Origin: Candidatus Thioglobus autotrophicus
GTDB lineage: Bacteria; Pseudomonadota; Gammaproteobacteria; PS1; Pseudothioglobaceae
Direction: 5' to 3'
Assembly: GCF_001293165.1 (NCBI RefSeq)
Contig: NZ_CP010552.1
Location: 186,001 to 250,000, forward strand
Length of the DNA: 64,000 nucleotides
Notes under the pieces: generated by a model
Told to the model about the DNA's origin: nothing
Databases searched by the model: none
What the model saw: the letters and a program-made list of their open reading frames with translations, nothing else
Program-made: the position numbers and the translations under genes
Shown here: piece after piece, positions 1-64,000 of the stretch
Layout: every line of letters begins with the position of its first letter
Numbering within the stretch: position 1 is the first letter of the stretch

Positions 1-3000
1 GGCGAGCGCTTTTATGCAGATGAAAATGGTAAATACGTTAGTTCAAAAGAACATCGCGCCATTTTAATGAAAGTAGAAACTCACAACCACCCTACCGCTA
101 TTGCCCCGCACCCAGGTGCAGCGACTGGCTCTGGTGGTGAGATTCGTGACGAAGGTGCAACAGGACAAGGCTCCAAACCTAAAGTTGGCTTGTGTGGCTT
201 TAGTGTTTCTAATTTAAAAATTAATGATGCCACCCAGCCCTGGGAAAAAGACCATGGTAAGCCTTCACAAATCGTATCAGCTCTTGATATTATGCTCGAA
301 GGCCCAATTGGCGCTGCTGCTTTTAATAACGAGTTTGGTCGTCCAAATATCTTAGGTTATTTCCGTAGCTACGAGCAACAAACCCCTGATGGTGATATTC
401 GCGGCTACCACAAGCCAATTATGCTGGCTGGTGGACTAGGTCATATTCAAGAGCAACACATTCAAAAAGGTGAAATCCCTGTCGGCAGTAAAATTATTGT
501 TCTAGGTGGTCCGGCCATGCTGATTGGTTTAGGTGGTGGCGCTGCATCAAGTATTAAGAGTGGTGAGCAAAGCGAAGACCTAGATTTTGCCTCGGTTCAA
601 CGGGCCAATCCTGAGATGGAAAGACGCGCCCAAGAAGTGATTGATCGCTGTGCTAATTTGGGCAATGATAATCCTATTATTTCTATTCATGATATTGGTG
701 CAGGCGGCTTATCAAACGGCCTACCTGAGTTAGTCAATGACTCAGGACGTGGTGGTAAGTTTGAGCTTAGAAATATCCCAAATGACGACAACCAAATGTC
801 GCCACTTGAAATCTGGTGTAACGAATCTCAAGAGCGTTACGTACTTGCTATTGCCCCATCGAGCCTAGACTTATTTAGCAAAATCTGTGAACGCGAGCGT
901 GCACCATTTGCTGTTTTGGGTGATTCAACCAAAGAACAAGAATTGGTGCTGAGTGATGAATTATTTGCCGATACACCAATCGATATGCCAATGTCAGTTT
1001 TATTAGGCAACCCGCCTAAAGTAAGTATTGAAGCGACCACACAAAATATTGATCTTAACCCACTAAACACTAGCAATATTAATCTTGATGAAGCGATTTC
1101 TAGAATTTTGCAACTACCAACTGTTGCCAGTAAAAACTTCCTAATCACCATTGGCGATCGAAGCATTACGGGTATGGTAGCGCGTGATCAGCTTGTAGGT
1201 CCATGGCAAGTGCCGGTAGCCGATTGTGCGATTTCTGTGGCTGATTATGTGAGCTACAAAGGTGAGATTATGTCTTTAGGCGAGCGCACACCACTGGCTT
1301 TATGTGATGCCAACTCTGCAGCACGCATGACTATTGGCGAGGCTTTAACCAATATGCTCGGCGGTTACGTGGAAGACATTCACGATATTAGCCTTAGCGC
1401 TAATTGGATGAGCGCTTCTGGCCACAAAGGTGAAGATGCCAAACTGTTTGAAGCCGTTAAAGCGGTCGGCATGGATTTGTGTCCTGAACTCGGCCTTACC
1501 GTGCCAGTAGGTAAAGACTCAATGAGCATGAAAAGCTCTTGGAGTGAAAACGGCGAAGATAAATCCGTTACCTCACCTTTATCACTAATCATTACCGCTT
1601 TTTCAAAAACCAGCGATGTTAGACTCCAAAAAACCCCGTTACTAGAAATGGATTCAGATTCTGAGCTATTACTCATCGACCTTGGTTTTGGCCAAAATCG
1701 TATGGGTGGTTCGTGCCTAGCGCAAGTGTACAATCAAGTTGGTGATATAGCGCCAAATCTTGACGATAGCGCCGTGTTTAAATCATTCTTCACCGTTATT
1801 AATCAGCTTAATAAAGATGGCCTAATTAGTGCTTATCATGACCGCTCTGATGGCGGCGTTATCACTACCTTGCTAGAAATGGCATTTGCCTCACACACAG
1901 GTTTAACCATCAATACAGATGCTAGCATTGAAAGCCTGTTTAACGAAGAGCTTGGTTGTGTTATTCAGGTTAAATCTGAAAACAAAAACGCCGTTGCTGA
2001 CGCTTTAAAAGCAGCAGGTCTTGAGTCTTGCACGCAATTAATTGCAACGCTTAATAACTCAGATAATATTGAAATTATCACTAATGGTCAAACCGTTTAC
2101 AGCCAGCCTCGTGCTACTTTACAAACACTTTGGTCGACCACTTCTTATGAGATTGCCAAACTTAGAGACAATCCTGAGTGTGCTCAACAAGAATTTGACG
2201 CTATTAGCCAATCGACAGACGGTATTAAAACAGACCTAAGTTTTGATCTTAATCAGTCTATCGTTAGTCCTTATATTAAAACCAACGTTAAGCCGAAAAT
2301 TGCTATCTTGCGTGAGCAAGGTGTTAACGGCCAAGTAGAAATGGGCGCCGCTTTTGACAAGGCGCAGTTTGAGGCGATTGACGTACACATGAGTGATATC
2401 CTTTCAGGCAGACTATCTTTAGAGGATTTTAAAGGCTTGGTGGCTTGTGGCGGCTTCTCCTACGGCGACGTACTAGGCGCCGGTAGAGGTTGGGCTAGCT
2501 CAATCCTTTACAATGCTCGTGCCAAAGATGAATTTGAAGCTTTTTTTAATCGTGAAGATAGTTTCGCTTTAGGTGTTTGTAATGGTTGCCAGATGCTTTC
2601 AAATCTCACTGAAATTATTCCTGGTGCACAAAATTGGCCATGTTTTAATCGCAATGTATCAGAGCAATTTGAGGCGCGCTTCTCAAGCGTTAAAATTGGT
2701 GAATCAAACTCTATCTTCTTAAAAGATATGGCTGGCTCAACTCTGCCAATTGCCATTGCACACGGTGAAGGACAAGCCAACTTTGAAGGCAACTCTACTA
2801 ATAATATTGCCCTGCAATATGTTGACCATAGTGGCGCAACTACCCAAGCTTACCCACACAATCCAAACGGATCAGAGCAAGCAACAGCAGGTGTCACCAA
2901 TGATTCAGGGCGAGTTACCATTATGATGCCACATCCTGAACGAGTGTTCCGTGCAGTGCAACACTCACACCATCCTAAAGATTGGGATGAGCGTAGCCCC

Positions 3001-3042
3001 TGGATGAGAATGTTTGAAAATGCAAGAACTTGGGTTGATTAA
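1..3042 (+). CDS. purL: Phosphoribosylformylglycinamidine synthase (5'-truncated by window edge)
   Basis: Large single-chain FGAM synthase, the fourth step of de novo purine synthesis, using glutamine and ATP to convert FGAR to FGAM in the cytosol. The reading frame is open from base 1, so about 280 N-terminal residues of the usual ~1290 lie outside the window. Visible: the HNHPT motif and a following Gly-rich [13 protein letters not shown] segment at the start of the synthetase domain, a second synthetase half, and a C-terminal class I glutamine amidotransferase domain from about base 2290, with nucleophile Cys in GVCNGCQM (near 2578) and the His-Glu pair in MMPHPERVF (near 2935). The frame is intact throughout. 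The next gene converges from the opposite strand. Confidence 0.97.
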
Positions 3043-3053
3043 AAATCTTTTAA

Positions 3054-3105
3054 GCTAACTAAAGATTAAACTCGGACAATAGGCTAGAGTCATTCTTTAG
3101 TTAGC
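3054..3105. repeat. 12-bp inverted repeat between purL and ytoQ
   Basis: GCTAACTAAAGA at 3054-3065 is perfectly inverted at 3094-3105, with a 28-nt loop between. The right arm lies in the last codons of ytoQ (Leu-Thr-Lys-Glu) and the left arm is noncoding, just after the purL stop. Because the two genes converge, either transcript could fold here. It may act as a bidirectional 3'-end structure, but no U-tract follows the stem. Confidence 0.5.
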
Positions 3106-3533
3106 GTATATTTTAAAATTTCAATCACCTGTTCTGGTGTGGTAGCCCACGCTATGGCTGACCCGTCAACTTCTTTAAGTGGATGAATGATATCTTCATT
3201 ATGAAGCGTTATGTACGGTGTACCCAGTGCGGCGCAATATCCAGCATCAAAAGCGGCATTCCATTGTTTGTACTTATCTCCAAAACGGACTATAGCGATA
3301 TCACAGCTCTCAATCAAAGTTTTAGTTCGTATTGCATTCACCTTTGCAGATTTATGATCACGCCAATAACTCACGCTTTCCACACCCAAAACATCGCCTG
3401 CGGCATCACTCGCATCATGATCGGTAACAGCAGAGGTAAAAGTAATGGATAAATTATGCGCCTCACACCCCTCTTTTAGGCGCTTCCTCCAGTCTGTATG
3501 TATTTCGCCTGAAAGATATACCGTTAAATTCAT
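3090..3533 (-). CDS. YtoQ family protein
   Basis: A 147-residue protein that I recognise as the YtoQ family, a conserved family of unknown biochemical function. It begins MNLTVYLSGEIHTDWR, a nucleotide 2-deoxyribosyltransferase-like start (beta strand then SGEI/HTDW). The middle segment SCDIAIVRFGDKYKQWNAAFDAG resembles the substrate-pocket region of that fold, so a nucleoside or nucleotide substrate is possible; this is inference. The length is normal for the family. It converges on purL and ends inside a shared inverted repeat. The gap from metY is about 20 bp, so it is probably co-transcribed behind metY. Confidence 0.8.
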   Translation of the reverse strand: MNLTVYLSGEIHTDWRKRLKEGCEAHNLSITFTSAVTDHDASDAAGDVLGVESVSYWRDHKSAKVNAIRTKTLIESCDIAIVRFGDKYKQWNAAFDAGYCAALGTPYITLHNEDIIHPLKEVDGSAIAWATTPEQVIEILKYTLTKE

Positions 3534-3553
3534 ATTTATTCCCCTATCAACTT

Positions 3554-4825
3554 TTATGCTTTATCTAGTGCCTGACTAACATCAGCAATAATATCATCAA
3601 TATGCTCAATGCCAACAGAAATCCTGATCAAGTCAGCACCAACTCCTGCTGCTGCAAGTTCTTCGTCGTTAAGCTGTCTGTGAGTGGTAGAGGCAGGATG
3701 GCAAGCAAGCGATTTTGCATCGCCTATATTAACTAAACGCAAAATCATGTCAAGAGAATCAATAAACTTGGTTGCAGACTCGATTCCGCCAGTAATACCA
3801 AAGCTTAGAATGCCAGAGGCTTTACCAGAAGTGATTTTTTTACAGTTTTCATTATAAGGGCTATCGGATAATGTTGCGTAATTAACCCATTCAACCTTCT
3901 CGTGCTGTTGCAGGTACTCAGCAAGTTTTTGCGCATTTTCACAATGGCGATCCATACGCAATCCAAGGGTTTCAAGCCCTTGTAAAATTTGAAAAGAATT
4001 CATGGGTGATATCGCTGCACCAGTATTTCTTAGTGGGCCAACACGACAACGACCTATATAAGCCGCCGCGCCTAAAGCCTCTGTGTATACAACGCCATGA
4101 TAAGCAGGATCAGGCTCATTCAGTATAGGAAAGCGCTCCTTGTTAGCGACCCAGTCAAACTTACCAGAGTCAATGATGGCGCCGCCAATTGATGTGCCGT
4201 GGCCGCCAATATACTTGGTCAATGAATGCACCACAATATCTGCGCCCAACTCGAAAGGACGACACAAATATGGTGTAGCAACTGTATTATCAACAATTAA
4301 AGGAATGCCGTGTTTGTGTGCAATCTCTGCTAAGCGTGAAATATCAACAACATTTCCAGCAGGGTTGCCAATAGATTCACAAAATATGGCTTTAGTTTTT
4401 TCATCAATTGATTGCTCAAACTTTTCAAAATCATTGTGCTTTATCATGCGCGCCTCAACACCTTGTCTTGGCAAAGCATGGGCAAACAGATTATAAGTAC
4501 CACCATAAAGCTCGCTAGTGCTAACAAAATTATCCCCCGACTCACAGATACATTGAAGTGCATAAGTAATAGCAGCCATACCTGAAGCAACACAAACAGC
4601 GCCAATACCATCTTCCATTGCAGCGATACGTTTTTCTAAAACATCTGTCGTTGGGTTCATGATGCGTGTGTAAATATTGCCCGGTACTTTAAGATCAAAT
4701 AAGTCTGCACCGTGTTGAGTGTCGTCAAATGTATAAGAGCTTGTCTGGTAAATAGGCACAGCAGCTGCCTTGGTGGTTTCTTCAGATTTGTAGCCTTCGT
4801 GTAACGCTATAGATTCTAGTTTCAT
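3554..4825 (-). CDS. metY: O-acetylhomoserine sulfhydrylase (aminocarboxypropyltransferase)
   Basis: PLP enzyme of the Cys/Met metabolism family that makes homocysteine directly from O-acetylhomoserine and sulfide. At 423 residues it has the MetY length rather than the ~390 of MetB/MetC. The Schiff-base lysine is in HSLTKYIGGHG, preceded by the cofactor Asp in LIVDNTVATPYL; SGMAAITYAL and YTRIMNPTTD are further family motifs. The start is the ATG at 4825; no good Shine-Dalgarno is visible. A SAM-II-like aptamer lies 36-98 nt upstream, which would make expression respond to S-adenosylmethionine. Direct sulfhydrylation suits a sulfide-exposed organism. Confidence 0.93.
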   Translation of the reverse strand: MKLESIALHEGYKSEETTKAAAVPIYQTSSYTFDDTQHGADLFDLKVPGNIYTRIMNPTTDVLEKRIAAMEDGIGAVCVASGMAAITYALQCICESGDNFVSTSELYGGTYNLFAHALPRQGVEARMIKHNDFEKFEQSIDEKTKAIFCESIGNPAGNVVDISRLAEIAHKHGIPLIVDNTVATPYLCRPFELGADIVVHSLTKYIGGHGTSIGGAIIDSGKFDWVANKERFPILNEPDPAYHGVVYTEALGAAAYIGRCRVGPLRNTGAAISPMNSFQILQGLETLGLRMDRHCENAQKLAEYLQQHEKVEWVNYATLSDSPYNENCKKITSGKASGILSFGITGGIESATKFIDSLDMILRLVNIGDAKSLACHPASTTHRQLNDEELAAAGVGADLIRISVGIEHIDDIIADVSQALDKA

Positions 4826-4860
4826 ATGTTTTTTTAAAGTTGTAGTTTTAATTTAGTGGC

Positions 4861-4923
4861 AAAATACAAGCCCGTAGCGACACTTGAATTAAGCAATTGC
4901 AAGGTTAAAGTTTAGCGTATTTT
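4861..4923 (-). promoter_or_regulatory. Probable SAM-II-like riboswitch upstream of metY
   Basis: Read on the minus strand, the leader of metY contains CTTGCA (4893-4888 region), five bases, an A/U-rich stretch and then AAGTGTCGCTAC followed by GGG (ending at 4871). This order matches the SAM-II/SAM-V core as I remember it (CUUGCA ... AAGUCGCUAAAGGG). A P1-like helix can form between TACGCTAA and TTGCTTA with one mismatch and one bulge, and a 7-bp outer helix AAAATAC/GTATTTT encloses everything. metY is a known target of these riboswitches. The helix P1 is imperfect and the GGG lies about 46 nt from the start codon, so the call is tentative. A covariance-model search is decisive. Confidence 0.5.
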
Positions 4924-5178
4924 ATAAGCTCAACTTGTTTTATTTGTCGGTGTTGTTATGCATTTTTTACCTATATCTTGGTGCAAAAATTTAGGAAATA
5001 ATGCAAATGGCAATCTAAACAGCCAATAAAACACACATTATTTACTAAAAGCGGATTAATCATGGCACTTTAAAGTATAAAGCACGGGTTTTATAAGGGT
5101 TTGGCCTAAATTTATTTTGACAATTATAAAATTTGACAATGGGGTATTTTTTAGGTTTTTATCGGGTTAAATGTCATT
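4924..5178. other. Remainder of the metY/metallopeptidase intergenic region, no gene seen
   Basis: Together with the metY leader this is a 353-base gap between divergent genes. It should hold the metY promoter (minus) and the promoter of the downstream metallopeptidase (plus). Two TTGACA hexamers occur at 5117-5122 and 5133-5138; the second is 18 nt before a TTTTAT hexamer (5157-5162), a weak sigma70-like pair just upstream of the ATG at 5179. No credible small ORF or RNA gene was found. Confidence 0.4.
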
Positions 5179-5829
5179 ATGGATTATCAACTGATTCGCT
5201 CAAAACGTAAAACCTTAAGCTTGCAAATTAACAACAATGCTGAGCTTGTTGTGCGTGCGCCAAATCGATTATCTGTTAAAAGAATAGAGCAATTTATTGA
5301 TGAAAAATCCACTTGGATTGATTTAAAAATGCGCGCCCGCTCAAATCAACAACTAACTAAGCCTGACTACAAACAAGGTGAGGCGTTTTTGTATTTAGGC
5401 AATACTTATCCGCTCAATATTAGCCTTGATCAAAGTACTAAACTGGATTTTAACGGGGTAAACTTTGAATCAAGCGCTGCCAATAAGGCGATATTTTTAG
5501 AATGGTATAAGGCTAAATTTAGAGAGATTGCCCTGCCTAGACTTAACTACTACGCCCAAGAACACCAGCTGGCTTATCAACAAGTCAGGCTTAAATCACA
5601 AAAAACCCTATGGGGATCGTGCAGTGGTGTGAATAATATTAACCTAAATTATTTACTGGTCAGGGCGCCTATTGCCATTATTGATTATGTTATTGTGCAT
5701 GAGCTGGCGCACATTAAGCACAAGAACCACTCAAAAGATTTTTGGAATTTTGTAGCACATATGCTACCAAACTATAAAGCCAGCAAACGCTGGCTTCAAG
5801 ATAATGGCCATAAGTTAAAAAACCTATAG
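5179..5829 (+). CDS. YgjP-like (SprT/DUF45) zinc metallopeptidase
   Basis: A 216-residue member of the YgjP/DUF45 family of putative zinc metallopeptidases. The zinc site is visible as HELAHIKHKNH near residues 174-184, with HExxH and a third His a few residues later, then the family-typical SKDFW. An upstream WGSCS motif (LWGSCSGVNNINLNYLL) is also characteristic. The N-terminus MDYQLIRSKRKTLSLQI matches the usual start. There is no signal peptide, so it is probably cytosolic. Substrate is unknown. Its end converges on the glutaredoxin gene 14 bp away. Confidence 0.85.
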   Translation: MDYQLIRSKRKTLSLQINNNAELVVRAPNRLSVKRIEQFIDEKSTWIDLKMRARSNQQLTKPDYKQGEAFLYLGNTYPLNISLDQSTKLDFNGVNFESSAANKAIFLEWYKAKFREIALPRLNYYAQEHQLAYQQVRLKSQKTLWGSCSGVNNINLNYLLVRAPIAIIDYVIVHELAHIKHKNHSKDFWNFVAHMLPNYKASKRWLQDNGHKLKNL

Positions 5830-5843
5830 CTATAATTTAACGT

Positions 5844-6173
5844 TTATTTGTCGTTAAACTTAGTTGTCGCTTCTTCCATGGCTGCTTTTAAACTGCCCAT
5901 TTGAGCCATTTCAACAATAATATCACCGCCGCCTACAAGCTCACTGTTCATGTAAATTTGCGGGAAAGTTGGCCAATCTTGAAAAGCAGGTAGGTTTTGC
6001 ATGACTTCTTGATCTTCAAAAATGTTCACATAAGCAAATTCAACACCGGTAGAAGCTAGTGTTTGAGCAGCTGTTGCTGAAAAGCCACACTGTGGAAACT
6101 GAGGTGTGCCTTTCATATAAAGTACTACGGGTGCGCTATCAACTTGCGCCTGAATTCTTTGCATTATGTCCAT
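5844..6173 (-). CDS. grxD: Monothiol glutaredoxin, Grx4 family
   Basis: A 109-residue monothiol glutaredoxin with the diagnostic CGFS active site (FPQCGFSATA, near residue 28), MKGTP upstream, WPTFPQIY and GGGDI glutathione-binding loop motifs. Proteins of this family carry a bridging [2Fe-2S] cluster with glutathione and, with BolA-type partners, deliver iron-sulfur clusters. The length is normal. The start ATG at 6173 gives MDIMQRIQ; an internal Met at residue 4 is possible. It appears monocistronic between a converging gene and a leftward methyltransferase. Confidence 0.95.
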   Translation of the reverse strand: MDIMQRIQAQVDSAPVVLYMKGTPQFPQCGFSATAAQTLASTGVEFAYVNIFEDQEVMQNLPAFQDWPTFPQIYMNSELVGGGDIIVEMAQMGSLKAAMEEATTKFNDK

Positions 6174-6252
6174 TATTTACTCCTGTATTTTTGTTTTAAT
6201 TTTTTTTAATATCCGAGTATTTTACTTGTATATTATTTTTTGTGTCATTATT

Positions 6253-6843
6253 CTACTGTTTAACTGCTTGAGCAATGGTGTATTTTTGCCCTTGTTTGAG
6301 TTTTTTATAATTACCAAAGACGGATTTAAAATTATCTTTAATAAAATGTCGCAAGCCATTAATCGTTACAAATGTGATTTTACCGCCTGGTTTAAGGGCA
6401 TCATAAGCGTCATACAAAATAATGCTCAGCTGCTCTCTGCCAACCTTGGCAGGCACATTTGACAATACTTGGTCAAAATAATTTTGCTTATTAACAGCTG
6501 AAAAAGCATCGGATAAATAAGCCTCGGCGTTATTGATGTGATTAAGCTTAGCGTTATCATTAGACAGCTCAACTGCGACAAAATCCTTATCGACCATATG
6601 CACTTCACCCTCAGGGCAAGATTTGGCCACACTCAAGCCAATCGGGCCATAGCCACAGCCTAAGTCCAGACATTTGTCATTCTTAGCAATATCAAGATAC
6701 TGCATAAATAAAATAGTGCCGTCGTCGATGGCTCTAGGGCTAAACACACCCCAACGGGTTTTTAGATTTAGCTTAGATCCAAGTAAATTAGACTCGATGA
6801 GTAGATCTTGTTTGAGTTTTGGAATGTCTTGTCGACTAAACAT
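6253..6843 (-). CDS. RsmC-like SAM-dependent methyltransferase
   Basis: A 196-residue class I methyltransferase resembling the C-terminal catalytic domain of RsmC/RlmG alone. The N-terminal segment [16 protein letters not shown] is the family signature, motif I is [12 protein letters not shown] (near residue 60), and an acidic motif II MVDKD follows. The position of the usual NPPF/Y catalytic loop reads SNVPAKVG, keeping Asn but losing the double proline. It starts inside the end of trhO (8-base overlap), so the two are translationally coupled. RNA is the likely substrate from the family; association with wobble-uridine modification is inferred only from the coupling. Confidence 0.75.
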
Positions 6844-7810
6844 GGTTGTTTTTTTGTTGTTGTTTTAACGCTTTTTTCTTGGCCTTGTTGGCAATAACTT
6901 GACTGGCATTATCGCCAATATGATCTTCGCCTCTGGCTTTGGCTAGCTGAATTTGCTTTTCTCTTTCTCGGTAGCGATTAACCTGATCTTCATTCTTAGA
7001 GCCGTAGCACCTTGAACAAGACACGCCTTTTTCATAATGCTGATGCGTTTTATCTTGCTCGGTAATCGGATAACGACAAGCATGGCATTGATCATACTGA
7101 CCTTGCTCCAGATTATGCTTAACCGCAACACGATCGTCAAAAACAAAACACTCACCCTCCCACAAACTATTTTCTTCTGGCATTTGCTCAAGGTACTTGA
7201 GAATACCACCCTGCAGATGATAAACCGTATCAAAACCCTGGGTTTTTAAATAAGCCGTTGACTTTTCACAGCGAATACCGCCGGTACAAAACATGGCTAC
7301 TTTTTTATCTCGATATTGTTCTAAATTGTTTTTGGTGTATTCTGGAAATTCTCTAAAAGTTTCAGTGACGGGATTAATGGCGCCTTTAAAAGTGCCAATT
7401 TCATATTCATAATTATTTCTTGTATCAATCAATACCACATCAGGATCGCTAATTAATGCGTTCCAATCTTGTGGAGAAACGTACGTACCCACAGACTCTT
7501 TTGGATCAATACCAGCAACACCCAATGTGACAATTTCTTTTTTGAGCTTGACCTTAAGACGCTTAAAAGGCAGCTCTTTACTTTGAGAAAATTTAATTTC
7601 TAATTGATTAAAGCGCCCATCTTTGTCTAAAAAATCGAGCAACTGATCAATAGCCTCTTGACGCCCCGATATGGTTCCATTCAAACCTTCTAAAGCAAGC
7701 AAAATAGTCCCTTTGATTTCTAGCTTAGCCATTAACTCTCTCAAAGGCTTGCTAAAATCCTCAAAATCGTCTAAACGAACAAACTGGTACAGGGCACAAA
7801 CTGAAAACAT
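6836..7810 (-). CDS. trhO: Oxygen-dependent tRNA uridine(34) hydroxylase
   Basis: A 324-residue TrhO (YceA) protein. The N-terminal acylphosphatase-like domain contains [10 protein letters not shown]; the central rhodanese domain (about residues 125-220) has active-site Cys in [16 protein letters not shown]; a C-terminal Cys cluster follows (CHACRYPI and CSRCYG). The family converts U34 of tRNA to 5-hydroxyuridine in an O2-dependent reaction, the first step to cmo5U. It is divergent from trhP, which makes the same product by another route, and is upstream of an overlapping methyltransferase gene. Confidence 0.93.
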
Positions 7811-7924
7811 AAAAACTAGTAACGAATCAAATGATGCTTATTTTACCGTAAAGGCATATTTTTCAATCTATAAAATAGAGTTATGTGCATCGTTGCAAAC
7901 CCTATTAATAATAAGGTTAATATC

Positions 7925-7939
7925 CGTATAATATCATTC
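7925..7939 (+). promoter_or_regulatory. Promoter core of trhP, shared 15-mer
   Basis: CGTATAATATCATTC contains a perfect TATAAT at 7927-7932, predicting transcription from about 7939 and a ~50-nt leader to the trhP ATG. No good -35 element is placed at 17 bp. The same 15 bases occur upstream of dxs at 9364-9378. Confidence 0.55.
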
Positions 7940-7991
7940 CTACTTAAAAATTTATACGAGCATTATTTGGCTCAATGATTAAATAACCAAC

Positions 7992-9347
7992 ATGAAAAGA
8001 CCTGAATTACTCTCTCCTGCCGGCTCGCTAAAACATATGCGTTATGCGTATGCGTATGGTGCTGACGCTGTTTATGCAGGACAACCTAGATACTCACTAC
8101 GAGTACGCAATAATTCCTTTGATTTTGACACGCTTAAACAAGGTATTAACGAGGCACATGAGACGGGCAAAAAGTTTTTTGTAGCTTCCAATATCATCCC
8201 ACACAATGCCAAAATAAAAACCTACATGAAGGATATTGAGCCGGTGATTGATCTCAAGCCCGATGCACTGATTATGGCAGATCCTGGGCTAATTATGATG
8301 GTGAAGGAAAAATTTCCCGAGCAAGTTATTCATCTTTCTGTGCAGGCTAATGCCATTAATTATGCCACGGTAAAGTTTTGGAAAAATGCAGGGATTAGTC
8401 GCATCATTCTCTCGCGAGAATTATCACTCGATGAGGTTCAAGAAATTCGCCAAGAATGCCCAGATATTGAACTCGAAGTATTTGTACACGGTGCCTTATG
8501 CATCGCCTATTCAGGGCGCTGCTTACTCTCAGGCTACTTTAATCATCGAGACCCTAACCAAGGCTCGTGCACCAATTCTTGCCGCTGGAAATATGATGTT
8601 AAAGCAGCAGAAGAAACTCTTGAAGGTGATATTAAAGCGGTGGAGATAAAAGCACCGATAGATCAGGTTGTGTTATTAGAAGAAGAGGGTCGTCCAGGTG
8701 AGCAAATGCCCGCTTATGAAGATGAGCACGGCACCTATATTATGAACTCAAAAGACCTGCGCGCCATTGAGCATGTGCATACACTTACCGCCATGGGGAT
8801 TGACTCCCTTAAAATTGAAGGACGCACAAAATCACACTACTACGCAGCGCGCACAGCGCAAGTATATCGCCAAGCGATTGATGATGCGGTGGCTGGACGA
8901 GAATTTAACCCAGAAGCCTTTGGTGTGTTAGAAAATCTGGCCAATCGTGGCTATACTGATGGCTTTTATCGCCGACATCAGCCTGAAGAATTACAAACTT
9001 ATTTTGATAATTATTCTCGCTCACACAAGCAACAAGTGGTGGGTGAAATTCTAGACTACAAGGACGGCAAAGCACTAATTGAAGCCAAAAATAAGTTTAG
9101 CGTTGGTGACTCTGTTGAGGTAGTTTTGCCAAGTGGTTGTTTTAATATTGAAATTGAGTCAATGGTCACTGAATACAATGAAGTGCTCGAAGTTGCCAAG
9201 GGTAGTGGTTACCGAGTATGGATCCCGATGCCTGGAATAAAGCCTGAGCTTGGTTTTATCGCTCGAAATTTTGATGAAAAAATTAAAATCAAAAACAAAA
9301 ATATTAAAAAAGATCCTGAGCAAAAAATCCGTCGCCCTTCTTGGTAG
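7992..9347 (+). CDS. trhP: Prephenate-dependent tRNA uridine(34) hydroxylase, U32 peptidase family
   Basis: A 451-residue TrhP (YegQ) protein of the U32 family. It opens with MKRPELLSPAGSLKHMRYA and DAVYAGQPRYSLR, has LSVQANAINYATVKFWKNAG mid-chain, the Cys cluster around HGALCIAYSGRC, SCTNSCRWKYDV, and MNSKDLRAIEH with LKIEGRTKSHYYAA in the second half. The family hydroxylates U34 of tRNA to ho5U using a shikimate-pathway metabolite (prephenate), with an iron-sulfur cluster. Having it next to trhO places both ho5U34 routes at one locus. Start ATG at 7992. Confidence 0.92.
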   Translation: MKRPELLSPAGSLKHMRYAYAYGADAVYAGQPRYSLRVRNNSFDFDTLKQGINEAHETGKKFFVASNIIPHNAKIKTYMKDIEPVIDLKPDALIMADPGLIMMVKEKFPEQVIHLSVQANAINYATVKFWKNAGISRIILSRELSLDEVQEIRQECPDIELEVFVHGALCIAYSGRCLLSGYFNHRDPNQGSCTNSCRWKYDVKAAEETLEGDIKAVEIKAPIDQVVLLEEEGRPGEQMPAYEDEHGTYIMNSKDLRAIEHVHTLTAMGIDSLKIEGRTKSHYYAARTAQVYRQAIDDAVAGREFNPEAFGVLENLANRGYTDGFYRRHQPEELQTYFDNYSRSHKQQVVGEILDYKDGKALIEAKNKFSVGDSVEVVLPSGCFNIEIESMVTEYNEVLEVAKGSGYRVWIPMPGIKPELGFIARNFDEKIKIKNKNIKKDPEQKIRRPSW

Positions 9348-9363
9348 ATCCCAAATCCACTCA

Positions 9364-9378
9364 CGTATAATATCATTC
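9364..9378 (+). promoter_or_regulatory. Promoter core of dxs, shared 15-mer
   Basis: Second copy of CGTATAATATCATTC with TATAAT at 9366-9371. A TTGGTA at 9341-9346 is a weak -35 with a 19-bp spacer. Transcription from about 9378 would leave the TTG at 9380 without a leader, which favours the GTG at 9401 as the dxs start. Confidence 0.55.
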
Positions 9379-9400
9379 TTTGCAACAAGGTTATATACGC

Positions 9401-11203
9401 GTGCTTGATCAAATTCATTCACCTCAGGATATTAAAAAACTCGATTTAGATCAGTTGCAATCCTTGGCAGATGAAATTCGAGATTTTTTAATCCAAACCA
9501 TTCAAAAAACAGGTGGGCATTTAGCGCCAAATCTTGGCACTATTGAAATGACACTTGCCATGCACTACGTGTTTGATACACCTAAAGATAGCTTTGTTTT
9601 TGATGTGGGTCATCAAGCCTATACACACAAAATACTAACTGGTCGACTCAAGCAGATGCCTACTTTGCGCCAAAAAGATGGTCTTTCAGGTTTTACCAAG
9701 CGCAGTGAAAGTGAGCATGATAGCTTTGGTGCTGGACACTCTTCTACCTCAATTAGCGCAGCACTAGGGATTGCCATTGGCAATCGCCTGCACGACAATG
9801 ACAAGAAATCTATTGCTGTGATTGGCGATGGCGCTTTAACAGGTGGCATGTCATTTGAAGCACTTAATCACGCCGGCGACTCAAATGCTGATTTACTGAT
9901 TATTCTGAATGATAATGACATGAGCATCTCCAAAAATGTTGGTGCCATGAACAAGTATCTGACCAAGCTTATCTCTGGAAAAGTGTACTCAACCATGAAA
10001 ACCAAGTCGTTGGATTTTCTTGAAAAAGTGCCCATGATTCATGAATTTGCCAGACGCTCTGAAGAGCACTTAAAAGGCATGGTATTGCCGAGTACTTTGT
10101 TTGAAGAATTAGGCTTGGATTATTTTGGACCCATTGATGGCCATGACCTACCTACACTGGTTAAAACCTTACAGAATTTAAAGCGACAAGACAAGCCTCG
10201 TCTGCTGCATATTATTACCAAAAAAGGTTATGGTCTTGAGAGTGCTGAAAAAGATCCTTGTAAATTTCACGGCGTGGCGCCTGCACAATCTCAGGCCAAT
10301 ACGCTACCCAGCTATAGCGATGTTTTTGGCACCTGGATTAACAATACCGCTAAGCAAAATACAGATTTAATCGCCATCACCCCTGCTATGTGCACCGGCT
10401 CAGGTATGAGCGATTTTGAAAGAGACTTTCCTGAGCAGTATTTTGACGTTGGTATTGCCGAACAGCACGCCATTACTTTTGCAGGTGGATTAGCTGTGCA
10501 AGGGTTTAAGCCAATTGTAGCCATCTACTCTACTTTTTTACAGCGAGGCTATGATCAGCTTATTCACGATATTGCCTTGCAAGATTTAAATGTGGTATTT
10601 GCCATTGATAGAGCTGGCTTAGTGGGAGCAGATGGCGCCACCCATGCAGGTAGCTTTGATTTAAGCTTTTTACGCTGCATCCCAAACCTGGTAGTAATGT
10701 CACCAAGCAATTCAGCTCAAATGTATCAAATGTTAAATACTGCATTTGCAACGTCTGGTGCATTTTGTGTACGCTACCCAAGAGGGGTATCTGCTATTGA
10801 AAGCTACGTTAGTACTGAACAAATTCAGATTGGAAAGGCCGAGGTGGTTCGACAAGGTGTTAATATTGCTATTTTAGCCTTTGGCACTCTACTGGATTTT
10901 GCCTTAGAGGCAGCAGAATCAATCAATGCAACAGTAGTTGACATGCGTTTTGTTAAGCCTTTGGATGAAGCACTGCTGATTGAGCTGAGCAAAACCCATA
11001 CTCAATTTATCTCTATTGAAGATAATGCCATTAAAGGTGGCGCTGGCAGTGGTGTGAGTGAATTTTTTCATCAACAAGGTATTAACACTTCTCTTAAAAT
11101 TCTTGGCTTGCCTGATATCTTTACCGAACAAGGCTCGCAAGATCAGCTACATGCATTGTACGGCTTAGATGCCCAGGCTATTATTGCCGCTAGCCAAACA
11201 TGA
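9401..11203 (+). CDS. dxs: 1-deoxy-D-xylulose-5-phosphate synthase
   Basis: Thiamine-diphosphate enzyme that condenses pyruvate and glyceraldehyde 3-phosphate, entering the MEP isoprenoid pathway. About 600 residues. Motifs: GHLAPNLG and VGHQAYTHKILTGR near the start, the ThDP loop IGDGALTGGMSFEALN, then DGHD and the transketolase-like pyrimidine region FAIDRAGLVGADGATHAG, and the C-terminal transketolase domain. An in-frame TTG at 9380 would add seven residues, but it sits at the predicted transcription start; the GTG at 9401 has AAGG 10 bases upstream, so I prefer it. The stop overlaps the next start by four bases. Confidence 0.94.
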   Translation: MLDQIHSPQDIKKLDLDQLQSLADEIRDFLIQTIQKTGGHLAPNLGTIEMTLAMHYVFDTPKDSFVFDVGHQAYTHKILTGRLKQMPTLRQKDGLSGFTKRSESEHDSFGAGHSSTSISAALGIAIGNRLHDNDKKSIAVIGDGALTGGMSFEALNHAGDSNADLLIILNDNDMSISKNVGAMNKYLTKLISGKVYSTMKTKSLDFLEKVPMIHEFARRSEEHLKGMVLPSTLFEELGLDYFGPIDGHDLPTLVKTLQNLKRQDKPRLLHIITKKGYGLESAEKDPCKFHGVAPAQSQANTLPSYSDVFGTWINNTAKQNTDLIAITPAMCTGSGMSDFERDFPEQYFDVGIAEQHAITFAGGLAVQGFKPIVAIYSTFLQRGYDQLIHDIALQDLNVVFAIDRAGLVGADGATHAGSFDLSFLRCIPNLVVMSPSNSAQMYQMLNTAFATSGAFCVRYPRGVSAIESYVSTEQIQIGKAEVVRQGVNIAILAFGTLLDFALEAAESINATVVDMRFVKPLDEALLIELSKTHTQFISIEDNAIKGGAGSGVSEFFHQQGINTSLKILGLPDIFTEQGSQDQLHALYGLDAQAIIAASQT

Positions 11204-11694
11204 AAAAACTCTTAAAACGCTATAGCCCCAAGCCTCATGAGGTAAGAAACCATAAACATTTAGGCTGGCTTAGCAAACACTTGCATGATCCTAGTTTGTG
11301 GAATTTTAATCGAAAATCAATCTCTAAAGCCTTTGCAGTAGGTCTGTTTTTTGCCTTTATTCCTGTGCCTTTTCAAATGCTACTAGCTGCACCAGGTGCG
11401 GTTATTTTTAGTGCCAACTTACCCTTGTCTATTGCGCTAGTATGGATTACAAACCCACTCACCATGGCGCCTATTTACTATGGCTGTTACAAACTAGGTG
11501 CTTGGTTATTGGGTGTGCAAATCGAGTCTGATGTTGTTATGTCGCTTGAATATGTTTGGCAAGTATTTGATACAATTTGGCAACCTTTCTTATTAGGCTG
11601 TTTGACAGTTTCTGCTGTTAGTGCGCTACTTGGCTACTTTGGCGTGCAGTTTGTTTATCGGTATCGAGTATACAGACGCTCAAAAAAGCTATAA
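11200..11694 (+). CDS. DUF2062 domain membrane protein
   Basis: A 164-residue DUF2062 protein, a family of unknown function. It has a basic N-terminus, then [20 protein letters not shown] followed by hydrophobic segments (about residues 45-85 and 125-155), with the conserved [18 protein letters not shown] in between. Two or three membrane spans are likely. It starts in an ATGA overlap with the dxs stop, so it is translationally coupled to dxs. Its 3' end overlaps the end of the convergent ispG by six bases. Confidence 0.85.
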
Positions 11695-12777
11695 ATTATC
11701 CAAATTAAGTTTGATTTGAGCTCTAATTTTTGCCTCTAAAACGTCGACCAAATTTTCATTACTGACTTTTTGATCCGTCTTACCTTCTACATACATCAAA
11801 TTTGGCTCTCCACCTGTCAGACCCACTGAAACGGCTTTTGCCTCACCTGGACCGTTAACCACGCAGCCAATAACAGCGGCATCAATAGGCTCACTAATAT
11901 CTTCTAGTCTAGATTCTAGCTCATTAACCACTTTTATAACGTCAAATTTTTGGCGAGAACAAGATGGGCAAGCTATTAAATTAACACCCTTTTGCCTCAA
12001 ACCCAATGATTTAAGAATATCAAAACCAACACGAACCTCATCAACTGGATCAGAAGCAAGCGACACTCGAATCGTATCGCCAATACCTTCAGCCAACAAC
12101 AAGCCTAAGCCAATGGATGATTTGACCGTTCCTGAGCGCAAAGAGCCTGCTTCCGTAATACCCAAATGTAGTGGATTATCAATCTCAGAGGCAAGCTGTT
12201 GATAGGCGAAAACCGTCATAAATATTTCACTGGCTTTGAGTGAGATTTTAAAATTATCAAAATTAAGCCGATCTAGAATATCAATATGCCTAAATGCCGA
12301 TTCAACCATTGCCTCAGGCGTTGGCTCGGTGTATTTTTTTTGTAAGTCTTTTTCTAAAGAGCCTGCATTGACACCAATCCTAATCGGAATTCCGTGATCT
12401 TTAGCGCTCGCGACCACCTCTCGAATTCTGTCTTCACGGCCAATATTGCCTGGGTTAATACGCAAGCAATCAGCCCCATACTCTGCCACCTTGAGCGCAA
12501 TCTTATAATCAAAATGAATATCAGTAATCAGTGGAATATTAGCCTGTTTTTTAATCTCTTTAAAAGCCTCTGCTGCTTCCATAGTTGGTACAGAAATACG
12601 CACCAAATCAGCGCCCGCTTCTTCAATGGCTTTAATCTGCTTGAGCGTTGCAGTCACATCTGTGGTTTGTGTATTAGTCATACTCTGCACAGAAATTGGC
12701 GCATCGCCACCAATGGCAACATTGCCCACAAATATTTGTCGAGATTTTCTTCGGGTAATGCTGTGTATAGGCTTCAT
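11689..12777 (-). CDS. ispG: (E)-4-hydroxy-3-methylbut-2-enyl-diphosphate synthase
   Basis: [4Fe-4S] reductase of the penultimate MEP-pathway step (MEcPP to HMBPP); 362 residues, close to the usual ~370. N-terminal TIM barrel shows [13 protein letters not shown] and [10 protein letters not shown]; the C-terminal domain holds the cluster ligands in [11 protein letters not shown] and [11 protein letters not shown]. It faces dxs, so two MEP genes converge here. It follows the 99-residue membrane protein by a four-base overlap and is part of the ndk/rlmN/ispG leftward run. Confidence 0.96.
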
Positions 12778-13073
12778 TGCTTTTTAAATGTTTGAATCAA
12801 TTCATCTAGGCCTTTGTCACTCTTAACCCGGCGATCAATCTCAGTTTGATAGGTTTTATTAGATTTAATTATAACGCTGTTCGTCTGCTCTTCTACTGGC
12901 TTTTTTCCTTTGCTAATAACAATCAAAGTATTGTTGCTAGCCTCTTTAACAGGCATTTCAAGATACTGATAGCCGTACAGCCCCATTAATACAATAGCCA
13001 GTATTAAAATCCAAATTTTAATCCTTGGCTTACGTTTTTTTTTACTCGGGTAGTAGTCAATTCCGTCTAGCAT
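12774..13073 (-). CDS. Small bitopic membrane protein, function unknown
   Basis: A 99-residue protein I do not recognise. It has a Lys/Arg-rich N-terminus ([10 protein letters not shown]), one hydrophobic span (about residues 22-38, [16 protein letters not shown]) and a polar C-terminal tail ending ELIQTFKKQ, so the tail is probably periplasmic. It overlaps rlmN by 17 bases and ispG by four. In many gammaproteobacteria pilW and rodZ occupy the space between rlmN and ispG; the basic-TM-tail plan is reminiscent of a RodZ remnant without its helix-turn-helix, but no sequence evidence establishes this. Confidence 0.75.
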
Positions 13074-14130
13074 CTGAGCGTTTGGTTTTATCTTGTACTT
13101 TGCCAGCTAGCTGTCCGCAGGCTGCATCTACATCCTCGCCACGGGTACGCCTGGTCATGGTACGAATCCCCTTGGAAGATAAAATATCTTGAAAATTATC
13201 AATGGCTCTGACACTAGAAGTTTGATAATCAGATTGTGGAAATGGATTGAAAGGAATTAAATTCACCTTGGCAGAAACTCCTTTTAAAAGCTTGGCTAGC
13301 TGCTGAGCATGCTCTGATGAGTCATTCACACCTTTTAACATAACATACTCAAACAAAATATGACGCTCTTGCGTGCCGGCATTCAGATATACATCGCACG
13401 CTTTCATGAGTGCCTCAATAGGGTATTTTTTATTAATAGGTACAAGCTCATCACGCAACGCATCATTTGGTGCATGTAGAGATATAGCCAAACTGACAGG
13501 GACTCGCTCGCTCATACGCTCTAAAGCAGGCACAACACCCGAGCTAGAAATAGTCACTCGTCGGCGTGACAATCCAAATGATAAGTCGTCTAATAATAGA
13601 TCACAGGTGCTATACACAGCTTCTTCATTTAACATTGGCTCGCCCATGCCCATAAAGACAACATTAGAAATGCGCTTGCCAACTGGATTTAGATGTAAGT
13701 TGGCAATTAATACCTGGGCAATCATTTCTGCTGTAGATAGATTTCGATTAAAACCTTGATAGCCTGTTGAACAGAAAGTACAGGCAAGTGCGCACCCCAC
13801 TTGGGATGAAATACACAGCGTACCCCGCTCTTTTTCTGGAATATAAACCATCTCTATATGGTTTTCACCACCAGTTTTAATCACCCATTTAATAACACCA
13901 TCTAGCGCATGATTCTTGCTAACAACCTCTGGAAATTCAATACAAGCTATTTCATTAAGCTTTTCTCTTAATTTTTTACTCAGATTAAGCATTTGATCAA
14001 AATCAAATACATGATCTTTGTAAATCCACTTCATGAGTTGCTTGGTACGAAAAGACTTCTCACCCAACTCATTAAAAAATTGGTCAAGCGCTTTCTGATT
14101 AAGATTTAAAAGATTTATTTTGTTTTGCAT
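13057..14130 (-). CDS. rlmN: Dual-specificity 23S rRNA A2503 / tRNA A37 C2-methyltransferase
   Basis: Radical-SAM methylase of about 357 residues. The radical-SAM triad is CALACTFCSTG (CxxxCxxC), followed by the SAM-binding GMGEPMLN; the conserved C-terminal Cys is in EDVDAACGQL. N-terminal FRTKQLMKWIY is family-typical. A TTG one codon upstream (14133) is possible but the ATG at 14130 is the natural start. No Shine-Dalgarno is visible; the ndk terminator lies directly upstream, which suggests a largely leaderless or read-through message. Confidence 0.95.
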   Translation of the reverse strand: MQNKINLLNLNQKALDQFFNELGEKSFRTKQLMKWIYKDHVFDFDQMLNLSKKLREKLNEIACIEFPEVVSKNHALDGVIKWVIKTGGENHIEMVYIPEKERGTLCISSQVGCALACTFCSTGYQGFNRNLSTAEMIAQVLIANLHLNPVGKRISNVVFMGMGEPMLNEEAVYSTCDLLLDDLSFGLSRRRVTISSSGVVPALERMSERVPVSLAISLHAPNDALRDELVPINKKYPIEALMKACDVYLNAGTQERHILFEYVMLKGVNDSSEHAQQLAKLLKGVSAKVNLIPFNPFPQSDYQTSSVRAIDNFQDILSSKGIRTMTRRTRGEDVDAACGQLAGKVQDKTKRSDARRN

Positions 14131-14134
14131 CAAT

Positions 14135-14164
14135 AAAAAATAGCACAGACAAACTGTGCTATTT
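14135..14164 (-). terminator. Rho-independent terminator after ndk
   Basis: An 11-bp perfect stem AAATAGCACAG / CTGTGCTATTT (14138-14148 and 14154-14164) with a five-base loop. On the minus strand it is followed by TTTTTT, immediately upstream of the rlmN start. Confidence 0.9.
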
Positions 14165-14186
14165 AGACCTTATAAGTTAATAAAAA

Positions 14187-14612
14187 TTAACGCGTTCTTG
14201 GGCAAACACCCTCAGCGCCAAAGAAATACTCAATTTCAATAGCAGCATTTTCTAATGAGTCAGAACCATGCACGGCATTTTCATCTAAAGACTGTGCAAA
14301 ATCAGCACGAATAGTGCCTGCTGCTGCCTCTTTAGGATTGGTTGCACCCATAATTTCACGGTGCTTAGCAACTGCGTTATCAGCCTCTAGCACCTGAACC
14401 ATAACTGGGCCAGAAGTCATAAACTCAACCAACTCACCATAAAAAGGACGCTCCTTGTGCACGGCGTAAAAACCACCTGCTAACTCCTCGTCCAAATGCA
14501 GCATTTTAGCAGCGACAATTTTAAAGCCGGCTTTTTCAAATCGAGTATAAATTTGGCCAATAACATTTTTAGCCACAGCGTCTGGCTTAATGATTGATAA
14601 AGTGCGTTCCAT
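14187..14612 (-). CDS. ndk: Nucleoside diphosphate kinase
   Basis: A 141-residue NDP kinase that equilibrates nucleoside di- and triphosphates through a phosphohistidine. [16 protein letters not shown] is the canonical start and the active-site His is in [13 protein letters not shown]. Start chosen at the ATG at 14612 because a GGGGAG Shine-Dalgarno lies just upstream; the longer in-frame extension to 14645 is noncoding. Flanked by terminators on both sides, so probably monocistronic. Confidence 0.97.
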
Positions 14613-14666
14613 AGGTATCTCCCCTGAGTGATCGTTAAGACTCACATTTTACCAAACTTTAGACGT

Positions 14667-14691
14667 AAAAAAAGCACCCGAAAGTGCTTTT
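14667..14691 (-). terminator. Rho-independent terminator after hup
   Basis: Stem AAAAGCAC / GTGCTTTT (14670-14677 and 14684-14691) with a six-base loop; on the minus strand the stem runs into a seven-T tract. Confidence 0.88.
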
Positions 14692-14711
14692 GTCACGATA
14701 AGAATTAACGC

Positions 14712-14987
14712 TTAGCCGTTAACTGCATCTTTAAGAGATTTACCCGCTTTAAAGGCTGCCACTTTAGAAGCTTTAATTTGAATCGTTGCACCTGTTTGTG
14801 GGTTGCGACCAGTACGTGCTGCACGATCTCTAACAACAAACGAGCCGAAACCTGTTAGTTGCACACCATCACCACTCGCCATAGCACCTGTGATTGCATC
14901 TGTCGTTGCGTTTAGTGCACGACCTGCATCTGCTTTTGAAATATTTGCTGCTGATGCGATTGCATCGATTAATTCTGACTTGTTCAT
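14712..14987 (-). CDS. hupB: HU-family histone-like DNA-binding protein
   Basis: A 91-residue HU protein: [11 protein letters not shown] start, [21 protein letters not shown] beta-arm with the conserved RxGRNPQTG, and [10 protein letters not shown] end. Binds and bends DNA as a dimer in nucleoid organisation. A purine-rich GGGGAAGAGG Shine-Dalgarno directly precedes the ATG, fitting high expression. The ~180-bp upstream gap to smpB is A/T-rich and probably contains its promoter. Confidence 0.95.
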
Positions 14988-15169
14988 CCTCTTCCCCTCG
15001 ATTTATAAAAAAAATGTAAAAAAAATATTGGATTGGTGAAATACATTACCTGGTTTAAATAAAACCAATCTTAGTTCAATAAAGTTTTACTAATTATATG
15101 CAAAAAATTACTGATAAATCAATCATTTGCAAAAAAATAATCTTCTATTAAAGATTCACTATGAAATAT

Positions 15170-15652
15170 TTATTTATTTATTTCTTTTAGCGTTCTTTGT
15201 TTGTCCCTTTGCCAGTCTCTAGATTTAACATCTTGGCGCTTGTCATGGGATTTTTTACCTTTGGCAACACCGATTTCAAGCTTAACACGCCCCTTCTTCC
15301 AATACATCTTTAAAGGTACAACGGTTGCGCCTTTTTGCTCAATTTTTTCTTTTAAGCGATTAATTTCTAAGCGGTTTAATAGGAGTTTTCTTGTTCTGGT
15401 TGCATCAGCAGTCACATGGGTTGAGGCACTTTGTAGTGCAGAAATATGGGCACCGAATAAAAACATCTCGCCGTTTTTCAAGATGACATAGCTTTCTTTA
15501 ATCTGCACCTTGTTCTCTCGCAGACTTTTTACCTCCCAACCTTCCAAAGAAAGTCCAGCTTCCAAGGTTTGTTCGATAAAATAGTCATGACGTGCTTTTT
15601 TATTAAGCACAATCGTGTTTGAACTTACCTTAGGTTTTTTGGATTTTGCCAT
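15170..15652 (-). CDS. smpB: SsrA-binding protein
   Basis: tmRNA-binding protein required for trans-translation ribosome rescue; 160 residues. Motifs: [17 protein letters not shown] near the N-terminus, [19 protein letters not shown], and the basic C-terminal tail [20 protein letters not shown]. The ATG at 15652 overlaps the ratA start on the opposite strand by two bases, the classic smpB-ratA divergent arrangement. Confidence 0.97.
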
Positions 15653-16079
15653 GCATCAACTCTCTAAAAGTGCTCTTGTACCTTATTCAGCTGAGCAAAT
15701 GTATCAACTAGTTAACCAAGTTGATGATTATCCAAAATTTCTCAATTGGTGCTCAGATGCCTCTATTTTAAAGCAAACGAGTGCTCAAATTACAGCCTCG
15801 GTTAAGATAAATAAATCCGGATTTAATCAAAGCTTTACTACTATTAATACACTCACCCCTAATCAACGCATTGATATGCAATTAAAAGAAGGCATGTTCA
15901 AACAATTAAAGGGTGCTTGGGTGTTTACTCAGCTGAATGATAGCGCTTGTAAAATAGAGTTGACACTGGCCTTTAGCTTTTCATCAAAAATAGTGGATTT
16001 GGCTATTTCCCCTATTTTTACTAGCATTGCCAACTCACAATTAGAGGCTTTTGTTGCCAGAGCGAAGGTTGTGTACTGA
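15651..16079 (+). CDS. ratA: RatA/Coq10-type START-domain protein
   Basis: A 142-residue SRPBCC/START protein (polyketide cyclase family). [21 protein letters not shown] and [14 protein letters not shown] are typical of RatA/Coq10. Described roles are inhibition of 70S assembly (RatA in E. coli) and ubiquinone binding/respiration (Coq10 homologues); which applies here is unresolved. The start at 15651 fits the family; the upstream extension to 15615 lies in smpB. One-base overlap with the next gene. Confidence 0.88.
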
Positions 16080-16603
16080 TGCTATATGCCTTTAATAAGC
16101 CTTATGGCGTGCTGTGTCAATTTAGCGGGGAAGGTGAGACATTGGCCAATTACATTAACACTAAAAATATCTATCCGGCTGGTCGCCTAGACAAAGACTC
16201 AGAGGGTTTATTATTGCTAACCGATGACGGCCAATTGCAACACCAAATCTCACACCCAAAATTTGACAAAGAAAAAACCTATGTGGTTCAAGTGGATGGA
16301 GAGATTAACACCCATGCACTTGAACAATTACGCGCTGGTATCACACTAAAAGATGGACTCACCAAGCCGGCCAAAGCACGTCTTATTAATGAGCCTGACT
16401 GGCTCTGGGATAGAGCTCCAGCCGTTAGATTTAGAAAAAATCTCCCCACTTCTTGGATTGAGCTCATAATCACCGAAGGAAAAAATCGACAAGTAAGGCG
16501 TATGACAGCGCAGGTTGGCTTTCCAACCCTACGGCTGATTCGCACCCAAATTGGACATTGGACATTGGACAATATTAAACTAGGACACTATGAACGTCTT
16601 TGA
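16079..16603 (+). CDS. rluE: RluE-like 23S rRNA pseudouridine synthase
   Basis: A 174-residue RsuA-family pseudouridine synthase without an S4 domain, as in RluE (23S U2457 in E. coli). It starts at the FNKPYGVL motif, has catalytic Asp in AGRLDKDSEGLLLLTDDG, and ends with EGKNRQVRRMTAQVGFPTLRL. TGATG overlap with ratA and 14-base overlap with the following DUF455 gene indicate an operon. Confidence 0.9.
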   Translation: MLYAFNKPYGVLCQFSGEGETLANYINTKNIYPAGRLDKDSEGLLLLTDDGQLQHQISHPKFDKEKTYVVQVDGEINTHALEQLRAGITLKDGLTKPAKARLINEPDWLWDRAPAVRFRKNLPTSWIELIITEGKNRQVRRMTAQVGFPTLRLIRTQIGHWTLDNIKLGHYERL

Positions 16604-17378
16604 GCTAAGCTATAACGCCCTTATGTGCGACAACATTGCTGAAAAAATTACACGAGTTGATCAGCTTCATACGTTAAAAAATACCCAAATACTTAATTAC
16701 CAATCAAGCTTTCAAATTAATGCGGTTGAGTTTCCTGGCAGACCTTTGAAGCCAACACTGGCTAGATTTCATACCATGCCAAAAAGAGGGAAATCTGATC
16801 TTGGTTTTATTGAAACCATTCATGCAATTTGCCATATTGAATTTAATGCCATTAACTTGGCATTGGACGCTACTTATCGTTTTAGAGATATGCCAGATCA
16901 ATTTTATCAAGATTGGATCCAGGTCGCTTTTGAAGAGTCTCAACATTTTCAGTTACTGAATAATTACCTGGTTGAATTAGGCTATCAGTATGGGGATTTT
17001 GATGCGCACAATGGTTTGTGGAAAATGACTTTTGAAACTGACTACGATGTATTAGCAAGAATGGCTCTCGTACCTAGAGTGTTGGAGGCCAGAGGCTTAG
17101 ACGCCACCCCAAAAATTCAAAAACGTTTTAAAAACTCTAACTTTAAACCTATGGTTGAGTTACTAGATATTATCTTCCAAGATGAAATTGGTCATGTAAA
17201 AATTGGCAATTTTTGGTTTCACTATTTATGCAAAAATCGCAAATTAGATCCTATTGAAACATTTGAATCACTCATTCAAAAACATATTGGGGAGTCTTTG
17301 CGTGGTCCTTTTAATATTGACGCACGTAAATCAGCTAATTTTACCGACCAAGAGCTGGCCTACTTACAGGCCAACTAA
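16590..17378 (+). CDS. DUF455 ferritin-like protein
   Basis: A 262-residue DUF455 protein with a ferritin-like four-helix fold. Probable di-metal ligands are seen as paired acidic/His motifs: ETIHAICHIEFNAIN (near residues 74-88), FEESQHF, VLEARGLD and FQDEIGHVKIG. The family is related to the MiaE-type tRNA hydroxylases but its reaction is not established. Overlap with rluE suggests co-transcription in the ratA operon. Confidence 0.85.
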   Translation: MNVFELSYNALMCDNIAEKITRVDQLHTLKNTQILNYQSSFQINAVEFPGRPLKPTLARFHTMPKRGKSDLGFIETIHAICHIEFNAINLALDATYRFRDMPDQFYQDWIQVAFEESQHFQLLNNYLVELGYQYGDFDAHNGLWKMTFETDYDVLARMALVPRVLEARGLDATPKIQKRFKNSNFKPMVELLDIIFQDEIGHVKIGNFWFHYLCKNRKLDPIETFESLIQKHIGESLRGPFNIDARKSANFTDQELAYLQAN

Positions 17379-17384
17379 ACTAGG

Positions 17385-18272
17385 CTAATTTAACTGCGTT
17401 AACCACTTATCAATCGTATCAATTAGCTCTACTGCTGTTTCTTTTTCTTGATAGTAATGGTCTGCTTTTTTAATCACTTTTTGTGCACTTTGTTTATTAT
17501 TAGCAATATCCATTAACCACTTTCGATCTTCCGCTGAACGTCGAACACCTGGGAAATCCTTCTCACCATAAACATCAAGCACTGGCTTCAGCATAGAATC
17601 AAGTGGCATACGCTTAATGACTTTTTGTTTATAGTCAGTCGCACCCATACCCACACCAACATAGGCGTTAATTTTATCGTCGCCATATTTGTCAAAATAA
17701 CTCATCGACATATGCGCACCACAACCATGTGCGATTAAGATAATATTATCCACACCACGTTGTTTGTAAAAATCAATAGCCGCTTCTATGCGCTCATGCG
17801 CATAGGGGAAAATAGGCACATAATCATAATAAGTTGCTTGCTTATCAAGCACTGGCATTTGCACTGACAAACTATGCCAGCCTTTTCCTGCCAATCCCAC
17901 TCTAAGTGGTTTTACGACACTATCCCAATTGGCGTGATAACCTCGAGAATGAAGAACAATCACGCCGCCCTTGGCATTTTCTGTTTCAGCTTCCATGTAG
18001 ATACTAAAGACTTCTTTATCATCAGAAAGGGGTAAATACTCCACATCACCATCCATAACTGCCTCTTCAATTTCGCCAACCATTCGATTTTCACGCTCAA
18101 AGTCAGGCTTTGCACTGGTGAATTGATTGTAGAGTTTTTGTAGAGAAGCTGGGTCAAAGCCAGATAATTTAGGCAATTCTGGAAATTTAGGAAAACTCTC
18201 CAAACCTGGAAGAAAGGCAAAAGCGTTGATAGAAAAACTTAACACTGTTATTGTAATAATTTTATTCCACAT
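17385..18272 (-). CDS. DUF3530 secreted alpha/beta-hydrolase-like protein
   Basis: About 295 residues with a clear signal peptide from MWNKIITITVLSFSINAFA, so the start is set at the ATG at 18272, in an 11-base overlap with the upstream Sel1 gene; the longer frame to 18365 would bury the signal. It has an alpha/beta-hydrolase layout: GGVIVLHSRGYHANWDSV, then LIAHGCGAHMSMSYF at the nucleophile-elbow position. There GxSxG is replaced by HGCGAH, as in DUF3530, so classical serine hydrolase activity is doubtful. Probably periplasmic; last gene of the rhodanese block. Confidence 0.75.
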   Translation of the reverse strand: MWNKIITITVLSFSINAFAFLPGLESFPKFPELPKLSGFDPASLQKLYNQFTSAKPDFERENRMVGEIEEAVMDGDVEYLPLSDDKEVFSIYMEAETENAKGGVIVLHSRGYHANWDSVVKPLRVGLAGKGWHSLSVQMPVLDKQATYYDYVPIFPYAHERIEAAIDFYKQRGVDNIILIAHGCGAHMSMSYFDKYGDDKINAYVGVGMGATDYKQKVIKRMPLDSMLKPVLDVYGEKDFPGVRRSAEDRKWLMDIANNKQSAQKVIKKADHYYQEKETAVELIDTIDKWLTQLN

Positions 18273-18801
18273 ATTTTTCTTTGAGTAAATCCAATGCAGT
18301 TTGTGCATCCGGATGATTATTTTTAGCAGAGCGATTAAACCAATAATAAGCTTGCTTAATATCACTTTGTTCGAGCATTAACGAGGCCAAATTGTATTGT
18401 GCATATTCATCTTCTTGCTCGGCAGCGCTCAGCCACCAATCCTGTGCAAGCTGAATATTCTTGTCAACACCCTTGCCTTCGTAATAAAGCATGGCTAGCT
18501 CACTTTGAGCATAAGCCAAACCTTGCTTGGCTGATTTCTCAAACCAATCAAAGGCTTTATTATCGTCTTGTTCTGCACCAAGGCCATGTAGGTAACTTAG
18601 TCCAATATTATTTTGCGCAGCACTATGTCCGCCATCAGCGGCACGCATCATCCATTCAAAAGCATCATCATTACGATCCATTTGCGAATAATCGTAGCCA
18701 ATTTGATACCAACGATCAAATCTTGTTTCAGCTTGCGCGAAAGAAGTTGTTAAAACATAAAAAAGGGACGCTATTAACATCCCTTTTCTTAGAACTGTCA
18801 T
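18262..18801 (-). CDS. Secreted Sel1-repeat protein
   Basis: About 179 residues with an N-terminal signal (MTVLRKGMLIASLFYVLTTSFAQA, cleavage after AQA) and three to four Sel1-like repeats: NNIGLSYLHGLGAEQDDNKA, SELAMLYYEGKGVDKNIQLA, and YNLASLMLEQSDIKQA. Sel1 repeats are protein-binding helical solenoids. The ATG at 18801 is seven bases after the upstream rhodanese stop; an in-frame TTG at 18807 is less likely. Overlaps the DUF3530 gene, so co-transcribed. Partner unknown. Confidence 0.82.
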   Translation of the reverse strand: MTVLRKGMLIASLFYVLTTSFAQAETRFDRWYQIGYDYSQMDRNDDAFEWMMRAADGGHSAAQNNIGLSYLHGLGAEQDDNKAFDWFEKSAKQGLAYAQSELAMLYYEGKGVDKNIQLAQDWWLSAAEQEDEYAQYNLASLMLEQSDIKQAYYWFNRSAKNNHPDAQTALDLLKEKYVE

Positions 18802-18807
18802 TAACAA

Positions 18808-19494
18808 TTATTTAACTGTTAAACCCAACAATTTCCAATCATTCATACCACCACGGTAGTATTTGATTTTGCTTTGCGGGTAACCCATTGTTAAGAGTGC
18901 GCGAATCGCCGCAGGCGACTGACCACACCATGAACCATTACAGTACAAGTATAAAGTTTTAGCACCGTCGTAATCTAATACACCATCTAAATCTTTAACA
19001 CCAAACTGCTCAACCATTAACTCAACAACAGCCATCGGATCTTTAGCAAGCGCCTTAGAGTTAAGCTTAGTAAATGGCACGTTTACTGCGTGAGGAATCA
19101 TGCCTTTTTTAGCCCAACCCTTAGTACGTGCATCAATGATAAGTTGAGTTGCATCACCACCAGCAATATCACGTGCAGCGTGAATAACATCTAACTCAGT
19201 CACTGTTTCAACGGCTGCAGGTGCAAACGGTTCAGTTGGCTGAATACAAAACGGTGGACAAGGACGTGAAGTCTTTGCAAATGCTGGATCTACCGTATTG
19301 CCGTTATCAGCATTACGTGAAATACCTGCAACTTCCATCACACCTTTAGTAATACCTACTGGCTTTCCAGCTTTCTTAGCAGAACTTGCTGCAGAAGAGC
19401 CGTTATTCCAGTTGTGATCAGAGCCAAAAAAGCCTGCTTGAGCACCTAACGTAAATACCGAAGCAATAGCAATTGCTAATAATTTAGTTTTCAT
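18808..19494 (-). CDS. Secreted rhodanese-like protein (downstream paralogue)
   Basis: 228 residues: signal peptide MKTKLLAIAIASVFTLGAQA, a Ser/Ala/Lys-rich linker, a conserved motif with two Cys (SRPCPPFCIQP, near residue 80), then a rhodanese domain ending YYRGGMNDWKLLGL. The active-site loop is CNGSWCGQSP, giving a catalytic Cys plus a second Cys five residues on, unlike the usual CxxGxR(S/T). It is closely related to the next gene upstream and most likely arose by tandem duplication. Probably periplasmic sulfur-transfer or thiol-redox protein; exact substrate unknown. Confidence 0.85.
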   Translation of the reverse strand: MKTKLLAIAIASVFTLGAQAGFFGSDHNWNNGSSAASSAKKAGKPVGITKGVMEVAGISRNADNGNTVDPAFAKTSRPCPPFCIQPTEPFAPAAVETVTELDVIHAARDIAGGDATQLIIDARTKGWAKKGMIPHAVNVPFTKLNSKALAKDPMAVVELMVEQFGVKDLDGVLDYDGAKTLYLYCNGSWCGQSPAAIRALLTMGYPQSKIKYYRGGMNDWKLLGLTVK

Positions 19495-19510
19495 AATAAT
19501 CTCCTAGATT

Positions 19511-19534
19511 AAAAAGCACCCAATCATGAGTGCT
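19511..19534 (-). terminator. Weak terminator or attenuator between the two rhodanese genes
   Basis: On the minus strand AGCACTC-ATGATT-GGGTGCT forms a 7-bp stem (one G-U pair) followed by TTTTT. It is short and probably partial, so it could set a higher level of the upstream rhodanese than of the downstream one. Confidence 0.65.
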
Positions 19535-19545
19535 CTATGAATCAA

Positions 19546-20190
19546 TTACTTAGTTGTTAAACCTAAAGATTTCCAAGCATTCATACCACCACGGTAGTAC
19601 TTAATCTTGTTCTCAGGGTAACCCATTGTTAGCAACGCTCTAATTGACGCTGGAGACTGGCCACACCATGAACCATTACAGAACAAGTATAAAGTCTTAG
19701 CATTGTTGTAATCTAATACGCCGTCAAGATCTTTAACACCAAAAGTGCCTGTTAAGATATCTACAACTGCCATAGGATCTTTAGCTAACGCCTTAGAGTT
19801 AAGCTTAGTAAATGGAACGTTCACTGCATGAGGGATTGTACCTTTTTTAACCCAACCTGGTGTACGTGCATCAACTACTAATGCTGACGTGTCGCCATTT
19901 GCAGCATCACGTGCAGCATGGATTACGTCTAGCTCAGTCACTGTTTCAACAGCAGCAGGCGCGAACGGCGCAGTAGGCTGAATACAAAATGGTGGACAAG
20001 GACGCGAAGTCTTTGCAAATGCTGGATCAATTGTTGCAGCGTTATCTTGGTTACGTGAAATACCCGCAACTTCCATTACACCTTTAACGATGCCAACAGC
20101 TTTGCCTGTTACTTTTTCAGCAGCAAATGCTGCTGAAGATGTTAATACTGCAGCGACTGCAGTTGATAATACTAATGTTTGAAGTTTCAT
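19546..20190 (-). CDS. Secreted rhodanese-like protein (upstream paralogue)
   Basis: 214 residues: signal peptide ending SSAAFA, the shared GVMEVAGISRN and SRPCPPFCIQP segments, then a rhodanese domain with active-site loop CNGSWCGQSP and a YYRGGMNAWKSLGL end. It differs from the downstream copy mainly in the N-terminal linker and scattered substitutions (for example DARTPGWVKKG versus DARTKGWAKKG). A GAGAGAAG Shine-Dalgarno precedes the ATG. The block suggests a periplasmic role in handling sulfane sulfur or disulfides; this is inferred from the fold and export signal. Confidence 0.86.
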   Translation of the reverse strand: MKLQTLVLSTAVAAVLTSSAAFAAEKVTGKAVGIVKGVMEVAGISRNQDNAATIDPAFAKTSRPCPPFCIQPTAPFAPAAVETVTELDVIHAARDAANGDTSALVVDARTPGWVKKGTIPHAVNVPFTKLNSKALAKDPMAVVDILTGTFGVKDLDGVLDYNNAKTLYLFCNGSWCGQSPASIRALLTMGYPENKIKYYRGGMNAWKSLGLTTK

Positions 20191-20240
20191 ACTTCTCTCC
20201 TCTTTTTATATAAAAATAACTCTTTATTGAGTTTTGGTTA

Positions 20241-20273
20241 ATAGTGTTTAGCTTCAATAAAGCTAAACACTAT
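20241..20273 (-). terminator. 14-bp hairpin between the small Cys protein and first rhodanese
   Basis: ATAGTGTTTAGCTT (20241-20254) is perfectly inverted at 20260-20273 with a five-base loop, starting 12 bases after the stop of the small secreted protein gene. No U-tract follows on either strand, so it may be a 3'-stability or attenuation element rather than a simple terminator. Confidence 0.55.
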
Positions 20274-20284
20274 AAATTCTATGA

Positions 20285-20524
20285 CTAGTCGCAGCTTGGC
20301 TCTTCTTCTAAGTTGTGATTTGCAAAGAAATCCATTACACATTCTTCTTTTGCATCTTCTTCAGCGCCATCACAAAAATTTTGTGCGCCATCACGAACAA
20401 TTTGTTTTTGCGCTTCAGATTGAGAATCTACTGGCAATGGTAATGGTGCAATTGTTTCACCAGCTACATGTGCAAATGTTACTGAACTTAATAATAAAAT
20501 AAATAATACGGCTATTTTTTTCAT
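20285..20524 (-). CDS. Small secreted cysteine-containing protein, function unknown
   Basis: 79 residues with a signal peptide (MKKIAVLFILLLSSVTFAHVAG) and a short acidic mature part holding three Cys (NFCDGAEEDAKEECVMDFF and EPSCD). Start set at the ATG at 20524 because a perfect AAGGAGGT Shine-Dalgarno sits eight bases upstream; a longer in-frame extension exists to 20611 but hides this signal. It heads the rhodanese block. No family recognised; it could be a partner or carrier for the rhodaneses, which is speculation from position and Cys content. Confidence 0.75.
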   Translation of the reverse strand: MKKIAVLFILLLSSVTFAHVAGETIAPLPLPVDSQSEAQKQIVRDGAQNFCDGAEEDAKEECVMDFFANHNLEEEPSCD

Positions 20525-20674
20525 TTTTTTACCTCCTTGTTGAAATACATTAAATAAATACATCACTACTACATTATTACCATATATAGCTTTGAATGCA
20601 AGTTTTTTCATGACTATCTAAATATTATAATATTATACTTTTTTAATTAATATAACTTTTTATTAGGGTATTTT

Positions 20675-21112
20675 TTAACCCATATTATCCATGGCTTGAT
20701 TGGCTAATTCATCTGCCATATCATTACCTACATTGCCACTATGGCCTTTAACCCAATGCCAGTGCACCGTGTGTGTTTCATTAAGTGTGTCAAGGCGCTG
20801 CCATAGGTCAACATTTTTAACGGGTTTCTTGGCCGCTGTTTTCCAACCTTTTGCTTTCCAGCCTTTAATCCAATCATTAATGCCATGCATGACATATTTT
20901 GAATCGGTAAACAAATCAATAGAAATATCTTTAGATTTAATAACTTCTAGCGCTTTAATCGCTGCTAATAGTTCCATACGGTTGTTAGTTGTGTCTTTTT
21001 CATGGCCTTTTAGTTTTTTGTCATGATCGCCATATCGAAGCCAAACACCCCAGCCTCCAATGCCAGGATTTCCTCTGCAACCACCATCTGTATAGATTAC
21101 TATTTTTTCCAT
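20675..21112 (-). CDS. rnhA: Ribonuclease HI
   Basis: 145-residue RNase HI that cleaves RNA in RNA-DNA hybrids. Catalytic DEDD set visible: [12 protein letters not shown] (Asp10), ELLAAIKAL (Glu), LFTDSKYV (Asp) and NDMADELAN (Asp); the basic-protrusion region [16 protein letters not shown] is also present. Full length. It lies downstream of the amidotransferase gene with a hairpin between them. Confidence 0.97.
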
Positions 21113-21142
21113 GCTGTTTTTATTAATTATATTATTTTAGGG

Positions 21143-21165
21143 GGTGACAGGCCTTGCCTGTCACC
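21143..21165 (-). terminator. GC-rich hairpin at the 3' end of the amidotransferase gene
   Basis: GGTGACAGGC and GCCTGTCACC form a perfect 10-bp stem with a CTT loop, touching the stop codon of the upstream gene. No U-tract follows on the minus strand, so it is likely a message-stabilising or factor-assisted 3' structure. Confidence 0.55.
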
Positions 21166-22940
21166 TACTTTTGATCCACGTTGGTTTGTAACCAATATTC
21201 TAAAAGCGCCAAGTGCCAGAGGCGTGAACCATTAAGTGCTGTCATATATTTTTCTGGCTGATGAATGACTTTTTGTATAAATTTTTGATCAAATATTTCA
21301 CGATTAATACATTGACTAGAGGTGAGAATGTCGGCCATAAAGTCTAAGAACTCTCCGCGAACGTATTTAAGCGCTGGCATAGGGAAATAGCCCTTCTTAC
21401 GATCAATCACACTGTCTGGTAATAATCCTCTAGAGATTTGCTTAAGTGGATGCTTACCTTCCTCAGCCATTTTAAGGCGCGGCGGCATACTCAGCGCATG
21501 CTCAACCAATTGATAATCCATAAATGGTACGCGCGCTTCCAAGCCCCAAGCCATCGTCATGTTATCCACACGCTTAACAGGATCATCAACAATTAAGCGG
21601 GTGATATCGGTGCGAAACACTTTATCCATAAACTCATCAGCATTGGCTTTGGCAAATTCCTTATTGAGCCAGGCTTGGGTGTGATTACCTGAATGATATT
21701 TTTTATTAACAGTTTGTAGATATTCCTCGTAAGGTCTATCAACATAGTGTTTAGAAAATCGCTCAACCTCGCTGCCTGACTCTGCTTGCATACGTGGATA
21801 CCAAAAATATCCCGCAAATGCCTCATCTGCACCTTGACCAGATAATACCACCTTAATATGCTTCGAGACTTGCTCAGAAAGCAGATAAAAAGCCACGGAA
21901 TCTTGCCCGACCATTGGTTCGTTCATATTAGCCACTGCCTCACCTAATCTAGGCAAAACTTGTGAATTACTCACCACATATTTTTCATGGCGCGTGTTAA
22001 ATTTATCCACAATCTGATCTGAGTATTCAAACTCTGAACCCGCTTCATCATCAATATCTTCAAAACCAATTGAGAACGTGCGAATATCTTCATGGCCCGC
22101 TTCATGAAGTAATGCCACCAATAACGAAGAATCTAACCCGCCAGATAGCAAAACCCCAATCGGTACATCAGCCGCATTCATGCGCTTAAGTACCGCCTTA
22201 GTGAGTAGCTCATGCGTACGCTCGATATACTCTTCAATCGATAATGCAATTTCTGGACGCTGGGCTTTGGGCTGCCAATAAGTTTTTTCTCTAATATCGC
22301 CATTCGGTTTAATCACCAAAGTCGTGGCAGGTTTGATTTTTTTAACCCCTTCTAAAATCGTATTCGGTGCCGGCACCACTGCGTGCAAAGAGAGTTGTTG
22401 TTGCAGAGCCACAGAGTTGATATCCGTATTTGCACCAATAGCAATCAAAGATTGTGTGCTAGAGGCAAAACTAAAGGCTTTATCCGTTAGATTAAAATAT
22501 AGCGGTTTAATACCCATGCGGTCGCGAGCGACAAATAAATGCTGCTGAGCTTTGTCCCAAATACAAAAGGCAAACATACCATCCAAATGCAACACACAAT
22601 CCTCACCCCAATGGTGATACGCTTTAATAATAGTTTCGGTATCAGAATGCGAGAAAAACTCATAGCCTTTTTTACTAAGCTCTGCTCGTAGTGCTTTATA
22701 GTTGTAAATCGTGCCGTTAAATACCAAGACCAAATCCAAGGCTTGATCAACCATAGGCTGTGCGCCAAAATTAGATAAATCAATAATGCTAAGGCGCTGA
22801 TGACCAAAGCCAATACTTTGATCAGACCACACGCCCGAAGCATCAGGGCCACGACGCGCAATCTTTTGCATCATAGTGTTCAGGTCTTGAGAAGTAACCG
22901 CTTGATTGTCAAATCTTAATTGTCCACAAATACCGCACAT
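21165..22940 (-). CDS. asnO: N-acetylglutaminylglutamine amidotransferase (asparagine synthetase B family)
   Basis: 591-residue class II amidotransferase. Cys2 begins the glutaminase (MCGICGQLRF), RRGPDASGVW and LSIIDLSNFGAQPM follow; the synthetase half has the PP-loop LLSGGLDSSLLVALL and SGQGADEAFAGY. Length, the SLHAVVPAPNTILEGVKKIKP segment and DPVKRVDNMTMAWGLEARVPF match the subgroup that amidates N-acetylglutaminylglutamine to the osmolyte NAGGN, rather than the ~554-residue AsnB. The NAGGN dipeptide synthase usually beside it is not in the window, so asparagine synthesis cannot be ruled out. Divergent from leuC across 55 bp. Confidence 0.82.
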   Translation of the reverse strand: MCGICGQLRFDNQAVTSQDLNTMMQKIARRGPDASGVWSDQSIGFGHQRLSIIDLSNFGAQPMVDQALDLVLVFNGTIYNYKALRAELSKKGYEFFSHSDTETIIKAYHHWGEDCVLHLDGMFAFCIWDKAQQHLFVARDRMGIKPLYFNLTDKAFSFASSTQSLIAIGANTDINSVALQQQLSLHAVVPAPNTILEGVKKIKPATTLVIKPNGDIREKTYWQPKAQRPEIALSIEEYIERTHELLTKAVLKRMNAADVPIGVLLSGGLDSSLLVALLHEAGHEDIRTFSIGFEDIDDEAGSEFEYSDQIVDKFNTRHEKYVVSNSQVLPRLGEAVANMNEPMVGQDSVAFYLLSEQVSKHIKVVLSGQGADEAFAGYFWYPRMQAESGSEVERFSKHYVDRPYEEYLQTVNKKYHSGNHTQAWLNKEFAKANADEFMDKVFRTDITRLIVDDPVKRVDNMTMAWGLEARVPFMDYQLVEHALSMPPRLKMAEEGKHPLKQISRGLLPDSVIDRKKGYFPMPALKYVRGEFLDFMADILTSSQCINREIFDQKFIQKVIHQPEKYMTALNGSRLWHLALLEYWLQTNVDQK

Positions 22941-22995
22941 ATATTGAATAAAGAAAATGTAAAATAGCTATTTTAGCAAGGTTTTCAATCGATTT

Positions 22996-24396
22996 ATGTC
23001 ACAAACACTTTACGACAAATTAATGAGTGCGCACGTGGTACGTGAAGAAGCGACCACAGCGCTTATCTACATTGACAGACAACTTATCCATGAGGTCACC
23101 TCCCCGCAAGCATTTGAAGGCTTAGAGCTGGCCGGCAGAAAACCATGGCGCTTAGATGCTAGCATTGCTGTACCAGATCATAACGTACCCACCACTGATC
23201 GCTCTAGTGGTGTGAGTGGCATTGAAGATCCTATTTCAAAATTACAAATCGAAACGCTGGATAAAAATTGTGCAGAATTTGGCATTAATGAAATCCAAAT
23301 GAACGACATTCGCCAAGGCATTGTCCATGTGGTTGGCCCTGAACAAGGTGCCACCCTACCGGGCATGAGTATCGTCTGTGGCGATTCACATACTTCTACA
23401 CACGGCGCACTCGGTGCACTGGCTTTTGGCATTGGTACTAGCGAGGTAGAGCATGTTTTGGCAACGGGCTGCTTATGGCAGGCTAAATCTAAAAATCTAA
23501 AAATCGAAGTAAACGGCAGTCTTAATGAATATGTCAGCGCTAAAGATGTGGCACTCTATATTATTGGTCAAATTGGCACGGCTGGTGGCACAGGTTTTGC
23601 TATTGAATTTGCCGGCACAACCATTCAAAATTTAAGCGTTGAAGGGCGTATGACTCTATGCAACATGGCGATTGAAGCCGGCGCTCGCGTGGGCATGGTG
23701 GCTGTTGACGACAAAACCATTGAATACGTTAAGGGTCGCCCTATGGCACCAACGGGTGAGCAGTGGGATAAAGCGGTTGCTTATTGGAACACCTTACATT
23801 CTGACGAAGACGCCCATTTTGATCAAACAATTAGTTTGGATGCAAAAAATATTAAACCTCAAGTCACTTGGGGCACTTCTCCGGAGATGGTTATCGCCAT
23901 TGATGGTGCAACGCCTGATCCTGCTAAAGAATCCGATCCGGTGAAAGCACAAAGCATCACCAACGCCCTAGACTACATTCACTTAAAGGCCAATACACCC
24001 ATTAATACCGTCGCCATTGATAAAGTATTTATCGGCTCTTGCACCAACTCACGCATCGAAGATTTACGTATGGCTGCCAGTGTTGCTAAAAACAAGCAAG
24101 TGGCTAGCAACGTCAAGTTGGCTTTGGTTGTGCCTGGTTCAGGCCTAATTAAGGCGCAGGCTGAGGCCGAAGGCTTAGATAAAATATTTACCGATGCAGG
24201 GTTCGAGTGGCGTGAGCCGGGCTGTTCAATGTGCTTAGCCATGAACGCTGATAAGCTCGAGCCTGGTGAACGCTGTGCATCAACCTCCAATCGTAACTTT
24301 GAAGGTCGTCAAGGTCAAGGCTCATTCACGCATTTGGTTAGCCCTGCTATCGCGGCGGCGAGCGCCATTGCCGGTCATTTTTCGGAGATAAAATAA
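22996..24396 (+). CDS. leuC: 3-isopropylmalate dehydratase large subunit
   Basis: 466-residue aconitase-family subunit that isomerises 2- to 3-isopropylmalate in leucine synthesis, with LeuD. The [4Fe-4S] ligands are in [14 protein letters not shown] and [20 protein letters not shown] and DHNVPTTDR are substrate-site motifs. Length is standard. The stop overlaps the leuD start by one base. Confidence 0.97.
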
Positions 24397-25010
24397 TGCA
24401 AGCTTTTAAAACCCTAACCTCTATTGCTGCTCCACTTGATCGTGCCAATGTTGACACCGACGCTATCATTCCTAAGCAATTTTTAAAATCAATCAAACGC
24501 TCAGGCTTTGGCCCTAATTTGTTTGATGAATGGCGTTATTTAGATGCTGGCGAAGTTGGTATGGATAATTCCAAGCGCCCAATTAATCAAGACTTTGTAC
24601 TCAATAAGCCAGAGTATCAAGGCGCTAAAATCCTACTAGCACGTGAAAATTTCGGCTGTGGTTCATCACGTGAGCACGCACCTTGGGCACTAGAAGATTA
24701 CGGATTTAAAGTAATCATTGCCCCAAGTTTTGCCGATATTTTTTACAACAATTGCTTTAAAAATGGCATTCTTCCTATTGTTCAAGATAACCAAATTATG
24801 GATGAGTTATTTGCCACCAAGGGTGAGATAAGCATCGATCTTGAAAATCAATCCGTTAATGCTAATGGTAAAACTCATACTTTTGAAGTAGACGCTGAAC
24901 GCAAGCGTCGCCTTATTAATGGCTTGGATGATATTGGCTTAACCTTGCAATATTCACAAGAGATTAAAACCTTTGAGAAGGCATATTTTGAAACTTATTC
25001 TTGGCTATAA
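24396..25010 (+). CDS. leuD: 3-isopropylmalate dehydratase small subunit
   Basis: 204-residue swivel subunit of the LeuCD isomerase. Motifs: [34 protein letters not shown] and [22 protein letters not shown] overlap with leuC, and only 10 bases to ruvA, so all three are likely one transcript. leuA and leuB are not in the window. Confidence 0.97.
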
Positions 25011-25020
25011 TCATTAAGAC

Positions 25021-25611
25021 ATGATCGCTCGCTTAACTGGAAAAATTCTCGAAAAAAACCCGCCTGAAATTCTACTAGAAGTCGGTGGTATTGGCTATGA
25101 AATACTGTGCCCAATGTCGAGTTTTTATGCAATGAGTGATCAAGGCAGTATCACATTGCATACGCATTTTCACGTTAAAGAAGATGCGCAAACTCTATAT
25201 GGTTTTATCTCTAAAGATGAAAAAACACTCTTTAGAGAGTTAATTCGCGTTAATGGTGTTGGCCCTAAAGTAGCATTGGCTATTTTGTCGCATCTGAATA
25301 TTGCCTCACTAATGAATGCAGTCGCCAATGAGGACGATGCACTACTTGCCAAAACCCCAGGGATTGGCAAAAAAACCGCACAAAAACTCATTGTTGAACT
25401 GAAAGATCGCCTGGCCAAGTTAGAGCTAAACGGCTCAAACCATCAAACAATTACTGCCAGCGCCAACATCAATCCAAACACTCAAAAAGCGGCTCAAGCT
25501 TTACAAGCACTTGGCTTTAAAACTAAAGAAGCGGAAAAAATGCTAAGCGCTATTAAAGATGATGCACTATCAACAGAAGAGCTTATTCGTCAAGCATTAC
25601 AAAACAAATAA
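25021..25611 (+). CDS. ruvA: Holliday junction DNA helicase subunit RuvA
   Basis: 196-residue RuvA, which binds four-way junctions and loads RuvB. OB-fold start MIARLTGKILEKNPPEILLE, two helix-hairpin-helix motifs (LIRVNGVGPKVALAIL and LLAKTPGIGKKTAQKLIVELKDR), and the C-terminal RuvB-binding domain. ruvB and ruvC are absent nearby, unlike the common ruvCAB cluster; here the gene trails leuCD. Confidence 0.97.
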   Translation: MIARLTGKILEKNPPEILLEVGGIGYEILCPMSSFYAMSDQGSITLHTHFHVKEDAQTLYGFISKDEKTLFRELIRVNGVGPKVALAILSHLNIASLMNAVANEDDALLAKTPGIGKKTAQKLIVELKDRLAKLELNGSNHQTITASANINPNTQKAAQALQALGFKTKEAEKMLSAIKDDALSTEELIRQALQNK

Positions 25612-25790
25612 CACCCGCAAAAAATTGGAAATAATGTGGATACAGCTAGTTTTTGCCATTATTTTTATAAAAAAGGCTAAAAAAGGCTAAAAAAGGCTAA
25701 AAAAGGCTAAAAAAGGCTAAAAAAGGCTAAAAAAAATCGTTTTATTGGTAAAAATCACCTTATTTTATAAAATTTCTGAAATTTTCAAAA
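25612..25790. other. Convergent ruvA/RND intergenic gap
   Basis: Holds the 10-bp tandem repeat described separately. The rest is A/T-rich, with no ORF, tRNA or canonical terminator seen; the two flanking genes converge on it. Confidence 0.5.
25669..25736. repeat. Tandem 10-bp repeat with phased A-tracts
   Basis: Six exact copies of AAAAGGCTAA (25671-25730), giving A6-GGCT repeated in register and closing with an A8 run. A-tracts spaced exactly one helical turn apart are the textbook arrangement for intrinsically curved DNA. It lies between convergent genes. Copy number could vary by replication slippage. Confidence 0.95.
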
Positions 25791-28700
25791 TTACGAGCTG
25801 ATGCGTTTTTTCTTAAGTTTTTTAAACCAAGTGATAAATTCTACATTCATCAAATATAAGCATGGCAATAAAATCAGTGTCATCAGCGTGCCAAATAGTA
25901 ATCCGTAGCCTAATGCAAGTGCCATCGGTTGTAAGAGATAGTCTGTACCGCCAAGACCATAAGCCAATGGAAGAATACCCGCCAGCGTGGTTAAACTTGT
26001 TAATACAACAGCGCGAAGCCTATCTTTAACACCTTTAACAATCCACTGATGAATGGTTAGTTTTTCTAAGGACTTGTCTTTCAAGTAGTTAAGATGCGAT
26101 ACAAGCACTAGTGAATCATTCACAATAACACCAACCAATGCTAAAACACCTAAAATCGCAAAAAAGCTTAACGCTTCGCCGTGCAGGAAGAATGCCCAAA
26201 TAACACCAATAACTGAAAATGGAATAGCGCTTAGAATTATTAATGGCTGCGAGTACGAATTAAATAACAAGACTAATAATAAGAAAATACCGACAATTGC
26301 CATCAAAAAAGCTTGCTTAAAGCCATCCATAGATTTTGCAGTTTCCTTGGCACCACCCTCAGAAATAGCACGCACAGAAGGAAAGTTTTTATCTAAGTCA
26401 AGTTGTAGTAAAGCCTCTTTCATAACCTCACTAGTAGATGTCTTTTCATCATTAACACTAGCACTAAGCATAATAGATCTAAGGCCGTTATAGTGATTAA
26501 AATCAGGCTCACCAACGATTTGACGAATACTAGAAAAATTTACTAATGGAATAACACGACCATTTTTATTGACTACTTTTAACGATTTTATAAAGACTTC
26601 TGATTTTTCCAAATCACCCAAATAAAGTCGGAAATTAACATCGTTTTGTCCTTCGCGAATGTTGGTCACATCAATACCTGTGAAGGCGGCTCGTAAATAG
26701 CGATTGACAGTTGAAAAATCAATATCAAGGCGTGCCATTTTTTCAAAATCAAGTTTTACTTCAATGCGGTCCTTTCCAGGCTCGTCATCTCTATTAATAT
26801 TATCCACTCCTGGAATATTTAATAAAATTTGCTCAAGTTTATTAGCTGCTTGTAGATTTTCAGAGCCTGCTTGACTGATCAGGTTAATTTCTACATCCTC
26901 ACCTTGTGGAGGGCCAGGCCTTCTGACTGAAAATTTTAATTTTTCTACTTGGTCTATCTCATTTGCACTAGCTTTTAAACTCTTTAGAATCTCTTTAGAA
27001 CTTTTGTTACGCTCTGAAGCTGGCAATAGTTCGATGATCATCTTTGCCTTGTGTGTAAAGTACTTGCCTACATCTGTCGTAACTGAGACCAAATCATCAC
27101 CAACAATCCTATAAATTAATTCCTCTACCTGCTTAGCTTTAGCTTCTGTATTGGAGAGTGATGAGCCGGTGTTCATTGTCATGCGTGTGTTAATTGTATC
27201 AACACCTACTGCAGGAAATAAAGTGAACTTCATTTGTGTGCTTGCAAAATAAATTGAAATGACGAGCGTTATACTAAAAATTCCTATGACTAAATAGTGA
27301 AAATTCAATATCTTAGATAAAAAAACTTCAAATTTGTTTTCAAAATATTCGAACCAATAATGCTCTTTTTTCTTTTCATTTGATCCAGCTAAATGCGCAG
27401 GTAATGCAAGTGAAACTTCTAAAAAAGACAAAATGAGTGCAAAAATAATTACCAGGGGAATAACGTAAACAAACTTACCCATCATGCCGCCCATTAAAAA
27501 CATGGAAGAGAAGGCTAAAATTGTTGTTAAGATTGTTGTCACTACCGGCATAATAACGCGCTTAAAGCCATGAGAAGCTGACTTAAAATTGTCTTCACCA
27601 GTTTGCTTGTAGTGATAAATACTTTCTGCCACAATGATGGAGTCATCCACCACAATACCTAACACCAAAATCATGGCTGCTAGTGAGATAAGATTGATGG
27701 TTTCGCCCGTTGCACCTAATAATGCCACTGTACCTAACAACGAAACAGGTAAGCTGATTGCAACCCAAAAAGCCGTTTTGAAAGATAAAAATGCACCCAA
27801 TACTACTAATACCAATAGCAAGCCGATCAAGCCATTATTGGTCACAATATCTAATCGGTTGCGTACGTATTTAGATAAGTCAGATGAATAAAAAATATCT
27901 AACTGATTGTTATATTTGCCACCCGTTTTTTCCATGTATGCTTTAACCAAATCAACCGTGGTTATGACATCAGCTTGTGCTTGTTTTTTTACTCGCAGGA
28001 TAAAACCTTTTTTACCGTTAACACGGACAATTGATTTTTCTTCAACATTGCCAGATTCAATAACTGCAATATCTTTAAGCCTAACGATTAAGCCTTCAAA
28101 CGTAGATTTAACAATGACTTCGCTGACATCAGTTGCTGCATCAAATTTAGACAATACAACAATGGTTTTTTCATTTTTATCATTGTGATTACTACCCACA
28201 GTGTAGCGTTGATTCCTTTGGGTAATTGCACTCATCACTTGTGGCAAGGAAAGCTCATATTGATAAAGTTTTTCTGGATCAATATGTATTTGGATTTCTT
28301 TATCTAAATAGCCATCTTTAGTGACTTCTGATACGCCTTCAATCGACTCTATCGATTGGGCAATACTATCAACCATACCTCTTAATTCTGCGTAATCTAT
28401 TTCATCACTACTAAGACTGATTTTTATAATGCTTTTTCGGGAAGTCTTGCGATCTATAACACGTGGTAAATCTACGACCTCTTCAGGTAGTGATTTAATA
28501 CGATTAACGACATTACGAACCTCTTGCTTAATCTCAGATAAATCACTGACATCTTGTGAGAAGGTAATAACAATTGAAGACACACCTGCTCTAGAGGTTG
28601 AGGTAAATTTATCAATGCCAGTGACACTGCTTAATTCATCTTCAATGACATTGGTAATATTTTGTTCGACATCCTCTGGAGAGGCACCTGGATAGCTAGT

Positions 28701-28847
28701 GACAATTGTCATTATCTCAAAATCTACATCAGGAAATTGATCACGCTGTATATTACTAAGACTAACAAGTCCAAGCGCAATAACACTGATACTAAAAACC
28801 AGTGCTAGCTTTTTCTGCCTAACTAAAAAATCAAGGAAACCATTCAT
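25791..28847 (-). CDS. RND-family (AcrB/HAE-type) efflux permease
   Basis: 1018 residues, normal for a proton-driven RND permease of the inner membrane. Short N-terminal span, then a large periplasmic loop beginning QFPDVDFEIMTIVTSYPGASPEDVEQ, a six-helix bundle with LISLAAMILVLGIVVDDSIIVAESIYHY (the proton-relay Asp region), a second periplasmic loop, and a C-terminal bundle with ILGVLALVGVIVNDSLVLVSH. Neither the periplasmic adaptor nor the outer-membrane channel gene is adjacent, so partners must be elsewhere or it works differently. Substrate unknown. Confidence 0.92.
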   Translation of the reverse strand: MNGFLDFLVRQKKLALVFSISVIALGLVSLSNIQRDQFPDVDFEIMTIVTSYPGASPEDVEQNITNVIEDELSSVTGIDKFTSTSRAGVSSIVITFSQDVSDLSEIKQEVRNVVNRIKSLPEEVVDLPRVIDRKTSRKSIIKISLSSDEIDYAELRGMVDSIAQSIESIEGVSEVTKDGYLDKEIQIHIDPEKLYQYELSLPQVMSAITQRNQRYTVGSNHNDKNEKTIVVLSKFDAATDVSEVIVKSTFEGLIVRLKDIAVIESGNVEEKSIVRVNGKKGFILRVKKQAQADVITTVDLVKAYMEKTGGKYNNQLDIFYSSDLSKYVRNRLDIVTNNGLIGLLLVLVVLGAFLSFKTAFWVAISLPVSLLGTVALLGATGETINLISLAAMILVLGIVVDDSIIVAESIYHYKQTGEDNFKSASHGFKRVIMPVVTTILTTILAFSSMFLMGGMMGKFVYVIPLVIIFALILSFLEVSLALPAHLAGSNEKKKEHYWFEYFENKFEVFLSKILNFHYLVIGIFSITLVISIYFASTQMKFTLFPAVGVDTINTRMTMNTGSSLSNTEAKAKQVEELIYRIVGDDLVSVTTDVGKYFTHKAKMIIELLPASERNKSSKEILKSLKASANEIDQVEKLKFSVRRPGPPQGEDVEINLISQAGSENLQAANKLEQILLNIPGVDNINRDDEPGKDRIEVKLDFEKMARLDIDFSTVNRYLRAAFTGIDVTNIREGQNDVNFRLYLGDLEKSEVFIKSLKVVNKNGRVIPLVNFSSIRQIVGEPDFNHYNGLRSIMLSASVNDEKTSTSEVMKEALLQLDLDKNFPSVRAISEGGAKETAKSMDGFKQAFLMAIVGIFLLLVLLFNSYSQPLIILSAIPFSVIGVIWAFFLHGEALSFFAILGVLALVGVIVNDSLVLVSHLNYLKDKSLEKLTIHQWIVKGVKDRLRAVVLTSLTTLAGILPLAYGLGGTDYLLQPMALALGYGLLFGTLMTLILLPCLYLMNVEFITWFKKLKKKRISS

Positions 28848-28906
28848 AACGCAAGATTATAACCCAAGCTTAAAAAATTTAAACCCGGGCAATCAAGAAA
28901 ATTTAC

Positions 28907-30712
28907 TTATCGTGAGCGTTTACGCTCAACCTCTTTCAATAGGCGCTTACGGATACGTGTGTTGTTTGGTGTTACTTCTACCAACTCATCATCATCAATA
29001 AACTCTAATGCTTGCTCAAGATCAAGTTTAATAGCTGGGGTTAGAGATACCGCTTCATCGGTACCTGAAGCACGAACGTTAGTCAGTTGCTTACCTTTCA
29101 TGACATTAATCACCAAGTCTTTATCACGCGCATGAATACCCACAACCATACCTTCGTATACTTCCGTATTATGCTCTACAAAGAATTTACCACTCTTTTG
29201 CAGGTTGAAAATAGCGTATGCAACTGCCTTGCCTTGGTTCATTGAAATCAGTGAGCCATTCGAGCGTTGACCAATGTCACCTGGTTTTTGTGGCTTGTAC
29301 GCATCAAAAGTTGAGTTCATCAGACCGGTGCCTGTTGTGGCTGTTAAAAATTCTGTTCTAAAGCCAATAAGGCCACGAGCAGGAATGTTGAATTCAAGCT
29401 TAACACGGCCATTGCCGTCAGGCTCCATATTGGTTAACTCACCCTTACGCTCACCAAGTCTTTCCATGACGGTACCTTGGTGCTGAGACTCAACATCAAT
29501 CGTTAAGTCTTCAAACGGCTCACAAACAACGCCGTCAATCTCTCTTAAAATAACTTGCGGACGACCCACAGCCAACTCAAAACCTTCACGACGCATAGTT
29601 TCAATCAGTACTGATAAATGCAATTCACCACGACCAGAAACTAAAAACTCAGACGGATCTTGAGTGTTTTCAACACGCAGTGCAACGTTATAAATTAGCT
29701 CTTTATCAAGACGATCACGAATATTTCTAGAAGTGATAAACTTGCCGTCTTGACCTGCAAACGGTGAATCATTTACTCTGAAAGCCATTGATACTGTTGG
29801 CTCATCTACGCTCAGTGGCGGCAATGCCTCAATAGTTTCTGGATCACAAATGGTATCTGAAATTGAAATACCTTCAATACCTGTAATACAAGCGATATTA
29901 CCTGCTTCAGATGAATCAATATCCACCTTATCTAAGCCCAAAAATCCTTGTAAATTTGCAATCTTGGCTTTTCTTTCAACGCCATCAGCGCCGACAACAA
30001 CCACTTGCTGGTTCTTTTTAATCGTACCACGAGTAATACGGCCAATACCAATTGCACCAACAAATGATGAATAATCAAGAGCGGTAATTTGCATTTGCAA
30101 TGGCGCCTTAATATCAACCTCTGGTGCGGCTACATTTTTAACAATGGTTTCAAACATCGGCAGCATGTCGCCTTCACGTACATCGTCTTCTAGCGTTGCA
30201 TAACCATTAATACTTGAAGCGTAAATAATTGGGAAATCCAGCTGCTCATCGGTAGCACCCAGTTGATCAAATAAATCAAATACTTGGTCAATAACCCAGT
30301 CAGGGCGAGCCGCATCTTTGTCAATTTTATTAATAACAACAATTGGGTTCAAACCTTGGTCGAAGGCTTTTTTCGTCACAAAACGGGTTTGTGGCATTGG
30401 ACCTTCTTGTGCATCTACTAGCAACAATACCGAATCAACCATTGATAATACGCGCTCAACCTCACCACCAAAATCGGCGTGTCCCGGGGTGTCAACGATA
30501 TTAATATGGTAATCTTTCCACTTAATCGCTGTATTCTTAGAAGAAATGGTAATACCACGCTCTTTTTCAAGATCGTTGGAATCCATCATGCGGTCGGTTG
30601 ACTCAAAGCGCTCATCAAATGTTTCTGATTGCTCCAATAGTTTGTCAACTAAAGTGGTTTTACCGTGGTCAACGTGGGCAATAATAGCGATATTTCTAAG
30701 TTTAGTGTTCAT
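28907..30712 (-). CDS. typA: Ribosome-associated GTPase TypA/BipA
   Basis: 601-residue translational GTPase. G1 [16 protein letters not shown]2 RGITI in [14 protein letters not shown]3 [14 protein letters not shown]4 INKIDKD, then the beta-barrel, EF-G-like domains and the BipA C-terminal domain ending in a basic tail. Acts in ribosome assembly and stress (notably cold) adaptation. The start has no nearby free Shine-Dalgarno; an inverted repeat ends two bases before the ATG (see regulatory feature). Confidence 0.97.
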
Positions 30713-30714
30713 GC

Positions 30715-30772
30715 GTTAGGGGATGATTCGAAAAAGACACTATTATCCCCTAACTCTCCTATAATATTATGA
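30715..30772. promoter_or_regulatory. Bidirectional typA/rlmE promoter with typA leader hairpin
   Basis: The palindrome ATAATATTAT (30761-30770) supplies TATAAT for rlmE (30760-30765) and TATTAT for typA (30766-30761, minus), predicting start sites near 30772 and 30754. The typA leader would then begin with GTTAGGGGAT, which pairs perfectly with ATCCCCTAAC (30745-30754 and 30715-30724) across a 20-nt loop and stops two bases before the ATG. Promoter strength and start sites are inferred. Confidence 0.6.
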
Positions 30773-30802
30773 TTTATTAATGTGAATCAATCACTTAAGA
30801 TT

Positions 30803-31420
30803 ATGGCTAAAAAAAGTTCTTCAGGTCGTTGGATGAGCGAACACTTGAGTGATGAGTATGTCAAAAAAGCTCAAAAAGAAGGTTATCGCTCACGCGCTGT
30901 TTACAAGTTAACCGAGGCAATCGAAAAAGATAAGTTTATCAAACCAGGTGATCGTGTGCTTGATTTAGGCGCAGCACCTGGCGGATGGAGCCAGGTTGCT
31001 ATCAAAATTGTTGGCAATAGCGGTCAAGTTATTGCTAGCGATATTCTAGATATTGAACCCATTGATAAAGTTGACTTCCTATGTGGCGACTTTACACATG
31101 ACTCAATTTATGAAGAATTATTACGCTTAACGGGCGGTCATAAAATTGACGTGGTGCTTAGTGATATGGCGCCAAATATGAGTGGTCAGCTATCGGTCGA
31201 CCTGCCAAAATCGATGTATTTATGTGAATTAGCACTCGACATGGCCATAAAAACCATCACCCCAAATGGCACTTTTTTTATCAAAGTTTTTCAAGGTGCT
31301 GGATTTGATGAATACGTTAAGTCTTGTAGGGCAGCTTTTAATAAGGTTATTATTCGCAAACCCAAAGCTTCAAGAGCACGTTCTAAAGAAGTATATTTAC
31401 TGGCAAATGGATTAAAATAG
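30803..31420 (+). CDS. rlmE: 23S rRNA Um2552 2'-O-methyltransferase
   Basis: About 205-residue RlmE (RrmJ/FtsJ) acting on the ribosomal A-loop. [10 protein letters not shown], motif [24 protein letters not shown] (catalytic Asp), [14 protein letters not shown] (catalytic Lys) and [12 protein letters not shown] (catalytic Glu). Start at the ATG at 30803 ([10 protein letters not shown]), which aligns with the usual N-terminus; a GTG at 30782 would add seven residues. It leads the rlmE-ispB-dinG run. Confidence 0.95.
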
Positions 31421-31424
31421 TCGC

Positions 31425-32396
31425 ATGAAAGATTTTGACGATATCCAGACACTACTAAAAGAAGACTTGGCGCAAACTGACGCCCTGCTTCAGAGTCGTT
31501 TAAGCTCGAATGTGGCTTTGATTAATCAAATGAGTGGTTATATTATTGGTGCTGGTGGCAAACGCCTACGCCCACTATTACTACTTTTATGTGCACGTGC
31601 AACCAACTATCAAGGTGAGCACCACCGCTTAATGGCAGTCGTCATTGAGCTAATTCATACTGCCACTTTATTGCACGATGATATCGTTGATGAATCTGCA
31701 ACACGTCGCGGCAAAAATACCGCCAATGAAGTTTGGGGCAATGCACCTAGTGTTTTAGTGGGGGATTTTCTCTATTCACGAGCGTTTGAGATGATGGTTG
31801 AGCCTGGCTCAATGAAAATCATGCAAATTTTATCAAAAGCCACCAATGAAATTGCCCAAGGTGAAGTTTTACAACTGCTTAATTGTCAAAATTCTGCTTT
31901 AACAGAAGCGGAGTACTATCAAGTCATTGAGCGTAAAACTGCGGTGCTTTTTCAAGCGGCCACACAAATTGGCGGCATGCTTTCTGAGATTGATAGCACT
32001 CAAGAGCAAGCCTTAAAAGATTACGGCTTACACCTGGGTAATGCTTTTCAAATCATTGATGATGTACTCGACTATGAGTCTGATAGTGCCACCATGGGCA
32101 AAGAAGTAGGTGATGACCTTGCTGAGGGCAAAACTACTCTACCAATGATTTACGCCTTGGCTAACACCTCAGGCTCAGACAAGCAATTATTGGAAGAGGC
32201 TATTAACAATGCTGATAATAGCAAAATCACTCAAGTGGTGCAAATATTACAATCTGTTGATGCTTTTGGCTATACACGAACACAAGCCAAAAAATCTGCA
32301 GATTTGGCCAAATCTTCTCTTAAGGATATTAATGAGTCACCTTACAAAGAAGCGCTTATTTTGCTGTGTGATTTGTCACTTGCGCGCAAGTCCTAG
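31425..32396 (+). CDS. ispB: Octaprenyl (polyprenyl) diphosphate synthase
   Basis: 323-residue trans-prenyltransferase that makes the ubiquinone side chain. First Asp-rich motif LLHDDIVDESATRRG, second FQIIDDVLDYESD, and GGKRLRPLLLLL upstream. Chain length cannot be fixed from sequence alone; eight units is the gammaproteobacterial norm. Four bases after rlmE; its stop overlaps the dinG GTG start. Confidence 0.94.
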   Translation: MKDFDDIQTLLKEDLAQTDALLQSRLSSNVALINQMSGYIIGAGGKRLRPLLLLLCARATNYQGEHHRLMAVVIELIHTATLLHDDIVDESATRRGKNTANEVWGNAPSVLVGDFLYSRAFEMMVEPGSMKIMQILSKATNEIAQGEVLQLLNCQNSALTEAEYYQVIERKTAVLFQAATQIGGMLSEIDSTQEQALKDYGLHLGNAFQIIDDVLDYESDSATMGKEVGDDLAEGKTTLPMIYALANTSGSDKQLLEEAINNADNSKITQVVQILQSVDAFGYTRTQAKKSADLAKSSLKDINESPYKEALILLCDLSLARKS

Positions 32397-34456
32397 TGTT
32401 ATCTGACGAGCTTAAAGCTCAAATACGCGATTCATTTATTGCTCTAAAGTCTGATATGTCAGATTTTAATGTACGTCCTTCGCAAAATAAAATGATTGCT
32501 GAAATCTCCAAAACACTGTGCGGTGACTACCCAGATTCCAACAAAATTTTATGCGTAGAAGCGCCCACAGGCACGGGCAAAACCTTTGCCTATTTACTCA
32601 GTGGCATTGCGATTGCCAAAGCTAATAAAAAAAAGCTCATCGTCTCGAGTGCCAATGTCGCCCTACAAGAGCAATTACTGCTCAAAGATATTCCTGAGGC
32701 GCAAAAATACTGCCAAGTTGATTTTGAATACGCCCTGGTTAAAGGTCGCTCGCGCTATGTTTGTATTCGTAATCTAATTAACCTGTGCGAAGATAGCGCG
32801 ACAGACAGCTCACTATTTGATTCAAGCTTATTATTTGACGAGCCGCCAGGCAAATACCAACTTGAAGAAATGGCTGAATTATTAGAAGACTATTCCGCTA
32901 AAAAATGGAATGGTGAAATTGATGATCTGATGCGTGCGCCTGATCATACTATTTGGCAAAAGATTAATTGTAATCGCTTTACTTGTACCGCCAAAAGCTG
33001 TGAATTCTACCAAGATTGCGCGTTTTTCAAAGCACGCAAGCAAATCACCAAGGCTGATGTAATCGTTGCCAATCATGACTTAGTGTTAGCCGATTTAGCC
33101 ACAGGAAATACGGTGCTGCCAGATGTCGATGAATCAATTTTTATCTTTGATGAAGCGCACCACTTAAGCAGTAAAGCACTGTCTCACTTTTCTTTGTCTA
33201 CAGGTACAGAATTTATCAAAACCAGTATTCGCCAAGCCAAAGGTGTGAGCGATCAAATGTGTAAACTTACCGAGCAAGACCTGCCCGACATTAACATCAA
33301 GCAAATTGATGATTATTTATCCGATCTCAGCACATTACTTAAAACCCTGGATTTTGACGAAGATATTTATTTGTTTGACCAAGGTATGGTCGATCAGCCT
33401 ATCAAAGATATTAGTAAAAATTTGTTTATCTCGATTAGCAATATCCAAAATAAATTTTGTGCACTCAGAGAGTCTTGGGCTGATTATTTAAAAATTAAAG
33501 TCATTGATAAAAGCATTGGCGACCCTATTAATACTGCAAGTGGCGAATGCGAACAACATCTTTCAAGTATTGTAGAGCTACTCTCCTCTTTTTTAAAAAG
33601 TGACGACAGCACCCAATCTCCACATTCCAGATGGATTGAAAAAAACACTCTGGCCAACAAGAAGACCAACTACAGCTTATATAGCGCCCAAACAGATATT
33701 TCTGGCAATTTAGATGCGCTTATTTGGTCAAAAGCCACGGGTGTCATTCTCACCTCCGCAACCCTGTCCTCTTTAGGTAGTTTTGATCGACTCAACAAAC
33801 AACTGGGGCTAAAAAAACCAGAAAACCAATATTTACGCTTGCCCTCACCTTTTGAGTTTGATCAAGTTGATTTTATCATTGCCAAATTTAAATCCAACCC
33901 GACTCAAGTGTTTGAACATACAAAAGAAGTGGCTAGCCAACTACTAAAACGCCTAAACGCTCAAGAAGGTTCGTTGGTATTATTTGCCTCAAATAAGCAA
34001 ATGCAAATGGTGGCTGACATGGTTGAATCCAAGCTTGATTGCGATCTTTTCATCCAGGGCGAATACCCTAAAAAAACCATTTTAGAAAAACACATGACAT
34101 TGCGTAAGCAAGGCCAAGGTAGTATCATTTTTGGACTCGATAGCTTTGCCGAAGGGGTTGACCTTAAGGGCGATAACCTAACTCACGTGGTAATTGTCAA
34201 ACTGCGCTTTAGCGTACCCACTTCACCAATTGACAAAACCTTAGCAGATTATCTACAATCTCAAAATCGTAACCCTTTTATGGAAATCTCTCTGCCTGAC
34301 GCTTCACTCAGACTGATTCAAGCCTGCGGCCGATTGATTCGCACCGAAACTGATACCGGAAAAATTACGATTTTTGATAACCGTTTAGTTTCTAAGTTTT
34401 ATGGAAAGCAATTACTAGCCGCGCTACCTAGTTACAACATTGTGGTTGAGCCTTAA
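32396..34456 (+). CDS. dinG: DinG-type ATP-dependent DNA helicase
   Basis: 686-residue XPD-like superfamily 2 helicase. Walker A in EAPTGTGKTFAYLL, iron-sulfur Cys ligands (YVCIR, FTCTAKSCEFYQDCAFF), Walker B FIFDEAHHLS, and C-terminal motifs GLDSFAEGVDLKG and QACGRLIRTETDTG. The N-terminal match RPSQNKMIAEISKTL aligns it with DinG more than YoaA. DinG unwinds R-loops and D-loops. GTG start overlaps the ispB stop, so coupled. Confidence 0.92.
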   Translation: MLSDELKAQIRDSFIALKSDMSDFNVRPSQNKMIAEISKTLCGDYPDSNKILCVEAPTGTGKTFAYLLSGIAIAKANKKKLIVSSANVALQEQLLLKDIPEAQKYCQVDFEYALVKGRSRYVCIRNLINLCEDSATDSSLFDSSLLFDEPPGKYQLEEMAELLEDYSAKKWNGEIDDLMRAPDHTIWQKINCNRFTCTAKSCEFYQDCAFFKARKQITKADVIVANHDLVLADLATGNTVLPDVDESIFIFDEAHHLSSKALSHFSLSTGTEFIKTSIRQAKGVSDQMCKLTEQDLPDINIKQIDDYLSDLSTLLKTLDFDEDIYLFDQGMVDQPIKDISKNLFISISNIQNKFCALRESWADYLKIKVIDKSIGDPINTASGECEQHLSSIVELLSSFLKSDDSTQSPHSRWIEKNTLANKKTNYSLYSAQTDISGNLDALIWSKATGVILTSATLSSLGSFDRLNKQLGLKKPENQYLRLPSPFEFDQVDFIIAKFKSNPTQVFEHTKEVASQLLKRLNAQEGSLVLFASNKQMQMVADMVESKLDCDLFIQGEYPKKTILEKHMTLRKQGQGSIIFGLDSFAEGVDLKGDNLTHVVIVKLRFSVPTSPIDKTLADYLQSQNRNPFMEISLPDASLRLIQACGRLIRTETDTGKITIFDNRLVSKFYGKQLLAALPSYNIVVEP

Positions 34457-34500
34457 AATACTTGCCAAAAAAAATCACAGAATTTTTGAAGAAGGTTTAA

Positions 34501-35949
34501 CTAAAAACGCCAAAAAGCTTTATGCAATAATGCCATTAACGTTAATATTTCTAAACGCCCTAATAGCATTGAAAAACTCAAAATCCATTTGGCACTTTCA
34601 CTAATAGCGCCATAATTTTCAGCCACATCGCCCAAACCTGGGCCCAAATTATTCATACTAGCGGCAGTTGCTGAAAAACTCGTTACTTGATCCATGCCAG
34701 TGAACATTAAAGCGACCATGATCACAATAAAAGCAATAACATACAATGAGAAAAAACCCCACACTGATACCAATGTACTTTCTGCAACACTACGCTGATT
34801 GAGCTTGATGTTGATTTGTGCATTTGGATGAATAAACTTTTTAATCTCTTTCATGGCTAGCTTAAACATGAGTAGCACTCTTACCACCTTAATACCACCA
34901 CCTGTTGAGCCTGCGCAAGCGCCAATAAAACTAGCAAAAATCAATAATACTGGCAGCATCAGCGGCCAAAGTGCGAAATTAGTCGAGGCAAATCCGGTGG
35001 TGGTTGCCATTGAAATACTCTGAAAAATACCGTATCTAAACGCCCCTTCTGCCGTTTGATAATGCCCGGTATTCCACAAATAAAGGGCAACAAAAAAAGT
35101 GAGAATACCCAGTGTTAATAAATAAGCTTTAAATTCAGAATCTTTAAAAAATTCTAAAATATTTTTCTTGCGCCAGACAAAGAAATGCAGAGAAAAATTA
35201 ATACCTGCTAAAAACATAAATACAATAGCGACTGACTCAATCATGACAGAATCAAAATAGCCAATGGATAAATCGTGCGTGGAAAAACCACCAATCGCAA
35301 CAGTGGAATAACTATGACTAATAGCATCAAAAATACTCATGCCTGCTAAATAATAAGCCAGCGCACAAGCGAGGGTAAAGCTCAAATAAATCTTCCATAG
35401 CGCCTTAGCGGTTTGAGTTAGTTTTGGCGTCAGTCGATCTTTTGAAATGCCGCTAGACTCTGCATGATAGAGCTCCATACCGCCCACACCCAGCATCGGC
35501 AAAATAGCCACTGCCAAGACAATAATACCCATGCCACCTAACCACTGCAGTTGCTGGCGATAATACAAAATAGCCATTGGCAGATCATCAAGACCCGATA
35601 AAACCGTTGCACCTGTTGTGGTTAAGCCTGACATAGACTCAAAAAATGCATCTGAGAAAGTCATACGCAAAGATTCTGAGAGTAAAAATGGCGTGGTAGC
35701 AAACAAAGACAAAACAAACCAAAAACTTACAACCACCAAAACGCCTTCACGAATTCTAAAATCCTTAGTAGAATTTCTAAACGGCAAATAAAGCACTAAT
35801 CCGCTGATTAGCGTTAATGCAAAAGCGGCTAAAAATGAAGATGTCTCTTGTTGCTGATAAATACTATCCACAATAATAGGGGGCAGCTGGGTTAAGCTAA
35901 ATACCATTAGCAACAAGCCAATCGTTTTAAAAACAATACTAAATTGCAT
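34501..35949 (-). CDS. trkH: Trk-type potassium uptake membrane subunit
   Basis: 482-residue K+ channel-like permease of the inner membrane with four M-P-M repeats. Pore/filter segments seen: MSGLTTTGATVLSG, STVAIGGFSTHD, SMATTTGFASTNF and AASMNNLGPGLGD; GGIKVVR is in the cytoplasmic loop. It works with TrkA, encoded 13 bases upstream. Full length. Confidence 0.95.
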   Translation of the reverse strand: MQFSIVFKTIGLLLMVFSLTQLPPIIVDSIYQQQETSSFLAAFALTLISGLVLYLPFRNSTKDFRIREGVLVVVSFWFVLSLFATTPFLLSESLRMTFSDAFFESMSGLTTTGATVLSGLDDLPMAILYYRQQLQWLGGMGIIVLAVAILPMLGVGGMELYHAESSGISKDRLTPKLTQTAKALWKIYLSFTLACALAYYLAGMSIFDAISHSYSTVAIGGFSTHDLSIGYFDSVMIESVAIVFMFLAGINFSLHFFVWRKKNILEFFKDSEFKAYLLTLGILTFFVALYLWNTGHYQTAEGAFRYGIFQSISMATTTGFASTNFALWPLMLPVLLIFASFIGACAGSTGGGIKVVRVLLMFKLAMKEIKKFIHPNAQINIKLNQRSVAESTLVSVWGFFSLYVIAFIVIMVALMFTGMDQVTSFSATAASMNNLGPGLGDVAENYGAISESAKWILSFSMLLGRLEILTLMALLHKAFWRF

Positions 35950-35962
35950 AAATTATCCTAAT

Positions 35963-37336
35963 TTAATCTAAATAACCTGCGAACATTTTCTCAACCTCAT
36001 GGATCTTATTAACATCTGTTAACACCAGGAGGACATGATCACCCTCTTCAATGACTAATTTCCTTGAGCCCATAATAACTTCACTATCTCGCACAATAGA
36101 GCCAACCACTACACCATCTGGCAGGTTAATTTCTTCAATCGCTCTACCCACTACCTCTGAATGCTCTTTATCGCCATGAACAATCACTTCAATAGCTTCC
36201 GACTTACCTTGGCGTAGAGAGTGAACCATCATTGTATCTCCCTTGCGAATATGTGCCAAAATACCACTGGTGGTAATTTGGTCTGGTGAAATAACCATAT
36301 CTACATCTTCACTTTGTTCAGCCAAATCTTCATAAACATTGCGCTTAACCAGGGCAATGGTTTTATGCGCACCAAGACGTTTAGCCAAAATAGACACAAT
36401 AACATTAATTTCATCAGAGTCAGTTAAGGCCAAGAATAAATCAGTGTTTTCAATCCCCTCTTCCAATAATAATTCTTCATCAGACGCATTGCCTCGCAAT
36501 ACTAAAACGTCGTCTAATTCATCTGCAATCTTTTTAACCCGCTCTTGATTCATCTCAATGATTCGCACCCGGTGATTTGCTTCTAAATGCTTGGCCAAAT
36601 TAAGCCCAATACGTCCACCACCTGCAATAATGATATTTTTATAAGCCTTATCCAGACGTCTAAATTCTTTTAGTACTTTAGAAACACTGCTTTTTTTCGT
36701 GACAAAATAGACTCGATCGCCGTCTTTAATAACCGTGTCTCCATAGGCTGGAATCGCTCGACCATTGCGATACAAACTCACAATACGCATATGAATCTTG
36801 GGTAGATGTTTATGCAACTCTTTAATTGGATTACCAACAATTGGCGTACCAGCATACGCGCGAGTTTCGACCAATTGCACCAATCCATTTTCAAATTCAA
36901 ATACTTGCTCAGAACCCGGCTCTTCTACGACACGCTTAATATAGTTGGTTACTAACCCTTCTGGGGTAATCACAAAATCAATGGGTACAGCGTCGTCAGA
37001 AAACAACTCTTTGCGATGCAAATATTCTGCCGTACGTACGCGCGCAATTTTTTTGTCCACTTGATAGAGTGTATGCGCCATTTGACAGGCAAGCATATTA
37101 CCCTCGTCAGATTTAGTTACTGCAATCACCATATCCATATGACGAATATCCGCCTCCTCTAAAATATTAGGGTAAGAGGCTTGACCGCAAATTGTTTTGA
37201 TATCTAGGTGGCGCTGTAGATCTAGTAAATTATTATTATCTTTATCAATAATAGTAATATCGTTATCACTATCTTCACTTAAATATCGAGCCAATGTCGA
37301 GCCAACTTGTCCAGCACCTAAAATTAAAATTTTCAT
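35963..37336 (-). CDS. trkA: Trk system NAD-binding regulatory subunit
   Basis: 457-residue peripheral subunit gating TrkH. Two RCK halves, each with a Rossmann loop (MKILILGAGQVGSTLARYL and NIIIAGGGRIGLNLAKHL) followed by a TrkA-C domain (VFEFENGLVQLVETRAYAG and VEVIVHGDKEHSE-like region). Two bases from the response regulator gene, forming the ntrY-ntrX-trkA-trkH operon typical of proteobacteria. Confidence 0.97.
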   Translation of the reverse strand: MKILILGAGQVGSTLARYLSEDSDNDITIIDKDNNNLLDLQRHLDIKTICGQASYPNILEEADIRHMDMVIAVTKSDEGNMLACQMAHTLYQVDKKIARVRTAEYLHRKELFSDDAVPIDFVITPEGLVTNYIKRVVEEPGSEQVFEFENGLVQLVETRAYAGTPIVGNPIKELHKHLPKIHMRIVSLYRNGRAIPAYGDTVIKDGDRVYFVTKKSSVSKVLKEFRRLDKAYKNIIIAGGGRIGLNLAKHLEANHRVRIIEMNQERVKKIADELDDVLVLRGNASDEELLLEEGIENTDLFLALTDSDEINVIVSILAKRLGAHKTIALVKRNVYEDLAEQSEDVDMVISPDQITTSGILAHIRKGDTMMVHSLRQGKSEAIEVIVHGDKEHSEVVGRAIEEINLPDGVVVGSIVRDSEVIMGSRKLVIEEGDHVLLVLTDVNKIHEVEKMFAGYLD

Positions 37337-37338
37337 GA

Positions 37339-37926
37339 TTAAGCCTTATTTTTATCGATCCCTAGATCTTTTAGTTTGCGATATAGCGTGGTTCGTTCCA
37401 ACCCTGCTAATGCAGCAACTGCTGCAATATTGTAATTATTTTTTTGTAAATGATGATCAAAATATTCTTTTTCAAAAATATTTCTCGCCACTTTCAAAGG
37501 CGCATCAAAATCAATACCTGTAATACCATTGCTATTACCATTATTTTTGAAAACTTGTTCTGACAAAATTCTACGCACAAATGGCAAGATATCGTGCAAG
37601 GGTTTTTTCAAAAAATCAACTGCACCGAGTTTAATGGCTTTCACCACATCTTTATGCTCTGCATGGCCTGACATCATCACTATCGGCGTGGAAAAACCTG
37701 CCTGAATCCATTCTTCAAGCAATGACATGCCGTCTTGGCCTGGCATCCACACATCCATCATCACCAAATCAAAAGACTGCTCTTGAATGATGATCTTAGC
37801 CGCCTGCGCATTAGCAGCCAAACTCACCTGATAATTGACATCTTCTAAAGTGTCTTTCATGGTTTCTGCATTAATACTCTCATCGTCAATAATAAGAATT
37901 TTTCCAATAATATTTATCTCGTTCAC
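37339..37926 (-). CDS. ntrX: NtrX-like response regulator lacking the AAA+ domain
   Basis: About 195 residues. Receiver domain: ILIIDDESINAE, phosphoacceptor Asp in LVMMDVWMPGQDG, VMMSGHAE and FLKKPL. It joins directly to APLKVARNIFEKEYFDHHL and a Fis-type helix-turn-helix (IAAVAALAGLERTTLYRKLKDLG) that matches the C-terminus of NtrX. The ~240-residue sigma54 AAA+ domain of normal NtrX (~450 aa) is absent. GTG start at 37926 chosen for its AAGGA Shine-Dalgarno and a 22-base gap after the ntrY stop; the longer frame overlaps ntrY. Paired with NtrY. Confidence 0.85.
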   Translation of the reverse strand: MNEINIIGKILIIDDESINAETMKDTLEDVNYQVSLAANAQAAKIIIQEQSFDLVMMDVWMPGQDGMSLLEEWIQAGFSTPIVMMSGHAEHKDVVKAIKLGAVDFLKKPLHDILPFVRRILSEQVFKNNGNSNGITGIDFDAPLKVARNIFEKEYFDHHLQKNNYNIAAVAALAGLERTTLYRKLKDLGIDKNKA

Positions 37927-37948
37927 GGCTCTATCCTTTTTTTTATGT

Positions 37949-40108
37949 TTATGCTTGATAATCAAATTCAATGGTAATTTTGGCACCTTGTGGCTTCACA
38001 TTTGCAGCAAATATACGTCCGTCATGCTGCTCAACAATATTTTGCACAATGGCCATCCCTAAGCCGCTGCCCTTAACTTTTGTCGTCACATAAGGCTCGA
38101 AAACACGGTCTAGCACCTCTTCATCAAAGCCTTCGCCATTGTCGATTACACTGAGGCGCACCAAGCCCTCCTTTGGCAAATATTGGGTGACAATATTAAC
38201 CTGTATAGCTTCATGAGGGGATGACTCCGCTGCATTTTTAACCAAATTAATCAACACTCTAGAAAGGCTAACCGAGTCTAATAACAACAAGGGAATATCT
38301 TTTGCTAAATCAAAAGTAACCTTCAAATCTTCTTGTTCGTCATATAAAGAAATTGACTGACTAACAATCTCATTTAAATTGCTGAGCTTGCGCTCAATTT
38401 GAGGCGTATTGGCATAATCGGCAAAAGCGCTGACCATCAGATCCATGGATTTCACTTGATCAATAATGGTATTGGTGGTTTTATCAATTACTTCCAAATC
38501 ACGATCTTTTAAAGAATTCATAAAACGATTGCGTAGACGTTGCGCTGAAAGCAAGATCGGGGTTAATGGGTTTTTAATTTCGTGCGCCATACGCACCGCC
38601 ACTTCGCCCCAAGCAGCTTTCTTTTGCGCACGGTTCAGCTTAGAAATGTCTTTAATAATAATCACGTAGCCCAAGGTTTTTCCTTGACTTTCAAGCTTAG
38701 CACCTTGGCATGATAATAATAAATGTCGATCTAATAAAGCCAACTCAAGACTCTCATTCCACTCGCTTTCCTGGGTTTTAAATTGATTAGCTGTTAAGGC
38801 AAATAAAGCCTCTAATTCTGGATATTTAGCACTAATTTTGGAACAGTTTCCACCCACAAACGACTGCTCGTCCTGAATATTAAACATTTTGCCAATAATC
38901 GGGTTAATGAGTCGAATGTCTTTGTTTTGATCTAAAGCGATAACGCCATACGAATATTTCAAAATAGTTTCTAAATAAAGATTATGTGTATCTAAACCCT
39001 CTTGTGAGGTTTTAATTTTTCGCGACATAATATTAAATTGATCAACCAATAAACGCACATCATCGCCATCTTTGCTTTGCTCAACACGCACGTTGTAATT
39101 ACCTTTGGCCATTTCTCGCGTGGCAATTGAAAGATTATTAAGCGGCCTCATAAGCTTTTCAATCATCCTAAACACCAACATCAAGGCACTCAACACAGCC
39201 AGCAAAACCGTTGAAGAGAAATCAATCATAAAACGCTTTTGAGTGATTGAAGTGTTAAGGTCAAATTTAATACCTTTAGTACGCTTGGTAAAAGCACCAA
39301 CTTGCAATAAGAAGTTTGAAAGCCCGGGGTCTGTTGCGTAAACCACATCAACTGAAGAAAAGTTTTTTTCTGGCGTCCTGGTCAAGTATCGAGTGGACAT
39401 CTTAACTTGAGCAACATTCGTACCCGCATCCACAAAAATCATAACAGGCTGTATTGCAGGCAAAGGTTGGTCGTCTATCGCCATACAATTAGAAACGTCA
39501 TCCGTTTTAGCAATAATTTCTGCTTGATCATTCAATAGGGCGATTTGACACGCCCAACCCTTGTCAATCAGCCCTTCTAGAAATGCTTGCATACTTATTT
39601 TATAAGTTTCTGAATCTTTCTTGAAATTACCAAATGAGGTAATTAGTGTCAATACACGTTTAGTTTGTTCGGTATAGCGCTCAACTCTAACTTGGTCTAT
39701 ACCTTCATATAAACCATCTACTTGTTGAATAAAGTTTTTGCTAAAACTATCAAAGGCGTTTTCAGAGTCAGCTACATTGTTTTGAATAGTTTGAAATGAA
39801 AACATATAAAACGACAAAACTGGCACAATCACCAGCATAGGAACAATTTTAATAAATGACCAAGTAAATTTTGAGCCGACAATATCGCTACCCATATCGC
39901 GCTTTAATCGGCGCACATCGGTATAAATATAGTAAGCTGCAGTCAAACTTAAAGCCACATTGTAACCAACTAAATATCCCCACCAAGTTTCGATTAACTC
40001 GGGGTTTAGACCCAAATAAAAGGTTCCTGAAATAGAGAGTAAGAAAACCGACGCCCAAAACCAAGCAGGGGGTGATTTGATAAAGTTTTTCTGTTGACGA
40101 ATAGTCAT
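37949..40108 (-). CDS. ntrY: NtrY-like membrane sensor histidine kinase
   Basis: 719 residues. Several N-terminal spans (about residues 15-115), a periplasmic or extracytoplasmic sensory region, another span near residue 305, HAMP (LMRPLNNLSIATREMAKGNYN), a PAS-like segment, then the DHp box AHEIKNPLTPILLSAQRLRNRF and ATPase N, G1 and G2 boxes (LVKNAAESS, DNGEGFD, GSGLGMAIVQNIVEQHDG). Phosphorylates the adjacent short NtrX. Homologues respond to nitrogen and redox cues; the signal here is unknown. Confidence 0.94.
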   Translation of the reverse strand: MTIRQQKNFIKSPPAWFWASVFLLSISGTFYLGLNPELIETWWGYLVGYNVALSLTAAYYIYTDVRRLKRDMGSDIVGSKFTWSFIKIVPMLVIVPVLSFYMFSFQTIQNNVADSENAFDSFSKNFIQQVDGLYEGIDQVRVERYTEQTKRVLTLITSFGNFKKDSETYKISMQAFLEGLIDKGWACQIALLNDQAEIIAKTDDVSNCMAIDDQPLPAIQPVMIFVDAGTNVAQVKMSTRYLTRTPEKNFSSVDVVYATDPGLSNFLLQVGAFTKRTKGIKFDLNTSITQKRFMIDFSSTVLLAVLSALMLVFRMIEKLMRPLNNLSIATREMAKGNYNVRVEQSKDGDDVRLLVDQFNIMSRKIKTSQEGLDTHNLYLETILKYSYGVIALDQNKDIRLINPIIGKMFNIQDEQSFVGGNCSKISAKYPELEALFALTANQFKTQESEWNESLELALLDRHLLLSCQGAKLESQGKTLGYVIIIKDISKLNRAQKKAAWGEVAVRMAHEIKNPLTPILLSAQRLRNRFMNSLKDRDLEVIDKTTNTIIDQVKSMDLMVSAFADYANTPQIERKLSNLNEIVSQSISLYDEQEDLKVTFDLAKDIPLLLLDSVSLSRVLINLVKNAAESSPHEAIQVNIVTQYLPKEGLVRLSVIDNGEGFDEEVLDRVFEPYVTTKVKGSGLGMAIVQNIVEQHDGRIFAANVKPQGAKITIEFDYQA

Positions 40109-40195
40109 TGACCTTGGTTTAAGTGATTGGTTAATTATTTGGAATTATCTCATAAATAAACCAGTCGTATCGTTACTTGTTGCTAAAATACAACA

Positions 40196-41239
40196 ATGAT
40201 TCAAACACAACAGCAATTAACTCACTTTCTCAACACCATTGAGACACAAACACATTTGGCCATTGATACCGAATTCAAACGTATTGATACTTTTTATCCT
40301 ATTTTGTGCTTGGTGCAAATCGCCACCGAAAATGCAGTTGAGTGTATTGATATTTTGGCCATTGAAGATCTAGAACCTTTATTTAAAAAACTCTATCAAA
40401 CAGACAGTGTCTGGATTGTGCACTCGGCTCGTCAAGATATTGAGGCTTTATATTATCTTTCCAAGCGTCTACCAACCCAGCTATTTGATACACAAATAGC
40501 AGCTCATTTTCTCAATCATCCCGCACAAATTTCTTATCAAAATCTCACTGAAATTCTTCAAGGTGTGATTTTGGACAAGGCTTATACACGCTTAGATTGG
40601 ACCACTCGCCCTCTGCCTGAAGCAGCACTTGAATATGCCTTGGACGATGTGCGCTATTTGATCAAAAATTACGCGCAACTGAATGAGCAACTCACAACCG
40701 AGGACAAGCTTGATTGGCTTATGCAAGACGGTTTAGACTTATCTGATATTCGCCTATATTTGCCAAATTTGGAGCAAGCTTGGAAAAAAATAAAGGGCTT
40801 GTCGCGCTTACCAAAAAGCACGCATCAAAAAGCAGCACAACTGGCCGCTTGGCGAGAATCGCAAGCTATTGATCGTAATAAGCCCAGAAAATGGATCATG
40901 AGTGATGAGCAATTACTTGACTACAGTCTCAAAAAAACCAAGCTGTCTGACGCCAATCAATCACTTTTTAAGGATTTTTTATCGCAACAAATACAGCTTA
41001 CACAAACACGTATTCAGGTTGAGGCACACCAAGCACCAAGCAAAAGTGAAAAACAACAAAAAAATGAGCTGCAAAAACTCATCAAAAAAATCGCAGTTCA
41101 GTATAATCTAGATGAAACTATCATCGCCAATGGTAAAACATTGATGAAATTTATTCGTGGTGATCAATCAGTTAGCTTTTTAACTGGTTGGCGCTATCAT
41201 ATTCTAAAAGAGGAGTTGGAAAATGCAAAACAGTCTTAA
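40196..41239 (+). CDS. rnd: Ribonuclease D
   Basis: 347-residue 3'-5' exoribonuclease that trims tRNA and other RNA ends. DEDDy exonuclease motifs: [12 protein letters not shown] (Exo I), [14 protein letters not shown] (Exo II), [13 protein letters not shown] (Exo III), then HRDC-like C-terminal regions. Slightly shorter than E. coli RNase D (375). It overlaps ppa by 17 bases. Confidence 0.95.
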
Positions 41240-41753
41240 ACCCGTATCAGCAGGTAACCTACCTGATGAAATCAATGTTATTATTGAAATCCCGGCAAAT
41301 TCATCGCCAGTAAAGTACGAAATCGATAAAGAAACTGGCGCCATGTTTGTTGATCGCTTTATTTCTACACCGATGTTCTACCCATGTAACTACGGCTTTG
41401 TACCAGAAACTTTAGCCGATGATGGCGACCCAGCAGATGTTTTGGTGATCACCCCTTATCCTCTTATTCATGACTCAGTGATTACTGCTCGCCCAATTGG
41501 TGTTCTGCGTATGACTGACGAAGCTGGCAAAGATTCAAAAATCTTAGCTGTACCAACTGACAAGCTTTGCAAGTCATATCACGATATCCAAGGTATTGAT
41601 GATGTGGGTGCAACGCTTAAAGATCAAATTGAGCATTTCTTTCGCTACTACAAAGATTTAGATGCTGGAAAATGGGTTGAAATTGATGGCTGGGGCGATG
41701 CAGATGAAGCAAAGGCTGAGTTGCAAGAATCCTTTGACGCTTACAAACCTTAG
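41223..41753 (+). CDS. ppa: Inorganic pyrophosphatase (class A, soluble)
   Basis: 176-residue Mg-dependent pyrophosphatase pulling biosynthetic reactions forward. [25 protein letters not shown] contains the metal-binding DGDPADVL signature, and [19 protein letters not shown] and [17 protein letters not shown] are typical. The ATG lies in the end of rnd. Confidence 0.97.
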
Positions 41754-41756
41754 TCT

Positions 41757-42332
41757 TTGGCTCAAGCCACCAACCATTTTCAAATTATTGGTGGAGAGCA
41801 TCGAGGCAGGAAATTCCCTTTCCCCGATGCACCAGGGCTAAGACCCACACCTAATAAAGTTCGAGAAACCTTATTTAACTGGATCCAGTTTGAATCGAGT
41901 GGTAAGGTTTTTTTAGATTTATTTACTGGCAGTGGTGCACTAAGTTTTGAAGCGCTTTCTCGAGGTGCTGAGCAAGTTATCAGTATTGAAAAGGATTTTA
42001 ACGCTTTTCAGAATCTGGAAAAAAATCGGAAAAAACTAAAATCAGATAATTTACAGATTATTCATAGCGATGCTTTGGATTTTTTAAGCAAAAAACCCAC
42101 CCAAATCTTCGATTTTGTCTTACTTGACCCGCCTTTTCACCAAAAAATACTCGAAAAAGTGCTAAAACAGCTCTCAATCGAAGGTTTTTTGACAACTGGA
42201 TGCAAAATCTACCTAGAATCTGAGTTTGAAATAACCAATAATTTCTTAAATCAAGAAATTTCGCAAAAAATCAAAATCAACCAACAAAAACGCTCAGGAC
42301 AAGTACACTACTGCCTAATTGAGGTATTATAA
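41757..42332 (+). CDS. rsmD: 16S rRNA m2G966 methyltransferase
   Basis: 191-residue RsmD. IIGGEHRGRKFPFPDAPGLRPTPNKVRETLFNW is the family N-terminus, motif I is FLDLFTGSGALSFEAL, and the catalytic NPPF-equivalent is DPPFHQ in VLLDPPFH. The start is a TTG at 41757, the only option that keeps the expected N-terminus; it is in the same frame as ppa, one codon after its TAG stop, and no Shine-Dalgarno is visible, so translation is probably coupled to ppa. Confidence 0.93.
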   Translation: MAQATNHFQIIGGEHRGRKFPFPDAPGLRPTPNKVRETLFNWIQFESSGKVFLDLFTGSGALSFEALSRGAEQVISIEKDFNAFQNLEKNRKKLKSDNLQIIHSDALDFLSKKPTQIFDFVLLDPPFHQKILEKVLKQLSIEGFLTTGCKIYLESEFEITNNFLNQEISQKIKINQQKRSGQVHYCLIEVL

Positions 42333-42357
42333 GTCTAAGCCACTACCAAACATACTC

Positions 42358-42837
42358 ATGACAAAAAAAATCGCTATTTATCCAGGTTCATTCGATCCGA
42401 TCACCAATGGTCATATTGATCTGATTAAGCGTGCCAGTAGATTATTTGATGAAGTTATTATTGGTATCACTCAAAATAGTAAAAAAACAGCCTTCATGAG
42501 TATTGATGAGCGTATCAGCTTATCTAGCGAAATTTTAAAAGAGATTGATAATGTCAAGGTTCTAAGTTTTGGTACTTTGCTGGTTGACTTTGCCCAAGCA
42601 CAAAACGCGCAAGTTATTTTGCGGGGTTTGCGTGCTGTGAGTGATTTTGAGTATGAGTTCCAACTCTCAGGTATGAATAAGCATCTTAATGCCAATATCG
42701 AAACACTCTTTATGACACCGGCGGAGCAATACGCCAATATCTCTTCTTCGCTGGTTCGAGAGATTTTATCTCTCGGTGGCGATGTCAGTCATTTTGTCCC
42801 CAAAGCTGTTGAAACACTCCTAAAGACACGCCTGTAA
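42358..42837 (+). CDS. coaD: Phosphopantetheine adenylyltransferase
   Basis: 159 residues, exactly the E. coli length. Transfers AMP to 4'-phosphopantetheine, the penultimate CoA step. AIYPGSFDPITNGHIDLI carries the nucleotidyltransferase T/HxGH motif, with ISSSLVREI near the C-terminus. The ATG at 42358 fits the family; the open frame upstream to 42319 lies in the rsmD end. With coaX near the window end, two CoA genes are present. Confidence 0.96.
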   Translation: MTKKIAIYPGSFDPITNGHIDLIKRASRLFDEVIIGITQNSKKTAFMSIDERISLSSEILKEIDNVKVLSFGTLLVDFAQAQNAQVILRGLRAVSDFEYEFQLSGMNKHLNANIETLFMTPAEQYANISSSLVREILSLGGDVSHFVPKAVETLLKTRL

Positions 42838-42855
42838 TTTTTTTATTCTTTTCTG

Positions 42856-42883
42856 CTTGAATTAGAAATACTCACCCCTATAT
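42856..42883 (+). promoter_or_regulatory. Sigma32-type heat-shock promoter of dnaK
   Basis: CTTGAA at 42856-42861 and CCCCTATAT at 42875-42883 with a 13-base spacer closely match the sigma32 consensus (CTTGAA ... CCCCATNT). The site also contains the 12-bp palindrome CCCTATATAGGG (42876-42887), which might be an operator or chance. Confidence 0.8.
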
Positions 42884-42914
42884 AGGGTGTATATCAAATT
42901 ACAAGGAGTAAAAA

Positions 42915-44822
42915 ATGTCAAAGATTATCGGTATTGACTTAGGAACAACAAATTCATGTGTGGCCATTATGGATGGTGGCAACATTAAAATTATTGAAAA
43001 TTCAGAGGGTGATCGTACCACCCCATCAATTGTTGCTTTCCCAAAAGATTCTGAAGAAGTTTTAGTGGGTCAATCAGCTAAACGTCAAGCAGTTACAAAT
43101 CCTGAAAATACATTGTATGCAATTAAGCGTTTAATTGGTCGTCGTTTTGACGAAGATGCGGTACAAAAAGATATCGATCTTGTACCTTACAAAATCGTTA
43201 AGGCTGATAATGGCGACGCTTGGGTTGAAGTGAATGGCAACAAAATGGCTGCGCCTGAAATTTCAGCAAAAATTATCGGAAAGATGAAAAAAACGGCTGA
43301 AGACTATTTAGGTGAAACAGTAACTGAAGCAGTTATTACGGTTCCTGCCTACTTCAACGACTCACAACGTCAAGCGACAAAAGATGCGGGTAAGATTGCC
43401 GGTCTTAATGTTAAGCGTATTATCAACGAGCCAACAGCGGCAGCACTTGCTTACGGTGTTGACAAGCTAACTGGTGACAAAACTGTTGCTGTTTATGACT
43501 TAGGTGGTGGTACATTTGACGTTTCAATCATTGAAATGGAAGATATTGATGGTGAAAAACACTTTGAAGTGTTATCTACCAATGGTGATACATTCCTAGG
43601 TGGTGAAGATTTTGATCAGCGCATTATGGATTATTTAGTTGATGAATTTAATAAAGAGCAAGGCGTTAATCTTAAAAATGACCCAATGGCACTTCAGCGC
43701 TTAAAAGAAGCGGCAGAAAAAGCTAAGATTGAATTATCATCTTCTGAGCAAACAGAAGTTAACTTACCTTATGTAACGGCTGATGCTTCAGGTCCTAAGC
43801 ACATGAATATTAAGATTACACGTGCTAAATTAGAATCATTGGTTGAAGACTTAATTAAGCGTTCAATTGATCCTTGTCAAACAGCATTAAATGACGCTGA
43901 TCTTTCAGCAAGCGATATTGACGAAGTTATTATCGTTGGTGGCTCTACACGTATGCCAAAGGTACAAGAAAAGGTTAAAGAATTTTTCGGCAAAGAGCCT
44001 AAAAAAGACGTTAACCCTGATGAAGCCGTTGCTATGGGTGCTGCCATTCAGGCGGGTGTATTAGGTGGCGATGTTAAGGATGTATTACTACTAGACGTTA
44101 CACCATTATCACTAGGTATTGAGACCATGGGCGGCGTTATGACTAAGCTTATTGAGAAGAATACAACTATTCCAACCAATGCATCTCAAACGTTCTCAAC
44201 CGCAGCGGATAACCAATCTGCAGTAACTGTACACGTACTACAAGGTGAGCGTGAAATTGCAAGTGCTAATAAATCTCTAGGTCAATTCAACTTAGAAGGT
44301 ATTGATGCGGCGCCTAAAGGCCAACCTCAAATTGAAGTCACTTTAGATATTGATTCAGATGGTATTTTGAATGTTTCTGCCAAAGATAAAACCACAGGCA
44401 AAGAGCAATCAATTACCATTAAAGCCTCAAGTGGCTTGAGTGATGAAGAAGTTGAAAATATGATTAAAGATGCTGAAGCACACGCAGATGAGGACAAGAA
44501 ATTTCAAGAATTAGTTGCCTCTAAAAACATGGCTGACTCTTTAATCCATTCAACCAAGCAAACTCTGGAAGAGCTTAAAGAAGAAGTTTCTGAAGATGAA
44601 AAAACTTCAATTGAAGCGGCGATTACTGAGCTTGAAGAAGCGCTTAAAGGTGATGACAAAGAAGCGATTGATGCTAAATCACAAGCGTTAACAGAAAAAG
44701 CTCAGCCGCTTGCTGAAAAAGCACAAGCTAAAGCGGGCTCTGCAGAAGGCGCTTCTGAAGCAACAGACGCAGGTGATGACGTAGTTGATGCGGATTTTGA
44801 AGAAGTCAAAGACGACAAGTAG
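42915..44822 (+). CDS. dnaK: Molecular chaperone DnaK (Hsp70)
   Basis: 635 residues. Nucleotide-binding domain: [42 protein letters not shown]; substrate domain from [16 protein letters not shown]; helical lid and a C-terminal [13 protein letters not shown] tail (EEVKD ending). Folds and disaggregates proteins with DnaJ and GrpE. A strong AAGGAG Shine-Dalgarno precedes the ATG. grpE is not in the window. Confidence 0.98.
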
Positions 44823-44846
44823 TCTTTAAGATTTAAATTAATCACT

Positions 44847-44884
44847 AACCTTCTTCAGATCTGAGTATTTGAAGAAGGTTTTTT
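44847..44884 (+). terminator. Rho-independent terminator between dnaK and dnaJ
   Basis: AACCTTCTTCA / TGAAGAAGGTT forms an 11-bp stem (44847-44857 and 44870-44880) with a 12-base loop, followed by a T-rich tail. It would make dnaK the more abundant message, with dnaJ from read-through or its own promoter. Confidence 0.88.
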
Positions 44885-44904
44885 AACTTTATAAAAAGGT
44901 AGTT

Positions 44905-47317
<2,413 letters not shown>

Positions 47318-47352
47318 ACTAGACTTTAATTTACTTAATACAGCATAACTGA

Positions 47353-48600
47353 TTGGAATCACTTTCGACTTTTTGGCTAAGTATCTTGCTATTTGGCTTG
47401 ATACTAGCTTCAGCCTTTTTCTCTTCTACTGAAACTTCGATGATGGCGATTAATCGTTATCGTCTCAAAGCTTTAAGTGTTACCAATAAAAATGCCAAAA
47501 GAACTGAGCATTTACTCAAAGATACTGACCACTTAATCGGCACAATTCTACTGGGTAACAACTTTGTCAATATTTTTGCCTCTAGTATTGCCACTATCTT
47601 AGCCATTAAACTCTGGGGTGAAGATTCGATTGTTTTAGCCTCACTCACCCTAACTTTTGTCATTCTGGTTTTTGCCGAAACCACACCAAAAACTTTTGCT
47701 GCCAAAAATCCTGAAAAAGTTGCCCTACCCGCCTCCATTATTATTCAATTCTTAATCCAATTGTTTAAGCCTTTTGTTTGGGTTATTGCGCAGATATCAA
47801 CCCTAATCCTTAGATTATTTGGCATTCATGCAGGCCAACAAAATAATAATATCAGCTCTGAGGAGTTGCGTATGGTGGTTAGCGATGCCAAGCCTGTGAT
47901 TGCTTCAAATTATCAAAAAATGCTGCTGAATATCATCGACTTAGAAAAAGTAAAAGTTGAAGACATTATGATTCCTAGGCACGAATTAATTAGCGTAGAT
48001 ATTAACAAGCCTGATGAGATTTTAAAACAACTTGAACGTATTCAGCATACTCGCCTACTGACTTATGACACTTCTAGTGACAATATTACCGGTGTTTTGC
48101 ACATGCGTGATGTTGTGAATCTTTATGCTAAGGGAGAATTTAGCATGGAAAATGTTTTATCCTTGGTTCGCTCCCCCTATTTTGTCCCAGAAGGCACTTC
48201 TCTTGCACATCAACTTGAGCATTTTCAAACGCAAAAAAGACGCTTAGGCTTAATTGTTGATGAATACGGTGAGGTTCGTGGCCTGATTGTATTGGAAGAT
48301 ATCTTAGAAGAGATTGTTGGACAATTTACCTCAAACCAAAGTGAGCGTATTGATGAGATTAGCCTGCAAGAAGATGGTAGCTACCTAGTTGACCCAAGAA
48401 TTAGTGTGCGCGAATTAAATACTTTGCTAAGCGTTCAACTACCAAGTGCTAAAGCTAAAACCTTAAACGGCCTTATTTTGGAAGAATTACAAACCATTCC
48501 AAAGCGAGATGTTAGCCTCAAGATTGGTGAAATTCTAGTAGAAATCTTACAAATTTCTGATCAAACTATTAAATTAGTCAAACTCACCAAACTAAACTAG
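47353..48600 (+). CDS. HlyC/CorC (CNNM) family transporter
   Basis: 415 residues with an N-terminal DUF21 membrane domain (FFSSTETSMMAINRYRL and hydrophobic segments to about residue 150), then a CBS pair (VEDIMIPRHELISVD, and LIVDEYGEVRGLIVLEDILEEIVG) and a C-terminal CorC_HlyC domain. The family has been linked to Mg2+/Co2+ handling. It starts at a TTG with no clear ribosome site; the next Met is inside the first membrane span, so TTG is the best start. Overlaps psd, convergent, by nine bases. Confidence 0.88.
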   Translation: MESLSTFWLSILLFGLILASAFFSSTETSMMAINRYRLKALSVTNKNAKRTEHLLKDTDHLIGTILLGNNFVNIFASSIATILAIKLWGEDSIVLASLTLTFVILVFAETTPKTFAAKNPEKVALPASIIIQFLIQLFKPFVWVIAQISTLILRLFGIHAGQQNNNISSEELRMVVSDAKPVIASNYQKMLLNIIDLEKVKVEDIMIPRHELISVDINKPDEILKQLERIQHTRLLTYDTSSDNITGVLHMRDVVNLYAKGEFSMENVLSLVRSPYFVPEGTSLAHQLEHFQTQKRRLGLIVDEYGEVRGLIVLEDILEEIVGQFTSNQSERIDEISLQEDGSYLVDPRISVRELNTLLSVQLPSAKAKTLNGLILEELQTIPKRDVSLKIGEILVEILQISDQTIKLVKLTKLN

Positions 48601-49407
48601 CGACTGCCCCATTCGCACCACTTGTCCAGCGCTTAAATTTAATTTGTTATCTTGATTTGGCATCAGCATTACGATCGTTGACCCCATATTAAAACGCCCC
48701 ATTTCCTCACCTTTTTTTAGCTCAATATTTTGATTGGTATAATCAAAATGCTGCAGCTGTTTTTGATAAGGCGGGTTAATCTGATCTGCCCAAACGGTTT
48801 GCATAGAGCCAACAAAAATAGCACCAACCAATATAAAGGCGCAGAGGCCGAATTCGGTTTGAAAATAGCAAACAACGCGCTCATTTCTAGCGAACAAATT
48901 ATCAACCCCTTCAGCTGTCGCTTTGTTGACTGAGAACAAATCTCCAGGAATATAATCCATAGAAACCAGTTTGGCATCATAAGGCATATGAATACGATGA
49001 TAATCTTTGGGCGATAGATAAATAGTGGCAAACAAACCTGACTCAAATTGTCCAGCGCGATAATCACCGCCTAATAGAGATGAAACCGTATAGTAACGAT
49101 TTTTTGCCTGAAAGATAGTTGCATGACTAATCTCACCCGCTTGTGAAACTGCCCCATCAACAGGACAGATAATATCACTCGAGCCAATTTCGCGTGCTTG
49201 TGGCTTTAATGCGCGTGTAAAAAAATCATTAAAGTGTTGGTAATCTTCTACATTTTCACGCAATGCTTCAGATAAATTAACCTGGTAAGCTTTAACAAAC
49301 CAATGGGTAAATTTATTTTTAAGCCAGACATTTTCAAGACGTGCAAAGCGAAACATAAGCTTTGATAACGCATGCTGGGGAATTAAATATTGCCACCAAG
49401 TCATCAT
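48592..49407 (-). CDS. psd: Phosphatidylserine decarboxylase proenzyme
   Basis: 271 residues; makes phosphatidylethanolamine at the inner membrane. The self-cleavage site giving the pyruvoyl group is GST in FNMGSTIVMLM (usually LGST), near residue 235. HRIHMPYDA with the conserved His, and FFTRALKPQARE and CPVDGAVSQAGEI, are family motifs. Two bases from proS. Convergent overlap with the CorC-type gene. Confidence 0.94.
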   Translation of the reverse strand: MMTWWQYLIPQHALSKLMFRFARLENVWLKNKFTHWFVKAYQVNLSEALRENVEDYQHFNDFFTRALKPQAREIGSSDIICPVDGAVSQAGEISHATIFQAKNRYYTVSSLLGGDYRAGQFESGLFATIYLSPKDYHRIHMPYDAKLVSMDYIPGDLFSVNKATAEGVDNLFARNERVVCYFQTEFGLCAFILVGAIFVGSMQTVWADQINPPYQKQLQHFDYTNQNIELKKGEEMGRFNMGSTIVMLMPNQDNKLNLSAGQVVRMGQSLV

Positions 49408-49408
49408 T

Positions 49409-51094
49409 TTATTCGGCTAATTTTTCTTGAATAAAGGCTAAAGCATCATCATAGCTAACTTCAAGCTTATCGGATTGATTTCGAGCCTTGTATTCAATAT
49501 TGCCATTATCGGCATGAGTATCACTCAATACCATTCTGTGAGGAATGCCTAATAATTCTGAATCGGCAAACATAATTCCTGCACGCTCTTTTCGATTATC
49601 CAATAAAACCTCAATGCCCGCCTCTAAACACTGCTGATATAAATTATCAGCCAATGTCTTAACACGCGTTGACTTATTGTAATTAATCGGCACAATTACC
49701 ACCTGAAAAGGTGCAATTGCCTCAGGAAAAATAATACCTCGATCATCATAGTTTTGCTCAATAGCAGCAGCAATAACACGCGTCACACCAATACCGTAGC
49801 AGCCCATGGTGGTGGTAACCGCTTTACCCGATTCGCCAATCACATTAGAATTCATGGCCTTAGAGTATTTGTCACCCAACTGAAAGATATGACCCACTTC
49901 AATACCACGCTTAATAATCAACTGCCCTTTCCCATCTGGAGAATCATCCCCGGCAACAGCATTACGCAAATCAGCCTCACTAAACTCAACACCCTGCCAA
50001 TTTGCCCCAGTTAGATGCTGGTCCCACTCATTAGCGCCACAAACAAAATCACAGACTACACTGGCTGAATAATCAACAATTAACTCAATGCTCAAGCCTT
50101 TGACACCAATAAAGCCTTTTTTCAGTCCGAGTGATTTAATCTCTTCATCCGAAGCCAGCTCAAACTCACCAAATAAATTGTGTGCTTTAATTTCGTTCAA
50201 CTCATGGTCGCCTCGAAGCGCTAACGCCTTAAGCCCTTCTGAGGTTTTAATGATTAAGGTTTTAATACATTGGGATGGTGCAACATTCAAGAACTCAGAC
50301 ACTTGTTCAATACTGGTCTTTTTCTTGGTTAATACGCTTTCTTCTACCGCTTGAGCATGACAAGTAACCTCTTGCTTTGAAAAAGCCACTTTTTCAATAT
50401 TGGCTGCATAATCAGATTCGTTCGAGAAGCAAATCTCGTCCTCACCACTATCTGCTAACACATGAAACTCGTGCGAAGCGTCACCACCAATCGAGCCAGA
50501 ATCTGCCAATACAGGGCGGTAATCTAATCCTAGACGGTCAAAAATCTTACAATAAGTCTGATGCATTAAGTCGTAAGTTTGCTGCAATGATGCCTGATCT
50601 AGATGAAATGAATAAGCGTCCTTCATTATAAATTCACGTGAGCGCATCACCCCAAATCGAGGACGAATCTCGTCTCTAAATTTAGTTTGTACTTGATAAA
50701 AACTCATTGGCAATTGCTTGTAGCTACGAATATACTGAGCTGCTAAATGAGTAATTACTTCTTCATGGGTTGGCCCCATGCAAAATTCACGACCATGACG
50801 ATCATTAAAACGCAATAATTCTGGGCCATACTCCTGCCAACGACCCGACTCTTGCCAAAGCTCTGCAGGCTGTGTCACAGGCATTAGAACCTCTTGAGAG
50901 CCGGCCTTATCCATTTCTTCACGAACAATAGACTCCACTTTTTTAAGAATTCTAACACCCATTGGCAAATATGAGTACAAGCCTGAGGCCAGCTTAGAGA
51001 TAAGACCGGCTCGTATCATTAATTGGTGCGAAATAATTTGCGCGTCATTTGGCGCTTCTTTTTGGGTCGGAATTAACAGTTGTGTGGTTTTCAT
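49409..51094 (-). CDS. proS: Prolyl-tRNA synthetase
   Basis: About 561 residues, bacterial-type ProRS with an inserted editing domain. Class II motifs: motif 2 [28 protein letters not shown], motif 3 [17 protein letters not shown], editing domain in the middle ([23 protein letters not shown]). Start at ATG 51094 ([10 protein letters not shown]), the usual N-terminus; the 24-codon extension upstream is not typical. Confidence 0.95.
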
Positions 51095-51151
51095 ATAAAA
51101 TGAAGGTGTGATTTTTAATAATTGTGTTAATTTTACCCGAGCAACCCTATT

Positions 51152-51781
51152 ATGATTGATATTCAAACACTATTAATTTATGCTATTCCTGTTTTATTTG
51201 CCATTACCGTGCACGAGACTGCGCACGGCTGGGTTGCTTCCTTATTGGGCGATCATAGTGCCAGAATGCTGGGGCGATTAACACTTAATCCCATCAAGCA
51301 CATTGATCTAGTGGGTACACTTGTTGTGCCGGCTTTTTTGTACTTTACGGCAGGCTTTATCTTTGGCTGGGCCAAGCCGGTACCCATTAACTATAGAGCG
51401 CTCCGATCTCCTAAGCAAGACATGCTATGGGTGGCCATTGCTGGACCGGTGAGTAATTTTATAATGGCGGCCGCCTGGCTTATTACGCTCTTTATGGCTA
51501 TGAATATCGGATCGCAATTTTTGGCAGATATGGCGCAAGTAGGTATTCAAATAAATTTACTACTTGCCGTACTCAACCTACTACCTTTGCCACCTCTTGA
51601 TGGAGGTCGTGTCGTGAGCTCACTACTACCGCCCAAACTGGCTTACCAGTACGATCAATTAGAGCCTTATGGATTATTTATCTTACTAGGTTTGCTGTTT
51701 TTAGGTATTTTTCAAAGTGTTATTTTGCCGATTGTAAAATTCATTCAACAGTGGGCTTATACTTTAGTGGGACTCATCTAG
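51152..51781 (+). CDS. Site-2 protease (M50) family membrane metalloprotease
   Basis: 209 residues with five or six spans. The zinc site is HETAH in [17 protein letters not shown] with the third ligand Asp in [25 protein letters not shown] is typical. The compact form resembles the YwhC/RseP-related subgroup with no PDZ domain. Substrate unknown. Divergent from proS across ~57 bp; converges on selO. Confidence 0.9.
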
Positions 51782-51783
51782 AA

Positions 51784-53157
51784 TTACGAAGAGCAACTAA
51801 CACTCAACCCTTGTGCCCAATCTGGCGCCTCTTGGGTGTAATCATCAAAACCTGAGTACTCTTCAAAGGGATTACTAAGTAAATCAAACAAGGTCGTAAT
51901 TTTATCGTAGCGCTTCTGGTCTTCAGCTTCTCGAATGGCTTCTTCTGCTAAATAATTACGCAAAATAAACCTTGGGTTGATGCTATTCATTAGTGCCACT
52001 CTTTGGCTGGATTTTTCCTCAGTAAGGCGCTGATCATATAAAGATAGCCAGCTTGAAAAATGTGCATCAGTGGATAATTGCTCCAGATCTGCCAAGCCTC
52101 TTAAAGCGTTAGTATAGTCTTTTTTATGTTTGCGTAATAATTCGAGAAATTGATTAATTAACTGATGATCTCCCTCATGTTGCTGAGTGAGACCAAACTT
52201 TTGTCGCATTAAAGATGAATAGGTTTTGATAAGCTGTGGCTCGTAAGCTTGCAAAATAGTCTTTGCCTGTTTAGCATCGATCAAACTTGATAAGGCTTCA
52301 GCCAAACGTGTTAAATTCCACAGACCAATACCAGGCTGTTGATCAAAACTATAGCGCCCTTCATGGTCTGAATGGTTGCAAATAAACTGAGGATCATAGC
52401 TTTCTAAAAACCCAAAAGGTCCGTAATCGATAGTAAGACCTAATATAGACATGTTGTCAGTATTCATCACCCCATGTGCAAAACCCTGCGCTTGCCAAGA
52501 GGCAATCATCACTGCAGTTCTTTTAACTACTTCCATTAAAAGATCAACATACTTGTGTGGCCCTGATAATTCTGAAAAATGATGCCCAATGACAAAATCA
52601 GCCAATTTTTTAACCTGTGCGGTTTGACCACGTGAAGCGAATAATTCAAAATGACCAAAGCGAATATGCGAGGGGGCTACACGCATAACAATAGCGCCCA
52701 TTTCCAAATTTTCTCGATACACCTCAGTTGAGCTACCAACTAGTGTGAGTGCTTTTGTTGTCGCAATATTAAGCCCTTGCATAGCCGCTGAGCATAGATA
52801 TTCACGAATAGAAGATCGTAATACCGCTCGACCATCTCCTTGGCGTGAATAAGGCGTTATTCCTGCGCCTTTGAGCGATAACTCTTGAAGGTTAACTTGA
52901 CCAATTAAGCACGAACGTCCATCACCCAACTGCGGATTAAAATAGCCAAATTGGTGGCCTGCATAGATGCTCGCAATCGGCGGGGTGTTTTCAAATTTCT
53001 GTTCCCCTGTGCTAATCTTTACCAGCTGTTCATCTGTTAATGACAAGTCTAGCTCAGTATACAGCTGAGTATTTTTATGAATTAAAAACGGATTGTCTAA
53101 AGATTGCGTGTGTATGAGTGTTGAGAAATCAGCGCCAAGTTTAGCAAAATCAAGCAT
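51784..53157 (-). CDS. selO: Protein adenylyltransferase SelO (YdiU)
   Basis: 457 residues of the SelO pseudokinase family, which AMPylates protein targets. IYAGHQFGYFNPQLGDGRSCLIGQV, LSLKGAGITPYSRQGDGRAVLRSSIREYLCS, and AHGVMNTDNMSILGLTIDYGPFGFL contain the atypical ATP-binding and catalytic regions. It ends VSCSS, matching the C-terminal Cys motif of the family. Linked to redox stress. Five bases from gatB. Confidence 0.92.
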   Translation of the reverse strand: MLDFAKLGADFSTLIHTQSLDNPFLIHKNTQLYTELDLSLTDEQLVKISTGEQKFENTPPIASIYAGHQFGYFNPQLGDGRSCLIGQVNLQELSLKGAGITPYSRQGDGRAVLRSSIREYLCSAAMQGLNIATTKALTLVGSSTEVYRENLEMGAIVMRVAPSHIRFGHFELFASRGQTAQVKKLADFVIGHHFSELSGPHKYVDLLMEVVKRTAVMIASWQAQGFAHGVMNTDNMSILGLTIDYGPFGFLESYDPQFICNHSDHEGRYSFDQQPGIGLWNLTRLAEALSSLIDAKQAKTILQAYEPQLIKTYSSLMRQKFGLTQQHEGDHQLINQFLELLRKHKKDYTNALRGLADLEQLSTDAHFSSWLSLYDQRLTEEKSSQRVALMNSINPRFILRNYLAEEAIREAEDQKRYDKITTLFDLLSNPFEEYSGFDDYTQEAPDWAQGLSVSCSS

Positions 53158-53161
53158 CCTC

Positions 53162-54592
53162 TTAGCTTAGCTTTTCTCTAAGCAATTGGTTGAGTAATTT
53201 TGGATTTGCTTTACCTTGTGAGGCTTTCATGGCTTGACCGACAAAAAACCCTAAAATCTTTTCATTGCCTGATTTAAACTGCTCAACTTGAGGGGTGTTA
53301 TTAGCAATAATTTCATCAATAATTACCTCAATTGCACCCATATCAGTTACTTGCTTAAGGCCTTTAGACTCAATAATATCATCAGCAGAACCTTCACCCG
53401 ACCACATCGCTTTAAAAACATCTTTAGCGATTTTTCCAGAAATTGTATCATCACCAATACGTGCAATTAATTGTGACAAATCTTGCGCTGATACAGGAGA
53501 GTCTTCAATATCCAGCTGATTTTTATTGAGTGAAGCAGACAACTCACCCATCACCCAATTGGCGCATAATTTGGCATTTTTTGCATTATCTTGCAACATA
53601 ATTTCAAAATAATCTGCCAACGACTTTTGTGATGTTAGTATATCTGCGTCATATTCGTTCAATCCCAATTCAGCAATAAAGCGTGCTTTTTTCTCAACAG
53701 GAAGCTCAGGCAAGCTAGCTTTAATAGAGCTCATCAGCTCATCGGTAATTTCCACGGGTAATAAATCAGGGTCTGGGAAGTAGCGATAATCATTCGCCTC
53801 TTCTTTCGAGCGCATAGAGCGTGTTTCATGCTTAACCGCATCATACAAACGTGTCTCTTGCACCACCGAACCACCCTCTTCTAAAATATCTTGCTGACGC
53901 TCTACTTCTAAATTAATAGCGCGTTCTAAAAATTTGAATGAGTTAATGTTTTTAAGCTCTGCTCGTGTACCTAGTTTTTCTTGACCCATAGGACGAAGCG
54001 ACACATTGGCATCGCAACGAAATGAGCCTTCTTGCATATTGCCATCACAAATACCAATATATTGTACTAAAGCATGAATTTTCTTAGCATAGGCAACCGC
54101 CTCTTTGGCACTGCGCATATCAGGCTCTGATACAATTTCAAGTAGTGGCGTGCCTGCACGGTTTAAATCAATCGCACTAAATTCATTAAACATGTCATGG
54201 ACTGATTTACCCGCATCTTCTTCTAAATGGGCACGTGTTACACCTACAATTTTTGTCGTTTCACCAACGCTAATCTCAATTTCACCTTCACCAACAATGG
54301 GTAAATCCATTTGTGAGATTTGATAACCCTTAGGCAGATCAGGATAGAAGTAGTTTTTTCGATCAAAAATATTACGCTGATTAATATGAGCGTTAACTGC
54401 TAAGCCAAACTTAATTGCCTTGTTAACCGCCTCAACATTTAACACCGGTAGCACACCGGGCAAGCCTAAATCAACCGCACAAGCTTGAGAGTTTGGCGCT
54501 TGACCAAACTGCGTACTGGCAGATGAAAAAATCTTAGATTTAGTGCTTAACTGGGCATGAATTTCCAAACCAATAACTGTTTCCCATTCCAT
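53162..54592 (-). CDS. gatB: Aspartyl/glutamyl-tRNA amidotransferase subunit B
   Basis: 476 residues. GatB transfers ammonia to Asp- or Glu-charged t[16 protein letters not shown]-like start ([17 protein letters not shown]), [26 protein letters not shown] and a YqeY-like tail. The ATG at 54592 is the family start; the 32-codon extension upstream runs into gatA. One base separates it from gatA, giving gatC-gatA-gatB in one operon. Confidence 0.96.
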
Positions 54593-54593
54593 G

Positions 54594-56042
54594 TTAATCC
54601 TCCTGTGGCATCTGCTGATGCCAATCAGTTTGCTGTTGGAACTGGTGGGCAATATTAAGTAATTTTGATTCAGACCAATAGTTACCAATCAGCTGTAAGC
54701 CAACTGGCAGTTTGTCGGAGAATCCTGCTGGGATGCTCATACCTGGAAGGCCTGCAAGATTTGCACTGAGTGTATAAATATCGGCCAAATACATAGATAC
54801 TGGGTCTTTTACTGAGCCCAAATCAAATGCGGTTGTTGGCGATACAGGCCCCATAATAACGTCAACTTCGCCAAAGGCTTTTTTAAAGTCCTCACTAATG
54901 AGATGGCGTGTTTTTTGTGCCTTTAAATAATAAGCGTCGTAATAACCTGCTGACAAAGCATAAGCGCCAATCATAATTCGGCGTTTAACTTCAGCGCCAA
55001 AAGCCTCTGAACGTGAGCGTAAATACAAATCTTCTAAATTTTTAGGATTGTCACAACGATAGCCATAACGCACACCATCAAGTCGCGACAGATTTGATGA
55101 GCACTCACAAGGCGCCACAATATAATAAGTAGGAATAGCGTAAGCAGAATTAGGCAGGGAAATTTCTTTAACTATTGCACCCATGGCTTCAAACTCTTTG
55201 ACTGCATTCATGACTTGAGTGGCCACTTCATCATCCAAACCTTCAGAGAAAAACTCCTTAGGCAGGCCGATGGTTAAACCCTTGATGGAATCATTTAAAT
55301 TGGCCGTGTAATCAGGCACTGCTTGCTCAGCAGAGGTTGAGTCTTTTTCATCAAAACCAGCCATGACATTAAGAACAATCGCTGCATCCTGCGCTGTTTT
55401 GGTCATTGGTCCTGCTTGATCTAAGCTGGAAGCGTATGCAATCATGCCGTATCTTGAGACGCGGCCGTAAGTCGGCTTGAGCCCTGTAATGCCACACAAG
55501 CTAGCAGGCTGACGAATAGAACCACCGGTATCTGTACCTGTGGCAAAACAACTTAAGCCGCCTGCGACGGCAGCTGCCGAGCCGCCCGATGAGCCACCTG
55601 GAATTTTATCGGCATTCCACGGATTTTTAACGGCGCCATAAAACGAGTTTTCGTTACTCGATCCCATGGCAAATTCATCCATATTAGCCTTACCCAGCAT
55701 AACTGTGTCAGCTTGATTCAGTTGATGAGAAACTGTCGCGTCATAAGGTGAGATAAAATTATCCAGCATTTTAGAGCCGGCTGAGGTTTTAACGCCTTGC
55801 GTACAAAAAATATCTTTGTGCGCATAGGGAATGCCTGTCAGAATATTAGCACTACCTGCTGCGATTTTTTCGTCAGCCGCTTGTGCTTGGCTCATGGCTA
55901 ACTCGTCAGTCACCGTAATAAAGGCGTTTAAATCTGAGCGCTTAATGCGATCTAAATAATGCTGAGTAATTTCTACCGATGAAAATTCTTTATCTTTAAG
56001 GCCTTGCGCAAGCTCGGCAATGGTTTTTTTATGAATACTCAT
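54594..56042 (-). CDS. gatA: Aspartyl/glutamyl-tRNA amidotransferase subunit A
   Basis: 482 residues, amidase-signature glutaminase. Catalytic Lys in YAHKDIFCT, cis-Ser and nucleophile Ser in [14 protein letters not shown] and [15 protein letters not shown]. Start ATG at 56042, two bases after the gatC stop; an in-frame TTG at 56051 is unlikely. Provides ammonia to GatB. Confidence 0.96.
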
Positions 56043-56043
56043 C

Positions 56044-56331
56044 TTATTCAATCACCGTTGGCACTAAATAATGCTTATTGCCCGTTTTTGGGGCAATAGA
56101 TTGAAATAAGTCTGACTGATCATGCTCGCTCACGACGTCTGCACGCAGGCGCTGAGTCATATGTAGCGGATGAGCCATAGGCTCAATGCCGTCTGTGTTA
56201 ATAGTGCCTAGCTGCTCAGCCAAACCCAGAATGGCATTTAAATCTTTGGTGTTATCTTGTAGTTCAGCAGCGCTTAATGACAAGCGCGCTAAATAAGCAA
56301 TTTGAGTAACTTGCTGTTCAGACAACGACAT
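56044..56331 (-). CDS. gatC: Aspartyl/glutamyl-tRNA amidotransferase subunit C
   Basis: 95 residues. Starts [20 protein letters not shown] and contains [22 protein letters not shown], the typical GatC pattern that stabilises the A-B interface. First gene of the gatCAB run, with the coiled-coil membrane gene two bases upstream on the same strand. The presence of GatCAB implies transamidation for Asn-tRNA and/or Gln-tRNA. Confidence 0.95.
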
Positions 56332-56333
56332 AA

Positions 56334-56918
56334 TTATAACATTGGAATCTTGTTAAAGATTCTAAGTGGCTTAGAGAATGAAGAGCGTAGCATGTTTAGA
56401 TCACGCTGCATCCATTGCATAGAATCTTGCATGGTTGTCATGTTTTTATTCATCTCTTCCATGTTAATTAACATTGGCTCTAACGAATCCATCTTCACAC
56501 TAACGTGCGTTAAATCAACCGCAATAGAATCTAATGCATTTAGTTTTAATGCGATGACATCCATGTTTTTATCAACTTTTGAAAAGCTCTTCTGCATTTG
56601 TGCCACTGAGGTTGTCATTTGATTAACATTATTTGAAAGCTTTTCAATACTAGCAACCATGGATGACATATTGCCACCCATGTTAGGATCCATAGAGTTA
56701 GCAAGGCGTGTCATATCGCTGGTGATTGAGTAAATGACGATAAAAAATCCCATGATGATCGCACTAAACACTGCCAAAGCAGGTAGGAACATGCGCTCAA
56801 ATTTTGAATCAGTACGCTTATCTGCATTCTCAAGCATTTTTTCCAAATCGGAAATACTCGATGTAATCATTACCTCATCATCTTTAATAGATTCTGGTTT
56901 TTGCTTGCTGTCTGTCAT
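56334..56918 (-). CDS. Bitopic membrane protein with coiled coil, unknown function
   Basis: 194 residues, not recognised. Residues 1-42 are polar and probably cytosolic, 44-67 form one hydrophobic span (LPALAVFSAIIMGFFIVIYSI), and the rest is a Met/Asn-rich heptad-like region (VASIEKLSNNVNQMTTSVAQ and MDSLEPMLINMEEMNKNMT), suggesting an extended periplasmic coiled coil. It lies between aroB (upstream) and gatC (two bases downstream), so is co-transcribed with gatCAB. No signal of transfer; it could be a lineage-specific envelope scaffold. Confidence 0.75.
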   Translation of the reverse strand: MTDSKQKPESIKDDEVMITSSISDLEKMLENADKRTDSKFERMFLPALAVFSAIIMGFFIVIYSITSDMTRLANSMDPNMGGNMSSMVASIEKLSNNVNQMTTSVAQMQKSFSKVDKNMDVIALKLNALDSIAVDLTHVSVKMDSLEPMLINMEEMNKNMTTMQDSMQWMQRDLNMLRSSFSKPLRIFNKIPML

Positions 56919-56939
56919 TTTTTTACCCTTAATATGTGG

Positions 56940-58016
56940 TTAACAAAAATCCCCAATTACTTGATCTAGCTGCTCTTTTTGATAATAATCGCTTAGATAT
57001 GCCTCGCCTAATTTTTTCATTAGGATCAGTCGAATATTGCCATCAATCACTTTCTTATCAACGCTCATAGCTGATAAGAACTCAGAAGCGCTAATTTTAC
57101 CGTCTACGCTGATTGGTAAATTAGATTTTTCTAATAAATCTTGAACCTGATCGACATCTTGATGGCTTAAATCCCCTGCCAATTGCGACAACTTGGCCGC
57201 CATGAGCATGCCCACTGAAATAGCTTCGCCATGTAAAAACACGCCATAACCCAGTGTGTTTTCAATCGCATGACCAAAAGTATGACCTAAATTTAACAAG
57301 GCTCTTTTGCCTGATTCCAGCTCATCTTGTGCAACAATATTGGCCTTATCTGTACAAGATTGGTACACCGACTGAATGATTAAGTCCTTATTTCGTCGCA
57401 TTAAGTTTTGAATGTTATCTTGCAAAAATGTTAAGAAATCAGCGTTGCCTAATAAACCATATTTGATCACTTCAGCCATGCCAGCCGCATATTGTCTATC
57501 GTCCAATGTATCTAGCGTATCCACATCAATCAGCACACACTTTGGCTGATGAAAAGCGCCAATCATGTTTTTTCCTAATGGATGATTAACCCCGGTTTTA
57601 CCACCGACACTCGAATCGACTTGAGAAAGCAAGGTAGTCGGGATTTGAATAAAACTAACACCTCGTTGATAGCTGGCAGCAGCAAAGCCTGTCATATCTC
57701 CCACGACACCGCCACCCAAAGCGATTAGCGTACAAGATCGATCAAAGCGATTTTCCAATAGCGCATCAAAAATTAAGTTAACGGTATCCAGTGTTTTATA
57801 TTGCTCACCGTCAGGTAGCACTACTTGCGCTACATTCAACGAACCCAGCAGGGATTTAACTTGCTCTAAGTACAAAGGTGCAACCGTGGTATTGGTCACA
57901 ATCATCACCTGCTTTCCAGCAATATGATTGGTTAACAATTTTTCTTGATCTAACAACCCTTGGCCAATATAAATCGGATAAGACTTTTCCCCTAAATCAA
58001 GCTCTAATGTTTTCAT
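56940..58016 (-). CDS. aroB: 3-dehydroquinate synthase
   Basis: 358 residues; second step of the shikimate pathway, NAD and Zn dependent. LPDGEQYKTLDTVNLIFDALL, LGGGVVGDMTGFAAASYQRGV, zinc ligands in NLGHTFGHAIE and HGEAISVGM. One-base overlap with ileS upstream. The pathway also supplies prephenate, the cofactor source used by TrhP. Confidence 0.97.
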   Translation of the reverse strand: MKTLELDLGEKSYPIYIGQGLLDQEKLLTNHIAGKQVMIVTNTTVAPLYLEQVKSLLGSLNVAQVVLPDGEQYKTLDTVNLIFDALLENRFDRSCTLIALGGGVVGDMTGFAAASYQRGVSFIQIPTTLLSQVDSSVGGKTGVNHPLGKNMIGAFHQPKCVLIDVDTLDTLDDRQYAAGMAEVIKYGLLGNADFLTFLQDNIQNLMRRNKDLIIQSVYQSCTDKANIVAQDELESGKRALLNLGHTFGHAIENTLGYGVFLHGEAISVGMLMAAKLSQLAGDLSHQDVDQVQDLLEKSNLPISVDGKISASEFLSAMSVDKKVIDGNIRLILMKKLGEAYLSDYYQKEQLDQVIGDFC

Positions 58017-60784
58017 TAGGCAAACTCTCGTTTTTCGCCACTACCGACAACATTTTCAACACAACGACCACAAAGCTCAGTGTGCTCGGCATTCTGAGCC
58101 ACATCCTCACGATGATGCCAACAACGCACACATTTTTCATGCTTGGATTTACTCACTTCAACAAATACACCTTCGCCCGCTTCAACACTCTGTTGAGTTT
58201 TATCACTGAGTGGATGAATGCGTGCATAAGAGGTGATAAAAACAAAGCGTAGCTCATCTCCCAGTTGACTCAATGCCTGAATGGTTTTATCGTCACAATA
58301 TAGATCCACTTCTGCATCAAGCGATGAGCCGATAATCTTATCGCTACGCATGGCTTCCATTTGCTTACGAATAAATGGGTTGATATTTCTTGCGGTATCG
58401 ATCGCTGTATTTTGATAGCCTACTGATAAACCTTCATACCACTCACTCAAGAAAATACTTTGAGTTTTTTCCTCGGGCATATTCTGCCAAATTTCCTCAG
58501 CAGTAAATGATAATACAGGTGCCAGCCAATGAACCATCGCCTCCAGAATATGATTAAGCGCCGTTTGTGCACTACGCCTAGCTCTTGAATCTTCCCCAGT
58601 GGTGTATTGTCTGTCTTTAATAACATCTAAATAAAATCCACCCAAATCATTACTACAGAAATTCAAAATCAATTGAATGGCATGGTGAAAATTGTACTGC
58701 TCGTAAGCTTGCAAAATTTGTACTTGTAAATCTGCTGTTTTAGCGACAATCCACTTATCTAAATCTAGCATACTATCGGCAGTTAGCGTATGCTGCTGAG
58801 GATTAAAACCACTGGTATTTGCCAACATAAAGCGCAGCGTATTACGAATACGTCTGTACGAATCAGCGCTACGCTTTAAAATTTCATCAGAGACGGTCAT
58901 CTCACCGGTGTAATCGGTAGAGGCAATCCATAAGCGTAAAATATCAGCACCCAGATTATTAATCACTTTTTGTGGGCTCATTACATTGCCCAACGATTTG
59001 CTCATTTTCTTGCCGTCTTTATCAACTGTAAAACCGTGTGTTAGTACTTGTTTGTAGGGCGCTTTACCATTAATAGCGACTGAGGAAATAAGCGACGATT
59101 GGAACCAGCCGCGATGCTGGTCAGAGCCTTCTAGATATAAATCAGCCACATCAGATAGACCTTCTCTGGCCTTTAGAACAGCGAAATGACTCACACCAGA
59201 ATCAAACCAAACATCTAGTGTGTCAGTGGCTTTTTCATAATCATCAGCATCATCACCCAACAGCTCTTGAATGTCAGTTTCAAACCAAGCTTCAATGCCG
59301 TTTTTTTCAATCATGGCTGAAACACTAGTAAACAGCGCTTGAGTATTTGGATGTAGTTCGCCCGTTTGCTTATGAGTAAACAAAGTAATCGGCACACCCC
59401 AAAATCGTTGGCGGGAAATACACCAATCTGGGCGATTACCTACCATCAGCTCGATGCGTTTTTTACCCCAATCTGGAATCCAATCAACCTTAGGGATTTG
59501 CTCATTAACTGCATCTCTTAAGCCATTATCCTGCATAGAGACAAACCACTGTGGGGTTGCTCTAAAAATAACTGGAGTTTTATGGCGCCAACAATGCGGG
59601 TAAGAATGCATCAATGACTCATGTTTGACCAAGGCATTGTTTGATTTTAAAATCTCAATAACACTGGCATTTGCCTTAAAAATAAATTGACCAGCCAATA
59701 GCTCGGTATCTTCAAAGAACACCCCGCGACCATCCACCGGACAATTAACCGGTAAATCGTATTGTTTGCCCACAACAAAATCTTCTTGACCGTGCGCAGG
59801 CGCTGTATGCACTGCGCCCGTACCCGCATCAGTGGTGACATGATCGCCTAAAATAATTGGTACTTGTTTGTCATAAAATGGGTGCTGTACTTTCAAACCT
59901 TCTAGCTCGCTACCCGTAAACACTTGGGTGGCAACACTTGCCTCTGACTCATAGCGAGATAAAGCATCTTGGGCTAATTCTTGAGCTAATAATAGATATT
60001 CATCACCCATATCTGCCAATACATAGTTAAGCTCAGGATGTAACGCTACCGCTTCATTTGCAGGCAGTGTCCAAGGCGTTGTGGTCCAAATAACCACAAA
60101 AACAGGCTTATCGACCTTAAAAATTGCATCACCAAGAACACGGAATTTAACATCGATCGCATCTGATTGCTTGTCTTTGTATTCAACCTCAGCCTCAGCC
60201 AAAGCTGAGCCACACTCTGTACACCAATGCACAGGTTTGTAGCCTTTAGAAACATGGCCATTTTCAACAATCTTGCCCAAGGCGCGCACAATATCCGCCT
60301 CATATTGAAAATCTTTAGTTAGATATGGATTATTCCAATCGCCCAAAATACCCAAACGCTGAAAATCAAGCTTTTGTTTAGCCACTTGGGTGTCGGCATA
60401 TTTACGGCATTCTGCTCTAAAAGTATTGGCATCAATCTTGACGCCAACTTTGCCTTTTTTCTTTTCAACATTATGCTCAATCGGCAAACCGTGACAATCC
60501 CAACCCGGCACATACGGTGCATCAAAACCCGATAAAGACTTTGATTTAACAATAATATCTTTTAAAACCTTGTTAACTGCATGACCAATATGAATATCGC
60601 CGTTTGCATAAGGTGGGCCGTCATGTAGAGTGAATTTAGGCTTGCCTTGATTATGTGCTCGAATTTGAGCATACAGATCATCCTCTTGCCATTTTTTAAG
60701 AAATCCGCCCTCACGATTTGCAAGATTTGCTTTCATTGCAAACTTGGTGGCAGGCAGGTTTAAGGTGGATTTGTAATCAGACAT
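58016..60784 (-). CDS. ileS: Isoleucyl-tRNA synthetase
   Basis: 922 residues of class I IleRS. HIGH motif in [21 protein letters not shown] in [16 protein letters not shown]1 editing domain with [14 protein letters not shown] and [18 protein letters not shown], and a C-terminal zinc finger ([11 protein letters not shown] and CGRCVENV). [11 protein letters not shown] is the typical N-terminus. Two micro-protein genes lie upstream. Confidence 0.98.
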
Positions 60785-60879
60785 TAGCGCTAAAAAGTAT
60801 AAAAACTAAAAAGCACCATTATACGTGATAGGCTTGGTTTTTTGAAAACGAAAAATAGCGATCAGCGTGCAATCACAAA

Positions 60880-60993
60880 CTACTTTTTAGATCTAAAATA
60901 AAGCTTCAAATAAATAGCCAATGCCACAGAGCTAAGCATAAAAAAGACAGCCGCCCAAAAGACACCATCTGTATTTAATTCGTTAATAGGCAT
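60880..60993 (-). CDS. Micro-membrane protein A (37 aa), previously uncalled
   Basis: MPINELNTDGVFWAAVFF... to RSKK; one span at about residues 11-32 with basic C-terminus (N-out/C-in by the positive-inside rule). It aligns without gaps to micro-protein B 61 bases upstream over M-x-x-NELNTD-x-VF. Within eight shared residues, five codons differ synonymously (for example TTA/CTT, AAT/AAC, ACA/ACC, GTC/GTG, TTT/TTC), which supports protein-level constraint. A hairpin holds part of its AGAGAG ribosome site. Function unknown; small respiratory-complex subunits are one analogy. Confidence 0.72.
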   Translation of the reverse strand: MPINELNTDGVFWAAVFFMLSSVALAIYLKLYFRSKK

Positions 60994-61001
60994 AAGCAAC
61001 T

Positions 61002-61023
61002 CTCTTGTTATTAATCACAAGAG
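61002..61023 (-). promoter_or_regulatory. Hairpin sequestering the ribosome site of micro-protein A
   Basis: CTCTTGT and ACAAGAG form a 7-bp stem with an eight-base loop. On the minus strand the 3' arm contains AAGAG of the probable Shine-Dalgarno, eight bases before the start, so folding could limit translation. Confidence 0.5.
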
Positions 61024-61054
61024 AATCATATAGGTTTATTGGGAATTTGAGGTG

Positions 61055-61177
61055 TTATTTCTTAAAGAATTTGAATCTTCTGCCAATAACAAAAATAATA
61101 AAACTAACGATCGCCAGTGCAACCATTAACAGGCTCATGTAGAACACCGTATCGGTGTTAAGTTCGTTCATAATCAT
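61055..61177 (-). CDS. Micro-membrane protein B (40 aa), previously uncalled
   Basis: MIMNELNTDTVFYMSLL... to GRRFKFFKK; one span (about residues 11-31) and a strongly basic end. A good AAGGA Shine-Dalgarno lies seven bases before the ATG at 61177 (a second in-frame ATG at 61171). Its NELNTD-x-VF segment is shared with micro-protein A. A TAGAAT -10 (61215-61210, minus) predicts a start near 61203, and a perfect 10-bp palindrome of FNR/CRP type is centred about 41.5 bases upstream of that. Probably oxygen- or redox-regulated; partner unknown. Confidence 0.75.
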   Translation of the reverse strand: MIMNELNTDTVFYMSLLMVALAIVSFIIFVIGRRFKFFKK

Positions 61178-61209
61178 TGTTGTTTCCTTTTCTTATCTTT
61201 AACAACAAC

Positions 61210-61256
61210 ATTCTATCAACAATGCAAAAATAAATATTTGACCTAAGTCAAATATT
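61210..61256 (-). promoter_or_regulatory. FNR/CRP-family-like promoter upstream of the micro-protein pair
   Basis: AATATTTGAC-CTAA-GTCAAATATT (61233-61256) is a perfect 10-bp inverted repeat containing TTGAC-N4-GTCAA, close to the FNR consensus TTGAT-N4-ATCAA. TAGAAT at 61215-61210 on the minus strand puts a predicted start at about 61203, so the dyad centre (61244.5) is at -41.5, the class II FNR position. The same stem followed by TATTTTT could also end the rluB message, so the two readings compete. Confidence 0.6.
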
Positions 61257-61267
61257 ATTAGATTAAC

Positions 61268-61996
61268 TTAAAGTTTAACGGAATTAAGCAATAACTTAAC
61301 TTGTCCCGGTTTTAAATAGTCATATTCATTAGCTCTAAGATTTTCAGGCATACGAATTTCGCCAAAACGAATACGAATTAAGCGCGAAACTTTAAAGCCT
61401 AAAGACTCCCAAAGACGTCTAACTTCACGTTTTCTTCCTTCTTTAAGCACCACCTTATACCAACGATTCGCCCCTTCGCCACCACCAATAGTGACACGAT
61501 TAAACTTAGCATATCCATCATCCAGCTCAATACCGGTGGTGAGTTGTTTGATATCTTCACTTTCCACTTGACCTAATACGCGAACCGCATATTCACGATC
61601 AATTTGTGAGCTAGGATGCATGAGCTTGTTAGCCAAATCACCATTATTGGTAAACAGCAACAAACCCGAAGTATTGAGATCTAAGCGTCCCACCATAACC
61701 CAGCGAGACTCCTTCGGCAACAAACTATAAACACTCTTGCGACCTTCATCGTCTTTATTAGAGCAAATGACACCCGCTTGTTTGTTGAGGATTAGCACCT
61801 TAGTTTCTTCTTCTTGATAGCGCTCAAGATCCACACTTCTACCGTCGATTTTTACTTTATCGGTTATTTCACACTTGTCGCCAATTTGCGCAGCCTTATT
61901 GTTAATCTCAATACGACCCTGTTCAATTAATCTTTCTGCCCAACGACGTGAACCATAGCCCGCAGTCGCAATCAATTTTTGTATTCTTTCAGCCAT
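61268..61996 (-). CDS. rluB: 23S rRNA pseudouridine(2605) synthase
   Basis: 242 residues with an N-terminal S4 domain (MAERIQKLIATAGYGSRRWAERLIEQG) and an RsuA/RluB catalytic domain with Asp in MVGRLDLNTSGLLLFTNNG; EGRKREVRRLWESLGFKVSRL closes it. RluB acts on 23S U2605 in E. coli. Two bases from trpS. Confidence 0.93.
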   Translation of the reverse strand: MAERIQKLIATAGYGSRRWAERLIEQGRIEINNKAAQIGDKCEITDKVKIDGRSVDLERYQEEETKVLILNKQAGVICSNKDDEGRKSVYSLLPKESRWVMVGRLDLNTSGLLLFTNNGDLANKLMHPSSQIDREYAVRVLGQVESEDIKQLTTGIELDDGYAKFNRVTIGGGEGANRWYKVVLKEGRKREVRRLWESLGFKVSRLIRIRFGEIRMPENLRANEYDYLKPGQVKLLLNSVKL

Positions 61997-61998
61997 AA

Positions 61999-63198
61999 TT
62001 AATAAGTAATCCCCATTGAACCTCTAACTTCCGCCATGGTTTCTACTGCCACTTCGCGTGCTTTTTCAGAACCTTCGTGAATAATTTGTTTGATTAATTC
62101 TGGATCAGCTTGATACTTTGCAATACGCTCTTGCATTGGCGCCAATTCAGCTTGTGCCGCTTCAATCACAGGCTGCTTACACTCGACACAACCCATTTTT
62201 GCCTGTGTACAGCCATCTACCACCCACTCACAAGTTTGGCTATCTGAATACACCTGATGCAATTGCCATACAGGGCATTTATTTGGATCGCCAGCATCCG
62301 TTAGCTTAATGCGCGCAGGATCTGTTGGCATACGCTTAATCTTCGTCTCAATAGCCTCAGCACTATCGCGCAAAGAAATAGTATTGCCATATGACTTACT
62401 CATCTTTTGCCCATCAAGGCCTGGCATTTTTGACGCCTTAGTCAACAAAGACTCTGGTTCAGGCAATATAATTTTACCCACGCCCTCAATATACCCGGCT
62501 AAACGTTCGCGATCACCCAAAGTAATATTTTGTTGCTCTTGCAATAAGGCTTGCGCTTTAACCATAGCTTCATCATCACCCGTTTCTTGGTAAGATTTGC
62601 GCAATGAACGAAACAACTTAGCTTGTTTTTTACCCATCTTGCCAATCGCCGCCTCTGCCTTTTCTTCAAAGTCTACTTCACGACCATAAATATGATTAAA
62701 ACGACGTGCCACTTCACGCGTCAGCTCAATATGTGCCACTTGATCTTCACCAACCGGCACCAAACTAGCCTTATACATCAAGATATCCGCACTTTGTAAA
62801 AGTGGATAGCCCAAAAATCCATAAGTGCCTAAATCTTTAGTTTTTAGCTTGAGTTGCTGGTCTTTATAAGAGGGCACGCGCTCCAGCCAAGAAAGCGGCG
62901 TGGTCATAGACAGGAGTAAATGCAACTCAGCATGCTCTGGCACTTTTGACTGGACAAAAATTGTTGCTGTATTTGGGTTAATCCCAGCTGCCAGCCAGTC
63001 AACCACCATTTCCATGACATTCCCTTCTAGATCAATTTTGTCAGAATAGTGCGTGGTAAAAGCGTGCCAATCTGCCACAAAAAAGTAAGAATCATACTCA
63101 TTTTGCAGCTCAAGCCAATTTTTCAATACACCATGATAATGGCCTAAATGAAGCTGACCTGTAGGTCGCATGCCGGATAAAACTCGATTGTCTTGCAT
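61999..63198 (-). CDS. trpS: Tryptophanyl-tRNA synthetase
   Basis: 399 residues, the long proteobacterial form (E. coli-type is 334). HIGH-like HLGHYHG and KMSKS in GLDGQKMSKSYGN; SGMRPTGQLHLGHY start. An insert with several Cys (WVVDGCTQAKMGCVECKQ) near residue 330 may bind zinc or a cluster, as in some long TrpRS. Precedes rluB by two bases. Confidence 0.95.
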   Translation of the reverse strand: MQDNRVLSGMRPTGQLHLGHYHGVLKNWLELQNEYDSYFFVADWHAFTTHYSDKIDLEGNVMEMVVDWLAAGINPNTATIFVQSKVPEHAELHLLLSMTTPLSWLERVPSYKDQQLKLKTKDLGTYGFLGYPLLQSADILMYKASLVPVGEDQVAHIELTREVARRFNHIYGREVDFEEKAEAAIGKMGKKQAKLFRSLRKSYQETGDDEAMVKAQALLQEQQNITLGDRERLAGYIEGVGKIILPEPESLLTKASKMPGLDGQKMSKSYGNTISLRDSAEAIETKIKRMPTDPARIKLTDAGDPNKCPVWQLHQVYSDSQTCEWVVDGCTQAKMGCVECKQPVIEAAQAELAPMQERIAKYQADPELIKQIIHEGSEKAREVAVETMAEVRGSMGITY

Positions 63199-63242
63199 TG
63201 TTCTAGCGTTAAATTAATAAAGGCGCATTATACCAAGGCTCT

Positions 63243-63914
63243 CTACGCTTGTGCGTAAAGCGCAAGCCCATCCAAAACTAAATACGGTTTAATATCAACA
63301 GTATGCTTTAATCGATAGGCGATAATTTTGGCGTCACCGCCCGTGAGGATAATTTGCAAATCACCATATTGTGTCAAATAGGTTTCAATCTGATGATTAA
63401 TGACGCTCATAAACATTTGCGCCGTGCCATATTCCCAAGCATCCTTGGTATTATTCGCATTTTTTCCTAGTGTTAGCTGCTTAGAATCACTAGAAAATTG
63501 CGTAAAACTACGACGCAATACACCCAAACCCGGCATGATTAACCCGCCCTGATGTTCACCACCAGCAAGCACCAAATCAAATGTGAGCGCACTGCCTGCA
63601 TCAATAATCAATCGGGTTTGGTTGGGATATTGATCAATACTCGCAATCATAGCTAAAAAACGATCTACACCCAAATCCTCAGGTGTGTCATAGGCAGATT
63701 TAAATTGTTGAAACTGTGCTGGTGATTTAAAAAATCTTGTGTTTTTTAAGCCTTTTAACAAAGACTGCTCACCAACACAAGCAGCATAAATCCGATCAGC
63801 CTTAGGTAATAATTCAGAGTCAAAGTCTAGCGCCAACGCAGAATGATACTCGCCCTTAAATAGCCACTTGACTAGCGTATTGCCAACATCAATAAATAAA
63901 CGAGTTTTATACAA
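63243..63914 (-). CDS. coaX: Type III pantothenate kinase
   Basis: About 224 residues, the first CoA step without feedback by CoA. Phosphate-1 motif FIDVGNTLVKW, DRFLAMIAS, LIIDAGSALTFDLVL and GGLIMPGLGVLRRSF. The only in-frame starts near the family N-terminus are TTG codons; TTG at 63914 gives MYKTRLFIDVGNT and overlaps the upstream stop by eight bases. A longer frame to 63971 would overlap the upstream gene further and is unlikely. Confidence 0.88.
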   Translation of the reverse strand: MYKTRLFIDVGNTLVKWLFKGEYHSALALDFDSELLPKADRIYAACVGEQSLLKGLKNTRFFKSPAQFQQFKSAYDTPEDLGVDRFLAMIASIDQYPNQTRLIIDAGSALTFDLVLAGGEHQGGLIMPGLGVLRRSFTQFSSDSKQLTLGKNANNTKDAWEYGTAQMFMSVINHQIETYLTQYGDLQIILTGGDAKIIAYRLKHTVDIKPYLVLDGLALYAQA

Positions 63915-64000
63915 ATGGAACTTCGTTGATCCACATGTGCGCAAAGATACTGGCAATGTAACCAAGTGCAATCACCGGCATCCATTTAAGGTGTGAGCCA
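63907..64000 (-). CDS. 3' end of a membrane-protein gene (possibly NhaD-type antiporter)
   Basis: An open frame enters from the window edge and stops at 63907; the last 30 residues include HLKWMPVIALGYIASIFAHM, a hydrophobic span ending WINEVPFV. The end resembles Na+/H+ antiporter NhaD C-termini as I recall them, but the piece is too short to be sure. Its stop overlaps the coaX TTG. Confidence 0.5.
   Translation of the reverse strand, partial: GSHLKWMPVIALGYIASIFAHMWINEVPFV

Follow-up and report, generated by a model that had tools for sequence, protein, structure and literature searches.

CydX and similar small subunits are tiny helices that stabilise a terminal oxidase, and CcoS is a small single-span protein in the biogenesis of the cbb3 oxidase, a respiratory enzyme of low-oxygen conditions. 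Bacteria of the SUP05/Thioglobus lineage, whose aerobic respiration is served by cbb3, move between oxic and anoxic water in oxygen minimum zones. For the cbb3 oxidase, PMC8267372 describes CcoH as a further small single-span protein in biogenesis, and CcoM of Pseudomonas as serving the stability of the oxidase and not its activity. The same paper presents Campylobacter CcoX and CcoY as single-span proteins encoded after ccoP and needed for full oxidase activity; in Campylobacter jejuni, deletion of CcoX abolishes oxidase activity, while deletion of the 33-aa CcoY lowers it (PMC8267372).

The window analysed here is a 64,000-nt stretch of the Candidatus Thioglobus autotrophicus genome, a single contig of 1,512,449 bp. 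A 483-bp gap separates the stop codon of rluB (61268) from the ATG of ileS (60784) and holds two small ORFs, B and A, on the minus strand. The features of the locus, with the basis of each assignment in brackets, are as follows.

61268..61996, minus strand: rluB, the upstream neighbour (order kept in 15 loci)
61238..61251, no strand assigned: FNR/ANR-type dyad TTGACCTAAGTCAA (sequence; at most one mismatch in 14/16 B genes)
61210..61215, minus strand: −10-like hexamer TAGAAT of B (sequence; position kept in B genes)
61183..61190, minus strand: Shine-Dalgarno-like AAAGGAAA of B, 5′ of its ATG (sequence)
61055..61177, minus strand: ORF B, a 40-aa single-span NELN microprotein, first of the pair (ATG start, orthologues, dN/dS)
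60999..61027, minus strand: stem-loop between B and A, covering the Shine-Dalgarno-like AGAGAG of A (folding against shuffles, z −4.56)
60880..60993, minus strand: ORF A, a 37-aa single-span NELN microprotein and paralogue of B (ATG start, orthologues, dN/dS)
58016..60784, minus strand: ileS, the downstream neighbour (order kept in 15 loci)

The B protein, MIMNELNTDTVFYMSLLMVALAIVSFIIFVIGRRFKFFKK, has an acidic N-terminus and a basic C-terminus over its 40 residues; the A protein, MPINELNTDGVFWAAVFFMLSSVALAIYLKLYFRSKK, comprises 37 residues when taken from its ATG, the mechanical ORF list beginning A two codons earlier, at TTG. The original prediction had described two tandem single-span ORFs of these lengths in the rluB-ileS gap, sharing NELNTD-x-VF, with a Shine-Dalgarno sequence before B, and on re-reading all of these elements were present. 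Our recount likewise agreed with its five synonymous codon differences among the eight residues common to A and B. Because the frames are kept in relatives, the pairwise dN/dS is low and the distance from dyad to hexamer is nearly constant, the locus is more than a chance arrangement of ORFs.

Conservation was examined by tblastn with B over 57 genomes and by profile search over 83 genomes of the same family, which together placed an intact member in 17 of the 83. Every one of the 12 genus genomes had at least one copy, as did G026 and G101 (group g6) and G027 (g8), while in group g2 one intact gene each was retained by G085 (a B gene) and G086 (an A gene). In all 15 loci inspected for gene order, namely 14 with copies plus L019, the place of the array was flanked by rluB and ileS. 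The copy number varied. Four genomes (G003, G005, G006 and G011) have a third copy, C, on the upstream side of B. Copy A was lost or interrupted in 5/12 genus genomes: G007, G008 and G009 lack it, and in G005 and G011 it is broken close to the start; in G006, copy A carries GCG in place of the usual start codon. At two loci (L007 and L008) the interruption is a short insert near the start of A, whose ends in L008 are inverted repeats as judged by eye, and which is perhaps a miniature mobile element. By eye, the G029 gap contains broken remnants of both B and A. Decayed remnants of the array were observed between rluB and ileS in several g2 genomes of the clam-symbiont type (L019, positions 1490-1730; L049; L051; L052).

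Summed over equal-length pairs with pS<0.6, dN/dS was 0.089 for B (21 pairs, one of them identical), 0.25 for A (10 pairs) and 0.11 for C (one pair). When every equal-length pair was taken, including many that are saturated, pN/pS was 0.20, 0.39 and 0.19 for B, A and C, respectively, and the B genes of G000 and G001 differ at 10 synonymous and 0 nonsynonymous sites. Values near 1 had been named in advance as speaking against the claim that both frames are conserved and selected, and those obtained (0.09, 0.25 and 0.11 when rounded) are well below. The claim thus stands for the retention of both frames in relatives and for selection, with the qualification that the conservation of A, lost or interrupted in five genus genomes, is weaker. 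The array is kept at rluB-ileS across the genus under purifying selection. Short, single-span, basic-tailed proteins in tandem copies within an intergenic gap would also suit hydrophobic peptides of the type I toxin kind; yet this place is held genus-wide under purifying selection, the relatives described below lie in cbb3 operons, promoter-like matches are at shuffle level (3 vs 2.5), and the Rfam families matched no better than chance (a single match, E 0.99), so that we regard a toxin-like array as very improbable.

A perfect TTGAC-N4-GTCAA dyad, which occurs once in the 64-kb window, precedes B. The looser form TTGAY-N4-RTCAA occurs three times in the window and 51 times in the genome, compared with 8 for a reversed-pattern control. 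In the window genome, the dyad centre lies 29 nt before TAGAAT, which would put it near −41.5 for a transcript beginning about 7 nt past the hexamer. To this predicted start site, B shows the spacing of an FNR/ANR class II site (TTGAY-N4-RTCAA near −41.5). For the related genes, the best TTGAY-N4-RTCAA within 130 nt upstream was recorded for 31 genes (16 B, 11 A and 4 C), the counts being non-independent. Among the 16 B genes, 10 had no mismatch, 4 had one, G002 had two (a level reached by 27% of shuffles) and G010 had three. In the 14 B genes with at most one mismatch, the distance from centre to hexamer was 29 nt in 13 and 28 nt in G004, which has a further hexamer at 41 nt from the dyad centre. 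TAGAAT or TACAAT stood 28-29 nt away from the centre of the dyad in 15/16 B genes, a count that includes G002 (28 nt, with its two-mismatch dyad). The dyad and its distance of about −41.5 from a TAGAAT-based start, as originally predicted, therefore agree with the sequence, and the class-II-like spacing is conserved in B genes; the dyad before B is thus predicted to occupy a class II activator position.

The other copies have different upstream regions. A dyad with fewer than two mismatches was found in the 130 nt upstream of 0/11 A genes, which suggests that A is probably carried on the transcript of B or has its own promoter; TAGAAT stands before A in G027 and G086. For the C genes, the distance from centre to hexamer was only 15-17 nt in G003, G005 and G011 (loci L004, L007 and L008) and 28 nt in G006, the shorter spacing in three genomes resembling a putative repressor geometry. 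In the host genome, ccoN and norC are each preceded by a TTGAY-N4-RTCAA dyad; judged by eye, −10-like hexamers follow at 29 nt but also at about 13-17 nt, which leaves the geometry of both promoters ambiguous. The host encodes three proteins of the CRP/FNR type that exceeded the cut-off. One of them (L094, gene at G000:C1 about 1284.8 kb) has a cysteine cluster of the form C-x9-C-x2-C near the N-terminus. The other two (L095 and L096, at 789 kb and 1271 kb of G000:C1) have their cysteine cluster at the C-terminus, and a TTGAY-N4-RTCAA site is found no more than about 1 kb from each.

Folding of leaders, started 5 nt past the hexamer, gave a mean z of 0.07 across all 31. Five of the 11 A leaders carried the stem-loop before A (z −1.49 to −4.56), which the other six lacked; it also occurs in two interrupted copies of A. 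Seven leaders, picked for showing the stem-loop, yielded a consensus of 10 pairs, three of which have double-sided changes. This structure could set the ratio of A to B. A hairpin over the B leader was rejected, since most of its 5′ arm would fall upstream of the predicted transcription start and the B and C leaders being no stabler than shuffles. A terminator-like stem-loop with a T-rich tail was observed inside the B frame (61130-61103, minus strand), where 1 was found and 0.3 would be expected from shuffles.

The relatives outside the family were searched for with profile A1, built from the rluB-ileS proteins only, over 369 genomes of the class. All nine matches outside the family at E≤1e-3 were short ORFs between ccoP and ccoG (G135, G140, G429, G289, G166, G180, G273, G377 and G397; best whole-genome E 2.7e-10). 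Between 1e-3 and 1e-2 there were four places, of which that in G299 (E 0.007) again lies between ccoP and ccoG, those in G305 and G302 lie elsewhere, and the fourth is a second place in G180, within a 404-aa frame; matches at 0.01-0.05 were left out of the counts. A profile scan of genome contigs returned 14 loci, 12 of them apparently from family genomes already in the set and one (L143) a Ruthia MAG; in a Piscirickettsiaceae CG07 MAG (L142), a protein beginning MNELNNDWVFYG is encoded between ccoP and ccoG. Profile A2, searched over 398 genomes of the phylum, matched 14 other genomes at E≤0.01, and the loci inspected in seven of these, including G305, added three ccoP-ccoG ORFs, one in the same class (G792) and two in the phylum outside it (G512 and G665).

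The presence of the operonic gene was uneven among class loci. After ccoP, the small ORF was found in 0/30 loci with the highest FixP_N scores and in 16/30 hand-chosen for low FixP_N scores, a split which suggests that the small gene is tied to one subtype of cbb3 operon; the HMM behind the count of 16 includes some of the counted sequences and is thus non-independent, while 15 of the 16 were also found as plain single-span ORFs. In 16 of the low-scoring loci, ccoP was followed downstream by a ccoG carrying the HAKR motif, with the ORF between them in 15 (not in L212); L208 has the small ORF with no ccoG visible, and HAKR also occurs in two spurious-looking frames (L216 and L217). Across L193-L219, we observed a single-span gene of 37-51 aa with a start of the type M-x-D-x-V-x-x-G-S-I in cbb3 operons of various proteobacteria.

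The relationship between the two sets of proteins was evaluated by hhalign against 60 column shuffles, made within the N-part, the helix and the C-part. For A1 against 22 non-NELN ccoP-ccoG proteins, the probability was 96.5 and the score 39.2, with a shuffle mean of 12.9 and maximum of 18.3; against five NELN-type operonic proteins, the score was 66.4, with a maximum of 21.9 among the 60 shuffles. Profile comparison has limited statistical power for one-helix families of 37-40 residues. These scores argue for homology of the window family with the ccoP-ccoG protein, the similarity going beyond hydrophobicity. What is new here is that the distant relatives of the A/B family lie mainly between ccoP and ccoG, and that this lineage has its copies outside the oxidase operon and multiplied. 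A plasmid search with two ccoP-ccoG proteins gave no match, 47 pattern matches on viral contigs included 0 confirmed cases, and the titles and abstract openings of the literature searched do not name a small ccoP-ccoG gene in gammaproteobacteria.

These relatives make the cbb3 oxidase the specific candidate for the complex that A and B would serve, and the original suggestion of a small subunit of some respiratory complex is thereby supported and narrowed. A role in another FNR-controlled complex, such as nitric oxide reductase or nitrate reductase, would accord with the FNR-type dyad that also precedes norC; however, the distant relatives stand beside ccoP and ccoG and none stood beside nor or nar genes in the inspected loci (about 3-4 kb each), which makes such a role improbable, a little more so than the kinship with CcoM weighed below. 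The link to cbb3 rests on gene neighbourhood in other lineages; A and B lie here between housekeeping genes.

In the host genome, the gene order is ccoN-ccoO-ccoQ-ccoP followed by norC. The window genes are not between ccoP and ccoG, and no ORF of the ccoP-ccoG kind was found after the host's ccoP, before norC; the same ORF was present in 0 of 30 FixP_N loci of the family. The host has one FixP_N match. Among the 83 family genomes, 16 have both a member and FixP_N, one has a member only, 32 have FixP_N only and 34 have neither (Fisher P 4e-4, uncorrected for kinship), where FixP_N over the cut-off includes, in some g4 genomes, proteins lacking the usual CcoP start. The lone member without FixP_N over the cut-off is in G027, an 85%-complete MAG (1/35 of the genomes without FixP_N). 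No intact member was found in 32/48 family genomes with FixP_N. Of the 12 genomes of g2, a group to which Ruthia-type clam symbionts belong, 11 have CcoP and only 2 an intact microprotein gene, one each, which indicates that the microprotein is dispensable for having the oxidase.

Taken together, A and B would be members of an unnamed family of cbb3-linked small proteins, encoded in an FNR-type-controlled array outside the cco operon and probably acting as accessory parts of the oxidase; we put the probability of this reading at roughly three in four. In the SUP05/Thioglobus lineage, the gene stands in the rluB-ileS gap, instead of the cco operon, in up to three copies, and the FNR-type dyad before B would raise expression of the array when oxygen falls, alongside ccoNOQP with its own dyad. 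Each protein would cross the membrane by one helix, its acidic N-terminus facing outward and its basic tail on the cytoplasmic side, and would lie against the core of cbb3, stabilising the oxidase or aiding its assembly in the manner of CcoM or CcoX. A study of the proteomes of Ca. Thioglobus autotrophicus EF1 (PMC6509183) reports that Cbb3 was higher in oxic than in anoxic cells, a difference shared by 96% of the proteins common to both; a higher oxic level of Cbb3 is not what simple FNR co-induction predicts.

A and B could instead be factors for cbb3 assembly or copper insertion and not resident subunits. The gene is next to ccoG, which encodes a cupric reductase, in other lineages, and CcoS and CcoH are further small single-span proteins of cbb3 biogenesis; in the host genome, though, ccoG is not adjacent to the array, and we consider an assembly role doubtful, if the most credible of the alternatives weighed here. 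Within the preferred reading of A and B as oxidase accessory parts, a more speculative extension is that A, B and C, with their different FNR geometries, are interchangeable small subunits, isoforms within one cbb3 oxidase, swapped along the oxycline, the ccoP-ccoG family being tied to a CcoP subtype. B, and C of one genome, would then have the activator type of geometry and C of three genomes the repressor type. We rate this extension as unlikely, somewhat below the assembly role.

If A and B are such accessory parts, duplicated oxygen-controlled oxidase microproteins would give a direct handle on the tuning of cbb3. EF1 is in culture, with oxic and anoxic proteomes (PMC6509183). The operonic relative, an unnamed gene that occurs in the cbb3 operons of various proteobacteria, lacks a convincing Pfam or NCBIfam match and could be tested in culturable species.

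Database comparisons were made for each set of proteins. When B and A (the latter without its first Met) were compared with Pfam and NCBIfam, nothing exceeded the cut-off; A gave a sub-threshold match to FixP_N (E 0.1, with the same query). Several candidate families were rejected as chance matches: NCBIfam searches of the 25 A1 members touched seven families with 1-2 members each (best HGxxPAAW, E 4.5e-4, one member), and those of the 27 ccoP-ccoG proteins touched 14 (best E 0.0027), while Pfam gave 31 families for the latter, 25 of them listed, the best being ATPase_gene1 (E 6.8e-4, 20.1 bits vs a cut-off of 26.6). PDB searches with profiles A1 and A3 likewise produced chance matches only, and a DUF3149-type protein (L185), similar in form, was set aside since it matches a different Pfam family. 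By hhalign, A1 scored 18.6 against CcoQ (12 sequences), with 1/60 shuffles as high. In profiles of A1 and of A-type copies, the NELN start scored 20.9-21.9 against an ELNN/RELNN stretch that precedes helix 1 of CcoP, with maxima of 16.3-21.2 among 60 shuffles, and for non-NELN members against the CcoP N-terminus 4/60 shuffles were as high; this likeness seems weak and is perhaps convergent.

CcoM from the cbb3 oxidase of Pseudomonas stutzeri (NF041600; PDB 5djq, chain N) has 36 aa, one helix, an acidic start and a basic tail, and so equals A and B in size and build; a close CcoM homologue, L144, likewise stands without flanking cco genes. Moreover, two of the 27 ccoP-ccoG proteins gave sub-threshold matches to NF041600 (best E 0.016), and all 27 together scored 17.3 against CcoM by hhalign, with 1/60 shuffles as high. 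The window family itself, in contrast, had 0 of 25 members matching NF041600 at E≤10; no CcoM over the curated cut-off (40 bits) was found in any of the 83 family genomes; and a search of PDB chains with profile A3 did not find 5djq_N at E≤10. Against CcoM, represented by only three sequences, A1 scored 12.4, with 18/60 shuffles as high; the 22 non-NELN proteins scored 15.2 (9/60), and for the five NELN-type operonic proteins 6/60 were as high. Membership in CcoM was rejected on the NF041600 cut-off and on hhalign scores at shuffle level, and true orthology of A and B to the Pseudomonas protein appears improbable. In a separate comparison, CcoM (3 sequences) aligned to CcoQ (12) with a probability of 91.6 and a score of 29.8, with 0/60 shuffles as high, and the two may be of common origin.

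CcoM shares the general build of A and B but has no significant similarity to the window family, in which A and B are tandem paralogues at rluB-ileS. CcoX (DUF4006) and CcoY are small single-span proteins like A and B, with genes that directly follow ccoP; neither B nor A matched DUF4006 at E≤10, and DUF4006 was absent among the 25 listed of the 31 Pfam families found for the ccoP-ccoG proteins. CcoQ is a small single-span subunit encoded with ccoNOP, whereas A and B are not between ccoO and ccoP and do not have a sequence of the YFYAFRPKN type, and the host genome has a separate ccoQ. CydX is of the same general kind, with a different oxidase and a different sequence. A further counterpart is the unnamed protein of 37-51 aa whose gene lies between ccoP and ccoG and which is homologous to A and B by profile; it occurs as a single copy in the cco operon at the loci inspected, often without the NELN start, whereas A and B stand in tandem at rluB-ileS.
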